This document shows, piece by piece, positions 1 to 64,000 of a stretch of 64,000 nt of DNA. Every line of letters begins with the position of its first letter. Within the stretch, counting starts at the first letter, position 1. The notes under the pieces were generated by a model, which did not search any database, was not told the origin of the DNA, and saw only the letters and a program-made list of their open reading frames with translations. The position numbers and the translations under genes are program-made. This DNA comes from Deltaproteobacteria bacterium (GTDB taxonomy: Bacteria > Desulfobacterota > Desulfarculia > Adiutricales > Adiutricaceae): NCBI GenBank assembly GCA_031264145.1, contig JAISEK010000127.1, positions 37,516 to 101,515 of the forward strand, in the 5' to 3' direction.

Positions 1-140
1 TCGTCATAGGCCCTCAGGGCCAGGGCCTCCTCGACGAAGATGTGCCTTGGGACGGCCCCCATGGCCTCGAGGACCCTGGGGTCGGATATGTCGCGGGCCT
101 TGAGCTGCCGCTCGACCATGTTGGCCCGGGGCCTGGCCAT
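1..140 (-). CDS. pcm: Protein-L-isoaspartate O-methyltransferase, N-terminal part (runs off the window)
   Basis: Minus-strand reading [47 protein letters not shown] matches the PCMT N-terminus; not in the supplied ORF list because it is truncated by the window edge. Confidence 0.8.
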
Positions 141-169
141 TTCCTTGGAGAAGTCAGGGAGAGCCACGG

Positions 170-1372
170 TCAGGCCCCTGGTCCCAGATAGCCGGAAACT
201 GAGCCGCCGCGGCCGCCATCCTGGCCGATGGGTGAATAGATGTCCAGCTCCTCCCCGGCCTTGCGGCCGGCGTTGGCGGAGTATGGGGCCCGGACAAGCC
301 TCGAGGGGCCCCTGGCTCGGGTCAGCTTCACGTAGTTGTAGTCGGCGAACCTCTGGAGGCCCTCGTCCCTCTGGAGGACGAGATCGCTCGTCAGTGGCCG
401 TCGGCCGCCGGCCAGGGGAGGGGATTCCCTCCCGCGGTCCCTGGCCGCCAGGCTGAGTTTCTGGTCGAGGCTGGACAGGAGGTTGGCGATGAAGGCCCCC
501 TTGGCCCCCCGCCCCTTCTCCCCGAGCGAGGCGGCCACGGGCCTGTGCCTGTCCCACAGGGTCTCGGTGCGCTCCGTCAGGTAGTGGAAGACGTGGCTGG
601 CCATGCCCAGGTTGATCGGGCGGCCCAGGAGGTCAAACGTGCGTACGGGCCTGTTGGTCGCGGCGTCGTATGAGCGGCTGAAGACCACCTTGGCGAAAAA
701 GTGGTTCTGTATGATGTTGGCGAGAAGGTGGGTCCTCCTGTCGAGCCTGTTGGACGGCAGGGGAATGCGCCAGAGCTCGAACTCCTCGGGGCCGCCAAGG
801 TCGTTGATCGCGTCGATGTTGTGGCGGGTCATCAGCTCGCTGGCCTTGGCCAGGGCCGCCTCGGCCTCGCGAGGCTCGGGTGAGCCGGAGAGGGCCAGCA
901 GCTTCTTGATCCTGGCCAGGAGGGGGTTTTCCTTGAGGTTGGCCTCCTGGGGCCCGAAGGGCGACGGCGGCGGGCCGTTCTCGGTCAGATCGATCCTGGC
1001 CTGGCGGAAGACGCGGTGGAGCCTGATTCTCTCGCAGAAGCTCTGGAAGCTGGGGCCGTGGGGAGGCTCGTTCCTGGCCGCTTGGGGCGAGAGGCTGGAG
1101 ACCAGCTCGTGGGCCACCTCATGGCCCAGGACGCCCAGGGCCACCTCCCAGGGATGTTTCAGGATGAGCTCGCTGTTTATGCCGATATGCCTGGTCTCCT
1201 GATTGAAGAACCCCCAGCAGGAGGAGCCGTCGAAGATATCGACGTGGCTCCACGGCCAGTCTCGTTCCCAGTCCACCAGATCAAGGAGTCTCTTGCGGGC
1301 GCGCATGAGCTCAATCGCCCAGTTGTCCCTGAGCCTTAACCTGATGTCCCGCATTCTTTGGTCGAAGTCCAT
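170..1372 (-). CDS. DUF2786 domain protein with SprT-like metallopeptidase motif
   Basis: [34 protein letters not shown] (DUF2786-like) plus [14 protein letters not shown]; start likely MDFDQRM. Confidence 0.75.
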
Positions 1373-1496
1373 AAAAAGCGCCTCTCTTTTCTGGATGGCC
1401 AGGGGGAACCTGGGCGGCGTCCCGGAAAATGGACGGCTGGCCCAGGGCCTTACTTTGGGCACGCGGGGGAGGGGCCAGGCCGGAAGCCGGCAGGCC

Positions 1497-2264
1497 CTAG
1501 ACCAGGCGCCAGCGGAAGGGGTTCAGGCTCGTTCCGGCATCGACGGCGTCCAGGCCCTCGGCTTCCTTCAGCCGCCTGGAGAAATAAAGGGTGGCCGGCA
1601 GAAGGATTATCTCGAAGCCCACCTTGTAGACGTAGTTGGAGACGACCAGGGTCAGCCAGAGCCTTGCGTCGAGGAGCCCCAAAAACGCTATTGAGGCGAA
1701 AATCAGTGTATCGAGGCTCTGGCCGAAGATGGTGGAGACTACGAAGCGCCGGCCGGGGCCGTTGTCGCCCCTGGCCTTCATCCTGGAAAGGGTCATGGAG
1801 TTGGCGAACTCCCCGGCCAGATAGGCGACCAGGCTGGCCAGGGCAATCCGGGGCGTCAGGGCCAGGGCCTGGTCCCAGGCCTGGGAAGCCGCGTGTCCGG
1901 CCGGGGCAGGGAAGAGGGAGGCCACGAGGAGGCAGGCGGTGGCGACGAAAAGCGTCAGAAAGCCGGTCCAGATCACACGCCTGCTCCTGGCGAACCCGTA
2001 GACCTCGGTCAAAAGATCGCCGAATACGTAGGTCAGGGGGAACATCAGCGTCCCGGCGTCGAATTCCAGCGGCCCCATGGTGATGAGGCGGTTGGAGCAG
2101 ATGTTGGAGATGACGAGAAGCCCTGCAAAGAGCCCGGTTATGGGCTCAAGGAAGCGGGTGGGCGCTGGGGTGGCGGCTGAGGTCAAGGTCTTCTCCATTG
2201 GGGTTGGGCTAGCGGATGTCAGGCGGTCTGGGGAGGGGCCGGCGGCCCGGCCTGAAAGAATCAT
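1497..2264 (-). CDS. Queuosine precursor transporter (YhhQ/VUT family)
   Basis: Hydrophobic protein with ISNICSNRLI...FPLTYVFGDLLTEVYGFARSRRVIW and C-terminal YKVGFEIILLPATL. Confidence 0.85.
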   Translation of the reverse strand: MILSGRAAGPSPDRLTSASPTPMEKTLTSAATPAPTRFLEPITGLFAGLLVISNICSNRLITMGPLEFDAGTLMFPLTYVFGDLLTEVYGFARSRRVIWTGFLTLFVATACLLVASLFPAPAGHAASQAWDQALALTPRIALASLVAYLAGEFANSMTLSRMKARGDNGPGRRFVVSTIFGQSLDTLIFASIAFLGLLDARLWLTLVVSNYVYKVGFEIILLPATLYFSRRLKEAEGLDAVDAGTSLNPFRWRLV

Positions 2265-2376
2265 AATTATTTTTGGCCAAAAATCAAGGGCCAGGGCCGG
2301 AAAAACGTGATGCCAGGGGGGCCGCCGCGAGGGCCGAGGAGGCTCCCTCCCCCGGCCCTCCGGAGAAGGCGACGGT

Positions 2377-3639
2377 CTAGCCGGCCGGCCCCGGCGAGGC
2401 CTGTTCCCTGGGGCCGGCCGTCCCTCGCCGTATAAGGGCCCTGAGCATGAAAAGGCCGGGGAGGGTCATGAAGGCCCCCAGGAGGTAGAAGCAGGGCCAG
2501 CCCAGGTGGTCGACCAGCCAGCCCGAGGGGCTGGAGAGAAGGCTCCTGGGCAGGGCCATGAGGCTGGTCAGGAGGGCGTACTGGGTGGCCGTGTAGCTCA
2601 CGTTGGTCTGGGAGGCCAGGAAGGCCACGAAGACGGTCGACCCCGCCCCCACGACCAGGTGGTCGAGGGTGATGAAGAGGGCCAGCCAATAGCCTTTGGC
2701 CGGCAGAAGCCAAAGGGCCGTCAGGCAGGCGTTGTTGGCCAGCTGGAGCCAGCCGAAGCCCCAGAGGCAGGGGACCAGGCCCCTGAGCTTGACCATGTAG
2801 CCGGAAAGGGCGACCCCGGCCAGGGTGCCGGCCAGGCCGAAGGCCTTGACGATTAGGCCGATCTGGATCTTGGAGTAGCCGGCGGCCATGAAGAAGGTGG
2901 TGTTCAGGCTGCCGATGAGCTGCTCGCCGAACTTGTAGAAGAGGATGAAGGCCAGCAGGAGAAAGGGGTCTCTCTGGGAGAAGAAGTCCTTCATGGGCCC
3001 GGCCACGCTCTCCCGGATGGTCCTGGGGGGGCCATGGGGCACGTCCGGCTCGGGGCTGAAGAGAAGGGTCAGGGGCCCGACCAGGATGAGGCCGGCCGCG
3101 ATCCTGAAGGCCACGGCCCAGCCCAGCCGGTCGGCGACGACGAGGCCGCCGCCGGCCACGGCCACCATGCCCAGCCTGTAGCCCCAGATGTAGGCGGCCG
3201 AGCCGGCGGCCAGCTCGTGGTACAGGAGATCCTCACGCCGGTAGGCGTCGACGGCGATGTCCTGGGTGGCCGACCAAAAGCTGACCGAGGCGGCCAGGAG
3301 GACCACCCTGGGCACGTCCAGGGGGCTGGCCATCGAGAGGCCGACGAGGGACATGATGAGGCAGGCCTGGCTGATGACGAGCCAGCTCTGGCGCCGGCGG
3401 CCGAGGGGGGCGAAATAGTCCAGGTAGGGGGCCCACAGGACCTTCAGGCTGTAGGGGAGGCTGACCAGGGTCAGGAGGCCTATGGTCGTCAGATCCAGGC
3501 CGCCATCCTTGAGCCAGGCCTGGACTAGGGTGATGACCACCACCAGCGGGACCCCGGAGACGAAGCCCATCAGGAAGCTGGTGGCCAGGGGCCGGGTCCT
3601 GGCCCCGGCTAGTTCTTTACCGCGTCTTCCTTCAGCCAT
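2377..3639 (-). CDS. MFS transporter, AmpG-like
   Basis: GFVSGVPLVVVITLVQAWLKDGGLDLTTIGLLTLVSLPYSLKVLWAPYLDYF, SATQDIAVDAYRREDL; multiple TM segments. Confidence 0.85.
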   Translation of the reverse strand: MAEGRRGKELAGARTRPLATSFLMGFVSGVPLVVVITLVQAWLKDGGLDLTTIGLLTLVSLPYSLKVLWAPYLDYFAPLGRRRQSWLVISQACLIMSLVGLSMASPLDVPRVVLLAASVSFWSATQDIAVDAYRREDLLYHELAAGSAAYIWGYRLGMVAVAGGGLVVADRLGWAVAFRIAAGLILVGPLTLLFSPEPDVPHGPPRTIRESVAGPMKDFFSQRDPFLLLAFILFYKFGEQLIGSLNTTFFMAAGYSKIQIGLIVKAFGLAGTLAGVALSGYMVKLRGLVPCLWGFGWLQLANNACLTALWLLPAKGYWLALFITLDHLVVGAGSTVFVAFLASQTNVSYTATQYALLTSLMALPRSLLSSPSGWLVDHLGWPCFYLLGAFMTLPGLFMLRALIRRGTAGPREQASPGPAG

Positions 3640-5372
3640 AGCTCAGCCACGATCAGCCACTCGTTGGAGCGGTTCTTTTCCAGGATAAGGGTTCTGAGGC
3701 CTATGTTGTGGCGGAGCTTCGAGTCGTACTTGAGGGTGAACACTGCCCAGGCCCGGCCATGGTCGGTGGGGTCGAGCATGATGAGGGGATCGGAGATGGC
3801 CAGCGTGACCTCGCCAGCGCCCATGGCCTCGGACTCCAGGGTGAGCCGGAAGTTCCGGCGGGAGATGGAGACCGGCTTGCGGCCTGGCTCGAAGAAGGAA
3901 AAGCTCTCGGCGTAGAGGGCGGCCATGTCCTCGGACCGCTTGAGCCTTTGGGCGACGGTCCATTTGTCCAAAAGCGCCGCAAGGCTGGAGGCGGGCCTCT
4001 GGGGCACCGGCTCGGCCAGGTCCTGGGGCCGGCCTATCACCAGGGGCAGGACGTCCTGGGGCAGCATCGACTCGACCTGCTGCCACAGCTTGTCGGCCGC
4101 GGCCTTGGGGACGTCGTTTTCCGGGGGATAGCGGAAGATGATGGGGGTCCGGCTCCTGGGACGGCCCACCAGGTAGAGGCCCGGCTCCCTGATGTCAGGG
4201 GCGGCTATCTCGGCCTTGAGGCCAGGGCCGGAGAGGCCTCCCTGCCAGAGGCGGGCCATCCTCTGCCCGCTCTCGACGACCAGGGCCACCGTGCTCTGGG
4301 GCAGCCGAAGGATGGTCGTCGGCAGCGACGGCAGGCCCATGGACCCCTCGTCGGCCGGGTCGGCCGCCGGGGTGGCCTCGGGGCCCACTGGCTGGGGCCC
4401 GGCATCGCGGATTTCCTCGGCGGCCACGGTCTCCTCGGCCCCGTCGGGGGACGGCCACAGGAGCCAGACCATGGCCCCGACGATCAGGACAGCGGCCATG
4501 AGGGGCGGCCAGGAGCGGCCGGCCGCATGGTGGCGCTCCCGGCCCGAGCCGGCGGCGACCTTGGCCGCCCTGGTGTCGACGGTCAGGGGGTTGTCCAGGC
4601 TGGCCTTGGCCTGGATGACGTGGTTGTTGGATATCTGGCTCTTGCCGGCCGCCCAGGCGGTCATGAGGGCCTTGTCGGCCAAGGCGTTTATTTGACCAGC
4701 CAGGCCGTGGCTGTAGCTCTGGAGGGTCGTCAGGGCCTCGGTGGAAAACAGGTCCCTAGTGGCCCCGGCGGCGCCCAGGCGGAAGCGGACATAGTCCATG
4801 GTCTCGTTGAGCCCGAAGGGGACCAGCTCCACAACCTGGCCCAGCCCCTGGAGCGCCGGCGGCGGCCAGTCCCCGGCCGGGCCGGCCAGCATCAGGGAAA
4901 CCCGCCCCCGCCAGCCGGGCTCGAGGCTGGCCAGGGCCATGAGGTCGGAAGTGGTCTCCCCGTCAAGGTCCTGGGCCTCGTCCACGGCCAGCACCAGGCC
5001 CAGGCCCTGGCCCACGTACTCGGAGACGGCGTTCTGGAAGAAGCCTATCAGCTCCTCCTCCCGGGCCGATGGAGGACACTTGAAGCCCAGGCCCAGGAAA
5101 TTCAGGGCCTCCCTCAGGATGTCGCCCAGCCTGGGGGAGGGGTCAAGGACCGGGGCCATCCTGGTCGCGTCCCTGACCGCCTGGGGCAGCCTCCTGACCA
5201 GGGTGCTCTTGCCAGAGCCCTGATGGCCCCTCAGGAGCAGAAGACCAGGCAGCCTGGGGCCGGAGAGGATTTGGCAGAGATTTTCAAAGACAGTCCCCCT
5301 GTAGAAGAATTTGGCTTCCAATGTGGCCTTGAAGGGACGATCGTTTAGCTTGAAAAACTCTTCGTAATCCAT
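3609..5372 (-). CDS. ExeA/GspA-like AAA ATPase with TM segment and C-terminal NTF2/Cds6-like domain
   Basis: MDYEEFFKLNDRPFKATLEAKFFYRG...GHQGSGKSTLVRRL, VLAVDEAQDLD; C-terminal SnoaL/NTF2-like strand pattern; alternative start at 5435. Confidence 0.8.
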   Translation of the reverse strand: MDYEEFFKLNDRPFKATLEAKFFYRGTVFENLCQILSGPRLPGLLLLRGHQGSGKSTLVRRLPQAVRDATRMAPVLDPSPRLGDILREALNFLGLGFKCPPSAREEELIGFFQNAVSEYVGQGLGLVLAVDEAQDLDGETTSDLMALASLEPGWRGRVSLMLAGPAGDWPPPALQGLGQVVELVPFGLNETMDYVRFRLGAAGATRDLFSTEALTTLQSYSHGLAGQINALADKALMTAWAAGKSQISNNHVIQAKASLDNPLTVDTRAAKVAAGSGRERHHAAGRSWPPLMAAVLIVGAMVWLLWPSPDGAEETVAAEEIRDAGPQPVGPEATPAADPADEGSMGLPSLPTTILRLPQSTVALVVESGQRMARLWQGGLSGPGLKAEIAAPDIREPGLYLVGRPRSRTPIIFRYPPENDVPKAAADKLWQQVESMLPQDVLPLVIGRPQDLAEPVPQRPASSLAALLDKWTVAQRLKRSEDMAALYAESFSFFEPGRKPVSISRRNFRLTLESEAMGAGEVTLAISDPLIMLDPTDHGRAWAVFTLKYDSKLRHNIGLRTLILEKNRSNEWLIVAELWLKEDAVKN

Positions 5373-5565
5373 CGGTTGTTTTCCATGGCGGCTTGGTTGG
5401 CCATAGTATTCGTTAAAATCGTTATATTTTAGCATGAATTAGAAGTCTTTTCAATTTTAGATTTAACACCACGGAAATTCTAAACATATGAAAAACTTTA
5501 TGTTTTTAGTTGGTTAAAAATGACCCACTATTTTTGGCGCCCATGGGCCAGATCCTGTCTTTTGG

Positions 5566-5710
5566 CAATGTCAACAACTTAAGCCAATCTTGGCATCCAG
5601 TCTCGGTATCAATTACAAAAAATCAGGCGTATTGCTCCACAGTTAGCTGACCATGGACGAGCACCTTTTTTTCATATCCGAGGGTTGGACACCTTAAGCT
5701 GTTGATATTG
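5566..5710. mobile_element. MITE-like element with 17-bp terminal inverted repeats (one end degenerate)
   Basis: CAATGTCAACAACTTAA at 5566-5582 and TTAAGCTGTTGATATTG at 5694-5710; same termini as 43301-43434. Confidence 0.5.
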
Positions 5711-5950
5711 CGCCTCCAGCGGTTGACCTGGCGCGGACGATGACCCGGCCTTCGGCGTCAGGCTGGGCGACAATGGCGCCAAAGTCTCTTGGCCGCCCTA
5801 GCCTGGCTATGGGTGCCCCTGGCCTGGCCGCACATCTGCGGTGGCTGGTGGCCGTTCCCAGGGCGCTGGCCATGGTTTCCGGGCGACACTTCCAGGGGAA
5901 AGGCCGCCCGGCGTTTCCATTCCCGCCGGGCGGCCACTGGGGGTGGGCCG

Positions 5951-6532
5951 TCAATCCGGCTGCGTCTCGGGATCCTGCCTGCCTTTGGCCTCGCGGAGCC
6001 GCTTCCGCGCCGACTTCTCCCGTCGCCTGGCGTCAATCTCGCGCAGCCAGGCCTTGACCGGGGCCTTCCACGGCTCGCTCCTGCTAGGGATGTTCTTGAT
6101 GAGGTTCCGGGGGTTCAGGCCTAGCCGTCTCGCCAAGGCCAGGTCATCCTCGTTGAGGCGGCACTTGCGCTTTGCCTCCTGCCAAAGTTCCTCGCTGTGG
6201 GCCAATAGTCTTACTCCTCGCGGCGAGTCCGGCCAGGACTGCGGTGCCCGGCCGCACTGTGGCGCAAATGGGATAACCCCTGTCGGGGACGGCCTGCAAA
6301 GGCTCTCAGGGAGCCTCGTCCCCGGCTGGCCCGCCGTCCCCCGGCGTCCTTTTCCGCGGGGCCGACGGTTTCCCGAATGGCCGCATCCTGGCAATACCGT
6401 CCACCCGGCGGACGAAGGTGAACCCGGCCAGCCTGGCCAGTCCGGCCCCCGGTCCCCTGACGGGCATGAACGAGCGGCCGTCGACGTCGACGGCGTACCC
6501 GTCGATGGCCTCGAATCCCTGGTCGGCGGCAA
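5951..6532 (-). CDS. Small conserved hypothetical protein; conserved part is the C-terminal ~85 aa
   Basis: EELWQEAKRKCRLNEDDLALARRLGLNPRNLIKNIPSRSEPWKAPVKAWLREI; N-terminal part probably not real, true start probably near 6208. Confidence 0.5.
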   Translation of the reverse strand: MPPTRDSRPSTGTPSTSTAARSCPSGDRGPDWPGWPGSPSSAGWTVLPGCGHSGNRRPRGKGRRGTAGQPGTRLPESLCRPSPTGVIPFAPQCGRAPQSWPDSPRGVRLLAHSEELWQEAKRKCRLNEDDLALARRLGLNPRNLIKNIPSRSEPWKAPVKAWLREIDARRREKSARKRLREAKGRQDPETQPD

Positions 6533-7115
6533 AGGACCTGAACTGGGCTAGCGGGAACCTGTCGTCGCGGCCGGGCATCAGATCGATGGCCACCTCGTGG
6601 CAAGTGCCGTCCAGATCCAGGCCGGGCCCGAGCTTTTCCTCCGGCTCCTCGACCCTGACGATCTCGACCGAGTTCGCCTGCCACAGGGCCTGGAGGCCCA
6701 GGCCGCCGACCAGCGCCTCCGCGCCGTCCAGGCTGGCCGCGTCGATGGCCCCGCTGACCGCGAGGAATTCCCTGGAGGCGCCGCCTGGGCCGGCCGCCCT
6801 GGGGATCCTTTCCAGGAGCCGGCTGCCCAGCCGGTTCAGCCCCAGATCCTTGAAAAGGGTCTCGGGGAAGAGGCCGGGGAACGGGCACTCCCTGGGCAGG
6901 ACGACCTCCAGCAGGGCCAGATTGCCTGGACAGGCCCCTGGCGGCAGGGTCAGTATCCTGGCCCTGGCCGCCAGGAGGTCCCCCCTGAGGATGCCTCTCG
7001 GCCGCTCGGGGTCGAAGTCAGGGCCAGGGGCTGGCGGGAAATCGGGGGTGATTTCCTCTGTCTCGGGCAGCAGGGTGGCCTGGCCAACGATGATGTCGCC
7101 TATCTTGTCGTCCAT
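6306..7115 (-). CDS. Stand-alone N-terminal domain similar to that of S8 (subtilase) peptidases paired with AAA ATPases; no catalytic domain
   Basis: GNLALLEVVLPRECPFPGLFPETLFKDLGLNRLGSRLL... and FVRRVDGIARMRPF at the C-terminus; start MDDKIGD. Confidence 0.5.
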   Translation of the reverse strand: MDDKIGDIIVGQATLLPETEEITPDFPPAPGPDFDPERPRGILRGDLLAARARILTLPPGACPGNLALLEVVLPRECPFPGLFPETLFKDLGLNRLGSRLLERIPRAAGPGGASREFLAVSGAIDAASLDGAEALVGGLGLQALWQANSVEIVRVEEPEEKLGPGLDLDGTCHEVAIDLMPGRDDRFPLAQFRSFAADQGFEAIDGYAVDVDGRSFMPVRGPGAGLARLAGFTFVRRVDGIARMRPFGKPSAPRKRTPGDGGPAGDEAP

Positions 7116-7182
7116 GGGCTCCTCGGGGAGGATGGGGGAAAACGTGTCCCGGCTGTCCCCGGGCAGGCGCGGCCAGGAGGCG

Positions 7183-8865
7183 TCACGTCCCTTGACGGTG
7201 CCTGGGGGATGGCCTGGCGGGCGGGGCCCATAGCCCCGAGACCGGCCGCCCGAAGGAAAGCTTGACCTGGTCGCGGCCGTAGATGGCCAGGCCGACAGGG
7301 AAAATCTCCTTGGCCTTGGCCAAGAACGGGCCAATGTAGCCCCGTCCCCTAATCTGTTCCAGAGCCTCCTCGACCGCTCCCAGCTGAAGCCGCCCCATCT
7401 CGCCGGGATCGAGGTCGGCCTTGCTCGTCCTTGGGACATACTTCAGCTCGATGACCGCGTAGACCTTGCCGGGCAACGAAAGGACCAAATCCGAACGGCC
7501 TTCGGCCGAGTTCGACTCCGAGGCCACGTCAAGATTCATGGAGAAAAGGAGGCCATGGATGGCCCCGTGGTAGAATGCCTCCGATGGCTGGTGAAGAAGG
7601 CTTGGGATTGAGGAGAGCAGTGAGTGGATGCAGGTCTCAAGCCACTCGGCGTCCCGATCCCGGAAGGCTTTGTTGAGTTTATTGGCCAAGTCCTTGTGCT
7701 CGGTGTTTTTGAAGCAAAAAAAATCTTTTTTTAGAGCTAAATTATAAGCTTTTCTGACTTCTTTGTTTGGCAATTTAAAATGGAAAGTTTTTTCATCGCC
7801 GTCATTGGTCACTTTGTCTATCGTGATGTAGCCGGTTTGGAATAACATGGGAGCGACATTTATATTGACGATATCAAGTTGCCTGAGCAGGGACTCGTCG
7901 TGCCCCGTCAACAGGACGTTCAGGAATTCCGATGGTTGCCTGTTCATCAGCTGCGACAAAAAAGTTGACGGTCCTGAGTCAAGCCAATAATTGTCAAATT
8001 TGCAGTAAGTGAAAAAGTTGATGATGGAAAACGGGTTCAGAACCTGCCGCCTGCCGCCAAAGTTGTACCCATCATACCAGTCAATGATCATTTTGCGCAA
8101 ACCGGCCACCGTCTTGGGCTGGTCATTGGAATCTCCCGATAGGTTCATGAGAGTTTCCTTGTAGCGGTCCGCGAAAAGCCGGTCAACGTCAGCCATGGTG
8201 AAGCCGCAGATTTCGGCAAAGGCGCGGTCCAGGGACAGGTCGACGAGGTTGCTGACGCTTTGGCCCATGGCTTTTCTGGCCAGCTGGGAGATTCCGGTGA
8301 CGAAGGAGAACTGGATGGCGCTGTCGACGTCCTTCAGGGAGCGGTAGAACCCGTGGAGTACCTCGAGATTGGCCTGGGCCTGGGCCGGTTGGGTGATTTT
8401 GTCCAAAATTGGGGCGTCATATTCATCAATAAGTATGACTACTTTATTTTTATGTTTCTTGTGAAGTTCGTTGATCAAAGATTTTAAAGCGCTTCCTGGC
8501 GTGGTTGTGTTAATTTTGATATTTTCAGAGTTAGAAATATAGCATAAATCATCAATAATAAGTTTTTTTAATATATTATGATCTGAAACATCATCATAGG
8601 CCATGCTAAGCTTAATAATAGGATATTTTATAAATTTATAGTCAGTAGAACCAATATAAAGATTATTAAAAAAGTTTTTATTGCCTAAAAAAACATGGTT
8701 CATGGTATCAAGTAATAGTGATTTGCCAAAACGGCGTGGGCGGCTTAAAAAATAAGTCTGTGGTTTTTTTAATAAATCGTATATAAATTTTGTCTTATCA
8801 GCATATATCATATTGTTATTAATTATTTTTTCAAAAGATTGGGTTATTGTTGTTAATTTTTTCAT
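7183..8865 (-). CDS. AAA-ATPase-like / PD-(D/E)XK nuclease superfamily protein (DUF1703 type)
   Basis: YADKTKFIYDLLKKPQTYFLSRPRRFGKSLLLDTM, VVILIDEYDAPI, C-terminal GRSDLVLSLPGKVYAVIELKYV. Confidence 0.92.
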   Translation of the reverse strand: MKKLTTITQSFEKIINNNMIYADKTKFIYDLLKKPQTYFLSRPRRFGKSLLLDTMNHVFLGNKNFFNNLYIGSTDYKFIKYPIIKLSMAYDDVSDHNILKKLIIDDLCYISNSENIKINTTTPGSALKSLINELHKKHKNKVVILIDEYDAPILDKITQPAQAQANLEVLHGFYRSLKDVDSAIQFSFVTGISQLARKAMGQSVSNLVDLSLDRAFAEICGFTMADVDRLFADRYKETLMNLSGDSNDQPKTVAGLRKMIIDWYDGYNFGGRRQVLNPFSIINFFTYCKFDNYWLDSGPSTFLSQLMNRQPSEFLNVLLTGHDESLLRQLDIVNINVAPMLFQTGYITIDKVTNDGDEKTFHFKLPNKEVRKAYNLALKKDFFCFKNTEHKDLANKLNKAFRDRDAEWLETCIHSLLSSIPSLLHQPSEAFYHGAIHGLLFSMNLDVASESNSAEGRSDLVLSLPGKVYAVIELKYVPRTSKADLDPGEMGRLQLGAVEEALEQIRGRGYIGPFLAKAKEIFPVGLAIYGRDQVKLSFGRPVSGLWAPPARPSPRHRQGT

Positions 8866-9317
8866 GATATTTGCCGGATTACAGATAAAAAAATAAGTAC
8901 AGACAGGATGGCTTTGCGCAACGTGACGGCCAACTTCCTTGGTTCTTCCTTATGTCCCCTCGAACGAGGGGAACCGGGGGCAAGCCCTGGGCCCGGGGTG
9001 TCTTCCCTCGGCGCCCAATCCATCAGGCAGCCAAAGCCAGGCAGGCTCGTGTGGGACAGCATACCATCGGGGGCCGGAAAATGACAGGTTCCCCAGGCGT
9101 CCAGCGGCCATGTCCGGGACGGGGAGGCGGCGCCCTGGCCAGCGGCCCGATGAGGGGCCTGGGGACATGCCGCCGGGGACAAGGGGAGCGGGGTCGTCTT
9201 GCCTTGCTGGCGTCTTCTGGGGCGGGGAGGGGGAAATACTGGCCGGCTGGCTCTTCTCGCTGGCCCTGGCCGCCGTGGCCGGGCAGGGGGTTTTCGCGGG
9301 GCCCCTGGGAGCTGGGC

Positions 9318-10343
9318 TCAGAGCGCCCCCGACAGGGCGCATTCCCGGCAAGGGCCGGGGAGTCGGCCCCCGAGGTGCGCCGCCCGCAGGACGGAAAGCC
9401 CATCCGAGCCCCAGATGGACGCCACATCCAGGCTCGCGGCCGAGAGGCCCAGGAGGCCCTGGCCGTACCAGCTGCAGCAGGGCCAGGCCAGTCCCAGGTG
9501 GTCCAGGCCGAGCCGCTGCCAGGGCTGGGGGCAGACTGCCTGGCCGGGATTTGGGCCCGCCGGAGGGGGGCCTGTTGGTGGGGAAGGCTTTTCCAGCCTC
9601 GAGCCAGGGAACCAGATGGGCCGCTGGATGGCGACCATGTCGGCGGCCTGGCCCCAGCGCGCCAGAAAGAGGGGGAGCTGGCCCCGGTTGCCGGGCAGCT
9701 CCAGGAAGCTCAGGCGCAGGAGCGGCCACGTGAGGCCCCTGGCCGCCCGGCGCTCTAGAAAGAGGTCGATGGCCCCGGTTACCCGGGAAAACGACCCGCC
9801 CTGGCGGATCCCCTGGTAGGTCGCCCCGTCGGCGGCGTCGAGGGAGATTTCCAGGCGCGTCAGGCCGCTGTCGAGGATCTGGTCGATGGCCGGCCCGTCC
9901 AGGGCCTGGCCGTTGGTCCCCAGGCGGATGTCCATGATCCCGGCCCGGTCGGCCAGGGAGGCGTAGCGGGCGGCCGCGGGGTTCAGCAGGGGCTCGCTGG
10001 CCAGGCCCAGGGTCAGGGCCGGCAGGGCCCGCTCGCGGGCCTGGGCCATAAGGCCCAGGAACAGGCCCTCGTCCATGGGCTCGTAGCGGCGGGCCGCCGG
10101 CCTGGAGGGGAGGGGGCACATCAGGCAGGAAAGCTGGCAGCCGGAGTTGATGGCCAGATCGAGGCTCAGGGGAAAGGGGCCGGGATCCTGGCGCAGCGAG
10201 GCCCGGTCCCAGGCCGCCCGGTAGTCCAGGAAGCGCCGCCCGAAGCGGCCGGCGAGCAGATCGTGGTAGCGGCCTCGGTTCTCGAAGAGGCTGGCCTGGC
10301 CGCCGGGGGAACCGTGGACCAGGGCCAGGGGGCCTGGGCTCAT
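9318..10343 (-). CDS. Radical SAM protein
   Basis: LDLAINSGCQLSCLMCPLP (CxxxCxxC), RLGTNGQALDGPAIDQILDSGLTRLEISLDAAD; C-terminal Cys-rich region. Confidence 0.85.
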   Translation of the reverse strand: MSPGPLALVHGSPGGQASLFENRGRYHDLLAGRFGRRFLDYRAAWDRASLRQDPGPFPLSLDLAINSGCQLSCLMCPLPSRPAARRYEPMDEGLFLGLMAQARERALPALTLGLASEPLLNPAAARYASLADRAGIMDIRLGTNGQALDGPAIDQILDSGLTRLEISLDAADGATYQGIRQGGSFSRVTGAIDLFLERRAARGLTWPLLRLSFLELPGNRGQLPLFLARWGQAADMVAIQRPIWFPGSRLEKPSPPTGPPPAGPNPGQAVCPQPWQRLGLDHLGLAWPCCSWYGQGLLGLSAASLDVASIWGSDGLSVLRAAHLGGRLPGPCRECALSGAL

Positions 10344-11908
10344 CTGATTATGACCACGGCGTCGGCGGGGAGGGGCTCCTGGCTGGCGACCAGCTGCCTG
10401 GTCCCGGGGAGGCGGCGGGCCAGGGCCCTGGCCTGGGCCTGGCGGCCGGCAGCGAAGGCGATGACGGTCTGGCCGGCGTTCCCGCTGGGCTGGCGGTCGG
10501 AGACGGACACGATCCTGTAGCCTATCTGGCTCAGGACAGCCCGATAGTCCTCGCCGACCTGGGGCCGCCCGGTCTCGTTGACCAGGGCCAGGCTCAGGCT
10601 GGGCCTGGCCGGGGCGGGCGCCTGGGCCTGGCTGGGGCCGCTGGCCTTACGGCTGCCCTGCCCTTGGCCTTTGGCGGCCTGGCCCGTGGCCGCGGTCCTC
10701 CTGCCCTCGGCCTTTTTGCCCGGCTGGCCTCTGGCTGGCCTGCCCGTCGCGTCCTGGCCCGGCGAGGTGTCCAGGATGGCCGCCGAGCCCACCTTGGGCC
10801 GCATGCCGTGCTCGGCCAGGAGGGCGCCGGCCCTGGCTATGGCCAGGCTCTCGCCAGGCTCGGCCGGGCCGGCAACCTCCACTGACGGTGGCGGCAGGGC
10901 CACTGCCGTCTGGGCGGCCGGGGGCGGCGGGGGGGACAGTGGCTCCCTCACGGAGGCGGGGGTGGCCGGAGGCGGGGACAGGGGGGCGTTGGCCGAGGCG
11001 GTGTTGGCCGGCGGTGGGGCCAAGACCCCGTTGGCCGTGGGTGAGGACGCCAAGGGCTCGGCCGGTTCCGGGGTCGGGGGAAGGAGATCCTGGAAGAGCT
11101 GTCTCACGGCCGCCCGCTCCTCGCTCTCGGCGGGCATGGCCGGCGGGGCGGCGGCGTCAGGCCCTGAGGCTGCCGAGTCCTGGGCCACGTCGGCCAGGGG
11201 GGCGTCCGGCAGGGAGTTGCGGGGCCGGTCGAACTGGCCCACCTCCATCTGCTGCCAGCGGCCCTGGCTGGGGTCAAAATCCGGCAGCGGCCCGCTGGCT
11301 GAGGGAGTGCCCGAGGACTCCCGCGACTCGCGGCGCCAGGGCGGGGGAGGAGGGGCCACCACCTGGCCCCGCAGGTCCGGGGAGGCTGGCGCGGCCAGGG
11401 CGTCCGGGGAGGCCTGGGCGGCGGGATCGGCCGCGTCGGCCCCGATGTCCATGGAATCCGGCGGGAAGGCCGGGCCACCGTCGCTCAGGTCCTCGAAGGG
11501 ATCGTCGAGGATCCCCTCGTCTGATTCATCCAGCGGGTCGGCGGCGGCCTGGGGCGTGGGAGCCAGCTCGTAGGGCGAGGACTGGCCGGCGGCAGCTCCC
11601 AGGCTGGACGGGGCCGGGAGGGTCCCTGGACCCTCGGCGGGCGGCGGGGGCGGCGCGGCCAGGGGCGGCGGCTGTGGCAGGGCAGACGGGCTGCTGGCCG
11701 CCCCGTCATCCTCGGAGTAGAGGGAGGTCAGATCGCTGTCGTCCTGGGCCGCCAGGGGCCTGGGCGCAAGGACGGCCAGGAGCAGGATGGCCAGGGCCAT
11801 GATTTTTGTCGGGAGTTTCGGCATCTGGTCCCCCGGTCCGGCCACGAAGGCGCCTTCGGCCGGCCGCTGCCAGGGCGCCGGCCGGAGGTCACTGGAGTCT
11901 TGGCCCAT
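10340..11908 (-). CDS. Pro/Ala-rich low-complexity protein with N-terminal signal and LytR_C-like C-terminal domain
   Basis: Long disordered Pro/Ala/Ser-rich stretch; C-terminus LSLALVNETGRPQVGEDYRAVLSQIGYRIVSVSDRQPSGNAGQTVIAFAAG resembles the LytR/CpsA/Psr C-terminal domain; ATGA overlap with the radical SAM gene. Confidence 0.7.
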   Translation of the reverse strand: MGQDSSDLRPAPWQRPAEGAFVAGPGDQMPKLPTKIMALAILLLAVLAPRPLAAQDDSDLTSLYSEDDGAASSPSALPQPPPLAAPPPPPAEGPGTLPAPSSLGAAAGQSSPYELAPTPQAAADPLDESDEGILDDPFEDLSDGGPAFPPDSMDIGADAADPAAQASPDALAAPASPDLRGQVVAPPPPPWRRESRESSGTPSASGPLPDFDPSQGRWQQMEVGQFDRPRNSLPDAPLADVAQDSAASGPDAAAPPAMPAESEERAAVRQLFQDLLPPTPEPAEPLASSPTANGVLAPPPANTASANAPLSPPPATPASVREPLSPPPPPAAQTAVALPPPSVEVAGPAEPGESLAIARAGALLAEHGMRPKVGSAAILDTSPGQDATGRPARGQPGKKAEGRRTAATGQAAKGQGQGSRKASGPSQAQAPAPARPSLSLALVNETGRPQVGEDYRAVLSQIGYRIVSVSDRQPSGNAGQTVIAFAAGRQAQARALARRLPGTRQLVASQEPLPADAVVIIR

Positions 11909-11959
11909 TTCGGCCAGGGAGTATTTCGCCCCGGCCAGTCGCTATCCGACGGCCAACCG

Positions 11960-12358
11960 CTACAGCAACATGATGAGCGAGTCGACGTCGACCACGGTGC
12001 CGTCCCAGTCCTTGTCGATTTCGCCGCTGATCTCGATGGTGTCCTCTGGGGTCACGTTGAGGCCTTGCCACCTGTGGTGGTCGATGTCGATGGCAATCTC
12101 CCCGGAAGAGTCCCTGAAAAGGTATTTATCGCCGCCTAGGTGGCGGACTATGTTGCCCCTCAGGGTGACCGGGGAGTCATCCCGCAGCCGGAGGGCCTGC
12201 CGGACGGTGGACGGCTCGATCCCTGGGCCGGAGAAGCCGCCTCCCGCCTGGCCCGCCGTGGGCTGCCCCTGGAAGCCGTCCTGGGCTGAGGCCGCCGCGT
12301 AAGGCCAAAAAAAGAGCGCGAAGGCCAGGAGCAAGGCTGAAATGATTGGATTTCTCAT
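11960..12358 (-). CDS. YgiW/YdeI-type OB-fold (BOF) periplasmic protein
   Basis: Signal peptide, then FSGPGIEPSTVRQALRLRDDSPVTLRGNIVRHLGGDKYLFRDSSGEIAIDIDHHRW. Confidence 0.9.
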   Translation of the reverse strand: MRNPIISALLLAFALFFWPYAAASAQDGFQGQPTAGQAGGGFSGPGIEPSTVRQALRLRDDSPVTLRGNIVRHLGGDKYLFRDSSGEIAIDIDHHRWQGLNVTPEDTIEISGEIDKDWDGTVVDVDSLIMLL

Positions 12359-13377
12359 GTTGGTTGTCCTCAGTTTAAGGGCCGTCGGGCCGTCCCTCGG
12401 TCAAAGCTGGTGATAACGCAAGATTCGGGCCGTCTTTTCCTGGCCGCCGGCGGGCAGGACCGGCCATGGGCCGTGGAAGAGAATCATTTTCGGCGACTTA
12501 AGGGGGGCCAATGGGCACGGTGCCAAAAATGAAACGAGATGGACTGACAAAAAATTAATAATTTCTGATATTTATATAATATATATGGCTAATATTAATG
12601 ATTATACGTTATATATCTTGATAATTGTTTAATCAATGCAGTAAATGTGAAATAAAAATTATAAATTAAGGCAAATAAAATATTTAATAGCCAAATTTAT
12701 GTTTTTATATTTAATGAGTTTAAGATGGGAATCTGGCTTCCCTGGACATCCTTTTTGGCGAGAGGTGATGGGGAACCAGCCGGCAGAACCCTGTCTGGCC
12801 GTTGAAAAACGTGGCCCCAACAAACCCCCCTGATAGCCTCGCTTTCCATGGCCAAGAGCGCGGTTTGGATCTAGTTTTGGCGCTCGCCCCTGAAGAGGGG
12901 GGTGAACTTGCCAAGCTTCTTTCCCATTTGGTTCCCCGAGGTCGACTTCCGGGGCGACTTTGGGAGAAACGGAGCAATGGGTGATATCAGAGAGCCGGGT
13001 GGTCCTTGCCTGGAGTCTTTTATGGGCAGGCCTTTACCCGCGGCGGTCAGTTCCATGGCGCCGCCAGCCTTGGTGTCATGGCCGGCGGCCAGACCATATG
13101 CGGTATCCAGGAGCCAAGGCTGTTGCCTCGGTCACATATATTGAGCAGCGTGGCGCTCCCCCCAATAGTACAATTATGCATATCGCGGGAGTTCATGCCA
13201 AGTTCAAAAAGTTGGCGGGCGGTTTTATTTGAGCTGGTCGCAATCATGGCCGTTTTTGGACGCCATTATGCTGGTGATGGAATTGGGGATGATTGGGTTG
13301 CCTCTAATTCGAGTCGCCATGGCCCATCAAGCCTGGGTGACATGCGTGGCCGGGCACCCAGCGAGCATGGCCCTGAA

Positions 13378-13842
13378 TCACATTCCCTTGAATGGCCTCT
13401 GGGCGGCGCCGGTGGCCAGAATTTGCCCGTCGGGCCCGACGGCGGTGATCTTGAACACGTAGTCGTGGGTCGAATTTCGGGGAGGATATGGGCCTTTGTA
13501 TCTTCTTGTCAGGGCCCCGGCCGGGATAGTCGCCTCGCCCTGGAGCTCATAGACGCCGCCGCCATGCCTAAAGTTAGGCTTATTGAGGTCGCTGAGCTCG
13601 GCCTCGAGTCTGGCGGTGCCGTCAGGGATGCCCTTGACCATGATCGCCGGGCTTGGGCCCCTGGGGCCCCTGTTCCCTGGCCCGAACTCGAAAGACACCT
13701 CCAGCGCCGGGTTCTCGGCCGCGGCAAGCCCCGAGGGATGGCCTAGGAGTATGGCGGGGCCGAGGATGGCAAGGATGGCGGCCATGGACAGAAGGAGTCC
13801 GGGCGCTGGCCGGACGGCTTTGGGAGGAACCCTGTCTGGCAT
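13378..13842 (-). CDS. Secreted YbhB/PEBP-like domain protein
   Basis: Signal peptide; LNKPNFRHGGGVYELQGEATIPAGALTRRYKGPYPPRNSTHDYVFKITAVGPDGQILATG. Confidence 0.6.
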   Translation of the reverse strand: MPDRVPPKAVRPAPGLLLSMAAILAILGPAILLGHPSGLAAAENPALEVSFEFGPGNRGPRGPSPAIMVKGIPDGTARLEAELSDLNKPNFRHGGGVYELQGEATIPAGALTRRYKGPYPPRNSTHDYVFKITAVGPDGQILATGAAQRPFKGM

Positions 13843-14099
13843 GTGAAAACCTCCTGTAAGATGAGAGAGTAGAGTGGATGCGCCCAACAGAAGCGGGAAT
13901 GATAGGCCGTGGCCTATCAACCGAGACAAGAAAGGCTGTCCAATAAGATTGGCCCGAGGTCTCTTCACCGGCCAAAACAAGGAAAAACAAAGCCCCAGCG
14001 TCCTGTCAAGCGGCCAATTGCGCCCTGCGATGGCTCATTCTGGCACCCCCGCTCGCGGTTCCAGACGCGTCAACTCATAGTTGGCCGCTCGACACGATC

Positions 14100-15596
14100 T
14101 TAGAAGAAAACCAGGGACAGGACCACGAACAGGGGCACCAATATGCCGCACGACCACAGGAGGTAGCCAAAGAAGCTGGGCATCCTGACCCCCCTCTCCT
14201 CGGCGATGGAGCGGACCATGAAGTTTGGGGCATTGCCGATGTAGCTGTTGGCCCCCATGAAGACGGCCCCGCAGCTGATGGCGGCCAGGGTCTGGGGGAC
14301 CTGCCCCATCATGAAGGCGGCCGGCCCGGCGTTGTTGCCCACGGCCGTGTTGAAGAAGACCAGGTAGGTCGGCGCGTTGTCCAGGAAGCTCGACAGGGCC
14401 CCGGTCAGCCAGAAGTAGGCCATGTTGACGGGCGAGCCGTCGGCTGAGTTGGTCACCAGGGAGATGACGGGGGCCAGGGTCCCGTCGGTGCCGGCCCTCA
14501 GGATGGCTATGGCCGGGATCATGGTTATGAAGATGCCGAAGAAAATCTTGGCCACCTCCTTGATCGGTCCCCAGGTGAAGTTGTTGCCGGCCCTGGTGGA
14601 CCTTGGCGTGATGATGACCGTCAGGAGGGTGAGGGCCAGGAGGCCCAGGTCCCTGGCCAGGTCGGAGAAGAGGTAGCTGATGTCCCCCCAGACGCGGATC
14701 TGGCCCTGGCTGTGCCAGAGGCCGCTCAGGAGGACCAGCCCGACCACGGCCAGGAGGAGGAAGAAGTTGCGCGAGCCCTCAAGGCCCAGCTTTTCCGTGG
14801 AGGGGACGGTCGGCCGGCCCTCCCTGGCGTAAAGGAGCGTGTCAACGACGTAGTGGATGGCCAGAAGGGCCGCCGCCATGCTTAGTGTCTGGGGCCAGAT
14901 GTTGGCGGTGGTCCAGAAGAAGTCGATGCCCTTCAGGAAGCCCAGGAACAGGGGAGGGTCGCCCAGGGGGGTCAGGGAGCCGCCGATGTTGGAGACCAGG
15001 AAGATGAAGAAGACGATGGTGTGGACCCTGTGGCGGCGGTGGGCCGAGGCTGAGATGTAGGGCCTTATCAGAAGCATCGAGGCCCCGGTGGTCCCCATGA
15101 CGCTGGCCAGGACCGTCCCGATGGCCAGGAAGGCCAGGTTCATGCCCGGGGTGCCGCTCAGGCTGCCCTTGACCCTTATGCCCCCGGCGATTGCGAAGAG
15201 GGCCAGCAGGAGAATGATGAAGGGCACGTATTCGGACACGATGGTGTGGACGACCGAGTACAAGGACAAAAGTGTCCCCAGAGCGAGGACCGAGGGGACG
15301 ACGAAGGCCAGGGCCCAGAAGATGGCCACCTTGCCGAAGTGCCGCTCCCAGAAGTGGGGCGCCAGGAGGGGGAACAGGGCGATCGACAGGAGCATGCCCA
15401 CGAAGGGGAGGACCCACTGTATGCCCAGCGAGGCACCGTCGATGTGGGGCGGCCCGCCCCCGTGGGTGCCGGCGGCCGTCTCCAGGGCCATGGCCGGGCA
15501 GCTCTTTGACAGGACGGCCAGGAAGGCGGCCCCGGCCAGACAAAGGGCGACCTTGACGGGGGCGGCAGGGAAATGTGGACGGATTATGGGCGGCAT
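14100..15596 (-). CDS. Sodium:proton antiporter / citrate-type (ArsB/NhaD superfamily) membrane transporter
   Basis: Many TM helices; MGTTGASMLLIRPYISASAHRRHRVHTIVFFIFLVSNIGGSLTPLGDPPLFLGFLKG. Confidence 0.85.
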   Translation of the reverse strand: MPPIIRPHFPAAPVKVALCLAGAAFLAVLSKSCPAMALETAAGTHGGGPPHIDGASLGIQWVLPFVGMLLSIALFPLLAPHFWERHFGKVAIFWALAFVVPSVLALGTLLSLYSVVHTIVSEYVPFIILLLALFAIAGGIRVKGSLSGTPGMNLAFLAIGTVLASVMGTTGASMLLIRPYISASAHRRHRVHTIVFFIFLVSNIGGSLTPLGDPPLFLGFLKGIDFFWTTANIWPQTLSMAAALLAIHYVVDTLLYAREGRPTVPSTEKLGLEGSRNFFLLLAVVGLVLLSGLWHSQGQIRVWGDISYLFSDLARDLGLLALTLLTVIITPRSTRAGNNFTWGPIKEVAKIFFGIFITMIPAIAILRAGTDGTLAPVISLVTNSADGSPVNMAYFWLTGALSSFLDNAPTYLVFFNTAVGNNAGPAAFMMGQVPQTLAAISCGAVFMGANSYIGNAPNFMVRSIAEERGVRMPSFFGYLLWSCGILVPLFVVLSLVFF

Positions 15597-15709
15597 TGGG
15601 GCACCTGGCGGCCGAAGGGCCGCATTGTAGTTTTTTGGGCGCTGAAGGCCAAGTCAGGAAACGTGGTCGCGGCCCGACGGTGTCTGGCCGGTCTTCCGGG
15701 AGGGGCCGG

Positions 15710-17053
15710 TCAGCGGGCCGGGCCGGCCTGGGCCCCCGGCAGGGGGGCGGTGACGCCGAACAGGGCCTCCCGGGCCATCTCCAGCGTTGCCGGCTGGTTG
15801 AAGGGCTGCCTGAGAAAGTCCATGAACCTGGGGTAGTAGGCGATCGACTGGTCGACCTCGGGGCTGGAGCCCTTCTGGTAGGCGCCTATGTTTATCATGT
15901 CCTCGTTGTGCTGGTAGACCGACAGGATGTCCTTGAACCTGGCGGCCGCCGACAGCTGGGAGTCGTCGGCCAGGTCGACCATCAGGCGGCTTATGCTGGA
16001 GAGGACGTCCAGGGCCGGGTACTGGTTCCTGGCGGCCAGCTCCCTCCTCAGGACCAGGTGTCCGTCCAGGATGGAGCGCATGGCGTCGGCCACTGGCTCG
16101 TTCATGTCGTCGCCCTCCACCAGGACGGTGTACAGGCCCGTGATGCTGCCCCCCGGCCAGGCCCCGGCCCTCTCCAGGAGCTGGGGCAGCATGGCGAAGA
16201 CCGACGGGGTGTAGCCCCTGGTGGTGGCCGGCTCGCCTATGGACAGGCCAACCTCCCTGGCGGCGTAGGCGAAGCGGGTGGCCGAGTCCATCATGAGGAT
16301 CACGTTGTGGCCCCGATCGCGGAAGTACTCGGCGATTGACGTGCCCACGTAGGCCCCCCTCATGCGGACCAGGGCCGGCTGCTCGGAGGTGGCGGCCACG
16401 ACCACGCTTCTGGCAAGGCCCTCGGGCCCCAGATCCTTCTCTATGAACTCCCTGACCTCGCGGCCTCGCTCGCCGATTAGGGCGATGACGTTGACGTCGG
16501 CCTTCATGTGCCTGGCGATCATGCCCATGAGGGTGCTCTTGCCGACCCCGCTGCCGGCGAAGATGCCCACCCTCTGGCCCTGGCCCAGGGTCAGCAGCGC
16601 GTTTATGGCCCGCACGCCCACGTCGATGGGCTTGGAGATGCGCTGGCGGGTCAGGGGGTTGCCGGGGCGGGTCTTGAGGGGGTAGCTGGCCTCGATCTCG
16701 ACTGGCGGCTTCTGGTCCATGGGCATGCCCCGCCCGTCCAGGACCCGGCCCAAGAGGCCCGGCCCGACGTCCACGGTGGGCTGGCGGCCGCTGGCCATGA
16801 TCCGGCTGCCCGGGGTGAGGCCAGTCATGTCCCCAATGGGCATCAGCTGGATGGTCTTGTCCCTGAAGCCGACCACCTCGGCCTCCAGCCAGGCGTCGTC
16901 TGGAAGCTGGATGCGGCAGACCTCGCCCACGGAGGCCGCTGGCCCGTCGCCCTCGATGACCAGGCCGGAGACCTTGGTGACGCGGCCCTCCAGGGCCAGG
17001 GGCGGGGCCTTCCTCAGGGCCGCAAGGAGGTTTTTGAAGTTCTGGCTCTGCAT
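15710..17053 (-). CDS. fliI: Flagellar/type III secretion ATPase
   Basis: GQRVGIFAGSGVGKSTLMGMIARH, ALIGERGREVREFIEKDLG, SATRFAYAAREVGLSIGEPATTRGYTPSVFAMLPQLLERAG. Confidence 0.9.
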   Translation of the reverse strand: MQSQNFKNLLAALRKAPPLALEGRVTKVSGLVIEGDGPAASVGEVCRIQLPDDAWLEAEVVGFRDKTIQLMPIGDMTGLTPGSRIMASGRQPTVDVGPGLLGRVLDGRGMPMDQKPPVEIEASYPLKTRPGNPLTRQRISKPIDVGVRAINALLTLGQGQRVGIFAGSGVGKSTLMGMIARHMKADVNVIALIGERGREVREFIEKDLGPEGLARSVVVAATSEQPALVRMRGAYVGTSIAEYFRDRGHNVILMMDSATRFAYAAREVGLSIGEPATTRGYTPSVFAMLPQLLERAGAWPGGSITGLYTVLVEGDDMNEPVADAMRSILDGHLVLRRELAARNQYPALDVLSSISRLMVDLADDSQLSAAARFKDILSVYQHNEDMINIGAYQKGSSPEVDQSIAYYPRFMDFLRQPFNQPATLEMAREALFGVTAPLPGAQAGPAR

Positions 17054-17234
17054 CTATTTTGGTCTTCCAGGAAAAAAGAAATAAAGTGATTTTATGGGCC
17101 TATGAGCAAAAATATATTGGTGATGTTCATCGCCTCCAGGGCGGCCTGGCCTTATTATATAGGCGTGGGCATCCTTAAGCAACCTGGCCACCTGCCCCGG
17201 TGGGCGGTCCCAGCCCGGCCGGGCCAAATGGCCC

Positions 17235-17990
17235 TCAGGGCGTTTGGGCCCCGGCCGGGCCCAGGCCGACCGCGTTCCTTAGCCTGTCGACCTGGGCCCT
17301 GGTGAGCTGGCGGATTTGGCCCCAGGGGAGGTCCCCTGGGAGGGCGATGCCGCAGTAGGCCACCCTCTTGAGCCTGACCACCTTGTGGCCGATGGCCGAG
17401 CACATGCGCTTGACCTGTCGGTGGCGGCCCTCGGTCAGGGTCAGCTCCAGCCAGCCCCTGTCGGGGCCCGAGGCCAAGATTTGGGCCTTGGCCGGGGCGG
17501 CCGGCCTGTGGTCGATTATGAGGCGGCCCCGGCGCATCCTCTCGAGGTCCCCCTCGTCGGGGACGCCCTGGACCAGGACCCGGTAGACCTTGGGGATCAG
17601 GGACGAGGGGTGCATGAGCCTTTTTCCCAGCTCCCCGTCGTTGGTGAGGATCAAGAGGCCCGAGACGTCCATGTCCAGACGGCCCACCGGGAAGACCCTG
17701 ACCGTCAGGCCCTCCAGGAACGGCCTGACTGTCGGGCGGCCCTGGGGGTCGTGGAAGGAGGTCAGGAAGCCGGCCGGCTTGTGGAACATGAAGTAGCGCA
17801 GATCCTGGATCCCGGCCACCGTCCGGCCGTCAACCTCCACCCTGGCCTTGTCCGGGTCAATCTTGCGGCCCACGTCCAGGGCGGGAACCCCATCGACCAG
17901 GACCCGTCCCTGGCGCATCATGTCCTCGGCCGCCCTCCTGGAGCAGACGCCGGCGGCGGAGAGGAATTTCTGGAGCCTCACCTCAGACAT
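17235..17990 (-). CDS. 16S/23S rRNA pseudouridine synthase (RsuA/RluB family)
   Basis: S4 domain MSEVRLQKFLSAAGVCSRRAAEDMMRQGRVLVDG, VFPVGRLDMDVSGLLILTNDGEL. Confidence 0.93.
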   Translation of the reverse strand: MSEVRLQKFLSAAGVCSRRAAEDMMRQGRVLVDGVPALDVGRKIDPDKARVEVDGRTVAGIQDLRYFMFHKPAGFLTSFHDPQGRPTVRPFLEGLTVRVFPVGRLDMDVSGLLILTNDGELGKRLMHPSSLIPKVYRVLVQGVPDEGDLERMRRGRLIIDHRPAAPAKAQILASGPDRGWLELTLTEGRHRQVKRMCSAIGHKVVRLKRVAYCGIALPGDLPWGQIRQLTRAQVDRLRNAVGLGPAGAQTP

Positions 17991-18347
17991 GTTTCCTGGG
18001 CGCCCCAGGCGGGGTCGAAGCGATCATGTGGTTTGGGCCTCGTAGGGAAAGGCGAGAGTCATTTGCCAATATCCGGTGCCTGGCGTCTTGGTGCCATTCG
18101 CGAGAGTAGGCTATGTTATATGTTTAGGTATTAATGACTCTGCCATGGCATGTTTAAGCGTGTTTATATTAGGCAAATATAGCTAATTTATAGGACTATG
18201 GCCCTGCCTTCATCTTGGGCCGGGGCCCCTTCCAGCCGGGCCATGGGCCTTGGCGAGAAGGCCGGGGCCCCGCCGGGGCCGGCTCGACACGTGGCCGCGC
18301 CGGCGGCAGCCTCGCCGGGGGGCCTTGCCCCATGGGGGCCAGGCGGC

Positions 18348-19154
18348 TCATCTCCCTGCCAGGAGCTCGTAGAGGACCTTCCTGCTCTTGAAGGCGCGGC
18401 CGGCATGGAGGCTGGCCAGGCTCTGGAAGAAAAGCTCGGCCGCCAGGAGCTGGGCCTCGTCCAGCTGCGGGCAGCCGTCGTGGGCGCTGGTTGCCCTCAG
18501 GGCGGCCAGGAGCCCCTCCGGCATCCTGGCCGTGCCCCGGTTCATCATGTCCTGGCAGTCCTGGCAGACGACGCCGCCGATGACCGGGTCCCAGTGCCAG
18601 ATGTCCGAGGACGTCCGGCCGCACAGGTGGCAGACGTCCAGGGACGGGGCGAAGCCGGACAGCTCCAGGTAGCACTTGGAGAAGCCGAGGGAGAGCCTCC
18701 GGGGCTCCAGGGCCGGCGGTCTGAAGTCGGCTGTCCTGGCCAGGGCCGCCAGGTGCCTGAGGAGGAGGCTGACGGAGGCCGAGGCCGGGTTCCCGTGGAC
18801 CTCGAAGGCCCTGGCCAGCTCCAGGGCCCAGGCGGCCAGGGCAGAGCAGATTGGGTCGGAGGGCAGGGCCGGGGAGAGGGGGTTGGCCTCGCCCCGCTCG
18901 ACGAAGGCCAGATCCCGGCCTGGCCTCTGGCGGAAATAGTACCAGGCGGCCATGCCGGGGCTCAGGAGGTTGCCGCCGAAGCGGCGTACGCTCTGGCGGG
19001 CGTTCTTGGCCAAGGCCGTGATCAGGCCCTGATCCCTGGTAAGGAAGGTGACCACCAGGTCAGAATCCCCCCGGCTGGCCCGGGACAGGACCACGGCCCC
19101 CAGGCGGCTGGGGGGCGGCTGGCCGGGACGGGTGAGGGATTTCCGGCGCCTCAT
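18348..19154 (-). CDS. recO: DNA repair protein RecO
   Basis: MRRRKSLTRPGQPPPSRLGAVVLSRASRGDSDLVVTFLTRDQGLITALAKNARQSVRRFGG; zinc motif CHLCG...CQDC. Confidence 0.88.
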   Translation of the reverse strand: MRRRKSLTRPGQPPPSRLGAVVLSRASRGDSDLVVTFLTRDQGLITALAKNARQSVRRFGGNLLSPGMAAWYYFRQRPGRDLAFVERGEANPLSPALPSDPICSALAAWALELARAFEVHGNPASASVSLLLRHLAALARTADFRPPALEPRRLSLGFSKCYLELSGFAPSLDVCHLCGRTSSDIWHWDPVIGGVVCQDCQDMMNRGTARMPEGLLAALRATSAHDGCPQLDEAQLLAAELFFQSLASLHAGRAFKSRKVLYELLAGR

Positions 19155-20218
19155 ATGAAATCGCGGGTCCTGAGGCGCTCCAGGTTCCCCAGGAGCCGGT
19201 TGTACTTGGTCATGCGGCACTGGGGGCAGTGGCTGAGGCAGTACTCGCCCCTGGCGGCCAGCCTGGCCTGGGCCAGGCGCCTGGTCCCCCGCCAGACCTC
19301 CCTGAAAGGGGCCTCGATGATGTTGCCCATGCTGCCGGTGGCCGGGTCGTCGTTCAGGCGGCCGCAGAGAAAGACCGAGCCGTCGGCCGTTATGACCGCC
19401 GAGAGGCTGTGGGCCAGGCAGGGCAGGCCGTCGTTGCCCTGTCCCTTGTTGTCGGTGAGGGCCCCGGAGTTGACCGAGAAGGAGCCGGTCTCCAGGCCGG
19501 AGAGATCGGCGGGCGGCCTGTGGCTGGACATCTCCGGGTGGTCGACAACGGGCCTCAGGTGGAGGTAGTCGGCCCCCAGGTCCCGGACCCTGGCGGCCAG
19601 GTCGCGGAGGGCCGCTGGGTCGTCGTTGAGCGACGTGAGGACGTAGCCAACCCCCAGGGTCGGGGCCGGTCTGAGGGAGGCCAGGGCCGAGAGGCCTTCC
19701 AGGACCCGGCCGAAAAAGTCTCCCCCCTTCAGCTCCCGGTACTGGCCGGGGCCGGTGGCGTCCAGGCTGAGCCTTATCCACTGGAAGATGGAGTAGAACC
19801 CCGGGTCGATGGACGGGGGGAAGAGGTTGGTGCCGTTGGTTATCAGGCCGACCGAGAGGCCGTTGGCGACGGCCAGCCTGGACGCCTCGGCGAAGTCCGG
19901 CCACAGGGTCGGCTCCCCGCCGCCCTCTATGGTCACCCCCCTGGTGCCGCCGGCGGCCAGGTCCCGGAAGAGCCCGTCCAGGACGCCGAGATCGAGCCTG
20001 TCCCGGCACAGGGCCCGGGACTTGAGATCCGAGCACCAACGGCAGGCGATGTTGCACGCGCTGGTAAGGCTCAGCTCCACCGAGACCGGGTAGAGGCCGT
20101 CGACCCCCAGGCGGTTGTCCCCCAGGCCGGCCAATTTCTCGGGGAAGAGGAGGATCTTCTCCAGGCCTATCTCGTCTGGCCCCCTGGAGGGGCCAGGGAT
20201 CGGGGTCGCGGCGGGCAT
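19151..20218 (-). CDS. Radical SAM/SPASM protein
   Basis: VELSLTSACNIACRWCSDLKSR, GGGEPTLWPDF, SPASM-like Cys CGRLNDDPATGSMGNI...CLSHCPQC. Confidence 0.87.
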   Translation of the reverse strand: MPAATPIPGPSRGPDEIGLEKILLFPEKLAGLGDNRLGVDGLYPVSVELSLTSACNIACRWCSDLKSRALCRDRLDLGVLDGLFRDLAAGGTRGVTIEGGGEPTLWPDFAEASRLAVANGLSVGLITNGTNLFPPSIDPGFYSIFQWIRLSLDATGPGQYRELKGGDFFGRVLEGLSALASLRPAPTLGVGYVLTSLNDDPAALRDLAARVRDLGADYLHLRPVVDHPEMSSHRPPADLSGLETGSFSVNSGALTDNKGQGNDGLPCLAHSLSAVITADGSVFLCGRLNDDPATGSMGNIIEAPFREVWRGTRRLAQARLAARGEYCLSHCPQCRMTKYNRLLGNLERLRTRDFI

Positions 20219-20225
20219 GGTCTCT

Positions 20226-20882
20226 TCAGGCGGGCACGGGGGGGTGGAGCTTGGCCATGTCGCCGTAGTATTCGGCCATGCGCTTGGCCAGGAGGTCAAA
20301 GGCCTCCTGGGCCGAGATGCGGCCCAGGTTCAGGGAGAGCCAGGTGTCGAATTCCCTGTGGTCGTCCCCGTTCCGGGCCGGATCCAGGAAATTCGGGATG
20401 AAGCGGTGCTGCCGTCGGGTCAGCCGCCGCCGGAGGTCCTTTTCCTGGTCCTCCAGGGCCCTCGAGAGGTTGGGGTAGATCCGGATGAGCTCGGACTTCA
20501 GCTTCCGCCTCAGCTCCAGGGCCTCGGGGAGGACGGCCACGTCCCGGCGGGAGAGCAGGCAGTGGGCCAGGGACCAGTCCTTCTCGACCCCCAGGCCCTG
20601 GGCGTAGATCTGGGCCAGGTAGTAGGCGGCCAGCTGGTCCCCCTGGTCGGAGGCCAGGGTGAGCCATTTGCGGGCCAGGGCGAAGTCCTTGGGCAGGATG
20701 TCGCCGTCGAGGTACATGACCCCAAGCAGCCGCTGGGCCGGCGAATAGCCCAGGGCGGCGGATTTCCCGAAGTACTCCAGGGCCAGGGCCGGATCCATCT
20801 CCCGTCCCGGGCCTGACACGTAGAACCGCTTGCCCATCTCAAAAAGGCTTTGGGCCGATTCACCCGGATTGGCAGAGGACAT
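20226..20882 (-). CDS. Sel1-like repeat protein
   Basis: ALEYFGKSAALGYSPAQRLLGVMYLDGDILPKDFALARKWLTLASDQGDQLAAYYLAQIYAQG. Confidence 0.85.
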   Translation of the reverse strand: MSSANPGESAQSLFEMGKRFYVSGPGREMDPALALEYFGKSAALGYSPAQRLLGVMYLDGDILPKDFALARKWLTLASDQGDQLAAYYLAQIYAQGLGVEKDWSLAHCLLSRRDVAVLPEALELRRKLKSELIRIYPNLSRALEDQEKDLRRRLTRRQHRFIPNFLDPARNGDDHREFDTWLSLNLGRISAQEAFDLLAKRMAEYYGDMAKLHPPVPA

Positions 20883-20989
20883 GGCGATGATACCTTATGG
20901 GCGGGGGCCTGGGCCGTCCGCGCCCCTGATTTGACTTCGTTGCCGGGGGCCGGCGGGAAAGGCAAGGCCGGCCCCGCCTGGCCCCGGCG

Positions 20990-21754
20990 TCAGGACAGCG
21001 TGAGGATGTCCGCCCCGTCGCCCGTGACGGCCAGGGTATGCTCGAACTGGGCCGAGAGCTTGCCGTCGGCGGTGACCGTCGTCCAGCCGTCGGGCAGTAT
21101 GTCGATGCCGAAGACGCCCTCGTTGATCATCGGCTCCACGGTGAAGACCATGCCGCTGCGGATCCTTTGGCCCCGGCCCCTCTGCCCATAGTGGGGGACG
21201 CAGGGGTCCTCGTGGAAATGGATGCCCACCCCGTGGCCCACGAAATAGCGGACCACGGAGAAGCCCTGGGCCTCGACGTGGGTCTGGATGGCATGGCCCA
21301 CGTCGCCCAGCCTGGACCCGTCCCTGACCTCCTTGATGCCCAGGTACATGGACTCCTCGGTGGCCTTGCACAGGCGGACCCCCACCTCGGGGACCTGGCC
21401 GACCAGGAAGGAGCGGGCCGTGTCGCCGAAGAAGCCGTCAAGGATGGTGGTGACGTCGATTTTCACCAGGTCCCCGTCGTTGACGACCCTCCCGTTGGGG
21501 ATGCCGTGGACGACCACCTCGTTTATGGAGATGCAGCAGCTGGCCGGAAAGGGGATGGTCCCCTTGGAGCCCTTGTAGCCCAGGGTGGCCGGGATGGCCC
21601 CGTGCTTGAGGATGAAGTCGTGGACCAGGTCGTCGAGTCGCTTCGTCGTCACCCCGGGCCTTAGGTGCTCGGAGACCATGTCTAGGGTTCTGGAGGCCAA
21701 TTGGCCGCTTTTCCTGATTTTCTCAATCTGCTGGGCGTTTTTGATGTAGATCAC
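20990..21754 (-). CDS. map: Methionine aminopeptidase, type I
   Basis: MIYIKNAQQIEKIRKSGQLASRTLDMV..., HGIPNGRVVNDGDLVKIDVT, FVGHGVGIHFHEDPCVPHYGQRG. Confidence 0.95.
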   Translation of the reverse strand: MIYIKNAQQIEKIRKSGQLASRTLDMVSEHLRPGVTTKRLDDLVHDFILKHGAIPATLGYKGSKGTIPFPASCCISINEVVVHGIPNGRVVNDGDLVKIDVTTILDGFFGDTARSFLVGQVPEVGVRLCKATEESMYLGIKEVRDGSRLGDVGHAIQTHVEAQGFSVVRYFVGHGVGIHFHEDPCVPHYGQRGRGQRIRSGMVFTVEPMINEGVFGIDILPDGWTTVTADGKLSAQFEHTLAVTGDGADILTLS

Positions 21755-21793
21755 TTTTTCCTGGGACCTCTAGCTTTCGATTGCCAGCCTGGG

Positions 21794-22225
21794 TCAGTAC
21801 CCGGCAAGGGGCCGGGCGATGGTGACGAGGCGGGTGGCCTTCAGGCCGCGCTCCCTCTTGGCCAGGGCCGTGAACTCGAAGGTCCCCGTGGCCCCGGGGT
21901 TCAGGTAGGTCGGGGCCACGTAGGACTCGCCGAAGGCTATCGGGGCGCCATTCTGGTCGTGGAGGGTGGCGTACAGGCTGACGCCCTGGATGGGGACCCC
22001 GGAATTGTTGACCACGTTGCCGGAGACGCGGATGTGGGTGTTGCCGGTCAGATAGCTCCAGCTGTAGTCGGTCACGTCGACCTTCAGGCTCCCCGGGCCG
22101 GTCTCGGCCACGTCGACGGACGTTGGGGCCTGCCTCTCGCCGGGCACGGTCACGCAGCCGGCCACCAAGAGGGCGGCCGCCGCCAGCAGGAGCAGCGCCA
22201 GGGCGCGATAGGACTGTCTGTTCAT
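21794..22225 (-). CDS. Lipoprotein, FxLYD-like
   Basis: Lipobox LLVAGC; SLKVDVTDYSWSYLTGNTHIRVSGNVVNNSGVPIQGVSLYATLHDQNG. Confidence 0.7.
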   Translation of the reverse strand: MNRQSYRALALLLLAAAALLVAGCVTVPGERQAPTSVDVAETGPGSLKVDVTDYSWSYLTGNTHIRVSGNVVNNSGVPIQGVSLYATLHDQNGAPIAFGESYVAPTYLNPGATGTFEFTALAKRERGLKATRLVTIARPLAGY

Positions 22226-22974
22226 TTCTCGCTCTTCCATCCGCCAGTCGGGCCACATACACCGTATCGGCCAGATACGGCCAAGGGATGAGCCCGGTAA
22301 ACAGGCTGGCTTGTTTTTGGGTCGGGGCCACGCCGGGGCCCTGGGCTGGCCGTGCCCTGGATCGGGCACACTTGCCTTCAATCTTTAAATTTCCATCTAA
22401 GGCTGACTAATAGAATCAATTGATAGTACTTTATTTAACCAATTTAACATTATAGCCCATGACCCATTGACTTTCAAGGGCCGGGAAAAGCTAAAAACAG
22501 GGTCCAGACCTAAGGGACGGACGACGTCTGAAGAAGCAGAAAGATAAATATAGACCTACGCAATTGGGAGCACTCGACGATTTTGATGAACGAACTTTGT
22601 AGACTTGGTTTCAGTTCTGACTACACTACGGCACAAAATCTATCTTTAACAAAGCATTATTTTTCAATCAATTAACTAGCAATAAGATAGTTATTTATAA
22701 ATATATTAAGTTTAAAACAAATATAAATACATTTTAAATAATAAATTATAATAATTATTATGATTTAATCTAAGTAATATAATTAAAGATGCATAAGATC
22801 GCATTTTTGAACAAGTCTCACCAGCCAAGGTCCTTCCGCTATACAGGACAAGCCCAAGAATCCATCCTGGGTTACCCAACATTTGAATAGAAAAATCATT
22901 GTGTTAGAAAAATATATTGCCCAACTCGGTTTCCGCATCTATAATATTTGGATCGTTACTTTCAAGGAGACCGT

Positions 22975-23343
22975 ATGTCCGAGACCGCCAAGACAGAGAA
23001 GATGGAGCCGGATTTCGACAAGTCCGGCGGACTGCTGCCGACCGTGGCACAGGACGCCGAGACGGGGGAGATCCTCATGCTGGCCTACATGAACCGCGAG
23101 TCCTTCCAAAAGACCCTGGAGACCGGCCAGGTCCATTACTGGAGCCGTTCCCGGAAGGAACTCTGGCACAAGGGCGATGGCTCGGGCCATGTACAGATCG
23201 TCAAGAGTATCTATCTAGACTGCGATCAGGATGCCATAGTGGTAAAGATTGAGCAGGTGGGTGGGGTGGCCTGCCATACCGGACAAAGATCCTGCTTCCA
23301 TTTCAGGCACGTCTCGGGGAACGACTATGAAGTCATCGACTAG
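22975..23343 (+). CDS. hisI: Phosphoribosyl-AMP cyclohydrolase
   Basis: [82 protein letters not shown]. Confidence 0.95.
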
Positions 23344-24352
23344 CAAGCCCAAGGCAGCGGCCGCCCCCAAAAAGTCAGCCAGTGGTGTGGCCCCCAAGTC
23401 GGCCTCCAAGCCGGCCCCCAGGAAGGTCACCAAGCCTGCCCAAGGGGCGAAGGCTGGCCGGGCTGGTCATGGGAACACCAGGGGGATTCTGCGGTTGGGC
23501 CTCCCGAAGGGTTCCCTGGAGCAGTACACGCTGGGACTATTCGCCCGCTCCGGCTGGCGCATCAACATAGGCTCCCGAAACTACTTTCCCGGCATCGACG
23601 ACCCCGAGATAGAGTGCACCCTTTCCCGGTCCCAGGAGATGAGCCGCTACGTGGAGCAGGGCGTCCTGGACTGCGGGCTGGCCGGCAAGGACTGGCGGCT
23701 GGAGAACCAGAGCCGGGTCGAGGTCGTCTCCGAGCTGGTCTACTCCAAGGCCACCCCGACCAGCGCCCGCTGGGTCCTGGCCGTGGCCGGCGACGGCCCC
23801 TACGCCAGGGCCGAGGACCTGGAAGGGAAGAAGGTGGCCACGGAGCTTCCCGGGGTCACCAGGCGCTGGTTCGAGGAAAGGGGCATCAAGGTCGACGTGG
23901 AGTTTTCCTGGGGGGCCACCGAGGCCAAGGTCGTTTCCGGGCTGGCCGACGCCATCGTCGAGGTCACCGAGACCGGCAGCACCATCAGGGCCCATGGCCT
24001 GAAGATCATTGACGAGATTCTGGTCACCCATACCGAGCTGATCGCGAACTCGAAGGCCCTGGCCGATCCCTTCAAGAAGGGCAAGATCGGGCAGCTGGCC
24101 CTCCTCCTCAGGGGAGCCCTGGACGCCGAGGGCCTGGTGGGCCTCAAGATGAACGTGAGGGAAGGGGACGTGGAGAAAGTCGTCGGGATACTGCCGAGCC
24201 TGAACGCCCCGACCGTCGCCCACCTGTACAATTCCAGCTGGCTCAGCGTGGAGACGGTCGTCTCCTCCAAGATGGTCAGGGATCTTATCCCGCGCCTTCT
24301 GGAAAACGGGGCCGAGGGCATCATCGAATATCCGCTCAACAAGGTCATATAA
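23327..24352 (+). CDS. hisG: ATP phosphoribosyltransferase (long form) with N-terminal Lys/Ala-rich extension
   Basis: [24 protein letters not shown]; long-form C-terminus; 17-nt overlap with hisI. Confidence 0.92.
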
Positions 24353-24498
24353 GTGTTTATGACGCTTCCATGGGCCGGCCAGCCTGTCCCTCTTATCTCG
24401 TGCCGTGGCCGCCTTTGGGCCCATGGCGTCTTCTGGCCGTCCTATGCCTGGGCCGCTTCCCCATCCAGGGACACGGCCCCATCCCGGAGGTACTCCCC

Positions 24499-25287
24499 AT
24501 GAGCTGCCGCATTCCCCTTAGGCTGAGCCTGATGCTGGTGGGATTGGTTTGGCTTTTCGGCTGCGGTGTCGGCCAAGAGTCCGGCGACATCCGCCCCGGC
24601 ACCCCGGAGCAGCAGTTGGAGGCCTTCACCAACCTGGGACGGGTTCTGCTGCTTCAGAATGAGGTGGCCGGGGCCCTCTCGGAGCTCTCCAAGGCCGAGC
24701 AGATCGATCCCAACAACGTCGAGGTCCTGACCTATCTCGGCCTGGCCTACTACAGCCGCCAGGACTATCCCAAGGCCGCCGCCTATTACCAGAAGGCCTT
24801 GTCCATCGAGCCTTCCAAGACCGACATCCACAACAACCTGGGCCTGGTCTACATGGATCAGCAGCAGTATGCCCTGGCCAAGGCGGAGTTTGAGATCTGC
24901 CTCAACGATCCCACCTACGCCAGGCCATGGCTGCCGCAATTCAACCTTGGGGTCATCGAGCAGCTTCAGGGTCACGACAAGGAGGCCGAGGCCATCTACC
25001 AAAGGCTCCTGACCCTAAGCCCGCAGTATTCGCCCACCTATTACAGGCTGGGGCAGATATATTTCGATGGTGGCGACTCCCAGAAGGCCGTCGATTACCT
25101 CATGAGCGCCGTCCGGCTCGATCCCAGCTACTCCGACGCCTACTTTCTCCTTGGCCAGGCCTACGAGAAGGTTGGGAACAAGGACGAGGCCGCCGAGGCC
25201 TTCGGGCAGGTGGTCGTCCTGAGCCCCAACACCCCCAGGGCCATCGAGGCCCAGAGAAGGGCCAGGCAGGTCCTTGGGTTCGAATGA
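24499..25287 (+). CDS. TPR repeat lipoprotein
   Basis: Lipobox LVWLFGCGV; repeated TPR units (AYYSRQDYPKAAAYYQKALSIEPSKTDIHNNLG). Confidence 0.88.
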   Translation: MSCRIPLRLSLMLVGLVWLFGCGVGQESGDIRPGTPEQQLEAFTNLGRVLLLQNEVAGALSELSKAEQIDPNNVEVLTYLGLAYYSRQDYPKAAAYYQKALSIEPSKTDIHNNLGLVYMDQQQYALAKAEFEICLNDPTYARPWLPQFNLGVIEQLQGHDKEAEAIYQRLLTLSPQYSPTYYRLGQIYFDGGDSQKAVDYLMSAVRLDPSYSDAYFLLGQAYEKVGNKDEAAEAFGQVVVLSPNTPRAIEAQRRARQVLGFE

Positions 25288-26474
25288 TGCCGCGAAGCCA
25301 GGAATCGTCGGGCCTTGGTCTGGCCGGCCGGGCACTTTCCGTCTCGCCGTTCATGGTCATGGAGGTCATGGACGCCGCCCAGCGTCTGGAGGCCGCCGGC
25401 CGGCACGTCATCCACATGGAGGTCGGCGAGCCGGATTTCAGGACCCCGGCGGTCATCGTCGAGGCCATGGGCAGGGCCCTGGCCGACGGTGCCTTCAAGT
25501 ACGGGCACTCCCAGGGCGATCCCGCCCTGAGGGAGTCACTTTCCTGGCACTACAGGACCCGCTACGGGGTCGACGTCCACCCGGACCGCTTCCTGGTCTG
25601 CCCTGGGACCTCCCCTGGCCTCCTTTTGCTGTTCGGGGCCATGCTGGAGCCAGGGGACGGGGTCCTGATGGCCAACCCGTCCTACAGCTGCTACCCCAAC
25701 CTGGTCCGCTTCTTTGGCGGCCGGCCTGTCTATACCCCGGTCAGGGAAAGCGAGGGCTTCCGCCTGTGCCCCGATGAGCTCAGGGGCCGGCTTGGCCCCG
25801 AGATCAAGGCCATCCTGATCAATTCCCCGGCCAACCCCACGGGGGCGGTCCTGGGCCCGGATCGCCTGGAAGGCCTGGCCGGGTTGGGGAAGACCATCGT
25901 CTCCGACGAGATCTACCATGGCCTGAGCTACCGCCCGGAGCGGGACCACACGATTCTGGAGTACACCGACAGGGCCGTGGTCGTAGGCGGCTTTTCCAAG
26001 GCCTTCGCCATGACCGGCTGGCGGGTTGGTTTCCTGATCCTGCCCCCGGACATGGTCCGCCCGCTCCTGAGCATGTCCCAGAACTTCGTCATCTCCGTCA
26101 ACGCCGCCGCCCAGAAGGCCGCTTCCGTGGCCCTTATGGAAGCCTGGCCCGAGGTCGAGGCCATGAGGGCCGTCTACGACCGCCGCCGGAGGCTCCTCAT
26201 AGACGGCCTTAGGGCCCTGGGCCTGGGCATAATGGCCGAGCCGGACGGGGCCTTCTACGTCCTGGCCAGGGCCTCCCACCTGAACCAGGATTCCAGGGCC
26301 CTGGTCTTCGAGATTCTTGAGGAGGCCGGGGTGGGCCTGGCCCCGGGCATCGAGTTCGGCAGCGGGGCCGAGGGCTTCCTCCGCTTTTCCTACGCCACCA
26401 GCGAGGAGAACATCTCCGAGGGCCTCGGCAGGCTCTCCGCCTTCATAGCCCGCCGCTCCCAGCGGGGCGGCTGA
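25284..26474 (+). CDS. Class I/II PLP-dependent aminotransferase
   Basis: HMEVGEPDFRTPAVIVEAM, NSPANPTGAVL, VVGGFSKAFAMTGWRVGFLI. Confidence 0.92.
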   Translation: MMPRSQESSGLGLAGRALSVSPFMVMEVMDAAQRLEAAGRHVIHMEVGEPDFRTPAVIVEAMGRALADGAFKYGHSQGDPALRESLSWHYRTRYGVDVHPDRFLVCPGTSPGLLLLFGAMLEPGDGVLMANPSYSCYPNLVRFFGGRPVYTPVRESEGFRLCPDELRGRLGPEIKAILINSPANPTGAVLGPDRLEGLAGLGKTIVSDEIYHGLSYRPERDHTILEYTDRAVVVGGFSKAFAMTGWRVGFLILPPDMVRPLLSMSQNFVISVNAAAQKAASVALMEAWPEVEAMRAVYDRRRRLLIDGLRALGLGIMAEPDGAFYVLARASHLNQDSRALVFEILEEAGVGLAPGIEFGSGAEGFLRFSYATSEENISEGLGRLSAFIARRSQRGG

Positions 26475-27112
26475 TGGCCGTCCACGGATCCCCCCCGGCC
26501 ATCGAGGCTTCCTTCGTCCTGTCGGCGGCCAAGGCCAGCCAGTTCCCCGAGCCCCTTGGCCTGGAGGTGGCCCTTGTTGGACGCTCCAACTGCGGCAAGT
26601 CCTCGCTCATAAACCGCTGGCTGGGCCGCAGGGCCCTGGCCAGGGTCGGGGCCAGCCCGGGACGGACCAGGCTGGTGAACTTCTTCAGGGTCGTCTGGCG
26701 CCCCATGGCCGAGCCCATGACCGTGGTCGATCTGCCCGGCTACGGCTACGCCGCCGCTCCCAAGGCCATGGTCGAGGGCTGGAAATTCCTGGTCGGCCAA
26801 TACCTGGAGGCCGAAAGGCCAAACCGCCTGGCCCTGCTGCTGATGGACATACGGAGGGGCGCCCAAAGGGAGGAGGAGGATCTGGCCCGCTGGTTTGGCG
26901 GCCTCGGCTTTCCCTTCCAGGTCATCGCCACCAAGGCCGACAAGATCGTGGCTGGCCGGGCCAAGGGGGTCCTGGATGCGCTGTGGAGAACCCTAGGGGG
27001 CCTGGGGCGGCCCATGCCTTTTTCATCCCTCACCGGCCAAGGGCGCGAAGAGCTGATTGCCTTCGTGGCCCAGCGGCAGCTTGGGGTCCAAGGTCCCCAG
27101 GGAGAACCCTAA
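26474..27112 (+). CDS. engB: Ribosome biogenesis GTPase YsxC/EngB
   Basis: EVALVGRSNCGKSSLINRWLGRRALARVGASPGRTRLVNFF, VVDLPGYGYA, IATKADKI. Confidence 0.93.
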   Translation: MAVHGSPPAIEASFVLSAAKASQFPEPLGLEVALVGRSNCGKSSLINRWLGRRALARVGASPGRTRLVNFFRVVWRPMAEPMTVVDLPGYGYAAAPKAMVEGWKFLVGQYLEAERPNRLALLLMDIRRGAQREEEDLARWFGGLGFPFQVIATKADKIVAGRAKGVLDALWRTLGGLGRPMPFSSLTGQGREELIAFVAQRQLGVQGPQGEP

Positions 27113-27309
27113 AATTAGTACTGCGTGGGATCATTTTTGCCCGTATAATTTATGGTCACCTGTATAAGGTAAAATTGCTAGCATTGAACTGCCATTATTT
27201 TTATTGTTTTTGGTAAATAAGATTTTTTGTATGCATATATAGAATATCAGATTTTTTATAATGTTATATTTTGGTAATATTTATTTGTAATAAATCGAGG
27301 TAAAATAAT

Positions 27310-28974
27310 ATGAAAAAAATTACATCAATAACACAAGTTTTTAGTAATATAATAAATACAAATATGTTATATGCTGATAAAACAAAATTTATATATAATT
27401 TGCTTAAAGAACCGCAGACTTATTTTTTAAGCCGTCCAAGACGTTTTGGTAAATCGCTCTTACTTGATACTTTAAATGAAGTTTTTTTAGGTAATAAAGA
27501 ACTTTTTAGAGATCTTTTTATAGGTAAATCAGATTATAATTTTACTAAATATCCAATTATTAGATTAAATATGGATTATGATAAAGTTTCAGATCCAATT
27601 ATTATCGAAAAGCTTATTATTGATGATTTGAATCATATAGCTACTTGTGAAAATATAAATATAAGTACTATTACTCCAGGAAATGCTTTAAAATCATTAA
27701 TTATTAAACTTTATAATAAATATAATGCCAAAGTTGTTATACTTATTGATGAATATGATGCCCCAATTTTGGATAAAATTAGTGATCCTGCTTTAGCCCA
27801 GGCCAATCTTGAAGTGCTTCATGGCTTTTACCGCTCCCTCAAGGGAGTGGAGAACGAGATACAGTTCTCCTTCATCACCGGAATCTCCCAGTTGGCCCGG
27901 AAAGCCATGGGCCAAAGCGTCAGCAACCTCGTGGACCTGTCGCTGAGGCCCGCCTATGCCGAGATATGCGGCTTCACCATGGCCGATGTTGACCGACTGT
28001 TTGAAGACCGCTATGAGGGGACTCTTAAAAACATATCAGGCGATTACAAAGAGAAGCTGAAAACAGTTGATGATTTGCGCCAAATGATTCTGGACTGGTA
28101 TGACGGGTACAATTTTGGCGGCCAGGATCGGGTCCTGAATCCGTTTTCGATTATTAATTTTTTTACGAACAATGAATTTGATAATTATTGGCTTGATTCC
28201 GGACCATCCAGGTTTTTGTCAACACTCATCCAAAAACAACCAACTCAATTTTTAAACGTTCTGCTGACAGGGCATAATGAGTATCTGATTAAGCAAAATG
28301 ATATAAATAATATAAATATCGTGCCAATGCTATATCAAACAGGATATGTCACTATTGATAAAATTGTTAATTTTAACGATGAGAAATATTATTTTTTTAA
28401 ATTGCCTAATAAAGAAGTGAAAAAGGCTTATGCTTTAACTGTTAGAACTGATTTTTTTAGTATCGAAAATCCTGACAGCCTGGCCTTGGTCAACAATCTC
28501 CAAAAAGCTCTCCTAGGGCGGGACGCCGAGTGGCTGGGGATATGCGTCCACTCTCTTCTGGCTTCGATTCCCTATTTTCTTCACCAGGGCTCCGAGTCAT
28601 TTTACCACGGGGCCATTCATGGGCTTTTTTTCTGCTTGGACTTCGAGGTCAGGTCCGAGGCTCTTTCCGCCAAGGGCCGTTCGGATTTGGCACTCCCTTT
28701 GCCTGGTCAGGTCTACGCTGTGATTGAGCTGAAATATGTCGGGGCGACGGCCAAGGCCGATGGCGATCCCGCCGAGGTGGCCCGGCTCCTTGACAAGGCC
28801 ACCCAGGGGGCATTGGGACAGATCCTGGAGACAGGCTACCTTGATCCATACCTGGCCAAGGCCAAAGAGATATGGCCTATCGGTTTGGCGGTTTACGGGC
28901 GTGACCAGGTGAAGGTCTCATTCGGCCAGCCTGTGCCTGGTCTCAACGCCGCTACCGCCGGCCATTCGTCCTGA
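27310..28974 (+). CDS. AAA-ATPase-like / PD-(D/E)XK nuclease superfamily protein (DUF1703 type)
   Basis: Close paralogue of 7183-8865; SRPRRFGKSLLLDTL, ILIDEYDAPI, GRSDLALPLPGQVYAVIELKYV. Confidence 0.92.
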   Translation: MKKITSITQVFSNIINTNMLYADKTKFIYNLLKEPQTYFLSRPRRFGKSLLLDTLNEVFLGNKELFRDLFIGKSDYNFTKYPIIRLNMDYDKVSDPIIIEKLIIDDLNHIATCENINISTITPGNALKSLIIKLYNKYNAKVVILIDEYDAPILDKISDPALAQANLEVLHGFYRSLKGVENEIQFSFITGISQLARKAMGQSVSNLVDLSLRPAYAEICGFTMADVDRLFEDRYEGTLKNISGDYKEKLKTVDDLRQMILDWYDGYNFGGQDRVLNPFSIINFFTNNEFDNYWLDSGPSRFLSTLIQKQPTQFLNVLLTGHNEYLIKQNDINNINIVPMLYQTGYVTIDKIVNFNDEKYYFFKLPNKEVKKAYALTVRTDFFSIENPDSLALVNNLQKALLGRDAEWLGICVHSLLASIPYFLHQGSESFYHGAIHGLFFCLDFEVRSEALSAKGRSDLALPLPGQVYAVIELKYVGATAKADGDPAEVARLLDKATQGALGQILETGYLDPYLAKAKEIWPIGLAVYGRDQVKVSFGQPVPGLNAATAGHSS

Positions 28975-29276
28975 CGTCGGCCCGCAACCTCGCATTCATG
29001 CCTGGGGGAGCTTTTTGCCAGGGCCGCTGGCCTGGTGGCTGTTATCTGGCCTCTGTTTTGATCTGAGGGGAACTTCGACGTCATCCCCTGGGCCCGGGCT
29101 ACTTTTTACCGGATGGCCCAAGGGACCTGGAAGAGAAAAAAACAAGGCCCAGGCCCTTGACTTCCGCTCCTTTTTTTTGCTAATTTATGGCTGGCTTCGA
29201 TGATGGGAAAGGTTTCGCCAAGCTGGTCAAGCCTTGCTCCTTGCGAATATAGAGCCGGACAGGCAGGTGATACAGT

Positions 29277-29504
29277 TTGAGCAGCAATAGCACAGGCATT
29301 GAGGTCTCGGTCCGCGACAATGACGTGGAGCAGGCCATCAAGGCTTTGAAGCGTAAGATTGCCCGCGATGGATTGCTTAAACAGCTGAAAAGCAAAAAGG
29401 CTTATGAGAAGCCCAGCGAACGTCGCAAGCGCAAGGAGCGCGAGTCAAAGCGCCGTCTACGCAAGGCCATGGCCAGGCGCGCCCGCAGGACTCCCAGGAG
29501 TTGA
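29277..29504 (+). CDS. rpsU: 30S ribosomal protein S21 (TTG start)
   Basis: IEVSVRDNDVEQAIKALKRKIARDGLLKQLKSKKAYEKPSERRKRKERESKRRLRKA. Confidence 0.93.
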   Translation: MSSNSTGIEVSVRDNDVEQAIKALKRKIARDGLLKQLKSKKAYEKPSERRKRKERESKRRLRKAMARRARRTPRS

Positions 29505-29551
29505 GCGCAACCAGCCCGGTCTGGTGCCTAATATGATGCCTGCATCATTGA

Positions 29552-29590
29552 GAAGGGGTGACCGTCAATCGACGGTCACCCCTTCTTGTT
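29552..29590 (+). terminator. Rho-independent terminator after rpsU
   Basis: GAAGGGGTGACCGTC-AATC-GACGGTCACCCCTTC perfect stem followed by TTGTTTT. Confidence 0.85.
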
Positions 29591-30120
29591 TTCCGCGGCC
29601 GCGAAGGAAAGGAAAGCGACAGGATGCTGGTCTGGCTTGATTACTGGGACAACGGGAAAACGATGCGTCTTATTTCCCTGGCCCACAATGACTACCTAAA
29701 AGACTATGGGCTAAGAAGTAAAATAGTTTTTACTGGTCGCTGGCTTCCATGAAAATAGGCTGCCCATGGAAATGAACTTTGCCGGGCCACGGCGGGAGGC
29801 GGGCCTGGAGAGCCGCCGATGCCTGGGCGATCGGCCCAGCACCAAGGAGGTCTGGGCTTGAGATGGCTTTCGTTAGCCGGGCAAGGCACCGTCTTGCCCT
29901 GTCAAGCGCCTCAGTGCCTCCCTTCGGGCTGGACGTTGGCCAAGGTTGTGGTAGAATGTGGGCATGGCACCGAAATAGTTTTTGTCTCATCCAGGCTTAG
30001 TGACTTTCGCTGAACCCTTCCACCCAGACCCCTTGCCGGCGAATCCGGGCCAGGGAGCCCGCCAGCCAGGCTGACCGGACGCAGCGCCAGGGGGCGTTGG
30101 CTACCACTCTGGAGGCATCA

Positions 30121-31155
30121 ATGAGCGAGAACGTCGGCATCACCATATCCAACCACTTTCTGTTGAACCAGCAGCTTACCCATGGGGCCACCGGCTCGTT
30201 CACCCGCCTCTTGCAGGCCATGGTCTTGGCCTGCAAGATTATCCAGCGGGACGTGGGCAAGGCCGGCCTGGTGGACGTCCTGGGCCGGGTAGGGGTCACC
30301 AATGTCCAGGGCGAGGAGGTCCAGAAGCTCGACGAGCTGGCCAACACCACGGTCAAGAGACGCCTTTCGGCCTCCGGCGAGGTGTGCGCCCTGGTTTCCG
30401 AGGAGGAGGCCGACATCATAGAGATCCCCCGGCAATATCCCCAGGGAAACTACATCGTCCACTTCGATCCCCTCGACGGCAGCTCCAACATCGCCGCCAA
30501 CGTCTCCATCGGGACGATCTTTTCCATCTACAGGCGGCTGTCGCCCAGCGAGGGCGAGAGCACCATGAAGGACGCCCTGCAGCCCGGCGCCAGGCAGGTC
30601 GGGGCCGGCTACATCATCTACGGCTCCTCTTGCGTTCTGGTCTTCTCCACCGGCCAGGGCGTCAACGGGTTCACCCTCGACCCCTCCATCGGCGAGTTCC
30701 TCCTGTCCCACCCCAACATCAAGACCCCGGCCAAGGGCAAGATCTACTCGGTCAACGAGGGCAACTACAGCTTCTGGGACGAGGGCACAAGGGGCTACAT
30801 CGATTGGGTCAAGCACGGGCACTCCGAGCACGGCATCAACTACACCAGCCGCTACATCGGCTCCCTGGTGGCCGACTTCCACCGTAACCTCCTCTACGGC
30901 GGCATCTTCCTCTACCCGGCCGACTTCAAGGACCCCTTGAAGCCCAAGGGCAAGCTCAGGCTCATGTGCGAGGCCAACCCCCTGGCCTACATCATCGAGC
31001 AGGCGGGAGGCCTGGCCACCACCGGCACCGAGCGCATCCTTGACGTCGAGCCGAACTACATCCACCAAAGGGTGCCCCTTATCATCGGCTCGCCGGAGGA
31101 CGTGATGATTTACCAGGATTTCGTCCAGGGCAAGAGGACCTACAGGAGGGCCTGA
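30121..31155 (+). CDS. fbp: Fructose-1,6-bisphosphatase class I
   Basis: NYIVHFDPLDGSSNIAANVSIGTIFSIYRR, GGIFLYPAD, LMCEANPLAYIIEQAGG. Confidence 0.95.
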   Translation: MSENVGITISNHFLLNQQLTHGATGSFTRLLQAMVLACKIIQRDVGKAGLVDVLGRVGVTNVQGEEVQKLDELANTTVKRRLSASGEVCALVSEEEADIIEIPRQYPQGNYIVHFDPLDGSSNIAANVSIGTIFSIYRRLSPSEGESTMKDALQPGARQVGAGYIIYGSSCVLVFSTGQGVNGFTLDPSIGEFLLSHPNIKTPAKGKIYSVNEGNYSFWDEGTRGYIDWVKHGHSEHGINYTSRYIGSLVADFHRNLLYGGIFLYPADFKDPLKPKGKLRLMCEANPLAYIIEQAGGLATTGTERILDVEPNYIHQRVPLIIGSPEDVMIYQDFVQGKRTYRRA

Positions 31156-31169
31156 GGAACTCCGGCAAA

Positions 31170-32255
31170 GTGCGCGCCAAAATAACAGACTGGCTTCTCC
31201 TGGCCGGGTCGTCCGTTGTCCTCGTCTTCCTGTTGGGGACCATTGGCTGCCCGGCCTCCCATTTCCTGGGGCCCATGGTCTCGGGCCTAATCATGTCCCT
31301 TTTGGGCCGGACGCCCAGGGTCCCGGCCTGGTCCTTTCCTCTGGCCAAGAGTTTCATCGGGGCCATGGTGGCCAGGGGCATCAGCCAGGGCTTCTGGGCC
31401 ATCCTGGCCGGCTCCTGGCCCTTCCTCGTGGCCGGGACGCTGTGGGCCCTCTTGCTGGGAGCCCTCATGTCCCTGGTCCTCTTGCGCCTGGGGGTCATGG
31501 GTAAGGAATCGGCCTTCTGGTGCCTCTCCCCGGGGGGCGCGTCCGTCATGGTGATGATGGCCGGCCAGTACGGCGGTGACATGGGCGTGGTGGCCTTCGC
31601 CCAGTATTTCAGGGTCCTGGTGATTTCCCTGGCCGCCATCATGGTCTCCAGCCTCCTCATGGATGCCGGCCCAGCGCGGGCCGCCGGCCCCGGGCTGTTC
31701 CCGCCCGTGCCCTGGGCAGACCTGGCCCTGACGCTCGTGGCGGTCGCCGTGGGCCTCCTGGTGGCCCGGCTCTTCCCCAGGTTCCCCGGCGGGCAGCTCT
31801 TGCTGCCGATGATCTTCGCCGGCCTCTCCAAGACCTTCCTGGGCCACTCCGTGTTCCTGCCCCCCTGGCTGCTTTACCCCTGCTACGCCCTGATGGGCTG
31901 GCGCATCGGCCTCAGCTTCTCCAGGGACAGCCTAAGTGCGATCGGCAGGATGATCCCGGGGCTCTTCGGCGGGATCATGGCCATGTTCCTGGGCTGCGCC
32001 GCCTTCGGCTGGCTCATGTCCGTGGGGGCCGGCATCGAGCCCCTGACAGCCTATCTGGCCTCCTGCCCAGGGGGCCTGGACGCCGTGACCATCATCGCGG
32101 CCAGCTCGGGGGCGGATCTGCCCTTCATCACGGCCATGCAGGCCATGCGTCTCATTCTGGTGATTAGCCTGGGGCCGTGGGTCTACGGCATGCTGACGAG
32201 GTTTTTTGGTGGGCGGCCTGATGGCGGCCCGGCCGGTGGTAAGGGAGGGGCATAG
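31170..32255 (+). CDS. AbrB-duplication-family membrane protein
   Basis: GCPASHFLGPMVSGLIMSLLGRTPRVP, SPGGASVMVMMAGQYGGDMGVVAFAQYFRVLVI, SCPGGLDAVTIIAASSGADLPFITAMQAMRLI. Confidence 0.88.
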   Translation: MRAKITDWLLLAGSSVVLVFLLGTIGCPASHFLGPMVSGLIMSLLGRTPRVPAWSFPLAKSFIGAMVARGISQGFWAILAGSWPFLVAGTLWALLLGALMSLVLLRLGVMGKESAFWCLSPGGASVMVMMAGQYGGDMGVVAFAQYFRVLVISLAAIMVSSLLMDAGPARAAGPGLFPPVPWADLALTLVAVAVGLLVARLFPRFPGGQLLLPMIFAGLSKTFLGHSVFLPPWLLYPCYALMGWRIGLSFSRDSLSAIGRMIPGLFGGIMAMFLGCAAFGWLMSVGAGIEPLTAYLASCPGGLDAVTIIAASSGADLPFITAMQAMRLILVISLGPWVYGMLTRFFGGRPDGGPAGGKGGA

Positions 32256-32484
32256 GGACGAGGCGTGCCAGAGGGCTCGAGGAGACCTGGCCACCCGGCG
32301 GCGTTCTGTCTATCAGGTTAGTATTTTTGGTCATCGCTGGAGACGGAGAGGGCTTTCGGGCCTGTTCCTGCCGGTCGCCATGAGAAGGAAGGCCCTGCGT
32401 CGAGGTTGGACGTGACCTGGACGACGATCACGTCTTGACCTGGATTCAGTCAATTGACCACAGGTCTTTTGACACAGGCCGCTC

Positions 32485-32910
32485 AATTAGCTTTCACTGA
32501 AAACAAATTAAAATTGAGAGTTTTCTTTTTATTGATTTTATTTCTATAATGATGAAAGTTTAAATTAAGGATGCAATTACACATTGTTTTATGTAATCCT
32601 ATCTCGTGGCCTGGCCACCGGCAGTGCCAGTTAACTTTCACTGAAAACAAGTGAAAGTTAACTGAATTTTCCTTAGCATGCTGAAAGGTAAGGCAACGGT
32701 GCAAGTTCAAGTCTTGGGTATTTTTTTGCTGAACGCTCATGTCGTAGGTTGAACAGGGTTCAGGTTATTTTTTTACAGATTGCAAATAAAATATAGATAA
32801 AAATTATAGTTAAAGATGTTGATTTAATGTTCTTTGTCGCCTGCGAGTCTCACGGCTTTGACGCCGACCACTTAATTAACTTTCACTGAAAATAAGTGAA
32901 AGTTAATCAA
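32485..32910. repeat. Palindromic repeat family (two strong copies, one degenerate)
   Basis: CAGTTAACTTTCACT-gaaaaca-AGTGAAAGTTAACTG (32628-32664); ATTAACTTTCACT-gaaaata-AGTGAAAGTTAAT (32875-32907); ctttcactgaaaacaaatta (about 32491-32510). Confidence 0.8.
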
Positions 32911-32989
32911 AAGCCACCTTGAATGCTGAAAACATGCCCCAATGACGAAAATCCAAATTCCGAGGGTTGGCCAAAGCTGTTTTCCGAGA

Positions 32990-34299
32990 GCGTGAATTGC
33001 GAGCTTAAGCTCCAATACACGGATGGGCATAAAAAGAACCGCCGTCGCGTTTGCCAACACTGAGGGCGGCAAATATATGTCGGCATTGACGACGATGGCA
33101 CCGTTGCCGGGCTGGACTACCCTGACGCTGTGGCGCGCCAGGTCAGCGACAGCATCCGTGACTCCATCAAGCCCGACATCATGCGCTGTATGCGCGTAGA
33201 CATCGATGAGTACGACGGCGTCAAGGTCGTAGTGGTCACGATCGAGCGTGGCGTTTACGTTCCATATTACATCGCCGATCGTGGATTGAAGCCATCCGGC
33301 GTGTTTGTGCGTGTCGGCTCGGAAACTGTTCCCGCCAGTGATGCGCATATCCGCCAGATGATAAAGGATGCCGACGGGGAACGCTACATTGCCAGTCGTT
33401 CAGTCGTTCTTTAATTCAAGAATTTACCTTCACCCGGACGTCAAGAGAGTTCGCCGATAAGAACCTGGCCTTTGATTTCCCACAGCATATGAGCCTCGGA
33501 ATTGTCGGTGAAAATGGCATATATTCTAACCTGGGCTTGCTTCTTTCAGAGCAATGCCAACATACTGTTAAAGTCGCCGTGTTTGAGGGAACTAACAAGT
33601 CCATTTTCAAGAGCCGCAAGGAGTTCGGCGGATCTTTAATTCTACAGCTGTATGAAGTCATTGAATACTTGGACTATTTAAACCTCATTGAGGCTAAAAT
33701 TGGTAAAGTCAGGCGTATTGAGCGACGTGACTATCCGATCGGCGCTATCCGCGAGGCTGTCCTCAATCTACTGGTGCACCGAGAATATGCGCTGTCGGCA
33801 AGCTAATTCGTCAACGTGTATGATGACCGAATGGAATTTTTGTCCGTTGGGGGACTTGCGCCCGGCATCTCGCTTGACGCGGTTATGTCAGGCGTGTCGC
33901 ATACCCGAAACGAGGGTCTCGCCAACGTATTCTACCATCTCGAGTTGGTCGAGGCTTATGGCACGGGGATAGCCCGGATTATGAGCGAACTATGCCGATT
34001 GTGCCAGCAAGCCGGAAATCAAAGTCACCGACACCAGTTTCTTGTTGGTTCTCCCAAAGTCGCGTCGTGGGCCGGCGAACGTCCGGCTGAGCGATAAGGA
34101 GCGGGTCGTCATGGCGATGATTGGCCGCGACGGATTCGCGACGGCGAAAACCGTCGCGAAGGAACTCGGTCTTGGAGCGACTCAGGGACACAACATACTT
34201 AAGCGAATGCTTCTCTCCGGCTGGCTTGTCTCCAGCCGCAACGGTCGCAGGATGGAGTACAGGGCGGATCCGCCCCAGGGGAAAGTGGCTGGGCGGTGA
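32990..34299 (+). pseudogene. AlbA_2/Schlafen-type ATP-binding transcriptional regulator, broken by several frameshifts
   Basis: Pieces in different frames: VNCELKLQYTDGHKKNRRRV / VAFANTEGGK / IDDDGTVAGLDYPDAVARQVSDSIRDSIKPDI / AIREAVLNLLVHREYA / DRMEFLSVGGLAPGISLD / NEGLANVFYHLELVEAYGTGIARIM / winged-helix C-terminus. Confidence 0.85.
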
Positions 34300-34438
34300 G
34301 GAGGGCGGATCCGGCCTTCAATCCCTATGCGGTCCATTAGGCTCATCCTGGCCGTTGGCCTGGGCCCGTGGTCCCACGGCTTGGCTGAAGGTGGCTTCGG
34401 CTGGCGGCGGTCGGCTGGCCCGACCCAGGTGGCGGGGC

Positions 34439-35383
34439 CTAAGGACAAAGCCTGTCTATGGGGTTGAAGAGGCCGGGCTTACGGAGGACTTCCCGGTAGC
34501 CCTGGGTGGACTTGGGGTGGCCGCTGGAGCCGGAGAGGGACTCCAGGCTGGAAAGGACCCGGGCCTGTGCCTGTCGGTCCCGCAAGGCCGCCCAGAGATA
34601 GAAGGCCCTGTCGAGGCTGGCGGCGGCCAGGAGCGGCCGTCCTGTCTTGGCCTGGATCCCGGCCAGGGTCTCCAGGTCCTGGGCCAGACCCCGCTGGTTC
34701 TCGTTCTTGCGGTCCAGTTCCAGGGCCAGGTCCAGGAAGCGCTCGGCCTGGCCCTCGTCACCGTCCTCCAGGGCCGAAATGGCGGCCAGGTTGTAGGCGT
34801 CGGCCACGGCCGACTCTGGCGCGCCGGGCTCAGCGGCCTCGGCCAGAGCCTGGGCGGCGTATTCCTTCCAGGCGGCGTTCCCGGCGGCCATCTCCAGCCT
34901 GGCCAGATTGCAGTGGTAAAGAATCGGGCCAAGACCCTTGGCCGTGGCCTCCTGGGCCGCCTGGCCCCACATCTCCCTGGCGTCGTCCGCTCGGCCGGCC
35001 CGGAGGGCCAGGAGGCCTAGGTTCCCGAGGACGCTGTCGAGTTCGGGCCTCGCGTCAAGGGAGACCGAAAGCTCCAGGGCCCGCTCCAGGACCAGTGCCG
35101 CCCCGTCCAGGTCATCCTGGGACATCAGGGCCGCTCCCCTTGCGTTCAGCGACTTGACTATCAGGGGCACGTCGTCGGCCAGTCTGGCCTGCTCCAGGCC
35201 AAGCTCGAAATAGCGGTCGGCCTCGGCGGGGCAGCCCCTCTGGAACCAGTGGTTGCCCCTGCCCAGGGCATCCTTGGCCTGGGCCAGATGGAATGGGTCC
35301 TGGGGCGGCATGGGGCCGCAGCCGCCGGCGAGAATGGCCAAAGACAGTCCGATTAGGGCCAGGCAAGTTGTTGTAGTGCTCAT
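34439..35383 (-). CDS. TPR-type lipoprotein
   Basis: Lipobox ILAGGCG; repeated helices (YFELGLEQARLADDVPLIVKSLNARGAALM). Confidence 0.75.
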   Translation of the reverse strand: MSTTTTCLALIGLSLAILAGGCGPMPPQDPFHLAQAKDALGRGNHWFQRGCPAEADRYFELGLEQARLADDVPLIVKSLNARGAALMSQDDLDGAALVLERALELSVSLDARPELDSVLGNLGLLALRAGRADDAREMWGQAAQEATAKGLGPILYHCNLARLEMAAGNAAWKEYAAQALAEAAEPGAPESAVADAYNLAAISALEDGDEGQAERFLDLALELDRKNENQRGLAQDLETLAGIQAKTGRPLLAAASLDRAFYLWAALRDRQAQARVLSSLESLSGSSGHPKSTQGYREVLRKPGLFNPIDRLCP

Positions 35384-35719
35384 TTTATTACTTTTACTAA
35401 ATAAAACAATTATTTACTTTTTTGCGAATTTAAACCAATAATATTAAAATATTATGATGTTTTTCAAGTCTTAGGCCAGTAAAAGATATGCTTAATTGTT
35501 TGTTGAAAGCTAAAAGTGTTATTTTAAATGTATTAATAGTTCTAATTTTTCATCTCTTTAGTTAATATTTTATATAAGCAAGTAAATTTAATGAAAATTA
35601 AATATAACTAGCATAAAATTTTATATAACACTTGTTTGCATGTAATTTAAATTGTTAGAAAGTTGATTATGCTGTAAAAAATATAAAAAGACATCAATAA
35701 AGATCAGTCTTTATATCTA

Positions 35720-36640
35720 TTATCTGTCCCTGGCCGGGAGCGTCAAGGCGTCCGGCGGCAGGTCCGGGGAAAGGTTACCCCGGATCAGGAAGTTGCGCTT
35801 GACCGAGTCCAGAACCTGGTTGACGTCCCTGAGCCCTTCCCTGGCCCCCCTGGCCACCTCGGGGAAGGAGCTGGTGCCTGACTCGACCTGGCTGAGGATT
35901 CTGTCGATCTTGGCGGTCATGCTGGGCAGATCCCGGCCAAGGATGGCGGCCGAGGAGTTGAGGCTCTCGCTGACGCCCCTCAGTTCCTTAAGGAGGGCCA
36001 GAATCTCGTTGTAGGCGTCGTCGGTGGTGAAGAGCTGGCCCACCAGGCCCTCGCCGGAGGCCACCTGGCCGGTTATGCGCTGGAGGTTGCCCATGGTCCC
36101 CAGGATTGGCCCCTGGGAGTCCTGGAGCTGGAAGGTGAGGCTGGTCAGGTTGGCCATGATCTCCTCGAACTGCTCCAGCTTGTCCCGCAACTGCAGAGTG
36201 GCCAGGACGTCGTCCACGGTGGTCGGGTCCTCGGCCGGGATCTGGCCGTTCCTCGGGATGGGCAGGCTGGCCTTGCTGCCAGGGGTGATCTCGATGTACT
36301 CCTTCCCGATGAGGGTCGGGCTCTTGATGTTGGCCTGGCTGTCGCCCTTGATCCTCTCGGCGTACTCGCTCTGGATGATGAGGCGCATGATGACGTTGTT
36401 GGTCTTGGTGATCTCCAGGCTTTTGACCCGCCCGACGTCGATTTGGAGGAACCGTACCTTGACCCCGGGCAGGATGCCGTAGCCTTCATGGTAGAGGACG
36501 AAGTAGTCCGTGTAGCTTTGGAACCAGTCCCGCCCAACGCCGACTATGACCATGACCGTCAAGAGGAAGCCAAAGCAGCAGAACAGGATGAGCCCGGCTA
36601 TTTTCTCAGCCGTTGAGTATGGAAGTTTCATCGTTTCCAC
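35720..36640 (-). CDS. MCE/MlaD-family substrate-binding protein
   Basis: N-terminal TM, then EGYGILPGVKVRFLQIDVGRVKSLEI, SPTLIGKEYIEITPGS; coiled C-terminal region. Confidence 0.87.
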   Translation of the reverse strand: METMKLPYSTAEKIAGLILFCCFGFLLTVMVIVGVGRDWFQSYTDYFVLYHEGYGILPGVKVRFLQIDVGRVKSLEITKTNNVIMRLIIQSEYAERIKGDSQANIKSPTLIGKEYIEITPGSKASLPIPRNGQIPAEDPTTVDDVLATLQLRDKLEQFEEIMANLTSLTFQLQDSQGPILGTMGNLQRITGQVASGEGLVGQLFTTDDAYNEILALLKELRGVSESLNSSAAILGRDLPSMTAKIDRILSQVESGTSSFPEVARGAREGLRDVNQVLDSVKRNFLIRGNLSPDLPPDALTLPARDR

Positions 36641-37325
36641 GCCATGATTTTGAGGGGATGGCCTCCAGGCTGAGGATGCGGTCGAACTGCCCCTCAGGGT
36701 AGCCGGCGGCCAGGCGTCCTAGGACCAGGACGGCCCCTACGGAGGCGGCCTTCTCCTTCATGGCGCCGAGGACGCGGCCCAGGAGCCCTGGGCCCAGGAG
36801 GTCCAGGGGCCTCTCAAGGACGAAAAGGGTGGGCCGGCGGGAAATGGCCAGGGCGGCCTGGGCGGCGTAGCTGTCCGGCCCCGACAGGCCCGCCGGATCC
36901 AGGCTGGCCAGGGCGGTAAGGCCCAGGGCCTCCAGGCAGCCCATGGCCAGCCTCCCGGCCTGACCGGGGAAGGCGCCCTGGTTGTATTCCAGGTCCAGGC
37001 ACATGCTCTGGAAGAGCGTCGCGTTTGGGAGGAGCCCGCTACTGGGACCGACCAGGGCCAGCCGGCGGGCAAACCGCAGCCGTCCCTGGAAATCGCACTC
37101 GTCGGGAAGTCCCCGGCCCTGCCAGAGGAGTTCCCCCTGGGGCTCGGCCTGTCCAGCGGCAAGGAGGGCCAGGGCGGCCAGGATCTCCTGATCGGGGTGG
37201 AGGGCCAGCAGGGCCTGGCCGGGCCAGACGGCCAGGTCGGGGAGGGGGATGGCCGGACGGCCTGCCTGGCCGAGAAGGAGGCCCCGCCAGGAAAAGACCG
37301 ATGCCCCAGGGCCGCCGTCAGCCAT
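36606..37325 (-). CDS. Degenerate MlaF-like ABC ATPase homologue
   Basis: Position between mlaD- and mlaE-like genes; ABC-like layout (FARRLALVGPSSGLLPNATLFQSMCLDLEY..., LSGPDSYAAQAALAISRRPTLFVLERPLDLLGPG) but no intact Walker A/B. Confidence 0.7.
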   Translation of the reverse strand: MADGGPGASVFSWRGLLLGQAGRPAIPLPDLAVWPGQALLALHPDQEILAALALLAAGQAEPQGELLWQGRGLPDECDFQGRLRFARRLALVGPSSGLLPNATLFQSMCLDLEYNQGAFPGQAGRLAMGCLEALGLTALASLDPAGLSGPDSYAAQAALAISRRPTLFVLERPLDLLGPGLLGRVLGAMKEKAASVGAVLVLGRLAAGYPEGQFDRILSLEAIPSKSWRGNDETSILNG

Positions 37326-38211
37326 AGAAGACCGTCACCAGGACGCCGGCCAGCGTGGCGTAGAAGAAGGCCTCGGTCATGGCCCTCCTGGTCAGGCCCG
37401 TCAACCGCCGGAAGGCCCCGACGGGGATCTGGAAGGCGTTGTAGAGGCAGAAGAAGCCCAGGGCCGAGCTTATCAGGAGGATCTTCACCAGGAGCATGAA
37501 CATCATGTAGGGCTCCATGGCCAGGAAAAGGTCCGAGGCGTACTCGACCAGCGGCAGGTCGATGGCCTGGGTTATGCCCCAGAAGGCCCCCAGCATGGAG
37601 GCCAGGTTGATTATGAGCATGAGGCCGGGGAAGGCCAGGATCAGGGCGATGATGCGGGGAAAGGCCAGGACATGCTCCGGGGGGATGCCCATGAGCACCA
37701 GGGGCCTGAACTCGCCCGAGCATTTCGACAGCGACACCTCAAGGGCCATGGGCCCGCCGTAGGTCATGATTAGGGCCATGGTCGCCAGGATGGGGGTGAT
37801 TTCCTGGAGGTGGACGGTTATGAGGAGCCCGGAGAGCATCGTCGGGCCAGGCACGTTCTCCAGGACACCGAACCAGATGACCGTCCACAGGACGCCCATC
37901 ATCAGGCCGAAGATGGACAGGAGCAGGAACGACCTCCAGAATATCTCCAGCACCTGGGCCAGCATGAGGCGGCGGACCATCCTCCTCCGGGAGGCGGGGC
38001 CTAGCAATCCCCCTGCGGCCAGAAAGACAAGGCGGCCGGCGAAGGCGGCCTGGTCCTGGCGTCGCCTGACCCACTGCCCGGAAAAACGGCCCAGGCCCCC
38101 CAGAAGGGCCCAAGGCCGCGACTCGCGTCCCGGGCCCCCTCCACGGGGAAGGCCGTCCTGCCCGCCGGCCCGCGGATCAGAGCGGGATCTCGATATCGCG
38201 CTGGCCGGCAC
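37318..38211 (-). CDS. MlaE-family permease (true start probably internal)
   Basis: FRSFLLLSIFGLMMGVLWTVIWFGVLENV...ALIMTYGGPMALEVSLSKCSGEFRPLVLMGIPPEHVLAFPRIIALILAFPGLMLI. Confidence 0.85.
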   Translation of the reverse strand: MPASAISRSRSDPRAGGQDGLPRGGGPGRESRPWALLGGLGRFSGQWVRRRQDQAAFAGRLVFLAAGGLLGPASRRRMVRRLMLAQVLEIFWRSFLLLSIFGLMMGVLWTVIWFGVLENVPGPTMLSGLLITVHLQEITPILATMALIMTYGGPMALEVSLSKCSGEFRPLVLMGIPPEHVLAFPRIIALILAFPGLMLIINLASMLGAFWGITQAIDLPLVEYASDLFLAMEPYMMFMLLVKILLISSALGFFCLYNAFQIPVGAFRRLTGLTRRAMTEAFFYATLAGVLVTVFYG

Positions 38212-38905
38212 CGGTCTTGAACGTAAGGTTGAGCTTGGACGGCTTGCCGGCCTCGGACGGGAAGTACAGGAGGCCGTTGCCCGTCTGCCCGGCGGCCACG
38301 GTGGCGTGGTCGATGTCCCTGGTCGAGAAGTCCCTCTGGATCTGGGCGTCGGTGTCGGAGTCCATCCCGCTCTGGCCGATGGAGGAGACTATGCCTATGG
38401 CCGCCCCGGCCGCGGCCCCCTTGGCCGCCCCTGTGGCCACGGAGGTGCCGGTGACCACGCCGACAGCCGCCCCCAGGATGCCGCCTGCCAGGCCCCACAG
38501 GAGGGAACGCCTGACCCCCTGCTCACCCGTGAGGCCGCCCGAGGTGTGCTCGTCGATGCGCCGGTGGACCACGTCGGAGGGCAGCACCTCCCACAGAAGC
38601 CCCTCGTCATCCTGCATGGTGGCCCTGGAGAGGACCAGGGATGCCTCGGGCTGGTCGTTCTCCACGGCCAGCTGGACCGGGATGACGCCGGCCCTGGTGA
38701 CGTCGAAGCCGAAGAAGCGGGCCGCCTCCTTGCTGTCGTAGAGGGCATGGGCCCCGACGCGGCCCTCGGGGAACTGGGCCTTGTTGGCGTACCCGTCCAT
38801 CGAGCGGATCGGGATTGGCTTGAACTCATAGCGCGGGGCGCAGGACATGGACACCATGGCCACGGCTAACAACACGATGACTGGAATGGTCTTTAGATGA
38901 CGCAT
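38177..38905 (-). CDS. Lipoprotein with glycine-zipper-like segment
   Basis: Lipobox AMVSMSCAP; GLAGGILGAAVGVVTGTSVATGAAKGAAAGAAIGIVSSIG. Confidence 0.7.
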   Translation of the reverse strand: MRHLKTIPVIVLLAVAMVSMSCAPRYEFKPIPIRSMDGYANKAQFPEGRVGAHALYDSKEAARFFGFDVTRAGVIPVQLAVENDQPEASLVLSRATMQDDEGLLWEVLPSDVVHRRIDEHTSGGLTGEQGVRRSLLWGLAGGILGAAVGVVTGTSVATGAAKGAAAGAAIGIVSSIGQSGMDSDTDAQIQRDFSTRDIDHATVAAGQTGNGLLYFPSEAGKPSKLNLTFKTGAGQRDIEIPL

Positions 38906-39148
38906 GATTCAGGGTAGGCTCCAAAATAGGGAAGGGGGTTGGCCAGGTGCCAGGTGATGACGCCCGGGCATGGCATTGTCCAGGGTGCAAAGGCCTGGGG
39001 GCTGGAAGGCCCCAAGGTTCCCCTGGGCCTTCCCGTATTGGCGGCCTCGGGGCCCCTTTTCGTGCGAAGCCGGAAAAATGCCGGCAGGCAAAGTGTTGCT
39101 GTCGCGGCGGATGGGCAAGAAGAGCGCGACGCGCGCCTGACGCCGGGA

Positions 39149-39660
39149 CTACATGGCCCCCAGTTCCTCGGCCGAGAGGACGAAATCGATGTTCAGGAGA
39201 ATTTTGACGCCGTCGTTGGTCTTGGCCATACCCAGGATGAAATTGATGTCGATGGTCGAGCCGAAGGCCGGGGCCGGCTCGATGTCGTGGGCTTGGATGT
39301 TGATGACCTCGGAGACTGTGTCCACGACGATGCCGATAGGGATGTTGTTCGTGAGACCCTTGACCTCGACCACGATGATGGAGGTGCGCTCGGTGTACTC
39401 CTCCTCGGGCAGCCCGAACTTCAGCCTCAGATCGACCACCGGGATGACTTGGCCGCGCAGGTTGATGACTCCCTTCAGGAAGGACGGGGTCTGGGGCACG
39501 GGGGTCACCGGTAGCATGCCGATAATCTCCCTGACCTTGAGGATGCCGATGCCGTAACCTTCCTCGGCCAGCTGGAAGGTGAGGTATTTGCCGTCGTTCT
39601 CGGTGGGGGCGTTCTGGAAATCGGTCTTGTGAACCTGTTCAGCTTCGGACAGGTGGGACT
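39149..39660 (-). CDS. cheW: Chemotaxis coupling protein CheW; 5' end unclear
   Basis: ENDGKYLTFQLAEEGYGIGILKVREIIGMLPVTPVPQTPSFLKGVINLRGQVIPVVDLRLKFG; reading extends upstream of the listed ATG. Confidence 0.88.
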
Positions 39661-40814
39661 CCAGCCGGTTGCGTCTGAGATTGGTTGGAAAATGAAGTCG
39701 GCCTAATTTAAGGCATAATTATCTTACTAAACAAAAACAATAATGTCCAGTTCGAGAACGGGGTCCGAAAAATAGCAAAATCCATGTCTTTTGGGTCTAA
39801 AACCAGAAACCAGGGCGGTCTTTCCGAGGCCAGCCAACATAGCTCTGCGTCTCCTGGCAGGGCGGGAGGTGGCCGCCTCTGGGGCGGACTATGGCGGACA
39901 TTAACCGAGACCAAGGGTTGATGCTCATGTAAAACCAGCCACCACTTGAGAACAAGGGTGGCCGACCAACCGTTTCTAAATGGAGAAAAATATCTCGCTA
40001 TTAATAATATTTTGTTTAAACATATCATTTCTAGCGGATAAAAATTTTTTATATGATAATTTACAAGTAAAATAATTATTATATTGCCAATATTAAAATT
40101 AATAATAAAAAATATATTTAGCTATCTGTTGCTATTATATAATTGATATATTGTAAAAAAATAAAATAATAAGTGACAAAACAAATTAATAACACAAAAT
40201 ATTTAGTCTTGTCAGGTAATAAGTCAGGAAAGTATCTTTACTATGATGGCATGTACTAGATTAATGATCAATAATACTATGATATGACTATTATTGTATT
40301 ATTTTGATTGATTATACTGCTAATTTTAGTATTTATTCTTGATATAAGTGTCAGTCAGTGAAATAAAATACCTCAAGACATAAAATAGTCGCTATAAAGC
40401 GAGAGGGTATGTGGCTAAGTATTTATACAGAAGCGATAACATATTTTTATATTGCATAAGTTACAAAAACAAAAAAACAAAAAACTAATACTGAATTATG
40501 ATAATAAATATATATTCAATTAATATATAAATATTATATAAATATTATTCTTAAAGCCTATATATAAATTTATCTAATAAAATTGACATAATAATTAAAC
40601 AAATAACAATATAAACTAATTATTATATTTCTATAACTACAGAAACAATATTGCTATATATATGATGATATTTTAGCTATATAAGAGAAAATATAACCGA
40701 TCAAATGATCGCCGACTATATATAAAATCAAGGTAGCGACTTAGATTATAACTTTAAAATTGACTAAATATCTCTCATGCGGCTTAAGCCGAATGACGTC
40801 TTCTGTCTTTAAGA

Positions 40815-40904
40815 CCACCGGCTTCAGCCGGTGGTAAGGAATGACACTCTTTTGAGCGGTATTAGTAGCTTATATATTTTGAAGCCACCAGCTTTAGCTG
40901 GCGG
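40815..40904. repeat. Pair of IS200/IS605-end-like or REP-like hairpins
   Basis: CCACCGGCTTCAGCCGGTGG (40815-40834) and CCACCAGCTTTAGCTGGCGG (40885-40904). Confidence 0.65.
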
Positions 40905-42822
40905 TCGTGCGCTCAAGTAAAAAATGGTGTTTAAAGTTAATATTTTCGGTTTTTCCTTCTTTAATAAAGCAGCAAGCGGCAACATTTCTCAAATCCTGGG
41001 CCACTGCCAAGGACACGAGGATTGGGTTTTTATACGGTTTGGCGTAGCCGATATCCATAATCTGTTTTATTCCATTTTTGGCAGCTGCCTCGGCAAGCGA
41101 AGCCTTCTCGACTACCTTGGTCTCGATAACGTAGATTTTTTCCTTGTGGTCCACGACCAGATCGCAGCGGCCCTTGCTGGAGTGGATCTCGGAGTAGGCT
41201 TTCAGGCCAGCCCCCAAAAGAAAGGAGTGGAGAATCGCCCGATAGAAGCTCTCGCTAAGCTTTAAAATTATTTCGTTCGCCAGGCCGCTCTTTTCTATAA
41301 GCGAATTCATGATTGAATATGCTTCCTCAAATTTATTTTTGTCGAATGCCTCCGACATTTTGTAAATTTCCTTTACTATGGCGGCTTTTCCCCATGCGGG
41401 TTCCATAAGGCGCTTGACCTCTGCCTGCTTGTCCCTGGGAATGGCCATGTACATGGAAAGGCACTTGGCCGCCGCATGATCGTCATAGGCGATTGTGGAG
41501 TAGAGAACCACTATGTCATCCACTATGGCCGGAATATCTCCGTCTTTGACGTGCTGTTCCAGCTCGATTGCGGCTTTGCCCGCCTCGACGATGGATGGGA
41601 ATAAATTATCCATGTACAGTCGCGACATGGATGACAAGACTTCAAAGTTGGGGTAGTCCAGCCTGAAGGAAGACTCGGCGTCTTTGCGAAGCGTGAGATA
41701 GCCTGCCTGGTAAAGGAATCCTTCTGGCGGGACAGCGTCAATTTCCCCTGGGAAACGGATAAAATCCATGTTCACCTGGCAATTCTCAAACTGCTGCGCA
41801 GTGAGCCCTTTGTCTTTCAGCATTTTTCGGATCAGCGTGTTGGATCCGGATTCCATCCAGTAATTATTGAATTTCATATTGACAAAGAAATTCATCGTGG
41901 AGAAAGGGTTGTAGAGCTTGGTTTCCCCGTCAAATGAAAAACCATCATAGTAAGCCTTAATCTTATCCAACAGCTCTGTTTCTTTAAGGCAAAGCCTGTC
42001 AGCCGTCCTCTTGATGAAAGGCTTGAAATTTAGTTCCAGTTCCTCATGGGTGAAGCCAATAAAGGAGGCAAACTCAGGTAAGAGGGAAATATCAGTTAGA
42101 TTATTCAGGGTAGAAAAAACGCCCATGCGGGAAAATTTTGTGACACCGGTTATAAAAACGAAGTCTAGATACTCATCGGCAGATTTGACCTTGCTGTAAA
42201 AATTAGACATAATTGAGCGAGTATCTTCAATTAAATTTTTGATTTTAGATAATACTGGATCCTGTATAGTTTTTATGACCGGCGCATCGTACTCATCTAT
42301 CAAAAGGACGACCTTTTGGGAATAACTTGCTTGTATATCCTCTATCAGGCTTAAAAAAATATCAGCGGAATCGCCTTCCTGTAAAGAAACATTGTGGCGC
42401 TTGGCACTCTTTTTAAGTTCTTTAATTATTTTTGCTTCTAGCTTTTCTTTGCTTACTGCCCAACTGGGGGCGCTCATGTCCAGGCGAATGACAGGCTTTG
42501 AGGCGAAGCCAGGAGAATTCATGTATTCCTGGATGGCCAACCCCTCAAAAAGTTTTTTTTCGCCCGAGTAGAAGGAATCCAGGGTGGAGACGGTCAGCGA
42601 TTTTCCAAAACGCCTGGGTCTGGAGAGGAAGATGACCTCGCCATATTTCTTTAGTTCAGGGAGATACTGGGTCTTATCCACATATGCTTTCCCATCGTCT
42701 CTGATTTTTTTGAAAATGCTCGTGCCTACAGGCAAAAGAGGAAGATCATTTTCCACCGAAGCCTCCTCTGGGCTGAGGCAAATCATGAACGGCTCAGCCA
42801 GAAAAAGTAGTATTAAGTTCAA
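40894..42822 (-). CDS. AAA-ATPase-like / PD-(D/E)XK nuclease superfamily protein (DUF1703 type), divergent
   Basis: YVDKTQYLPELKKYGEVIFLSRPRRFGKSLTVSTLDSFYSGEKKLFEGL, VVLLIDEYDAPVI, GRCDLVVDHKEKIYVIETKVV; start may be about 42786. Confidence 0.92.
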   Translation of the reverse strand: MNLILLFLAEPFMICLSPEEASVENDLPLLPVGTSIFKKIRDDGKAYVDKTQYLPELKKYGEVIFLSRPRRFGKSLTVSTLDSFYSGEKKLFEGLAIQEYMNSPGFASKPVIRLDMSAPSWAVSKEKLEAKIIKELKKSAKRHNVSLQEGDSADIFLSLIEDIQASYSQKVVLLIDEYDAPVIKTIQDPVLSKIKNLIEDTRSIMSNFYSKVKSADEYLDFVFITGVTKFSRMGVFSTLNNLTDISLLPEFASFIGFTHEELELNFKPFIKRTADRLCLKETELLDKIKAYYDGFSFDGETKLYNPFSTMNFFVNMKFNNYWMESGSNTLIRKMLKDKGLTAQQFENCQVNMDFIRFPGEIDAVPPEGFLYQAGYLTLRKDAESSFRLDYPNFEVLSSMSRLYMDNLFPSIVEAGKAAIELEQHVKDGDIPAIVDDIVVLYSTIAYDDHAAAKCLSMYMAIPRDKQAEVKRLMEPAWGKAAIVKEIYKMSEAFDKNKFEEAYSIMNSLIEKSGLANEIILKLSESFYRAILHSFLLGAGLKAYSEIHSSKGRCDLVVDHKEKIYVIETKVVEKASLAEAAAKNGIKQIMDIGYAKPYKNPILVSLAVAQDLRNVAACCFIKEGKTENINFKHHFLLERTTAS

Positions 42823-43300
42823 GTATAAAATAAATATGTGACTAAGTTCAATGCTGGCAATGTGTTCTGCCAGGACAAATGCACCCAGATTTCGACCTGT
42901 GCAAGTGGTTGCCTGAGGCCTTTAGGGAGCTTTAGCCAGAACAGGAACTGGCTTCACCCTATAACGAACAAACAGTCCAGAATAAGTATGTCAATTTCAT
43001 AACATAACGTGAATTGAATAAGTGGAGCTTTGGTAATTATATGCAATATTATAGTCTTTACAATGGCATAGTTACGAATAATTTAGTTTATCATTTTTAT
43101 TAATTAAATATTTAATATAAAATAAATTATAAATATAAAATAAATTATAGATAATACTACTATAATTATTAACTAATATATGATAAATAATCAACACGAT
43201 GGCGTATGAATGATGCTTGTCATGTTCCTGGTGGCAACAGGGTCATGCTGGGGATAGACGAGAGCATGACCCTGTGCCCTCTTTTTTCATACCCCCTTGG

Positions 43301-43434
43301 CAATGTCAACAACTTAAAGCTATTATAGCCCACAGCACGCAATTCCCATGTCTCGGTTCCCTGCTTAACATCTTGAATTGACAGGAATTTTGAAAATGCC
43401 TGAAGTCAGCGGATCTCTTAAGTTGTTGACATTG
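43301..43434. mobile_element. 134-bp MITE-like element with perfect 17-bp TIRs and 10-bp flanking direct repeats
   Basis: CAATGTCAACAACTTAA / TTAAGTTGTTGACATTG; ACCCCCTTGG at 43291-43300 and 43435-43444. Confidence 0.8.
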
Positions 43435-44407
43435 ACCCCCTTGGTGATGCCAGCCACTTGCAACATTGAAGAGTTTTTCAAAAATGCCGGTATAGATATT
43501 ATGTGATATTTAATTAATATACCTCCGTATTCTATTATTTAGTAAGTTTTAAAAAATATTTATAAATAAATTAGATAAAAATAATTATTATAGCAGTCTA
43601 AATAGTAATTATTATTATTGATATAATTTATCTATATTATGGCTAAACAACATAAATTATTGTTAAATATAATACGTACTTAAATAAAATTATATTTTAT
43701 GAGTAAAATTATTATTTATAAAAGTAGGCAAATTATTGCCGTTTCCATTTTGGTCAAAAGCCATGGGGGCAGGGCTGGATTGGAAGACCGGCGTGAGGTG
43801 AAGCCGGTCAATTTGAGAGGTCGGGACTCCCCCAGACCAGCAGTCCTCCGCCCTAGGCTTTGATGGTGAGGATGTCAATCATTGCCCTTTTGTGGGATAA
43901 TGGCCCCAGTCCTTTGGCCTTTTGGTCTTGGGGAAGGGTGGCCGGGGTTGGCTGTCTTGGCCGAGGGAGGGTGTCTTGCCCGATGGCCGGATGCGCCGGC
44001 TACCCATGCCTGGAGTCAAAAGAGGCAATGGCCCGCTGTCCAGGGGAAGCCGGATCAGAGCCGCCGCGTTAGGGGGCCAACGACAGGATGTCTTCTTTTG
44101 GTCCTGCCCTCCAGAAGCCTCGGCCGGTGGCAGACAAGAAACTGGCCGTGACCTGGCCATGGATGGCAACACCACTTCGAGGAGTCGTAACGTGGCCGCT
44201 AAAAATCATGTTACCTCCAAAAGAACCAAGGCTGACATGTATTATCAAGACTTAATTTTGCAAGGATTCCCAATGGCCATCTCTCAGCGGTTTGATCGGC
44301 CCCAATCAGAGCCGTAGGGTTGCCGCCAATCCGGCCCTCTTCCCGACAAAGGCGAGAGGGCCATTCCTCCCCTGGCCCAAGGAAGGGGTTTTCCGGCGAG
44401 GAGAAGC

Positions 44408-45886
44408 ATGACTGGAGAAAAAGGCCGCGGGGTGCCTTGGCCCTCGCGGGCTGCCTGGCTGGGAGGCCTTTGGGCCTTGTCCCTTTCCTGCGCCTCGGTT
44501 TTCCTAGCCGGTCCCCTGGCCTGGGCCCTGGAAGGTGATCAGGGTGGGCCGGGCCAGCCTGGCCGGCTGTCCCTTTGGTGGGCGGCCCTGGACCCCCTCG
44601 GGCGGTCCTGTCTCGTCGCCGGGGCCATCATGGTCCTCGTCCTGGCGGTGGCCCTGGTCTCGGCCCTGGTCTTCCGCGGGCGGGCCCAGGCCCTGGGGAG
44701 GGCGGGGGCGGACGCGCCGGTGGCCAGGGCGGGATCGCCGGGGGGCGGCCTGGGCGGCGTCCCAGACCCGCCCAGGGGGATTTTCCCAAGCCAGTGGCTG
44801 GCCGGCGCGGACGAGGGGAAACTGGGGCCGCTTCTGGCCAAGGCCAGGGACGAGGCGGCCAGGGCCTTCTTTGACGGCCTGGGCCCCCTGGACGATGGGG
44901 CCGGGCGTCCGCCCGATCCGGGGGCGATCGAGGCGGCCGCGGGCAAGATGGCCTTCTCCCTAAGACAGTCCCTGGCCTCCCCAGGGGTCCTGGGGGCCCT
45001 CTCAGGGGGAGGCGGGCTCGGGCGTAAGGAGACGGCCCTCCTGATCCTCCATCTGGGCCGGCTCCTGCCCCCGGTCAAGGCGCCCCGGCCGGAGGCCCAG
45101 CCAGGGGAGATAAGGCCCCTGGCCGTGGCCCTGGTGGCCCTGGCCGGGTCAGCGGTCTGCTCGCTGGCCGGCGGGACGGTGAGATTCCTGGGCCTGCCCG
45201 CGGAGACCGGCCATTTCGTCGGCTCGGCCCTGGGGGCTGGCCTGGGGGCCCTGGTGGCCATGTTTTTGTCCCAAAACGAGCGCTGCCGCCGCTGGCTCAT
45301 GGCCGCCGTGGGTGGGCTGGCCTTCCTGGACGCCTTGTCCGCCATCGTCGGGGGGGCCCTTTTGCCTGGCTTCCTTTCCTCTGGCCGGGGGTCGCTGGCC
45401 AAGCGGCTTCTATTCTACCTTGGGGCCATGCTGGTCCTGGCCCTGGTCAAGGGCGGGAAGGGCTTCGACCGGGAGCGCCTGCGGAGGGACGTCGAGGAAC
45501 GGGCCGGCGACTATCTGAGGGACAGCCTCCCCCTCTTGGCCGTCCTGATGTTTCGTGTCGGCGGCGAGGGCCAGGGGCCGGCCCTCGGGACCCAGCCTGG
45601 GGAGGCCCTGGCCGCTGACGTGGCCGCGCTGGTCCGCCGCCTGAGGGGCCGCGGGTGGGCCGGGGACGATCCGGTCATGGACGAGCTGGCCCGGAGGCTG
45701 GCCAGGGACGGCTACGACACGGAGCCCCGGGCCGGCGTCCGGCGGAGGCTGGCCTGGGAGGATGGCCTGGGAAACCTTTACGAGACCTTTGGCCTGATTG
45801 GTAAGGACCAGATGGTCGTCATAGAGGAGGAACCTGTCCTGAGGGAAGGCAAGGTGGTCCAGAAGGGCCTGGCCGTGCCGGAATAG
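44408..45886 (+). CDS. Membrane protein with GrpE-like C-terminal domain
   Basis: Several TM segments; C-terminus LGNLYETFGLIGKDQMVVIEEEPVLREGKVVQKGLAVPE; directly upstream of the Hsp70-like gene. Confidence 0.6.
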   Translation: MTGEKGRGVPWPSRAAWLGGLWALSLSCASVFLAGPLAWALEGDQGGPGQPGRLSLWWAALDPLGRSCLVAGAIMVLVLAVALVSALVFRGRAQALGRAGADAPVARAGSPGGGLGGVPDPPRGIFPSQWLAGADEGKLGPLLAKARDEAARAFFDGLGPLDDGAGRPPDPGAIEAAAGKMAFSLRQSLASPGVLGALSGGGGLGRKETALLILHLGRLLPPVKAPRPEAQPGEIRPLAVALVALAGSAVCSLAGGTVRFLGLPAETGHFVGSALGAGLGALVAMFLSQNERCRRWLMAAVGGLAFLDALSAIVGGALLPGFLSSGRGSLAKRLLFYLGAMLVLALVKGGKGFDRERLRRDVEERAGDYLRDSLPLLAVLMFRVGGEGQGPALGTQPGEALAADVAALVRRLRGRGWAGDDPVMDELARRLARDGYDTEPRAGVRRRLAWEDGLGNLYETFGLIGKDQMVVIEEEPVLREGKVVQKGLAVPE

Positions 45887-45920
45887 GGCAATCGCGGCCA
45901 GGGCCCGCCGGCCCGGGGCC

Positions 45921-47942
45921 ATGGGAATGACGCTTCAGGGGGCGGGCATGGCAGGCAAGACCAGGGCAAACGTGATAGGCATCGACTTCGGGACCAGCAA
46001 CACCTATCTGACCATTTGCCCCTATGGGACGAAAAACAAGTTTCCACTCCACATCGGTGGCCGCTCCCCGGCCATAGACACGGCCATCCTGTATGCGGAC
46101 GATCCTGGCCCCGACCCGGGCCTCTTCCCCCTGGTTGGCGAGCGGGCCACGGCCACCTTCGGCCAGGCCGACCTGGAGACCAGGGCCCGCAGGGGTTACC
46201 GCTACCACGCCAACTTCAAGCCGGAGATCGTCGGGCACGAGGTGGCCAGGAAGTGCGCGGCCGATTTCCTCGGGGCCATAAGGCGCGAGGCCCAGATTGT
46301 CGGCGTCGGGCTGGACCAAGGGGAGGGCTCGGTCATAATTGGCGCCCCCAGCGAGGCGGGCCCCGCATTCAGGGAGACGCTCAGGGCCGTGGTGGGCGAG
46401 GCCGGCCTGGGGGCGGCGGAGGTGGTCGACGAGCCCAAGGGGGTCCTCCTGACGGATCTGGGTTACAACCGCTTCCCGCTGGGCGACATCCTAGATGGCT
46501 ACCTGGTGGTGGACTTTGGCGGCGGGACCTGCGACTTCGCCCTTATGAGCCGCGGCGAGGTCGTGGCCAGCTGGGGCGACATGGAGCTGGGCGGCCGGCT
46601 TTTCGACGACCTCTTCTTCCAGTGGTTCCTGGAGCAGAATCCAGGGGCGGAGGAGGCCCTGGCCAGGGAGCGCCGCGAGTTCTATGTCTGGTCCTACTGC
46701 TGCCGGCGCCTCAAGGAGGATTTCTCCGAGACCGTGGCCAGGGACAGAAGGGGCCGGGTGACGGCCGAGGTCGGGCGCTTCGGCGTGGTCAGGGAACTGG
46801 ACCTGGAGACGTTCCTGGCCAGGGCCTCCGCCTACACCCCCTCCGAGGCCTTCGCCAGTTTCGGCCGGACCATGGGGGTCCGGCTGTCCCCGCGCCTTCT
46901 TGGGGGCGGGATTGATCTCATCGCCTGGTTCAGGGACCTGCTCCTGGGCGGCCTGGGGGCTTCCCGGGTCAGGGCGGTCTCGCTCTCCGGGGGGAGCTCC
47001 AGGTGGTTCTTCGTCATGGACCTGTGCCTTTCCGCCCTTGGGCTGCGGCCGGGGAGGATCCTGGGCAGCCCCAATCCCTTCGGGGCCATCTCCGAGGGCC
47101 TGGCGATCCTTCCGGCGGTCAAGATGGAGCTGGAGGCGGCGAAGGAAAAAATGTTGGCCGACAAGGAGGGCTTCATCGTTTCCGAGCTGATGCCCCTGGT
47201 CGAGGAAAACCTGGGAGGTTCCGCCGAGTGCCTGGCCGGCCGGATAACGGCCGAGCTCTTTGACGGCCAGATCGTGCCCCTGTTAAGGCGGGCTGGCGAC
47301 GAGGGCCTAAGGATAGCCGACGTCGAGGCCGGCATCCAGGGATGCGTGGACCAATACCGGGAGCGGCTGGAGGAACTGGCCGACGAGGAGATAGGCTCGG
47401 GCATCCTGGCAACCAGGACCATCCTCCAGGACAAGGTGCAGGCCTGGCTTGACTCCTATGGCCTCAGGCTCGAGGGGAGGCTGCCAGCGGGCGCCGGGCC
47501 GTCCGGCCTGGTCGAGATTGGGCGGCCCACGATCGGCGACCAGCTGTCCAGGCCCCTGGTCACGGTCTCCGCCGGCCTGGTGGCCACCTGGACTGGCCTC
47601 ATCCTCGCCTCCCTGTGCGGGGGCGGCGGGGTGGCCCTGCTGGCCGCCGGGCCCCTTGGTCTCGTCCTGGGGGGGCTGGGCGGATTTGGCCTTGGCCATC
47701 TCGGCTTGAGGCCATGGCGGGGGCGGATCGAGCGGATGGCCAAGGACGTCAGGTTGCCGGCCGCAATAGCCAGGGCCATCGTCTCCGAGAAGAACGTCCG
47801 GAGAGCCAGGGAGGGGTTCAGGAGCGATCTCGTCGCCAAGGTCAACGAAGCCTACGGGGGCATCTCTGGGAAGCTCCCGGCCGAGCTTGACGCCGTGATC
47901 GCGGGGGAGATCAACCAGTTGGGCATAATCAATGTGTTCTAG
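45921..47942 (+). CDS. Hsp70-family ATPase with C-terminal hydrophobic hairpin and helical tail
   Basis: VIGIDFGTSNTYLTI, YLVVDFGGGTCDFALMSRG, VSLSGGSSRWFFVMDL, NPFGAISEGLAI; hydrophobic GLVATWTGLILASLCGGGGVALLAAGPLGLVLGGLGGFGLG. Confidence 0.88.
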   Translation: MGMTLQGAGMAGKTRANVIGIDFGTSNTYLTICPYGTKNKFPLHIGGRSPAIDTAILYADDPGPDPGLFPLVGERATATFGQADLETRARRGYRYHANFKPEIVGHEVARKCAADFLGAIRREAQIVGVGLDQGEGSVIIGAPSEAGPAFRETLRAVVGEAGLGAAEVVDEPKGVLLTDLGYNRFPLGDILDGYLVVDFGGGTCDFALMSRGEVVASWGDMELGGRLFDDLFFQWFLEQNPGAEEALARERREFYVWSYCCRRLKEDFSETVARDRRGRVTAEVGRFGVVRELDLETFLARASAYTPSEAFASFGRTMGVRLSPRLLGGGIDLIAWFRDLLLGGLGASRVRAVSLSGGSSRWFFVMDLCLSALGLRPGRILGSPNPFGAISEGLAILPAVKMELEAAKEKMLADKEGFIVSELMPLVEENLGGSAECLAGRITAELFDGQIVPLLRRAGDEGLRIADVEAGIQGCVDQYRERLEELADEEIGSGILATRTILQDKVQAWLDSYGLRLEGRLPAGAGPSGLVEIGRPTIGDQLSRPLVTVSAGLVATWTGLILASLCGGGGVALLAAGPLGLVLGGLGGFGLGHLGLRPWRGRIERMAKDVRLPAAIARAIVSEKNVRRAREGFRSDLVAKVNEAYGGISGKLPAELDAVIAGEINQLGIINVF

Positions 47943-48497
47943 GCCCCCAGGGTACGGCCGGTAGACGCCGCCGGTCAGCCCACGGGCCTGTGCCGGCACG
48001 GTAGAAATCTGCCATGTCATGCTGCCATTTCTCCATGTCGGTCGCTGACGAAGTTGCAAACCATTTTGTCCATCATCATAGCGATTTCTATTTTCCCGCT
48101 TATTTGGGCACTGGCGTCAGGGGTGGTTTTCGTGGCCGTTGTCTTGTTCTTGTTTTTATGTCAAAAATTGGCATAATTTTGCTATAATATTTGTGATATA
48201 AGTCTCATATATGTTTATATATAATATATAAAAGATCTATAAAAATAAGAAGATAGCAAATAATAAAAATATTATTTATGTGTGATTCAAAAACTTTCTG
48301 CTGATATAATATGTGTTTTTGATATATTGGTCTGTGATCTTAAAATCAATGGTCCAGAACGAACTAACTGGCCAAATTATTTGTCATTAAAAGGCAAGCA
48401 CAAGACATGCGCCATTGTTATTTGAACACGACCCAGACCACCTATATCGTGGCCTGGGTCGTGGCCGATGGGCCATGCGGTCATCGGGGGTACGTTA

Positions 48498-48886
48498 TGT
48501 CGGCACGCATGAAAAAAGTGATTGACGGGGAATCGGTTGAACTATCGTTTCCGTTATCGTGTCGGCTCATGGATACAGGCGACTTGAGGAAGCCTTGAGA
48601 GGAGTTTTGGCTCTAGCCGGCCATGAGATCAGGCCAGCCAACGATGAGGGCGAGGAGCTTTTCTACGCCGAAGAAGTTTTCCCCACCTCCCACATCCCGT
48701 GATCCGTCTGCGCGGCCTCAGAGGGCGAGCGGGATTGAGCCAGAGGTCCATGGCTGAGCGACTTGGCATACGGCAGCATCACATATCTGAAATGGAGAAG
48801 GGGCTCGGGCTATTTCCGTTGAGATGGCCAGGAAAATTGGCAGGACTCTTGATATCTCATATGAAGTTTTTTTATAAATGGGTCTG
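48498..48886 (+). pseudogene. XRE-type helix-turn-helix regulator/antitoxin remnant
   Basis: MKKVIDGESVELSFPLS..., EALRG...DEGEELFYAEEVFPTSH, VIRLRGLRGRAGLSQRSMAERLGIRQHHISEMEKG, then frame change and ISVEMARKIGRTLDISYEVF. Confidence 0.65.
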
Positions 48887-49002
48887 AACTGGCTGCGGCT
48901 AAGTTCTTGCACCCATGACCCGAATGGGTTGCCAAATTTGTCAGCAATAGGTACTGCGTTTGCAGCGTGACTTGGCCTATATTTTGGGTATTGGGTATAT
49001 AA

Positions 49003-49052
49003 GGAAAGCCGGCGACCGAGGCCCTGTGGGGGGCTTCGGCCGCCGGCTTTCC
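49003..49052 (-). terminator. Strong hairpin downstream of the RRM gene
   Basis: GGAAAGCCGGCG ... CGCCGGCTTTCC. Confidence 0.6.
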
Positions 49053-49106
49053 TGGAATTATGGGGCTATCTCGCCTTGGGGTCCGGCTGGACGGTGTTCA
49101 GTTCCG

Positions 49107-49400
49107 TTACTCGCGGCGGAAGGAGCCACCCGAGGAAGGGCCGCGGTTGCCTCGATCCTCGCGGCCGCGGGCCTCGTTGACCCTCAGGCTGCGTCCGCCG
49201 AGATCGCTGCCGTTAAGGGCCTCGATGGCGGCCAGGGCCTGTTCCGGATCCATCTCGACGAAGCCAAAGCCGCGGGGACGGCCAGTCTCCCTGTCGCTGA
49301 TCAGGTTGACGGAATGGACGGTGCCGAAACGGCTGAAGAGGTCGCTGATCTCGGCCGGGGTGGAGCTGAAAGGCAAATTCCCAACATAAATCGTTTTCAT
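49107..49400 (-). CDS. RRM-type RNA-binding protein
   Basis: MKTIYVGNLPFSSTPAEISDLFSRFGTVHSVNLISDRETGRPRGFGFVEM. Confidence 0.95.
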   Translation of the reverse strand: MKTIYVGNLPFSSTPAEISDLFSRFGTVHSVNLISDRETGRPRGFGFVEMDPEQALAAIEALNGSDLGGRSLRVNEARGREDRGNRGPSSGGSFRRE

Positions 49401-50801
49401 GAGTGAGTTTCTCCGTGAAGCGAACGCGCCCAGGACAGGGCGCATGAAATCAAACTGGCCCTGTCAGGTCGGACCAAAATCACCTATATGGAAAGACAAA
49501 ACCAGAACAGACTCCATTAATTCCGAACCATGGGATTCAGAGAAAGGGGCGGTCGGATGGAGTCGCCAAAATTTGTCGTGGGGGTAGAACAAAAACGGCG
49601 GCTGACTTATTTGATTTTGATTGGGAATAAACGTGTAGTTGTCCAACTAGGATGCCCCGGAATTGGTCAGCAGCTGGAAAATCCCGGGATGAAGCAGGCG
49701 GGATTACAACGCTTGAAACTGACTAGACTTCGACAGGTGAACCGTTAAACCAACATAATCAAAGGCTTATGCTGCCAAGTTACTTCAATTGCAAAAATGG
49801 GCGGGACCCATTTCCGCAATCACGTTGGAACTCTATCACAAGGCCGACGGTAATATCAAGAAAAAAAAGCAAGTTTGGGTTAATTTTCTTGGGCCTATCT
49901 AGGGTTAAGCCATCCTTCCAGTTTATTTGGTTCAAAAAAAGGATATGGAAGCCAGGTTTTTGCAATAAAGAATTTTAGCCAAAAATAAACCGATATCTTC
50001 CAATGTGGGAGATAGCAACGTTTGAAAAAATAATATTTACTGGTAATGGTGTTGTTGTAATAGTGATATAGATAATTATTTAATAACTACATAACAATAT
50101 AAAATGCGACTTAAATAAGAATACTTATAGATCTGTCATGCAGTTACTGGCACCAGTTTGTCTGTGGAACAGCTGCCCCATCGACATCCCAGCCCGCCCA
50201 TGGCCGGTTGGAACCATGGCGCCGGAGACGTTGGCGCCGCTGGACTCCCCGGCGGGTTCCCGCCTCATCTGCGGAGCCGAGCCCGATCCTCCTGGTTCCA
50301 GGTCTGCCCAGGGATATAGTCGCCGCGAAAAATCCGTCCATGGCAGTCGTCTGGCAATTTGTTGGCCCGATGGCCACAGATGGCTGTGATTTTAATGAGA
50401 ATCTGGAAAAATGGCGTTGTCCTGCCTGGCCGCCGATACCCCAATGATGCGCGGCAGGGTCGGGGTCACCCCCAGGGCCGCATTCAGGGCGTCCAAATCT
50501 GGTTTCGCGATTTCCAGCCTGCCCTGTGGCCGCGGGCAAGGCGTTTTGGGCTGGCGGCGGGGCATTGGCCGGCGGCCGACTCTATCGGCCACCCTGGCCC
50601 TGGAGCGCCTTGGCGCTTTTCTCCCGGGCCCCCAGGAGCCACGCCGACCGCGGGACGCGAGGCTGGCCATGGGATCCTGCGCAGTGGCGATGGCGAGGTT
50701 TTTGACGATGCCGGTGGCGTCCCGTTGGGAAAGACCGGGGAGGCCCCCCTGGCTATTTCGCCTGGGGCCGCGGCTTATATCTCCGACATGGAGCTCGCTT
50801 T

Positions 50802-51563
50802 TTAGCGGCACCTTTGGATAAAGTTCCTCAACAAGACCTGGGCGTGGTTAGTCCCCATCGGCTCCCGTCCCAGGCAGAGACCGGCCGGCCGGCCAGGCGG
50901 GGCCCTGTGGCCGGAGAGCTCGGCGATGAAGGCGTCCATGACCAGGGCGGAGAACTCGGGATGGAACTGGCAGGACAGCAGGCCAGGCCCGTAGTCCAGG
51001 ATCTGGTGGGCGTCGTGGCGGGAGGAGGCCAGGATCCTGGCCCGGGCCGGTGGCCTCAGGACGGTCTGGCTGTGGGCCAGGCGGGCCGGGAACCTGGCGG
51101 GGAGATCCTTCAGGAGGGGATGTCCCCCGGCTCCGGGGGCGAGGACTATCTGGTGGCAGCCCAGCTCCAGGCCCCCCGGATGGAAGCCGACCTGGCCGCC
51201 GAAGATCATGGCCATCAGGTGGTGGCCGTAGCAGACGCCCAGGATGGGCAGACCCCTGATAGCCGCCGCGCCGAGCCACCCCATGGCCCTTTGGGTCCAG
51301 GGGGGCAGGTCGGTGGCCATCCCCAGGGAGCCAGTGACGATGATCCCGGAGAAGTCCTCGGGCCTGGGGGCCGGCGGCCCCTCGACCGCGTTGACCACAA
51401 CCGCCTCCCCCGGGCACAGGTGGCCGGCCTCCAGGAACATGGCCCCGAACCCCTGGAAAAGGCCGGCCCTGGCGAAGGCGACTCCCCCGCATTCCAGGAT
51501 CAGGAGAGGGCGATCGCTTGCCGGGCGGCCAGGTTCCCCTCGATCCCTCGTCCCGCCGCTCAT
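50802..51563 (-). CDS. Class I glutamine amidotransferase (GMP synthase-like)
   Basis: FSGIIVTGSLGMATDLPPWTQ, LPILGVCYGHHLMAMIFGGQVGFHPGGLELG, LSCQFHPEF. Confidence 0.9.
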   Translation of the reverse strand: MSGGTRDRGEPGRPASDRPLLILECGGVAFARAGLFQGFGAMFLEAGHLCPGEAVVVNAVEGPPAPRPEDFSGIIVTGSLGMATDLPPWTQRAMGWLGAAAIRGLPILGVCYGHHLMAMIFGGQVGFHPGGLELGCHQIVLAPGAGGHPLLKDLPARFPARLAHSQTVLRPPARARILASSRHDAHQILDYGPGLLSCQFHPEFSALVMDAFIAELSGHRAPPGRPAGLCLGREPMGTNHAQVLLRNFIQRCR

Positions 51564-51784
51564 CGCATCCCCCTGGGGCCCTGAAGGGCCGGAGAAGAAA
51601 TGACCAATTGATGGCCAGGCGACTTTCGGGCGCCTGGCCATGCCCTGGCGTTCGCCGCTGGCGCCTTCCAGGCCGGCCAGGAAGGCGCCAGCGGGGGCCC
51701 AAGCCCTGCGCCATCGCGTCGGTGGCCCATTCCATGCCCGGTCCGGCCATGGCCGGCGGGAAAACTGTCGGTATCGGCCATGGC

Positions 51785-52561
51785 CTAGACCATTCTGACC
51801 GGGAGGCCGCGCTGCCTCAAAAATTCCTTCAGGTCCTTGATGCTGTGCCGGTTGTAGTGGACGATGGAGGCGACCAGCACGGCTGAGGCGTGCCCATCGG
51901 ACAGGGCCTGGAAGAGATGCTCTGGCCGGCCCGCCCCGCCCGAGGCGATGACGGGTATGCGCACGTTCTGGGCGACCATCCTGGTCACGTCAAGCTCATA
52001 GCCGTCCTGGGTCCCGTCGGCGTCTATGGAGTTTAGGCAGATTTCCCCGGCCCCCAGTTCCTCGGCCTTCCTGGCCCAGGCCAGGGCGTCTAGGCCGGTG
52101 GGCACCCGGCCGCCGTTGATGACCACCTCGTAGCCAGACGGGATGTGGGCCGTGGGACCGACCCTTCTGGCGTCCAGGCCCAGGACCACGGCCTGCGAGC
52201 CGAAGGCCTCGGCCCCTTGGGCGATGAGCCGGGGGTCGCGGACCGCGGCCGAGTTGAGGGATATCTTCTCCGCCCCCGCCAGGAGCACGTCCCGCATCTG
52301 GGACACCGAGGAGAGCCCCCCGCCCACGCTGAAGGGGATGAAGATGGCCTCGGCCACCCTCTCGACCACGCCCAGGAAGATGCCCCGGCCTTCGGCCGAG
52401 GCCGTGATGTCGTAGAATACTATCTCGTCGGCCCCTTCCTCGTAGTAGCGCCTGGCCGCCTCGACGGGGTCGCCCAGATCCAGGTTCTCCCTGAACCTTA
52501 CCCCCTTGGTCAAAAGGCCGTCGCGGACGTCCAGGCAGGGGATGACGCGCTTACTGAGCAT
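51785..52561 (-). CDS. hisF: Imidazole glycerol phosphate synthase cyclase subunit
   Basis: [55 protein letters not shown]. Confidence 0.96.
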
Positions 52562-53195
52562 GGTTCCCGGCCTCCCGGCAGTAGCGGTAGAAGTTACTCA
52601 GGATTGCCAGCCCCGGCCGCCCGCTCTTCTCTGGATGGAACTGGAGGGCCCAGAGGCCCTCCCGGCCGTAGACGGAGCAAAAGTCCTGGCCATGCCAGGT
52701 CAGGCCCAGAACCAGTTCCTCGGCCGGGCTGGGGTAGAAGCTGTGGACGAAGTAGAACTGGTCGTCGGGCCGGAGGCCGGCCCAGAGGGGGCTCCTTTTC
52801 CTGAAGCGGACGGTGTTCCAGCCCATGTGGGGGACTCGGATGGGCCGGCCGTCATGGTCGTCGAGCCCATCGGGGAACCTGACCGTCCGGCCTGGCAGGA
52901 GGCCCAGGGTCCTGGTCTGGTTCTCCTCGCTGCTCTCCAGCATTATCTGGCAGCCAAGGCAGATGCCCAGCATGGGCCGCCCGCCAGCGGCCAGCCGCCT
53001 CATGGCCTGGTCCAGGCCGGTGGAGGAGATGACCCGCATGGCCTGGCCGGCAGCCCCCACCCCTGGAAATATGAGGCCCTCCGCCCGCTCCAGGACATCA
53101 GGGTCGCTGGCTATCTCGGACGGGATCCCCAGGTGGTCCAGGGCCCTCTTGACGCTGGTCTGGTTGCCGGCCCGGTAGTCTATTATGGCGAGCAT
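52551..53195 (-). CDS. hisH: Imidazole glycerol phosphate synthase glutamine amidotransferase subunit
   Basis: [51 protein letters not shown]. Confidence 0.95.
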
Positions 53196-53237
53196 AGTCT
53201 CCCCCTTATCGGCGATGTGCCTTTCGCGGGGGAAGGC

Positions 53238-54371
53238 CTAAGGCCTGGGCCCCTGCGGGGCCGTCTTCCTGCGGCGCATGAGGGCGGACAGGTAAAGCCA
53301 GCCCCAGAGCCCCAGGAAGGCCAGCATGGACACGGCGGTTAGGCGGTTGAGGGCCTGGGCCGAGAGGGCCTGGGCCGGGGTGAACTCCATGACGTCGGAG
53401 GCGTAGACGCTGAAGGCCTCGACCACCCCCAGGCCGGCCGGGGTGAGGTTGACGATCGTGGTGTGGATCTGGCCCCCGCAGAAGAAAAAGACCTCGGCCA
53501 GACTCAGCCTGACCCCGAAGGCGGCCAGGGAGAGCCAGTTGCAGAGCGCCCAGGACAGGAAATAGACGATCTGGAGGAAGGCCAGGCGAGCCATGAGGCC
53601 CGTGGCGGACCTCAGGCCGTCCCAGCCCTGGGCCAGGGCCCGCAGCCTCTTGGGAAGCCGGAAGGGGAGGCGCCCCAGGAACAGGACCGAGGCCAGGCCG
53701 AGAAGGAAGGTTCCCCCGAAGTAGGCCATGAGGACGGGACTGGGGGAGCGTCCCTGGGCCCAGATGGCGGCCAGCCCCCCAAAGGCGAAGAGGGAGGCGG
53801 TCGAGAGGGTCATCGTGGTGACCGAGACGAGCTGGGCCACGTAGTCGGTCACGGCCAGGCCCCGGCCGGCGGCGATGTAAAGGCCCCTTAGCCCTGAGCC
53901 GCTTTTGAGGGGAATCAGGTAGTTGACGGCTGTGGTGGCCGCTGTCAGGGCCAGGCCCTCCAGGAAGGAGAGCCTGAGGCCGAAGGCCGTCATGGGCCAG
54001 CGCAGGAGCTCGCTGTTGCTGACGATCATCAGCAGCCAGGCCACCGGCATCAGGGCCAGGATGGACTTGGGGATGGGCTTGGCCCACAGTTCCCTGAACT
54101 CCCCGATGTGGCCATGGACGAACCAGGCTATGGCCCCGACGAGACAGGCCGTCAACGCCAGGCTCAGGGCCATCATCAGGGGGCGTCGCCTGGGGCCAGG
54201 AGGGCCGGCCGCCCCGCCGCCGGGGGCCTCGGCCGGGCTAGGCAAGACTGGTGACGTGCGGCCCGTCCCCGTTGATTTCCGCCTCAACCAGCCGCAAAAG
54301 TTCCCTGGCCACCGGGCCGGTCCCCCCGTGGCCGACCGGCTGGCCGTCCCACAGGGAGACGCCCAAGACAT
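53238..54371 (-). CDS. Lysylphosphatidylglycerol synthase TM region/UPF0104-family membrane protein (true start probably near 54175)
   Basis: ALTAATTAVNYLIPLKSGSGLRGLYIAAGRGLAVTDYVAQLVS, NLTPAGLGVVEAFSVYASDV. Confidence 0.8.
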   Translation of the reverse strand: MSWASPCGTASRSATGGPARWPGNFCGWLRRKSTGTGRTSPVLPSPAEAPGGGAAGPPGPRRRPLMMALSLALTACLVGAIAWFVHGHIGEFRELWAKPIPKSILALMPVAWLLMIVSNSELLRWPMTAFGLRLSFLEGLALTAATTAVNYLIPLKSGSGLRGLYIAAGRGLAVTDYVAQLVSVTTMTLSTASLFAFGGLAAIWAQGRSPSPVLMAYFGGTFLLGLASVLFLGRLPFRLPKRLRALAQGWDGLRSATGLMARLAFLQIVYFLSWALCNWLSLAAFGVRLSLAEVFFFCGGQIHTTIVNLTPAGLGVVEAFSVYASDVMEFTPAQALSAQALNRLTAVSMLAFLGLWGWLYLSALMRRRKTAPQGPRP

Positions 54372-55221
54372 CGAAGGAGGTGGTGGTCAGAAAGACCTCG
54401 GCCGCCTGTCCCTTGGCCTCCTTCTCGGTCAGATCAGCGTTTCTGACGCTTTTCAGGAGACCCCTTTCCACAAGGCCGGCGGCCAGGGCCATGACCCTCA
54501 TGAGGGTGACGCCCTTGAGTATCCTGGAAAATGACGGGACGCACATGTCCCCGTCCCTGGTCACGACGACCACGTTCTCCGTGGCCCCCTCGGTCAGGAA
54601 GCCCTCCTGGTCAAAGCTGACCACGTAGTCGGCGCCTTTGTCCAGGGCCGACTTCTTGGCCAAGACGTTGTGGAGGTAGTCGCAGGTCTTGATGATCGCG
54701 TACTCGCTTTTGGCCGGGAAGGGGGCCGTGGCCAGGCTGACCCCGGCCTCGTAGACCGACTGGGCCGGCCTCCTGAGCTTTTGGGTAATCAGGTAGAGCT
54801 GGCTCCCGCCCTTGGAGTCGTAAGGGCTGACCGAGAAGCTGCCTGGGCCCCTGGAGACGGTCAGCCTGACCACGAAGTCCTCCAGGCCGCCCAGACGGTA
54901 GGCCTGCCCTAGGATGTCACGTATGTGGGCGAACTCTGCCGGCATGGCCAGCCCCAGGGCCTCGGCGGACACGCACAGGCGTTCCAGGTGCTCGTTGAGG
55001 CAATAGGCCCGCCCACGCACGACCTTGAACGTCTCAAAGACGGCATCGCCACGGTGGGCCATGTGGTCGTCCGGGGGAACGCCCCAAACGGCCGGGTCGG
55101 CGGAGAAGCCGCCCCACAGGCTGGAGAACATGACGAGGTAGTTTTCGTGCCAGGGGCAGTCTTTTTCCTGCATCGCCTTCAGGAGCGCCAAGGGGGAATA
55201 CGAGGGCCAGTTTTTAGCCAT
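54238..55221 (-). CDS. Class IV PLP-dependent aminotransferase
   Basis: HRGDAVFETFKVVRGRAYCLNEHLERL, GFLTEGATENVVVVTRDG, FLTTTSFDVLGVSLWDGQPVGHG. Confidence 0.9.
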   Translation of the reverse strand: MAKNWPSYSPLALLKAMQEKDCPWHENYLVMFSSLWGGFSADPAVWGVPPDDHMAHRGDAVFETFKVVRGRAYCLNEHLERLCVSAEALGLAMPAEFAHIRDILGQAYRLGGLEDFVVRLTVSRGPGSFSVSPYDSKGGSQLYLITQKLRRPAQSVYEAGVSLATAPFPAKSEYAIIKTCDYLHNVLAKKSALDKGADYVVSFDQEGFLTEGATENVVVVTRDGDMCVPSFSRILKGVTLMRVMALAAGLVERGLLKSVRNADLTEKEAKGQAAEVFLTTTSFDVLGVSLWDGQPVGHGGTGPVARELLRLVEAEINGDGPHVTSLA

Positions 55222-55276
55222 GGTGCTGTGACTCCGAGGGGGGAAAGATGGTGTTCGACGCCGGGCCGGGCCATTG

Positions 55277-55942
55277 TCACTGCCCGTGGCCTTGGGCCAC
55301 ACGCCTAAGCTGGGTCACGGCCTTGGCGTAGTCCGGGCTCCGGAAGAGGTGGGAGCCGCTGACCATGACCGTGGCCCCGGCCGCGGCAAGGCTGGCGGCG
55401 TTGCGGTCGCTCACGCCCCCATCGATCTCGATGGGGGTGGGGAGGCCAGACTGGGCCAACAGGGCGCTGAGTCTCCTGGTCTTCTCGACAGTCGAGGGGA
55501 TGAAGGGCTGGCCGCTGAAGCCCGGGTTCACGCCCATCACGACTATGAGCTCGACCAGGTCCAGGCAGCTGTCGAGGGCGGATAGGGCCGTGGCCGGGTT
55601 GATGGCCACCCCCGGCCGGGCCCCGGCCTCGGCGATGGAGGCCAGGGCCCTGTTCAGGTGGGCGGAGGCCTCCAGGTGGACCGTCACGTAGTCGGCCCCG
55701 GCGCGGGCGAAGACGGGCGCGTACCTTAGGGGGTCGGAGACCATGAGGTGGGCGTCCAGGGGCAGGCTGGTGGCCTTGCGGGCCATCTCCACCACCCAGG
55801 GGCCAAAGGTGATGTTGGGCACGAAATGGCCGTCCATCACGTCGATGTGTATCCAGTCGGCCCCGGCCGCCTCCATGGCCTTGATTTCCTCGGCCAGGCG
55901 CCCGTGGTCGGCTGAAAGGATGGAAGGGGCAACCTTGATCAT
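55277..55942 (-). CDS. rpe: Ribulose-phosphate 3-epimerase
   Basis: MIKVAPSILSADHGRLAEEIKAMEAAGADWIHIDVMDGHFVPNITFGP, MGVNPGFSGQPF. Confidence 0.96.
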   Translation of the reverse strand: MIKVAPSILSADHGRLAEEIKAMEAAGADWIHIDVMDGHFVPNITFGPWVVEMARKATSLPLDAHLMVSDPLRYAPVFARAGADYVTVHLEASAHLNRALASIAEAGARPGVAINPATALSALDSCLDLVELIVVMGVNPGFSGQPFIPSTVEKTRRLSALLAQSGLPTPIEIDGGVSDRNAASLAAAGATVMVSGSHLFRSPDYAKAVTQLRRVAQGHGQ

Positions 55943-56162
55943 GGTCAAAACCAAAGAGGCCTGGCCGTCGGCCAGGCCGGCTTCATGTCTCGGCGAGGCC
56001 GGGAGGCCTGGCGCTTTTTCGGGGGGCCGGGCCCGGCGGCGGGGCGGCCTCGGCTTTTGGGCAATATTATAGAAACGCGGGCCAAATTACAAGTTTCGGG
56101 AGCGCGGCCCACCGGCGCCGGGAGGGCTTGCCCCGGCAGGCGGCCGGAGCTAAAATGGACCC

Positions 56163-57287
56163 ATGGAAGTGCCCATCCTGAAAATTCCCTTCGACGCCGG
56201 TGACGCCGCCGAGATTTGCCGTGAGCTGTCCGACCTTCTCCTGGGGGGACGCCTGGCCATGGGGCGGAATGTCAGAGAGTTCGAGGACTCCTTCCGGGAT
56301 TTCGCCGGCGCCGGCTTCGCCTGCGGCTGCTCCAGCGGGACGGCGGCCCTGGAGCTCATCTTCCGGGCCCTGGGCCCAGGCGGGGGCTCGGTGGCCGTGC
56401 CGGCCAACACCTTCATGGCCACAGCCCTTGCCCCCTTGGCCGCAGGGCACAGGATAATCCTGATCGACAACGACCCGGTCTATTTCCAGATGTGCCCCGA
56501 CGACCTGGCCAGAAAGATAAGGGACGACACCAGGGCGGTGGTGCTGGTCCACATCGGCGGCTTCATCTCACCCAGATGGGAGGAGGTGAAGGCCCTGGCC
56601 GAGGAGAGGGGCGCTGCCTTCGTCGAGGACGCCGCCCACGCCCATGGGGCCGAGGCGTGTGGGCGGACGGCGGGGACGCTGGGCCTGGCGGCCGCCTTTT
56701 CTTTTTACCCGACCAAGGTCCTGACCACGGCCGAGGGGGGCATGGTGACCACCTCCGACGAGGGGCTCTTCCGAAGGATCCTGGCCCTCCGCCAGCACGG
56801 CCAGGAGCGGCCAGGATCCAACGTCCACGATGGTTTCGGCCTGAACTACCGCCCCTCGGAGATCCACGCCCTCCTGGGGCTCAGGATGATGGCCAAGGCC
56901 GGGTGGATCCTGGCCGAGCGGCGCCAGGCCGCGGCCGTCTATGACCGGCTTCTGGCCGGTGGCCCCGTGAGGCCAGTGCTGCCTCCGGAGGGCCACAGGC
57001 CGTCCTACTACAAGTACATGGCCCTCCTGCCGGAAAAGAGCCGGCGGGGCGAGATAAAGCGGAGGCTCCTGGAGGAACACGGGGTTAGCCTGGCCGGCGA
57101 GGTCTACGCCACGCCGGGCCACCGGCAGCCCATCTGGGCCAAGCACCCGGAGTATCTGGCCAGGGGGATAGAGCCACTCCCCAACGCCGAGTACTGCGCC
57201 GAACACCAGGTCTGCCTGCCAATCTGGCCCGGCCTGACGCCCGAGGCCCAGGAGCACGTGGTCTGGGCCCTATCCAGGGTCCTCTGA
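56163..57287 (+). CDS. DegT/DnrJ/EryC1/StrS aminotransferase
   Basis: GCSSGTAALELIFRALGPGGGSVAVPANTFMATALAPLAAG, FVEDAAHAHGA, FSFYPTKVLTTAEGGMV. Confidence 0.93.
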   Translation: MEVPILKIPFDAGDAAEICRELSDLLLGGRLAMGRNVREFEDSFRDFAGAGFACGCSSGTAALELIFRALGPGGGSVAVPANTFMATALAPLAAGHRIILIDNDPVYFQMCPDDLARKIRDDTRAVVLVHIGGFISPRWEEVKALAEERGAAFVEDAAHAHGAEACGRTAGTLGLAAAFSFYPTKVLTTAEGGMVTTSDEGLFRRILALRQHGQERPGSNVHDGFGLNYRPSEIHALLGLRMMAKAGWILAERRQAAAVYDRLLAGGPVRPVLPPEGHRPSYYKYMALLPEKSRRGEIKRRLLEEHGVSLAGEVYATPGHRQPIWAKHPEYLARGIEPLPNAEYCAEHQVCLPIWPGLTPEAQEHVVWALSRVL

Positions 57288-57385
57288 GGCAAGGCGTTCC
57301 CGCGGTGCTCTGGGACAAGGGAAATCTTAGCCCCCCTCGGTGGGGGAAAAAATGAAGATTGACGTTATTCTGAGGAGCCCACGCC
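57165..57385 (+). repeat. Left copy of a ~220-bp direct repeat (DegT 3' end, intergenic, truncated oxidoreductase 5' end)
   Basis: Near-identical to 60521-60755; includes tcggtgggggaaaaaatgaagattgacgttattctgaggagccc. Confidence 0.88.
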
Positions 57386-57623
57386 AGAATTATAACCATA
57401 TCGAAAAACTCTCTCCAAAAGAATATATTGGCCGATGAGTATAGTCAATCTGACCTCTATTCTTACCCGAATAATATCGGCTAGCGGCCAAGCTTCTCGC
57501 GGCCCTGAAGGGTCACGAAGATTTCCGCTTGACACCCGGCCAGACTCGCATTAAATTAAAAATGTCGTGGGAAGCGCAAACTAGCCATCGGCAGGGGCAA
57601 CCCTCCTTATTATGGATAAATTA

Positions 57624-57656
57624 GCCCCCGCATGGACCTCTAATCCCTGCGGGGGC
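57624..57656 (-). terminator. GC-rich hairpin overlapping the stop of the small ORF
   Basis: GCCCCCGCA ... TGCGGGGGC followed (minus strand) by TAATTT. Confidence 0.55.
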
Positions 57657-57765
57657 CTTCTTCTATACACGCAAGCGCCGGTTGGTGCTTAAAGACGCCT
57701 TTTAACAAGTCGACCACGAACGAGCCCGCTACAAACGAAAGCGTGTTCCACAAGAAAGCTCTCAT
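57640..57765 (-). CDS. Unannotated 41-aa hydrophobic small protein
   Basis: MRAFLWNTLSFVAGSFVVDLLKGVFKHQPALACIEEGPRRD; strong SD AAGGAGGT before ATG; stop lies within a GC-rich hairpin. Confidence 0.5.
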   Translation of the reverse strand: MRAFLWNTLSFVAGSFVVDLLKGVFKHQPALACIEEGPRRD

Positions 57766-58173
57766 GGGGACACCTCCTTCCAGGAGGTTGCCTTACCGGG
57801 TATCCTACAAACCGTCCCCATAAGGATCAATCCTTGCGCTAAGGCCACGAAAGGGGCCTTACCCTATCGGTCCAGCATCTCCTCGCCCACTCCCTCAGGT
57901 GGAACTTGTCCAGGCAGGGGCGGTCCAGGTTTGCAGGCCGGAGTGGCCATTAGGCCGCCGATGGCCCGCAGCAAGCCTGGCAAAACGGATCAAGAAAAAA
58001 ACTTGACAATGATTGCAGACTTTCATAATATAAAAGGCAGGAAATTGCAGATTACACACTTGTAATGGAAATATAAGAAATTATATTAATTGTTTTTATC
58101 GTTAATAACTCCAAAAGCCTAGCCGTTTCTCGGGGATGCCGTGAAAAATGACCGGGGACCCTCGGGCCGGAAG

Positions 58174-59367
58174 ATGATGAAAATTACCCATATCGATTGT
58201 TTTAGCGGGCCTGGAGGAATCTGTGCGGGATTTTGCGCAGCGGGAATAGACACGCTTGTCGCGATCGAGCACGTAAAAAGCTGCGTGGACACGTATTCGG
58301 CGAACCATCCGCAAGTCCACGTTATCCACTCGGACATAAAAGAAGTCGCCTCCGACCAAATATTGCCTTTCATTCCTAGCCGTGGCGTCGATCTTGTTTC
58401 TTCAGGGATGCCATGCGAGACTTTTTCGACGGCTGGAAACAAATCTCGTTCATTTTATGATGATAGACAATTTCTTTTCCGAGAAGGAATCAGAATTGCC
58501 AAATTATCAAAAGCAAAATTAATTTTGTTTGAAAATGTTCCTGCTATTTCAACAAAAAAAGTCTCAAAAAATTCTTCTAAGCTTATAGTAGATTTAATAA
58601 TAGAAGAATTAGCACAGGAAGGTTATGAAAACTGCATTAAAGTTGTATTAAATTCAACGCAGTATGGCATTCCTCAACGACGAAGCAGGTTTTTTATTTT
58701 AGCCTGCAGATTCGCTGATTGGAAGCTTTCTTATCCTTTGCCGACTTTTTCGGGAGAGATCGACGTATCCGCAGCGTTTTCGGGTCTGCCCAAGGTGACC
58801 CCAAATACTGGGAAAGAAGCAGACGAATACACGTCGAAAAGTTCCCAATATGCGGACCTCTTGCGGGACGATAAATTTTGGCGACGAGGAACAAAAAAAT
58901 GCGACACCGTGTCCTATCAAATGCCGATGCGGCATCGGGACTGCACGTTGGAACGGTTTTCGTTGCTGAGGCCTGGGGAAAGCCTAAAAAACCTATTTGA
59001 AAGATACATAGACGAAGAACGAGTAACGTTACAATCAAGGCGCGTATTGCCCAACAAGATGTTCATTAAGCGGAATTACCGCTTAAAGCTAAACGAGCCT
59101 TCTCCCACCGTCACAAGCCATTGCCTGGATGAATTCGTCCATCCTGTCCATAACAGGGCTTTGACGGTACGGGAGTGCGCACGGCTGCAATCATTCCCTG
59201 ACTCGTACGATTTTCGCGGCGGTCCATATATCGTTCCGCATATAGATCGCGAGGTCCAGGACAAATACGAGCAGATAGGAGATGCCGTTCCGCCTCTTTT
59301 GGCATATGCCTGGGGAAAAACGATTCATCAGATATTAATGGAAAATAATAATGCCTCAGATAATTAA
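58174..59367 (+). CDS. C5-cytosine DNA methyltransferase of a type II R-M system
   Basis: THIDCFSGPGGICAGFCAAGIDTLVAIEHVKSCVDTYSANHP, SSGMPCETFS, FENVPAI, QRRSRFFILA, LTVRECARLQSFPDSYDF, QIGDAVPPLLAYA. Confidence 0.95.
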   Translation: MMKITHIDCFSGPGGICAGFCAAGIDTLVAIEHVKSCVDTYSANHPQVHVIHSDIKEVASDQILPFIPSRGVDLVSSGMPCETFSTAGNKSRSFYDDRQFLFREGIRIAKLSKAKLILFENVPAISTKKVSKNSSKLIVDLIIEELAQEGYENCIKVVLNSTQYGIPQRRSRFFILACRFADWKLSYPLPTFSGEIDVSAAFSGLPKVTPNTGKEADEYTSKSSQYADLLRDDKFWRRGTKKCDTVSYQMPMRHRDCTLERFSLLRPGESLKNLFERYIDEERVTLQSRRVLPNKMFIKRNYRLKLNEPSPTVTSHCLDEFVHPVHNRALTVRECARLQSFPDSYDFRGGPYIVPHIDREVQDKYEQIGDAVPPLLAYAWGKTIHQILMENNNASDN

Positions 59368-60212
59368 AGACTATTGTCATAAAATATATATAAAAACATA
59401 TTTATCAGAAATAAAACGGCTTTCAGATACCATAAAAACGTCTAATATGGCATTAAGTAATAATAAAAGAGATGAAATTGAAACAGCCGCTCAAAAAGAA
59501 GCAATAAAATGTGCCACTCTTGAAGGCATGCGCGCCTTCGCCGAGGAAGATCCCGCTTCGATCTGGAATATGGTCTACGGCATCCACGTGCACAGAAAAA
59601 GCGGCGTAAAAGATACGGACACTATCGCCAAAATTATCGCCGCTGACCAAAGCTGGAAAAAATCAAGCGGGCATGCGTTTGAGGAAATGGTAAAATTTTT
59701 GGGCTCGGAGGCTTTGAGGAGCGAAGGAATTGAGATAGTTTTGCAAAGAGATTTAAGTTTGATCATAAAAAATAACCAATTAAACAATGAAACACGTGAT
59801 ATATCTTGGCTTAAAGGCCAAAAAAGCAATTTTGACTTGTTCGCAATTGTCCACAAGGATAACAACAATTTCTGTTTTGGTTGCCTCCAATGCAAGACAA
59901 GCATACGTGATAGGGTATCCCGCGATAGAGAACCATCCATCCATGCAGGCAATGAATAATTTTTTTTGGAGCGCGGCTATCGTTTTAAACGGCGATTTCC
60001 TTAAATTGCCAAAGTTCATTTCAATGGTCAATGGAAACGATAATCAAAAAAACGGTTGGCACGGCATGTATGTTTTTTCAAATTTACCTACACAAGGACG
60101 CATATACCCAATTGACTATAATTTTGAAAAATTCAAAAATCATGCCATTAGCGCATCATATCATTGGCTGACGCAGCGTCAGTGGATTGATTATAGCTGG
60201 GCCCCTGAATGA
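59351..60212 (+). pseudogene. Type II restriction endonuclease, frameshifted (possibly phase-variable) at a (CCAT)3 tract
   Basis: N-part 59351-59959 ends ...FDLFAIVHKDNNNFCFGCLQCKTSIRDRVSRDREPSIHAGNE*; C-part continues in the next frame ...MQAMNNFFWSAAIVLNGDFLKLPKF; removal of one CCAT joins them. Confidence 0.8.
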
Positions 60213-60256
60213 GCCTGAAGAAGACTATGTCCGTTATGTATAGCTGACATTCTCCA

Positions 60257-60308
60257 GCTGGACCGATAGAGAAAGGCCCCAGAAGGGGCCTTTCTCTATC
60301 GGTCCAGC
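60257..60308. repeat. Perfect 24-bp inverted repeat with AGAA loop
   Basis: GCTGGACCGATAGAGAAAGGCCCC-AGAA-GGGGCCTTTCTCTATCGGTCCAGC. Confidence 0.9.
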
Positions 60309-60520
60309 GTCTCTTCGGCCCCGCTCCATCAGGTGGAACTTGTCCAGGCTGGAGCGGTCCAGGGCCTCCCTGAGCCCCAGCACGTACTCGGCCAGGTCCT
60401 CGTTGGTCCGCCCGGACATGACCGGCCCCGGCACATCCTGGAGGTAAACCGTCGGGGGAAGGCACGGCGCGGCGACCGCTGCGGGCCTACCGGCACAGTT
60501 CGCCTGTCAAAAACGGAATA

Positions 60521-60755
60521 GGGATAGAGCCTCTTCCCAACGCCGAGTACTGCGCCGAACACCAGGTCTGCCTGCCAATCCTGGCCCGGCCTGACGCCCG
60601 AGGCCCAGGAGCACGTGGTCTGGGCCCTGTCCAGGGTCCCCTGAGGCAGGGCACTCCCGCGGTGCCAGGGGACAAAGGAAATCCTAGACCCCCTCGGTGG
60701 GGGAAAAAAGTGGGGGAAAAAATGAAGATTGCCGTTATTCTGGGGAGCCCGCGCC
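60521..60755 (+). repeat. Right copy of the ~220-bp direct repeat (truncated DegT 3' end leading into the intact oxidoreductase)
   Basis: Matches 57165-57385. Confidence 0.88.
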
Positions 60756-61282
60756 TGGAGTCAAACTCCGGGAAGCTGGCCCAGGCCGCCGTCTCGGCCC
60801 TGTCAGGGAGGAACCCGGAGGTCGAGACCTTCAGGCTCAACGACCTGCGCTATCGCGGCTGCCAGGGCTGCTTTGGCTGCAAGACCAAGGCCGCCTTCTG
60901 CGTCCTCAAGGATGACCTGGCCAGGGTCCTGTCGGCTGTGGCTGCGGCCGACCTGGCCATAGTGGCCTCGCCGGTCTACATCGGCGAGATAACGGCCCAG
61001 CTCAAGGGCTTCATCGACCGTTCCTTTTCCTGGTACAAGCCAGATTTCAAGTCCAGTTCCGAGCCTAGCCGCCTGGACCCCGGCAAGAAGCTCATCTTCG
61101 TCCTTACCCAGGGCAACCCCGACAGGGAGGCTTACGGGCGGGCCCTGGACGCCTACCTGGCCTATTTCGGGTCCCACGGCTTCAAGGCCGTCCCGTTCGT
61201 CGCCACCGTCGGGACAGACGATCTGGCCTCCGCCCATCCGGGGCTCCTCGAAGAGATCGCCGCTCTGGCCAGGGACCTGTGA
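60722..61282 (+). CDS. NAD(P)H-dependent FMN reductase / flavodoxin-like oxidoreductase
   Basis: MKIAVILGSPRLESNSGKLAQAAVSAL, CQGCFGCKTKAAFCVLKDDL, IVASPVYIGEITAQLKGFIDRSF. Confidence 0.92.
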   Translation: MKIAVILGSPRLESNSGKLAQAAVSALSGRNPEVETFRLNDLRYRGCQGCFGCKTKAAFCVLKDDLARVLSAVAAADLAIVASPVYIGEITAQLKGFIDRSFSWYKPDFKSSSEPSRLDPGKKLIFVLTQGNPDREAYGRALDAYLAYFGSHGFKAVPFVATVGTDDLASAHPGLLEEIAALARDL

Positions 61283-61343
61283 AAAGAGCCTGGGCGGCCG
61301 GGGGAGGGGCCGAGGCGTCCCTTCCCCAGGGCCTTTTGGCGTC

Positions 61344-62066
61344 CTATTTTTTGGCCAGGCGGGATTTCGGATACCTCATGAAGTCGAGGATCCTGGAGTA
61401 GAAGGTCTGGGACAGGTAGAAGGCGGCCGCCGGGTTGTGCCCCAGGACACGGTCCTTGACCACCAGCGTGGTCACTGGGGCCTGGCTGCTCTGGCTGAAG
61501 AGGCAGTCGTGGCCCACGCAAAGGCCCATGACCACGTTGAGGTCCGAGCCCCAGTCGTTTAGGGCCCTGGCCTGGAGGACTGGGTTGCAGGAGGCCTCCT
61601 TGTGCCCTGGCAGGAGCTTCATCCCGTCGGGGACGCCCAGCTCCCCCTTGTCTATGGAGCCGATCTTGCAGATGACCGCCCGGGGCTCCAGGTCCGCCGA
61701 GCGGAGGCATTCGGCCAGGATGGTCGACTCGTTCATCAGGGCCAGGCAGGAGGCGATGCCTATCTTGCGGAAGCCCATCTTCCTGGCCAGGGTCACCGTC
61801 TCCTCGACCCTGGTCATCCGGCCGTAGAACTCGGCTTCTATCTCCCCGGCCGCCTTGAGCAGCTTGGCCTCCGGGGAGTCCGAGGAATAAAGCTCCCTGG
61901 TCTCGTCCGCGCCCTTCTTGTTGGCCAGGGTCAGGCAGAAGGAAGGGTACTTGTGGTCGTTCCGGTAGCAGCTCCTGTCGGGGCAGTCGGAGCAGCTTGA
62001 CGTATCTTTGGCCTTGGCCGTCTTTTCCGGCTTCAGGCCATTTTCCTCGGGGTTGGTCTTGGCCAT
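61344..62066 (-). CDS. DUF1847 protein
   Basis: CSDCPDRSCYRND...MTRVEETVTLARKMGFRKIGIASCLALMNESTILAECLRSADLEPRAVICKIGSIDKGELG. Confidence 0.85.
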   Translation of the reverse strand: MAKTNPEENGLKPEKTAKAKDTSSCSDCPDRSCYRNDHKYPSFCLTLANKKGADETRELYSSDSPEAKLLKAAGEIEAEFYGRMTRVEETVTLARKMGFRKIGIASCLALMNESTILAECLRSADLEPRAVICKIGSIDKGELGVPDGMKLLPGHKEASCNPVLQARALNDWGSDLNVVMGLCVGHDCLFSQSSQAPVTTLVVKDRVLGHNPAAAFYLSQTFYSRILDFMRYPKSRLAKK

Positions 62067-62479
62067 GTGATCTCCCACTGGTCTGGGCCGGCTTCGCCGG
62101 CTCCCATGGAAAGGCCAGCCTTCCGGCTGGCTCGCGGAAGGTGCCAGTCCCCGTTCCTGGCGGGGGCGGCATCCCGCGATGGCGGCCCCTGGCGACCAGG
62201 GGCCGGAAGGTGCCGGTTTGCCCCGCCGTTCCAGGGCTGGTATGACGTCAGGACGTGTTCGTGCCGGGCCTGAGGACATGGTACTACACCAAGGGGGGAA
62301 AAGACAAAGGCCAAAAAACAGCGGATACCGGGTCAGATGGGCCCCAAAGAAAAAGGGCCACGGACTTTACGCTGGTGTCACTGACATAACGAGTGCTGAG
62401 ATTGGTGTTCGAATGGCCATTGGTGGCAGGCGACGTGGTATTGTGAATCTCAGTTAAGGTGTAGAACTGAAGGCTTGGT

Positions 62480-63040
62480 TTGGTCTACACCTTAACCGTG
62501 GCCGGCAGAGCAAGGAAATCAATTTCGTCTGCCGAGCAACGGACAAAATGGAGGAAAACTATGCCATGTCGGAGAATCTCGATGTCCTCGAGAAAGAGGG
62601 AAAACCGGCGGAAGGGGAAGAGCCCAGGTCCCACGTCATCGTCGGCCAGGTCGCCAGGTTGGCTGGCAAGAGGGCCAGTTATGATTACCCGGAATAACTG
62701 CTGGTCGTCTCATATTTGATCCACGAGAAGAAAGGAAACGGGCGCATAAGCCGCAAGGCCAGGTTCTTCATTGACAACCTCAGGCTGTCAGCTTCCATGA
62801 TCGCCAATATATACAAGTCAAGATGTAAAATTGAGGCTTTCTTTAAGCTCATATGGTAGAACCTCGAAATCAAGAGCTTCCTTGACACGAGCCATGACGC
62901 CGTGAAGACCCAAGTATACGTGGACTTGATCGCCGTCCTAATCCTGATGCATCTGCGGGCTAGCCTCAAGGTCCAGTGGCACGTCCCGCACATGTTGGCC
63001 ACAATCCGCTTGATTCTCCACCTTCATGAAAGTTTGCCTG
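62480..63040 (+). pseudogene. IS4-family-like transposase remnant with in-frame stops
   Basis: RARFFIDNLRLSASMIANIYKSRCKIEAFFKLIW*NLEIKSFLDTSHDAVKTQVYVDLIAVLILMHLRASLK. Confidence 0.8.
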
Positions 63041-63837
63041 GCTGGCCTGACCGTGACCATGGCGCCTCTCCCCGTTCTCCTCGCGGTAGACGCAGGCCGC
63101 AGGCGGAGCTGCGGGAACGGCCAGCCAGCCAGCCGGCTAGGACCAGCGGCCAGGGCGGTGCTGTCGTGGATCTGGTTGGGGTAGGCCCAATTTGTTGGAC
63201 AGCAGATCAAGGAATCCCAGGACAGGGCATGATTGAGGAAATAAGCAATATGATTGCCTAAAACCAGTACCATAAGGCCATTGACAGGAAATGGCATCCT
63301 TCCCAGGAAACCCATGGGTGCCCTGGCGAGGTCCTGTCCCCTGGACAGCATCCGGCCGGTGATCCAGGGTGGATTCTCAAACCGACTTTTTGGGCCGATA
63401 TGGGGTACTGTTTTGGGCGGTTTTAGTCGTGTTCCCAGATTTTCTTGGACAGCTGTGGTAATGAATATATTAAAAGTTTCCCAATTCGCCGGACTATAGA
63501 AAACAGCTGAAGCCATTTAATTCGCTACCCTTAATGGTCGCTGCCCGCATTCAGCATGGGAATATTTGCAATTTTAGACCATAAATGTCGTTGTTTTGGG
63601 CGTTTCGCTATCTAGATATGTATCCGTTCACCGGGGGGTAGGCAAGGGCAGCCAGGACAGCCTTATTCCTCTGATGATGCTTATTCCCTCTTTCTCTCAG
63701 TCCCCCCCCTATATATATCTCCTCTCCCTGTACCCGCCTCCTGAGCGGATACTGGATTCTTTCCAAATCGCCATAATAAAATACTTGATATATAGTCCTA
63801 ATTTTTATAAAATGGACTATATAAATGAGGCTTTTTT

Positions 63838-64000
63838 ATGGCCGTCCCAGAAAGCATCCGCATGGTCGAAAGGCCCGTGAACACAATAGTCGATGACAAC
63901 GGTAGAGACGGACCGTTTCGGTATGCCGTCCGTGAGAGGGCCGGCACAAAGTATGTCGCGGGCGGAAACCCGCGACCGAGCAACGGGCACGTCATCGGAC
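63838..64000 (+). CDS. Probable transposase, N-terminal part (truncated by window end)
   Basis: MAVPESIRMVERPVNTIVDDNGRDGPFRYAVRERAGTKYVAGGNPRPSNGHVIG resembles the N-terminus of IS transposases of sulfate-reducer-type bacteria. Confidence 0.5.
   Translation, partial: MAVPESIRMVERPVNTIVDDNGRDGPFRYAVRERAGTKYVAGGNPRPSNGHVIG

Follow-up and report, generated by a model that had tools for sequence, protein, structure and literature searches.

A Hsp70-fold ATPase with a predicted membrane hairpin is paired with a membrane protein encoded directly upstream in at least seven bacterial phyla

Introduction

Hsp70 is usually viewed as a motor that acts through its client-binding domain. Two adjacent genes in a 64,000-nucleotide stretch of a deltaproteobacterial genome (here, the window) raise the question of what such a motor does when its nucleotide motifs are present, the client-binding domain is absent, and a multi-TM protein is encoded immediately upstream. 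The original prediction read the pair as a membrane-tethered ATPase with a GrpE-like nucleotide-exchange partner. We examined both proteins, their relatives, and the surrounding DNA.

Results

Gene layout

The two open reading frames, at 44408-45886 (492 aa) and 45921-47942 (673 aa), both lie on the + strand as predicted; the gap between them measured 34 nt, correcting the 35 nt first given. The true start of the ATPase gene may be an internal ATG (residue 10, 45948), as suggested by conservation and model confidence. The pair has a GC content of ∼70%, the level of core genes, and no RNA features or tRNA genes were found within the 64-kb window.

44408..45886, + strand: partner gene, multi-TM membrane protein, 492 aa (P0001); upstream of the ATPase gene in 50/50 testable loci
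45921..47942, + strand: ATPase gene, Hsp70-fold protein with a predicted membrane hairpin, 673 aa (P0002); ORF, motifs, Pfam, AlphaFold2, Foldseek

An Hsp70-type head

All of the nucleotide motifs quoted in the original prediction were found in the larger protein: DFGTSNTYLTI (from residue 22), DFGGGTCDFALM (from residue 198), and SGGSSRWFF (from residue 356). In the alignment of 40 sequences, which cover seven or more phyla, D22/T25, K100, E171, D198, T203, and GG357-358 were invariant or nearly so. Lys100 is probably the counterpart of the DnaK catalytic Lys70, the equivalence of this Lys and of the Glu to the DnaK catalytic residues (Lys70, Glu171) being assigned by position and not by superposition.

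45960..47084, + strand: Hsp70-type nucleotide-binding domain, residues 14-388; AlphaFold2 and Foldseek to DnaK
45984..46001, + strand: phosphate-1 motif DFGTSN, residues 22-27; D22, G24, and T25 invariant in 40 relatives
46218..46220, + strand: invariant Lys100 (FK motif); invariance in 40 relatives
46512..46535, + strand: phosphate-2 motif DFGGGTCD, residues 198-205; D198, G200-G202, T203, and D205 invariant
46989..47000, + strand: adenosine motif GGSS, residues 357-360; alignment of relatives

The AlphaFold2 model of this protein (pLDDT, 83.5) had DnaK as its top Foldseek match in the PDB (E, 8.4e-15), with TM-scores of 0.65 to 0.73 by target length against isolated nucleotide-binding domains. 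All 50 matches listed were Hsp70s and covered the nucleotide-binding domain. The Pfam HSP70 family (PF00012) matched residues 195-270 with 24 bits (cut-off, 20.6) and was found in 40/40 aligned relatives (best, 1.8e-15). In a tree that carries long-branch caveats, and whose sequences did not include an HscC reference by name, the ATPase family formed a deep branch (support, 100/100; length, 2.37) apart from DnaK, Hsp70 paralogs, and MreB and outside the DnaK/HscA-type clade. The host genome also encodes an ordinary DnaK and GrpE. The best explanation of the computed fold and the conserved catalytic residues is that the larger protein is an active Hsp70-fold ATPase.

The same superfamily fold is shared by MreB, FtsA, and MamK, and the protein could instead form an actin-like element of a membrane cytoskeleton, a filament anchored by the hairpin. 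Pfam MreB_Mbl matched 40/40 members (best, 2.1e-10); weak matches to ParM, FtsA, and further actin-like families occurred in some of them. Against this, MreB scored 22.5 bits on the window's protein, under its own cut-off and below Hsp70, which also came ahead of MreB in the PDB and fold searches; Hsp70/DnaK proteins, and not actins, headed both the structural search and the PDB sequence search. The family matches Hsp70 better than MreB, FtsA, or MamK, differs from these in its stalk and hairpin, and forms a separate deep branch. We regard the cytoskeletal reading as improbable.

A stalk and hairpin in place of the substrate-binding domain

Neither a DnaK interdomain linker nor a beta-sandwich substrate-binding domain was found in the ATPase protein by fold, Pfam, or PDB searches; the nucleotide-binding domain continues straight into long helices. 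The fold-search matches listed covered that domain, and the C-terminal 285 aa had no convincing Pfam or PDB match, in agreement with the absence of a substrate-binding domain claimed from the sequence. The model also contains the helical region, hydrophobic Gly-rich hairpin, and helical tail that had been described, with helices of 73 and 48 residues before the hairpin and one of 43 residues returning after it.

47085..47456, + strand: pair of very long helices, at residues 389-461 and 465-512, where a linker or substrate-binding domain would sit; AlphaFold2, no match to a substrate-binding domain
47532..47690, + strand: Gly-rich hydrophobic hairpin, residues about 538-590; hydropathy, alignment, AlphaFold2 pLDDT of <50 at 567-597
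47709..47936, + strand: helical tail at the C-terminus, residues 597-672, with its main helix at 623-665; AlphaFold2

From the hydropathy and the low-confidence stretch of the model (residues 567-597), we infer that this hairpin inserts into the membrane.

Bacterial dynamin-like proteins likewise combine a nucleotide-binding head with a long helical stalk and a hydrophobic hairpin. The modeled order of head, two long helices, hairpin, and returning helix would suit a membrane remodeler built on that plan, with an ATP-driven Hsp70/actin-type head replacing the GTPase and the hairpin serving as a hydrophobic paddle. In profile searches, the stalk weakly resembled the amphipathic helices of apolipoprotein A-I (E, 2.6e-4), which points the same way, although this resemblance may reflect generic helix composition. 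The likeness to dynamins is one of architecture only: the head has the Hsp70 fold and not that of a dynamin GTPase domain, no sequence or fold-search link was found, and no dynamin appeared among the 50 matches listed, all of them Hsp70s. We therefore consider a dynamin-like remodeler unlikely, if slightly less so than a cytoskeletal filament.

The partner protein

The upstream gene had been described as encoding a multi-TM protein, and we counted six hydrophobic segments by hydropathy. Its AlphaFold2 model (pLDDT, 81.7) and the alignment of relatives divide it as follows.

44450..44671, + strand: two N-terminal hydrophobic helices, residues 15-33 and 70-88; hydropathy and alignment, an extension largely limited to Adiutricaceae, the window's own family
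44786..45064, + strand: N-terminal helical domain, residues 127-219; AlphaFold2, pLDDT mostly >80
45116..45274, + strand: Gly-rich two-helix membrane hairpin, residues 237-289, common to all members; alignment, model, hydropathy
45278..45445, + strand: second hydrophobic pair, residues 291-346, missing in many planctomycete members; alignment, model, hydropathy
45470..45883, + strand: C-terminal domain, residues 355-492, three helices then five short strands, the most conserved part; alignment, AlphaFold2

The C-terminal domain carries the conserved pattern W, Y-E-x-F-G, G-D-x-V-x-V-E-x-x-P-V, G-x-V-x-x-K-G-x-V. The hairpins of the two proteins resembled each other (profile score, 20.8; shuffles, 8.3 ± 2.0; reversed, 12.5), a likeness that may alternatively stem from Gly-zipper composition; the partner's N-terminal helices showed no homology to the ATPase stalk above controls, which the hairpins alone exceeded. 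The partner had no convincing PDB or Pfam match to a known fold, its matches to FliG, designed helices, and myosin being generic helix matches.

Could the partner be a membrane-tethered nucleotide-exchange factor, whose C-terminal strands form a beta-domain like that of GrpE and open the cleft of the ATPase? The original prediction proposed as much. In the model, the order of a long helix, two short helices, and five short strands fits the GrpE topology; an ungapped register to GrpE can be drawn over the last 32 residues, and obligate pairing would suit a dedicated cofactor. However, Pfam found GrpE in 0/41 partner C-termini, and PF01025 had no match at any partner locus, versus more than 100 GrpE domains, very divergent ones included, found in 95 relatives. 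The profile comparison with GrpE proposed at the outset gave a probability of about 1% against 29 real GrpEs (hhalign), compared with 98% for a divergent true GrpE as positive control. Two other diagonals scored better than the register drawn by eye, which did not exceed shuffled controls; GrpE ranked 38th (E, 3.6) in the Foldseek search with the whole partner model; and the motifs of the 29 control sequences (FDP-x-x-HEA and KGY-x-L) were missing from the partners. The beta-domain assignment is thus unsupported by Pfam, hhalign, the register, or the whole-model search, and a GrpE-like exchange factor is about as doubtful as the actin-like filament. The isolated C-terminal domain may still resemble GrpE in structure, since helices followed by five short strands are compatible with it, but nothing measured supports this.

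Conservation and distribution of the pair

The partner was encoded directly upstream of the ATPase gene, on the same strand, at 50/50 loci with enough upstream sequence, five further loci having been left out because they were cut by contig ends. Distances within the two protein families correlated (r = 0.89; 0.94 outside the window's own family; permutation maximum, 0.24), a correlation that also contains shared species history. Conservation as neighbors in other genomes had been named beforehand as one of two tests that could refute the prediction, and it held at every testable locus. Among 60 relatives, neither gene was clearly found alone; in the two genomes with only a partner (G001 and G006), the partner lies at a contig end. 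The pair is an obligate module. Outside the window's own family, the genes are joined in most lineages by a start/stop overlap or a gap of 0 to 11 nt. Taken with the nucleotide-binding fold and the hairpin, this pairing bears out the core of the original prediction, an Hsp70-fold ATPase tethered to the membrane and a membrane protein encoded in cis as its dedicated partner.

Carriers were found in Planctomycetota, Calditrichota, Synergistota, Bacillota, Spirochaetota, and Myxococcota, as well as in the window's deltaproteobacterial family (at least seven phyla). Occurrence was patchy, with 3/198 genomes in one planctomycete class, which fits a dispensable or conditional function. The pair is usually present as a single copy per genome, and no recurrent neighbor family or third gene emerged among 79 neighbors scanned.

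Patchiness would also suit a toxin, defense, or mobile-element cargo module, as would the flanking DNA. Upstream, GC drops to 18 to 35% around 40.0-40.7 and 42.8-43.7 kb, and a ∼134-bp element (about 43301-43434; inverted ends, GTCAACAACTTAA / TTAAGTTGTTGAC) has nine copies in the genome, this one included; the AT-rich, MITE-bearing flank was therefore correctly recognized. The suggested role in defense fared differently: PADLOC gave no match, no defense genes recurred as neighbors, and no relatives were found on plasmids, phages, or viral contigs. In PHROGs, only the Hsp70 core of P0002 matched, weakly, to a family without an assigned function. Since the pair is also usually single copy, has non-recurrent neighbors, and is core-like in GC, a cargo or defense module is very improbable.

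Discussion

On balance, we slightly favor the reading that the pair makes up an inner-membrane machine with both proteins as obligate subunits: an Hsp70-type ATP cycle would drive the stalk and hairpin, and the partner would be a fixed membrane subunit and regulator. In the ATPase, the Hsp70-type nucleotide-binding domain would be followed immediately by a long two-helix stalk, then by the Gly-rich membrane hairpin, and then by the helical tail. Because stalk and hairpin are fused directly to the nucleotide-binding domain, ATP binding and hydrolysis would move a membrane-embedded lever in place of closing a peptide-binding domain. The partner would be held in the membrane by a hairpin of the same type, most likely packed against that of the ATPase, and would present its conserved cytosolic C-terminal domain to the ATPase domain, setting the nucleotide cycle or coupling it to the membrane. 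Computation shows the fold, the conserved catalytic residues, the hydrophobic hairpins, the absence of a substrate-binding domain, and two genes that strictly occur and vary together; the physical complex, the docking of the partner on the ATPase domain, and the lever action are what we infer. The job would probably be membrane-protein assembly or quality control, or upkeep of the membrane itself. That the client is a membrane protein is a guess, and no neighbor gene speaks for a client or physiological role.

The pair shares with DnaK/GrpE/DnaJ the nucleotide-binding fold, the ATP motifs, and a dedicated cofactor-like gene nearby. In contrast to that system, its ATPase lacks the linker and substrate-binding domain and has a predicted membrane hairpin, its partner is not detectably GrpE, and no J-domain gene recurs. 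HscC, with the tail-anchored DjlB and DjlC, is a bacterial Hsp70 system proposed to act at the plasma membrane, with membrane-anchored partners encoded nearby and a sporadic distribution (PMC8215388). Both systems thus have an Hsp70-type ATPase, a dedicated membrane partner encoded nearby, and sporadic occurrence; HscC, however, retains its substrate-binding domain and works with J-proteins, whereas here the hairpin is part of the ATPase itself and no J-domain match was found in the partner.

More tentatively, the pair could represent an undescribed class of membrane machine, with an Hsp70-type motor, a stalk-and-hairpin lever, and an obligate partner with a related hairpin, that acts on membranes or membrane proteins without a peptide-binding domain, J-protein, or GrpE. 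No published description of such a pair was found in the open-licence literature on membrane Hsp70, Hsp70 without a substrate-binding domain, SrfB/SrfC, or gene neighborhoods. If the proposal is true, the catalytic core was kept and the client domain was swapped for a membrane lever and a fixed partner, which would be a second use of the Hsp70 motor, and Hsp70 action within the membrane would be directly testable with two genes. The two genes constitute a defined, unannotated family pair to look out for across bacterial genomes, in at least seven phyla.

The gene pair and its surroundings

The two genes adjoin on the same strand, with 34 nt between them, and an element resembling a MITE lies upstream:

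about 43301-43434, MITE-like element (about 134 bp) with inverted ends GTCAACAACTTAA and TTAAGTTGTTGAC
44408-45886, + strand, partner gene P0001 (492 aa)
45921-47942, + strand, ATPase gene P0002 (673 aa)

The motifs and coordinates of the original prediction, a membrane Hsp70-like ATPase with a GrpE-like partner, are correct. The GC content of the pair is ∼70%, with AT-rich stretches on either side. The MITE-like element has nine copies in the genome, this one included, and the others are 79 to 99% identical. Immediately upstream of the pair, next to AT-rich tracts, is a gene for an AAA-ATPase_like and PD-(D/E)XK_9 protein (40894-42822, - strand; PF09820, PF08011). Homologues of the lipid-transport genes MlaD and MlaE (35720-38211, - strand) lie ∼6 to 9 kb upstream, and a GC-rich inverted repeat (49002-49053; 23 nt, near perfect, with a 6-nt spacer) separates the pair from the gene for an RRM protein.

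P0001 and P0002 form an obligate pair

Within the window's own family, about 14 genomes had orthologs with 42 to 64% identity; among the other genomes sampled from its order, class, and phylum, none did. A genome scan recovered 43 loci at 27 to 49% identity (two of them from the same own-family genomes) in Planctomycetota, Calditrichota, Synergistota, Bacillota (Halobacteroidaceae), Spirochaetota, Myxococcota, and KSB1. One contig (30185) appeared both in a Synergistales MAG and in a Phycisphaerales MAG (loci L049 and L050), the result of misbinning in the source data. Carriers are rare (3/198 genomes in one planctomycete class, 2 of the 3 being already-known carriers) and usually have a single copy of the pair.

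The expectation that the genes would be neighbors in other genomes held: the partner was upstream of the ATPase gene on the same strand in all 50 loci with sufficient upstream sequence, a count that leaves aside five loci cut by contig ends. Outside the own family, the gaps were mostly -4 to 11 nt, which suggests translational coupling. The genes lie 0.4 to 2.1 kb apart in three own-family loci, where both are retained. In two own-family genomes, 1 to 2 kb separates them (L027 5473-8006; L073 11193-12241), and both remain. When 60 relatives were searched with a partner profile, every match was in a genome that also had the ATPase gene or had the partner at a contig end. Pairwise distances in the two protein families were correlated (r = 0.89, or 0.94 with the own family left out; maximum under permutation, 0.24), and shared species history contributes to this correlation. 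P0001 and P0002 are thus an obligate pair.

No protein cluster recurred beside the pair across lineages, a Pfam scan of 79 neighbors repeated no family beyond two members, and no plasmid, phage, or viral-contig relatives were found at the sensitivity used. The module therefore appears self-contained and chromosomal, and these results do not point to a role in defense. In a rumen spirochaete (L058 2-9941), the pair shares an apparent operon with small proteins without assigned identity and two additional Hsp70-like proteins of 738 and 877 aa, both very divergent.

An Hsp70-type nucleotide-binding domain joined to a stalk and hairpin

Pfam HSP70 matched P0002 narrowly over the cutoff (24 bits, residues 195 to 270) and MreB narrowly under it; both families matched all 40 aligned relatives (best HSP70 E value, 1.8e-15). 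The top PDB sequence match was DnaK (E = 1.4e-7, residues 14 to 243). When the AlphaFold2 model (pLDDT, 83.5; pTM, 0.75) was compared with the PDB by Foldseek, the matches were Hsp70s, DnaK among them (best E, 8.4e-15), and TM-scores by target length reached 0.73 against isolated nucleotide-binding domains. Invariant in the 40 relatives were D22, G24, T25, K100, E171, D198, GGGT 200-203, D205, and GG 357-358. By position, these would be the phosphate, catalytic lysine, glutamate, and adenosine motifs of Hsp70, and on that basis P0002 should hydrolyze ATP. Lys70 of DnaK stabilizes the transition state of hydrolysis (PMC8215388). In a tree of ATPase domains, the P0002 family formed a branch of its own (length, 2.37; support, 100/100), separate from MreB and from DnaK and the other Hsp70s; a long-branch Hsp70-like protein of one spirochaete grouped beside it, possibly through attraction.

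Beyond residue 388, neither a DnaK linker nor a substrate-binding domain was found, and searches of this region against Pfam and PDB gave nothing convincing. In their place, the model has the following:

389-461 and 465-512, helices
about 538-590, Gly-rich hairpin
597-672, C-terminal helices

Matches of the C-terminal region to apolipoprotein A-I (E = 2.6e-4) probably reflect generic amphipathic helix similarity.

The partner and the question of GrpE

P0001 matched no Pfam or NCBIfam family over the curated cutoffs and no PADLOC profile, and its PDB matches were unconvincing. In its model (pLDDT, 81.7; pTM, 0.59), a helical domain in the N-terminal part is followed by hydrophobic pairs at residues 237-289 and 291-346; past the membrane part come three helices, and five short strands lie at the C terminus. 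Alignment shows a core common to all members (helical domain, one Gly-rich hairpin, and C-terminal domain); by alignment and hydropathy, the first two hydrophobic helices and the second hydrophobic pair are lineage additions. The final ∼45 residues carry a strict motif (consensus, YETFGxVxxGDxVxVExxPVxxxGxVxxKGLVRK).

By eye, this C terminus can be overlaid on the GrpE beta-domain; its order of elements is compatible with GrpE, and it may resemble GrpE at the fold level. Pfam GrpE picked up >100 domains across 95 relatives, some of them highly divergent; not one lay at a partner locus, and 0/41 partner C termini matched. With hhalign, the partner scored a probability of about 1% against 29 real GrpEs, whereas a genuine GrpE domain of a relative, although divergent, reached 98% in the identical test. 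An HMM of the beta-part scored GrpEs no better than decoys; a longer helical profile did favor GrpEs on average, yet with subsignificant scores that fell outside the beta-domain. The by-eye register scored 7.2, third among diagonals (null maximum mean, 7.4), and the best diagonal had a P value of 0.14. Foldseek of the whole model placed GrpE at rank 38 (E = 3.6). On these results we did not adopt the GrpE identity originally predicted.

Ordinary DnaK and GrpE are encoded elsewhere in the host genome. Some relatives also have another pair, in which a second Hsp70 (593 aa) adjoins a coiled-coil protein of 484 aa that contains a genuine, though divergent, GrpE domain:

L144, 1511-3292 and 3896-5350
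L147, 823-2277 and 3232-5013

Working model and possible role

The Gly-rich hairpins of P0001 and P0002 are alike (score, 20.8; shuffled, 8.3 ± 2.0; reversed, 12.5), while their helical domains showed no similarity over controls. This excess over controls suggests that the hairpins pack together or share a membrane module, although composition could contribute. P0002 would retain the Hsp70 motor and transmit its motion to the stalk and membrane hairpin; P0001, always present, would be a natural fixed subunit, likely to contact the ATPase domain through its conserved C-terminal domain.

Searches of the open-licence literature gave no description of the pair, and we found a family model for neither P0001 nor the stalk-hairpin part of P0002. 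The motor itself is of a known kind. The main rival roles are dynamin-like remodeling and an actin-like filament. Our best guess for the pair is membrane-protein assembly or quality control, by analogy with HscC-DjlB/C, which is proposed to operate at the plasma membrane (PMC8215388).
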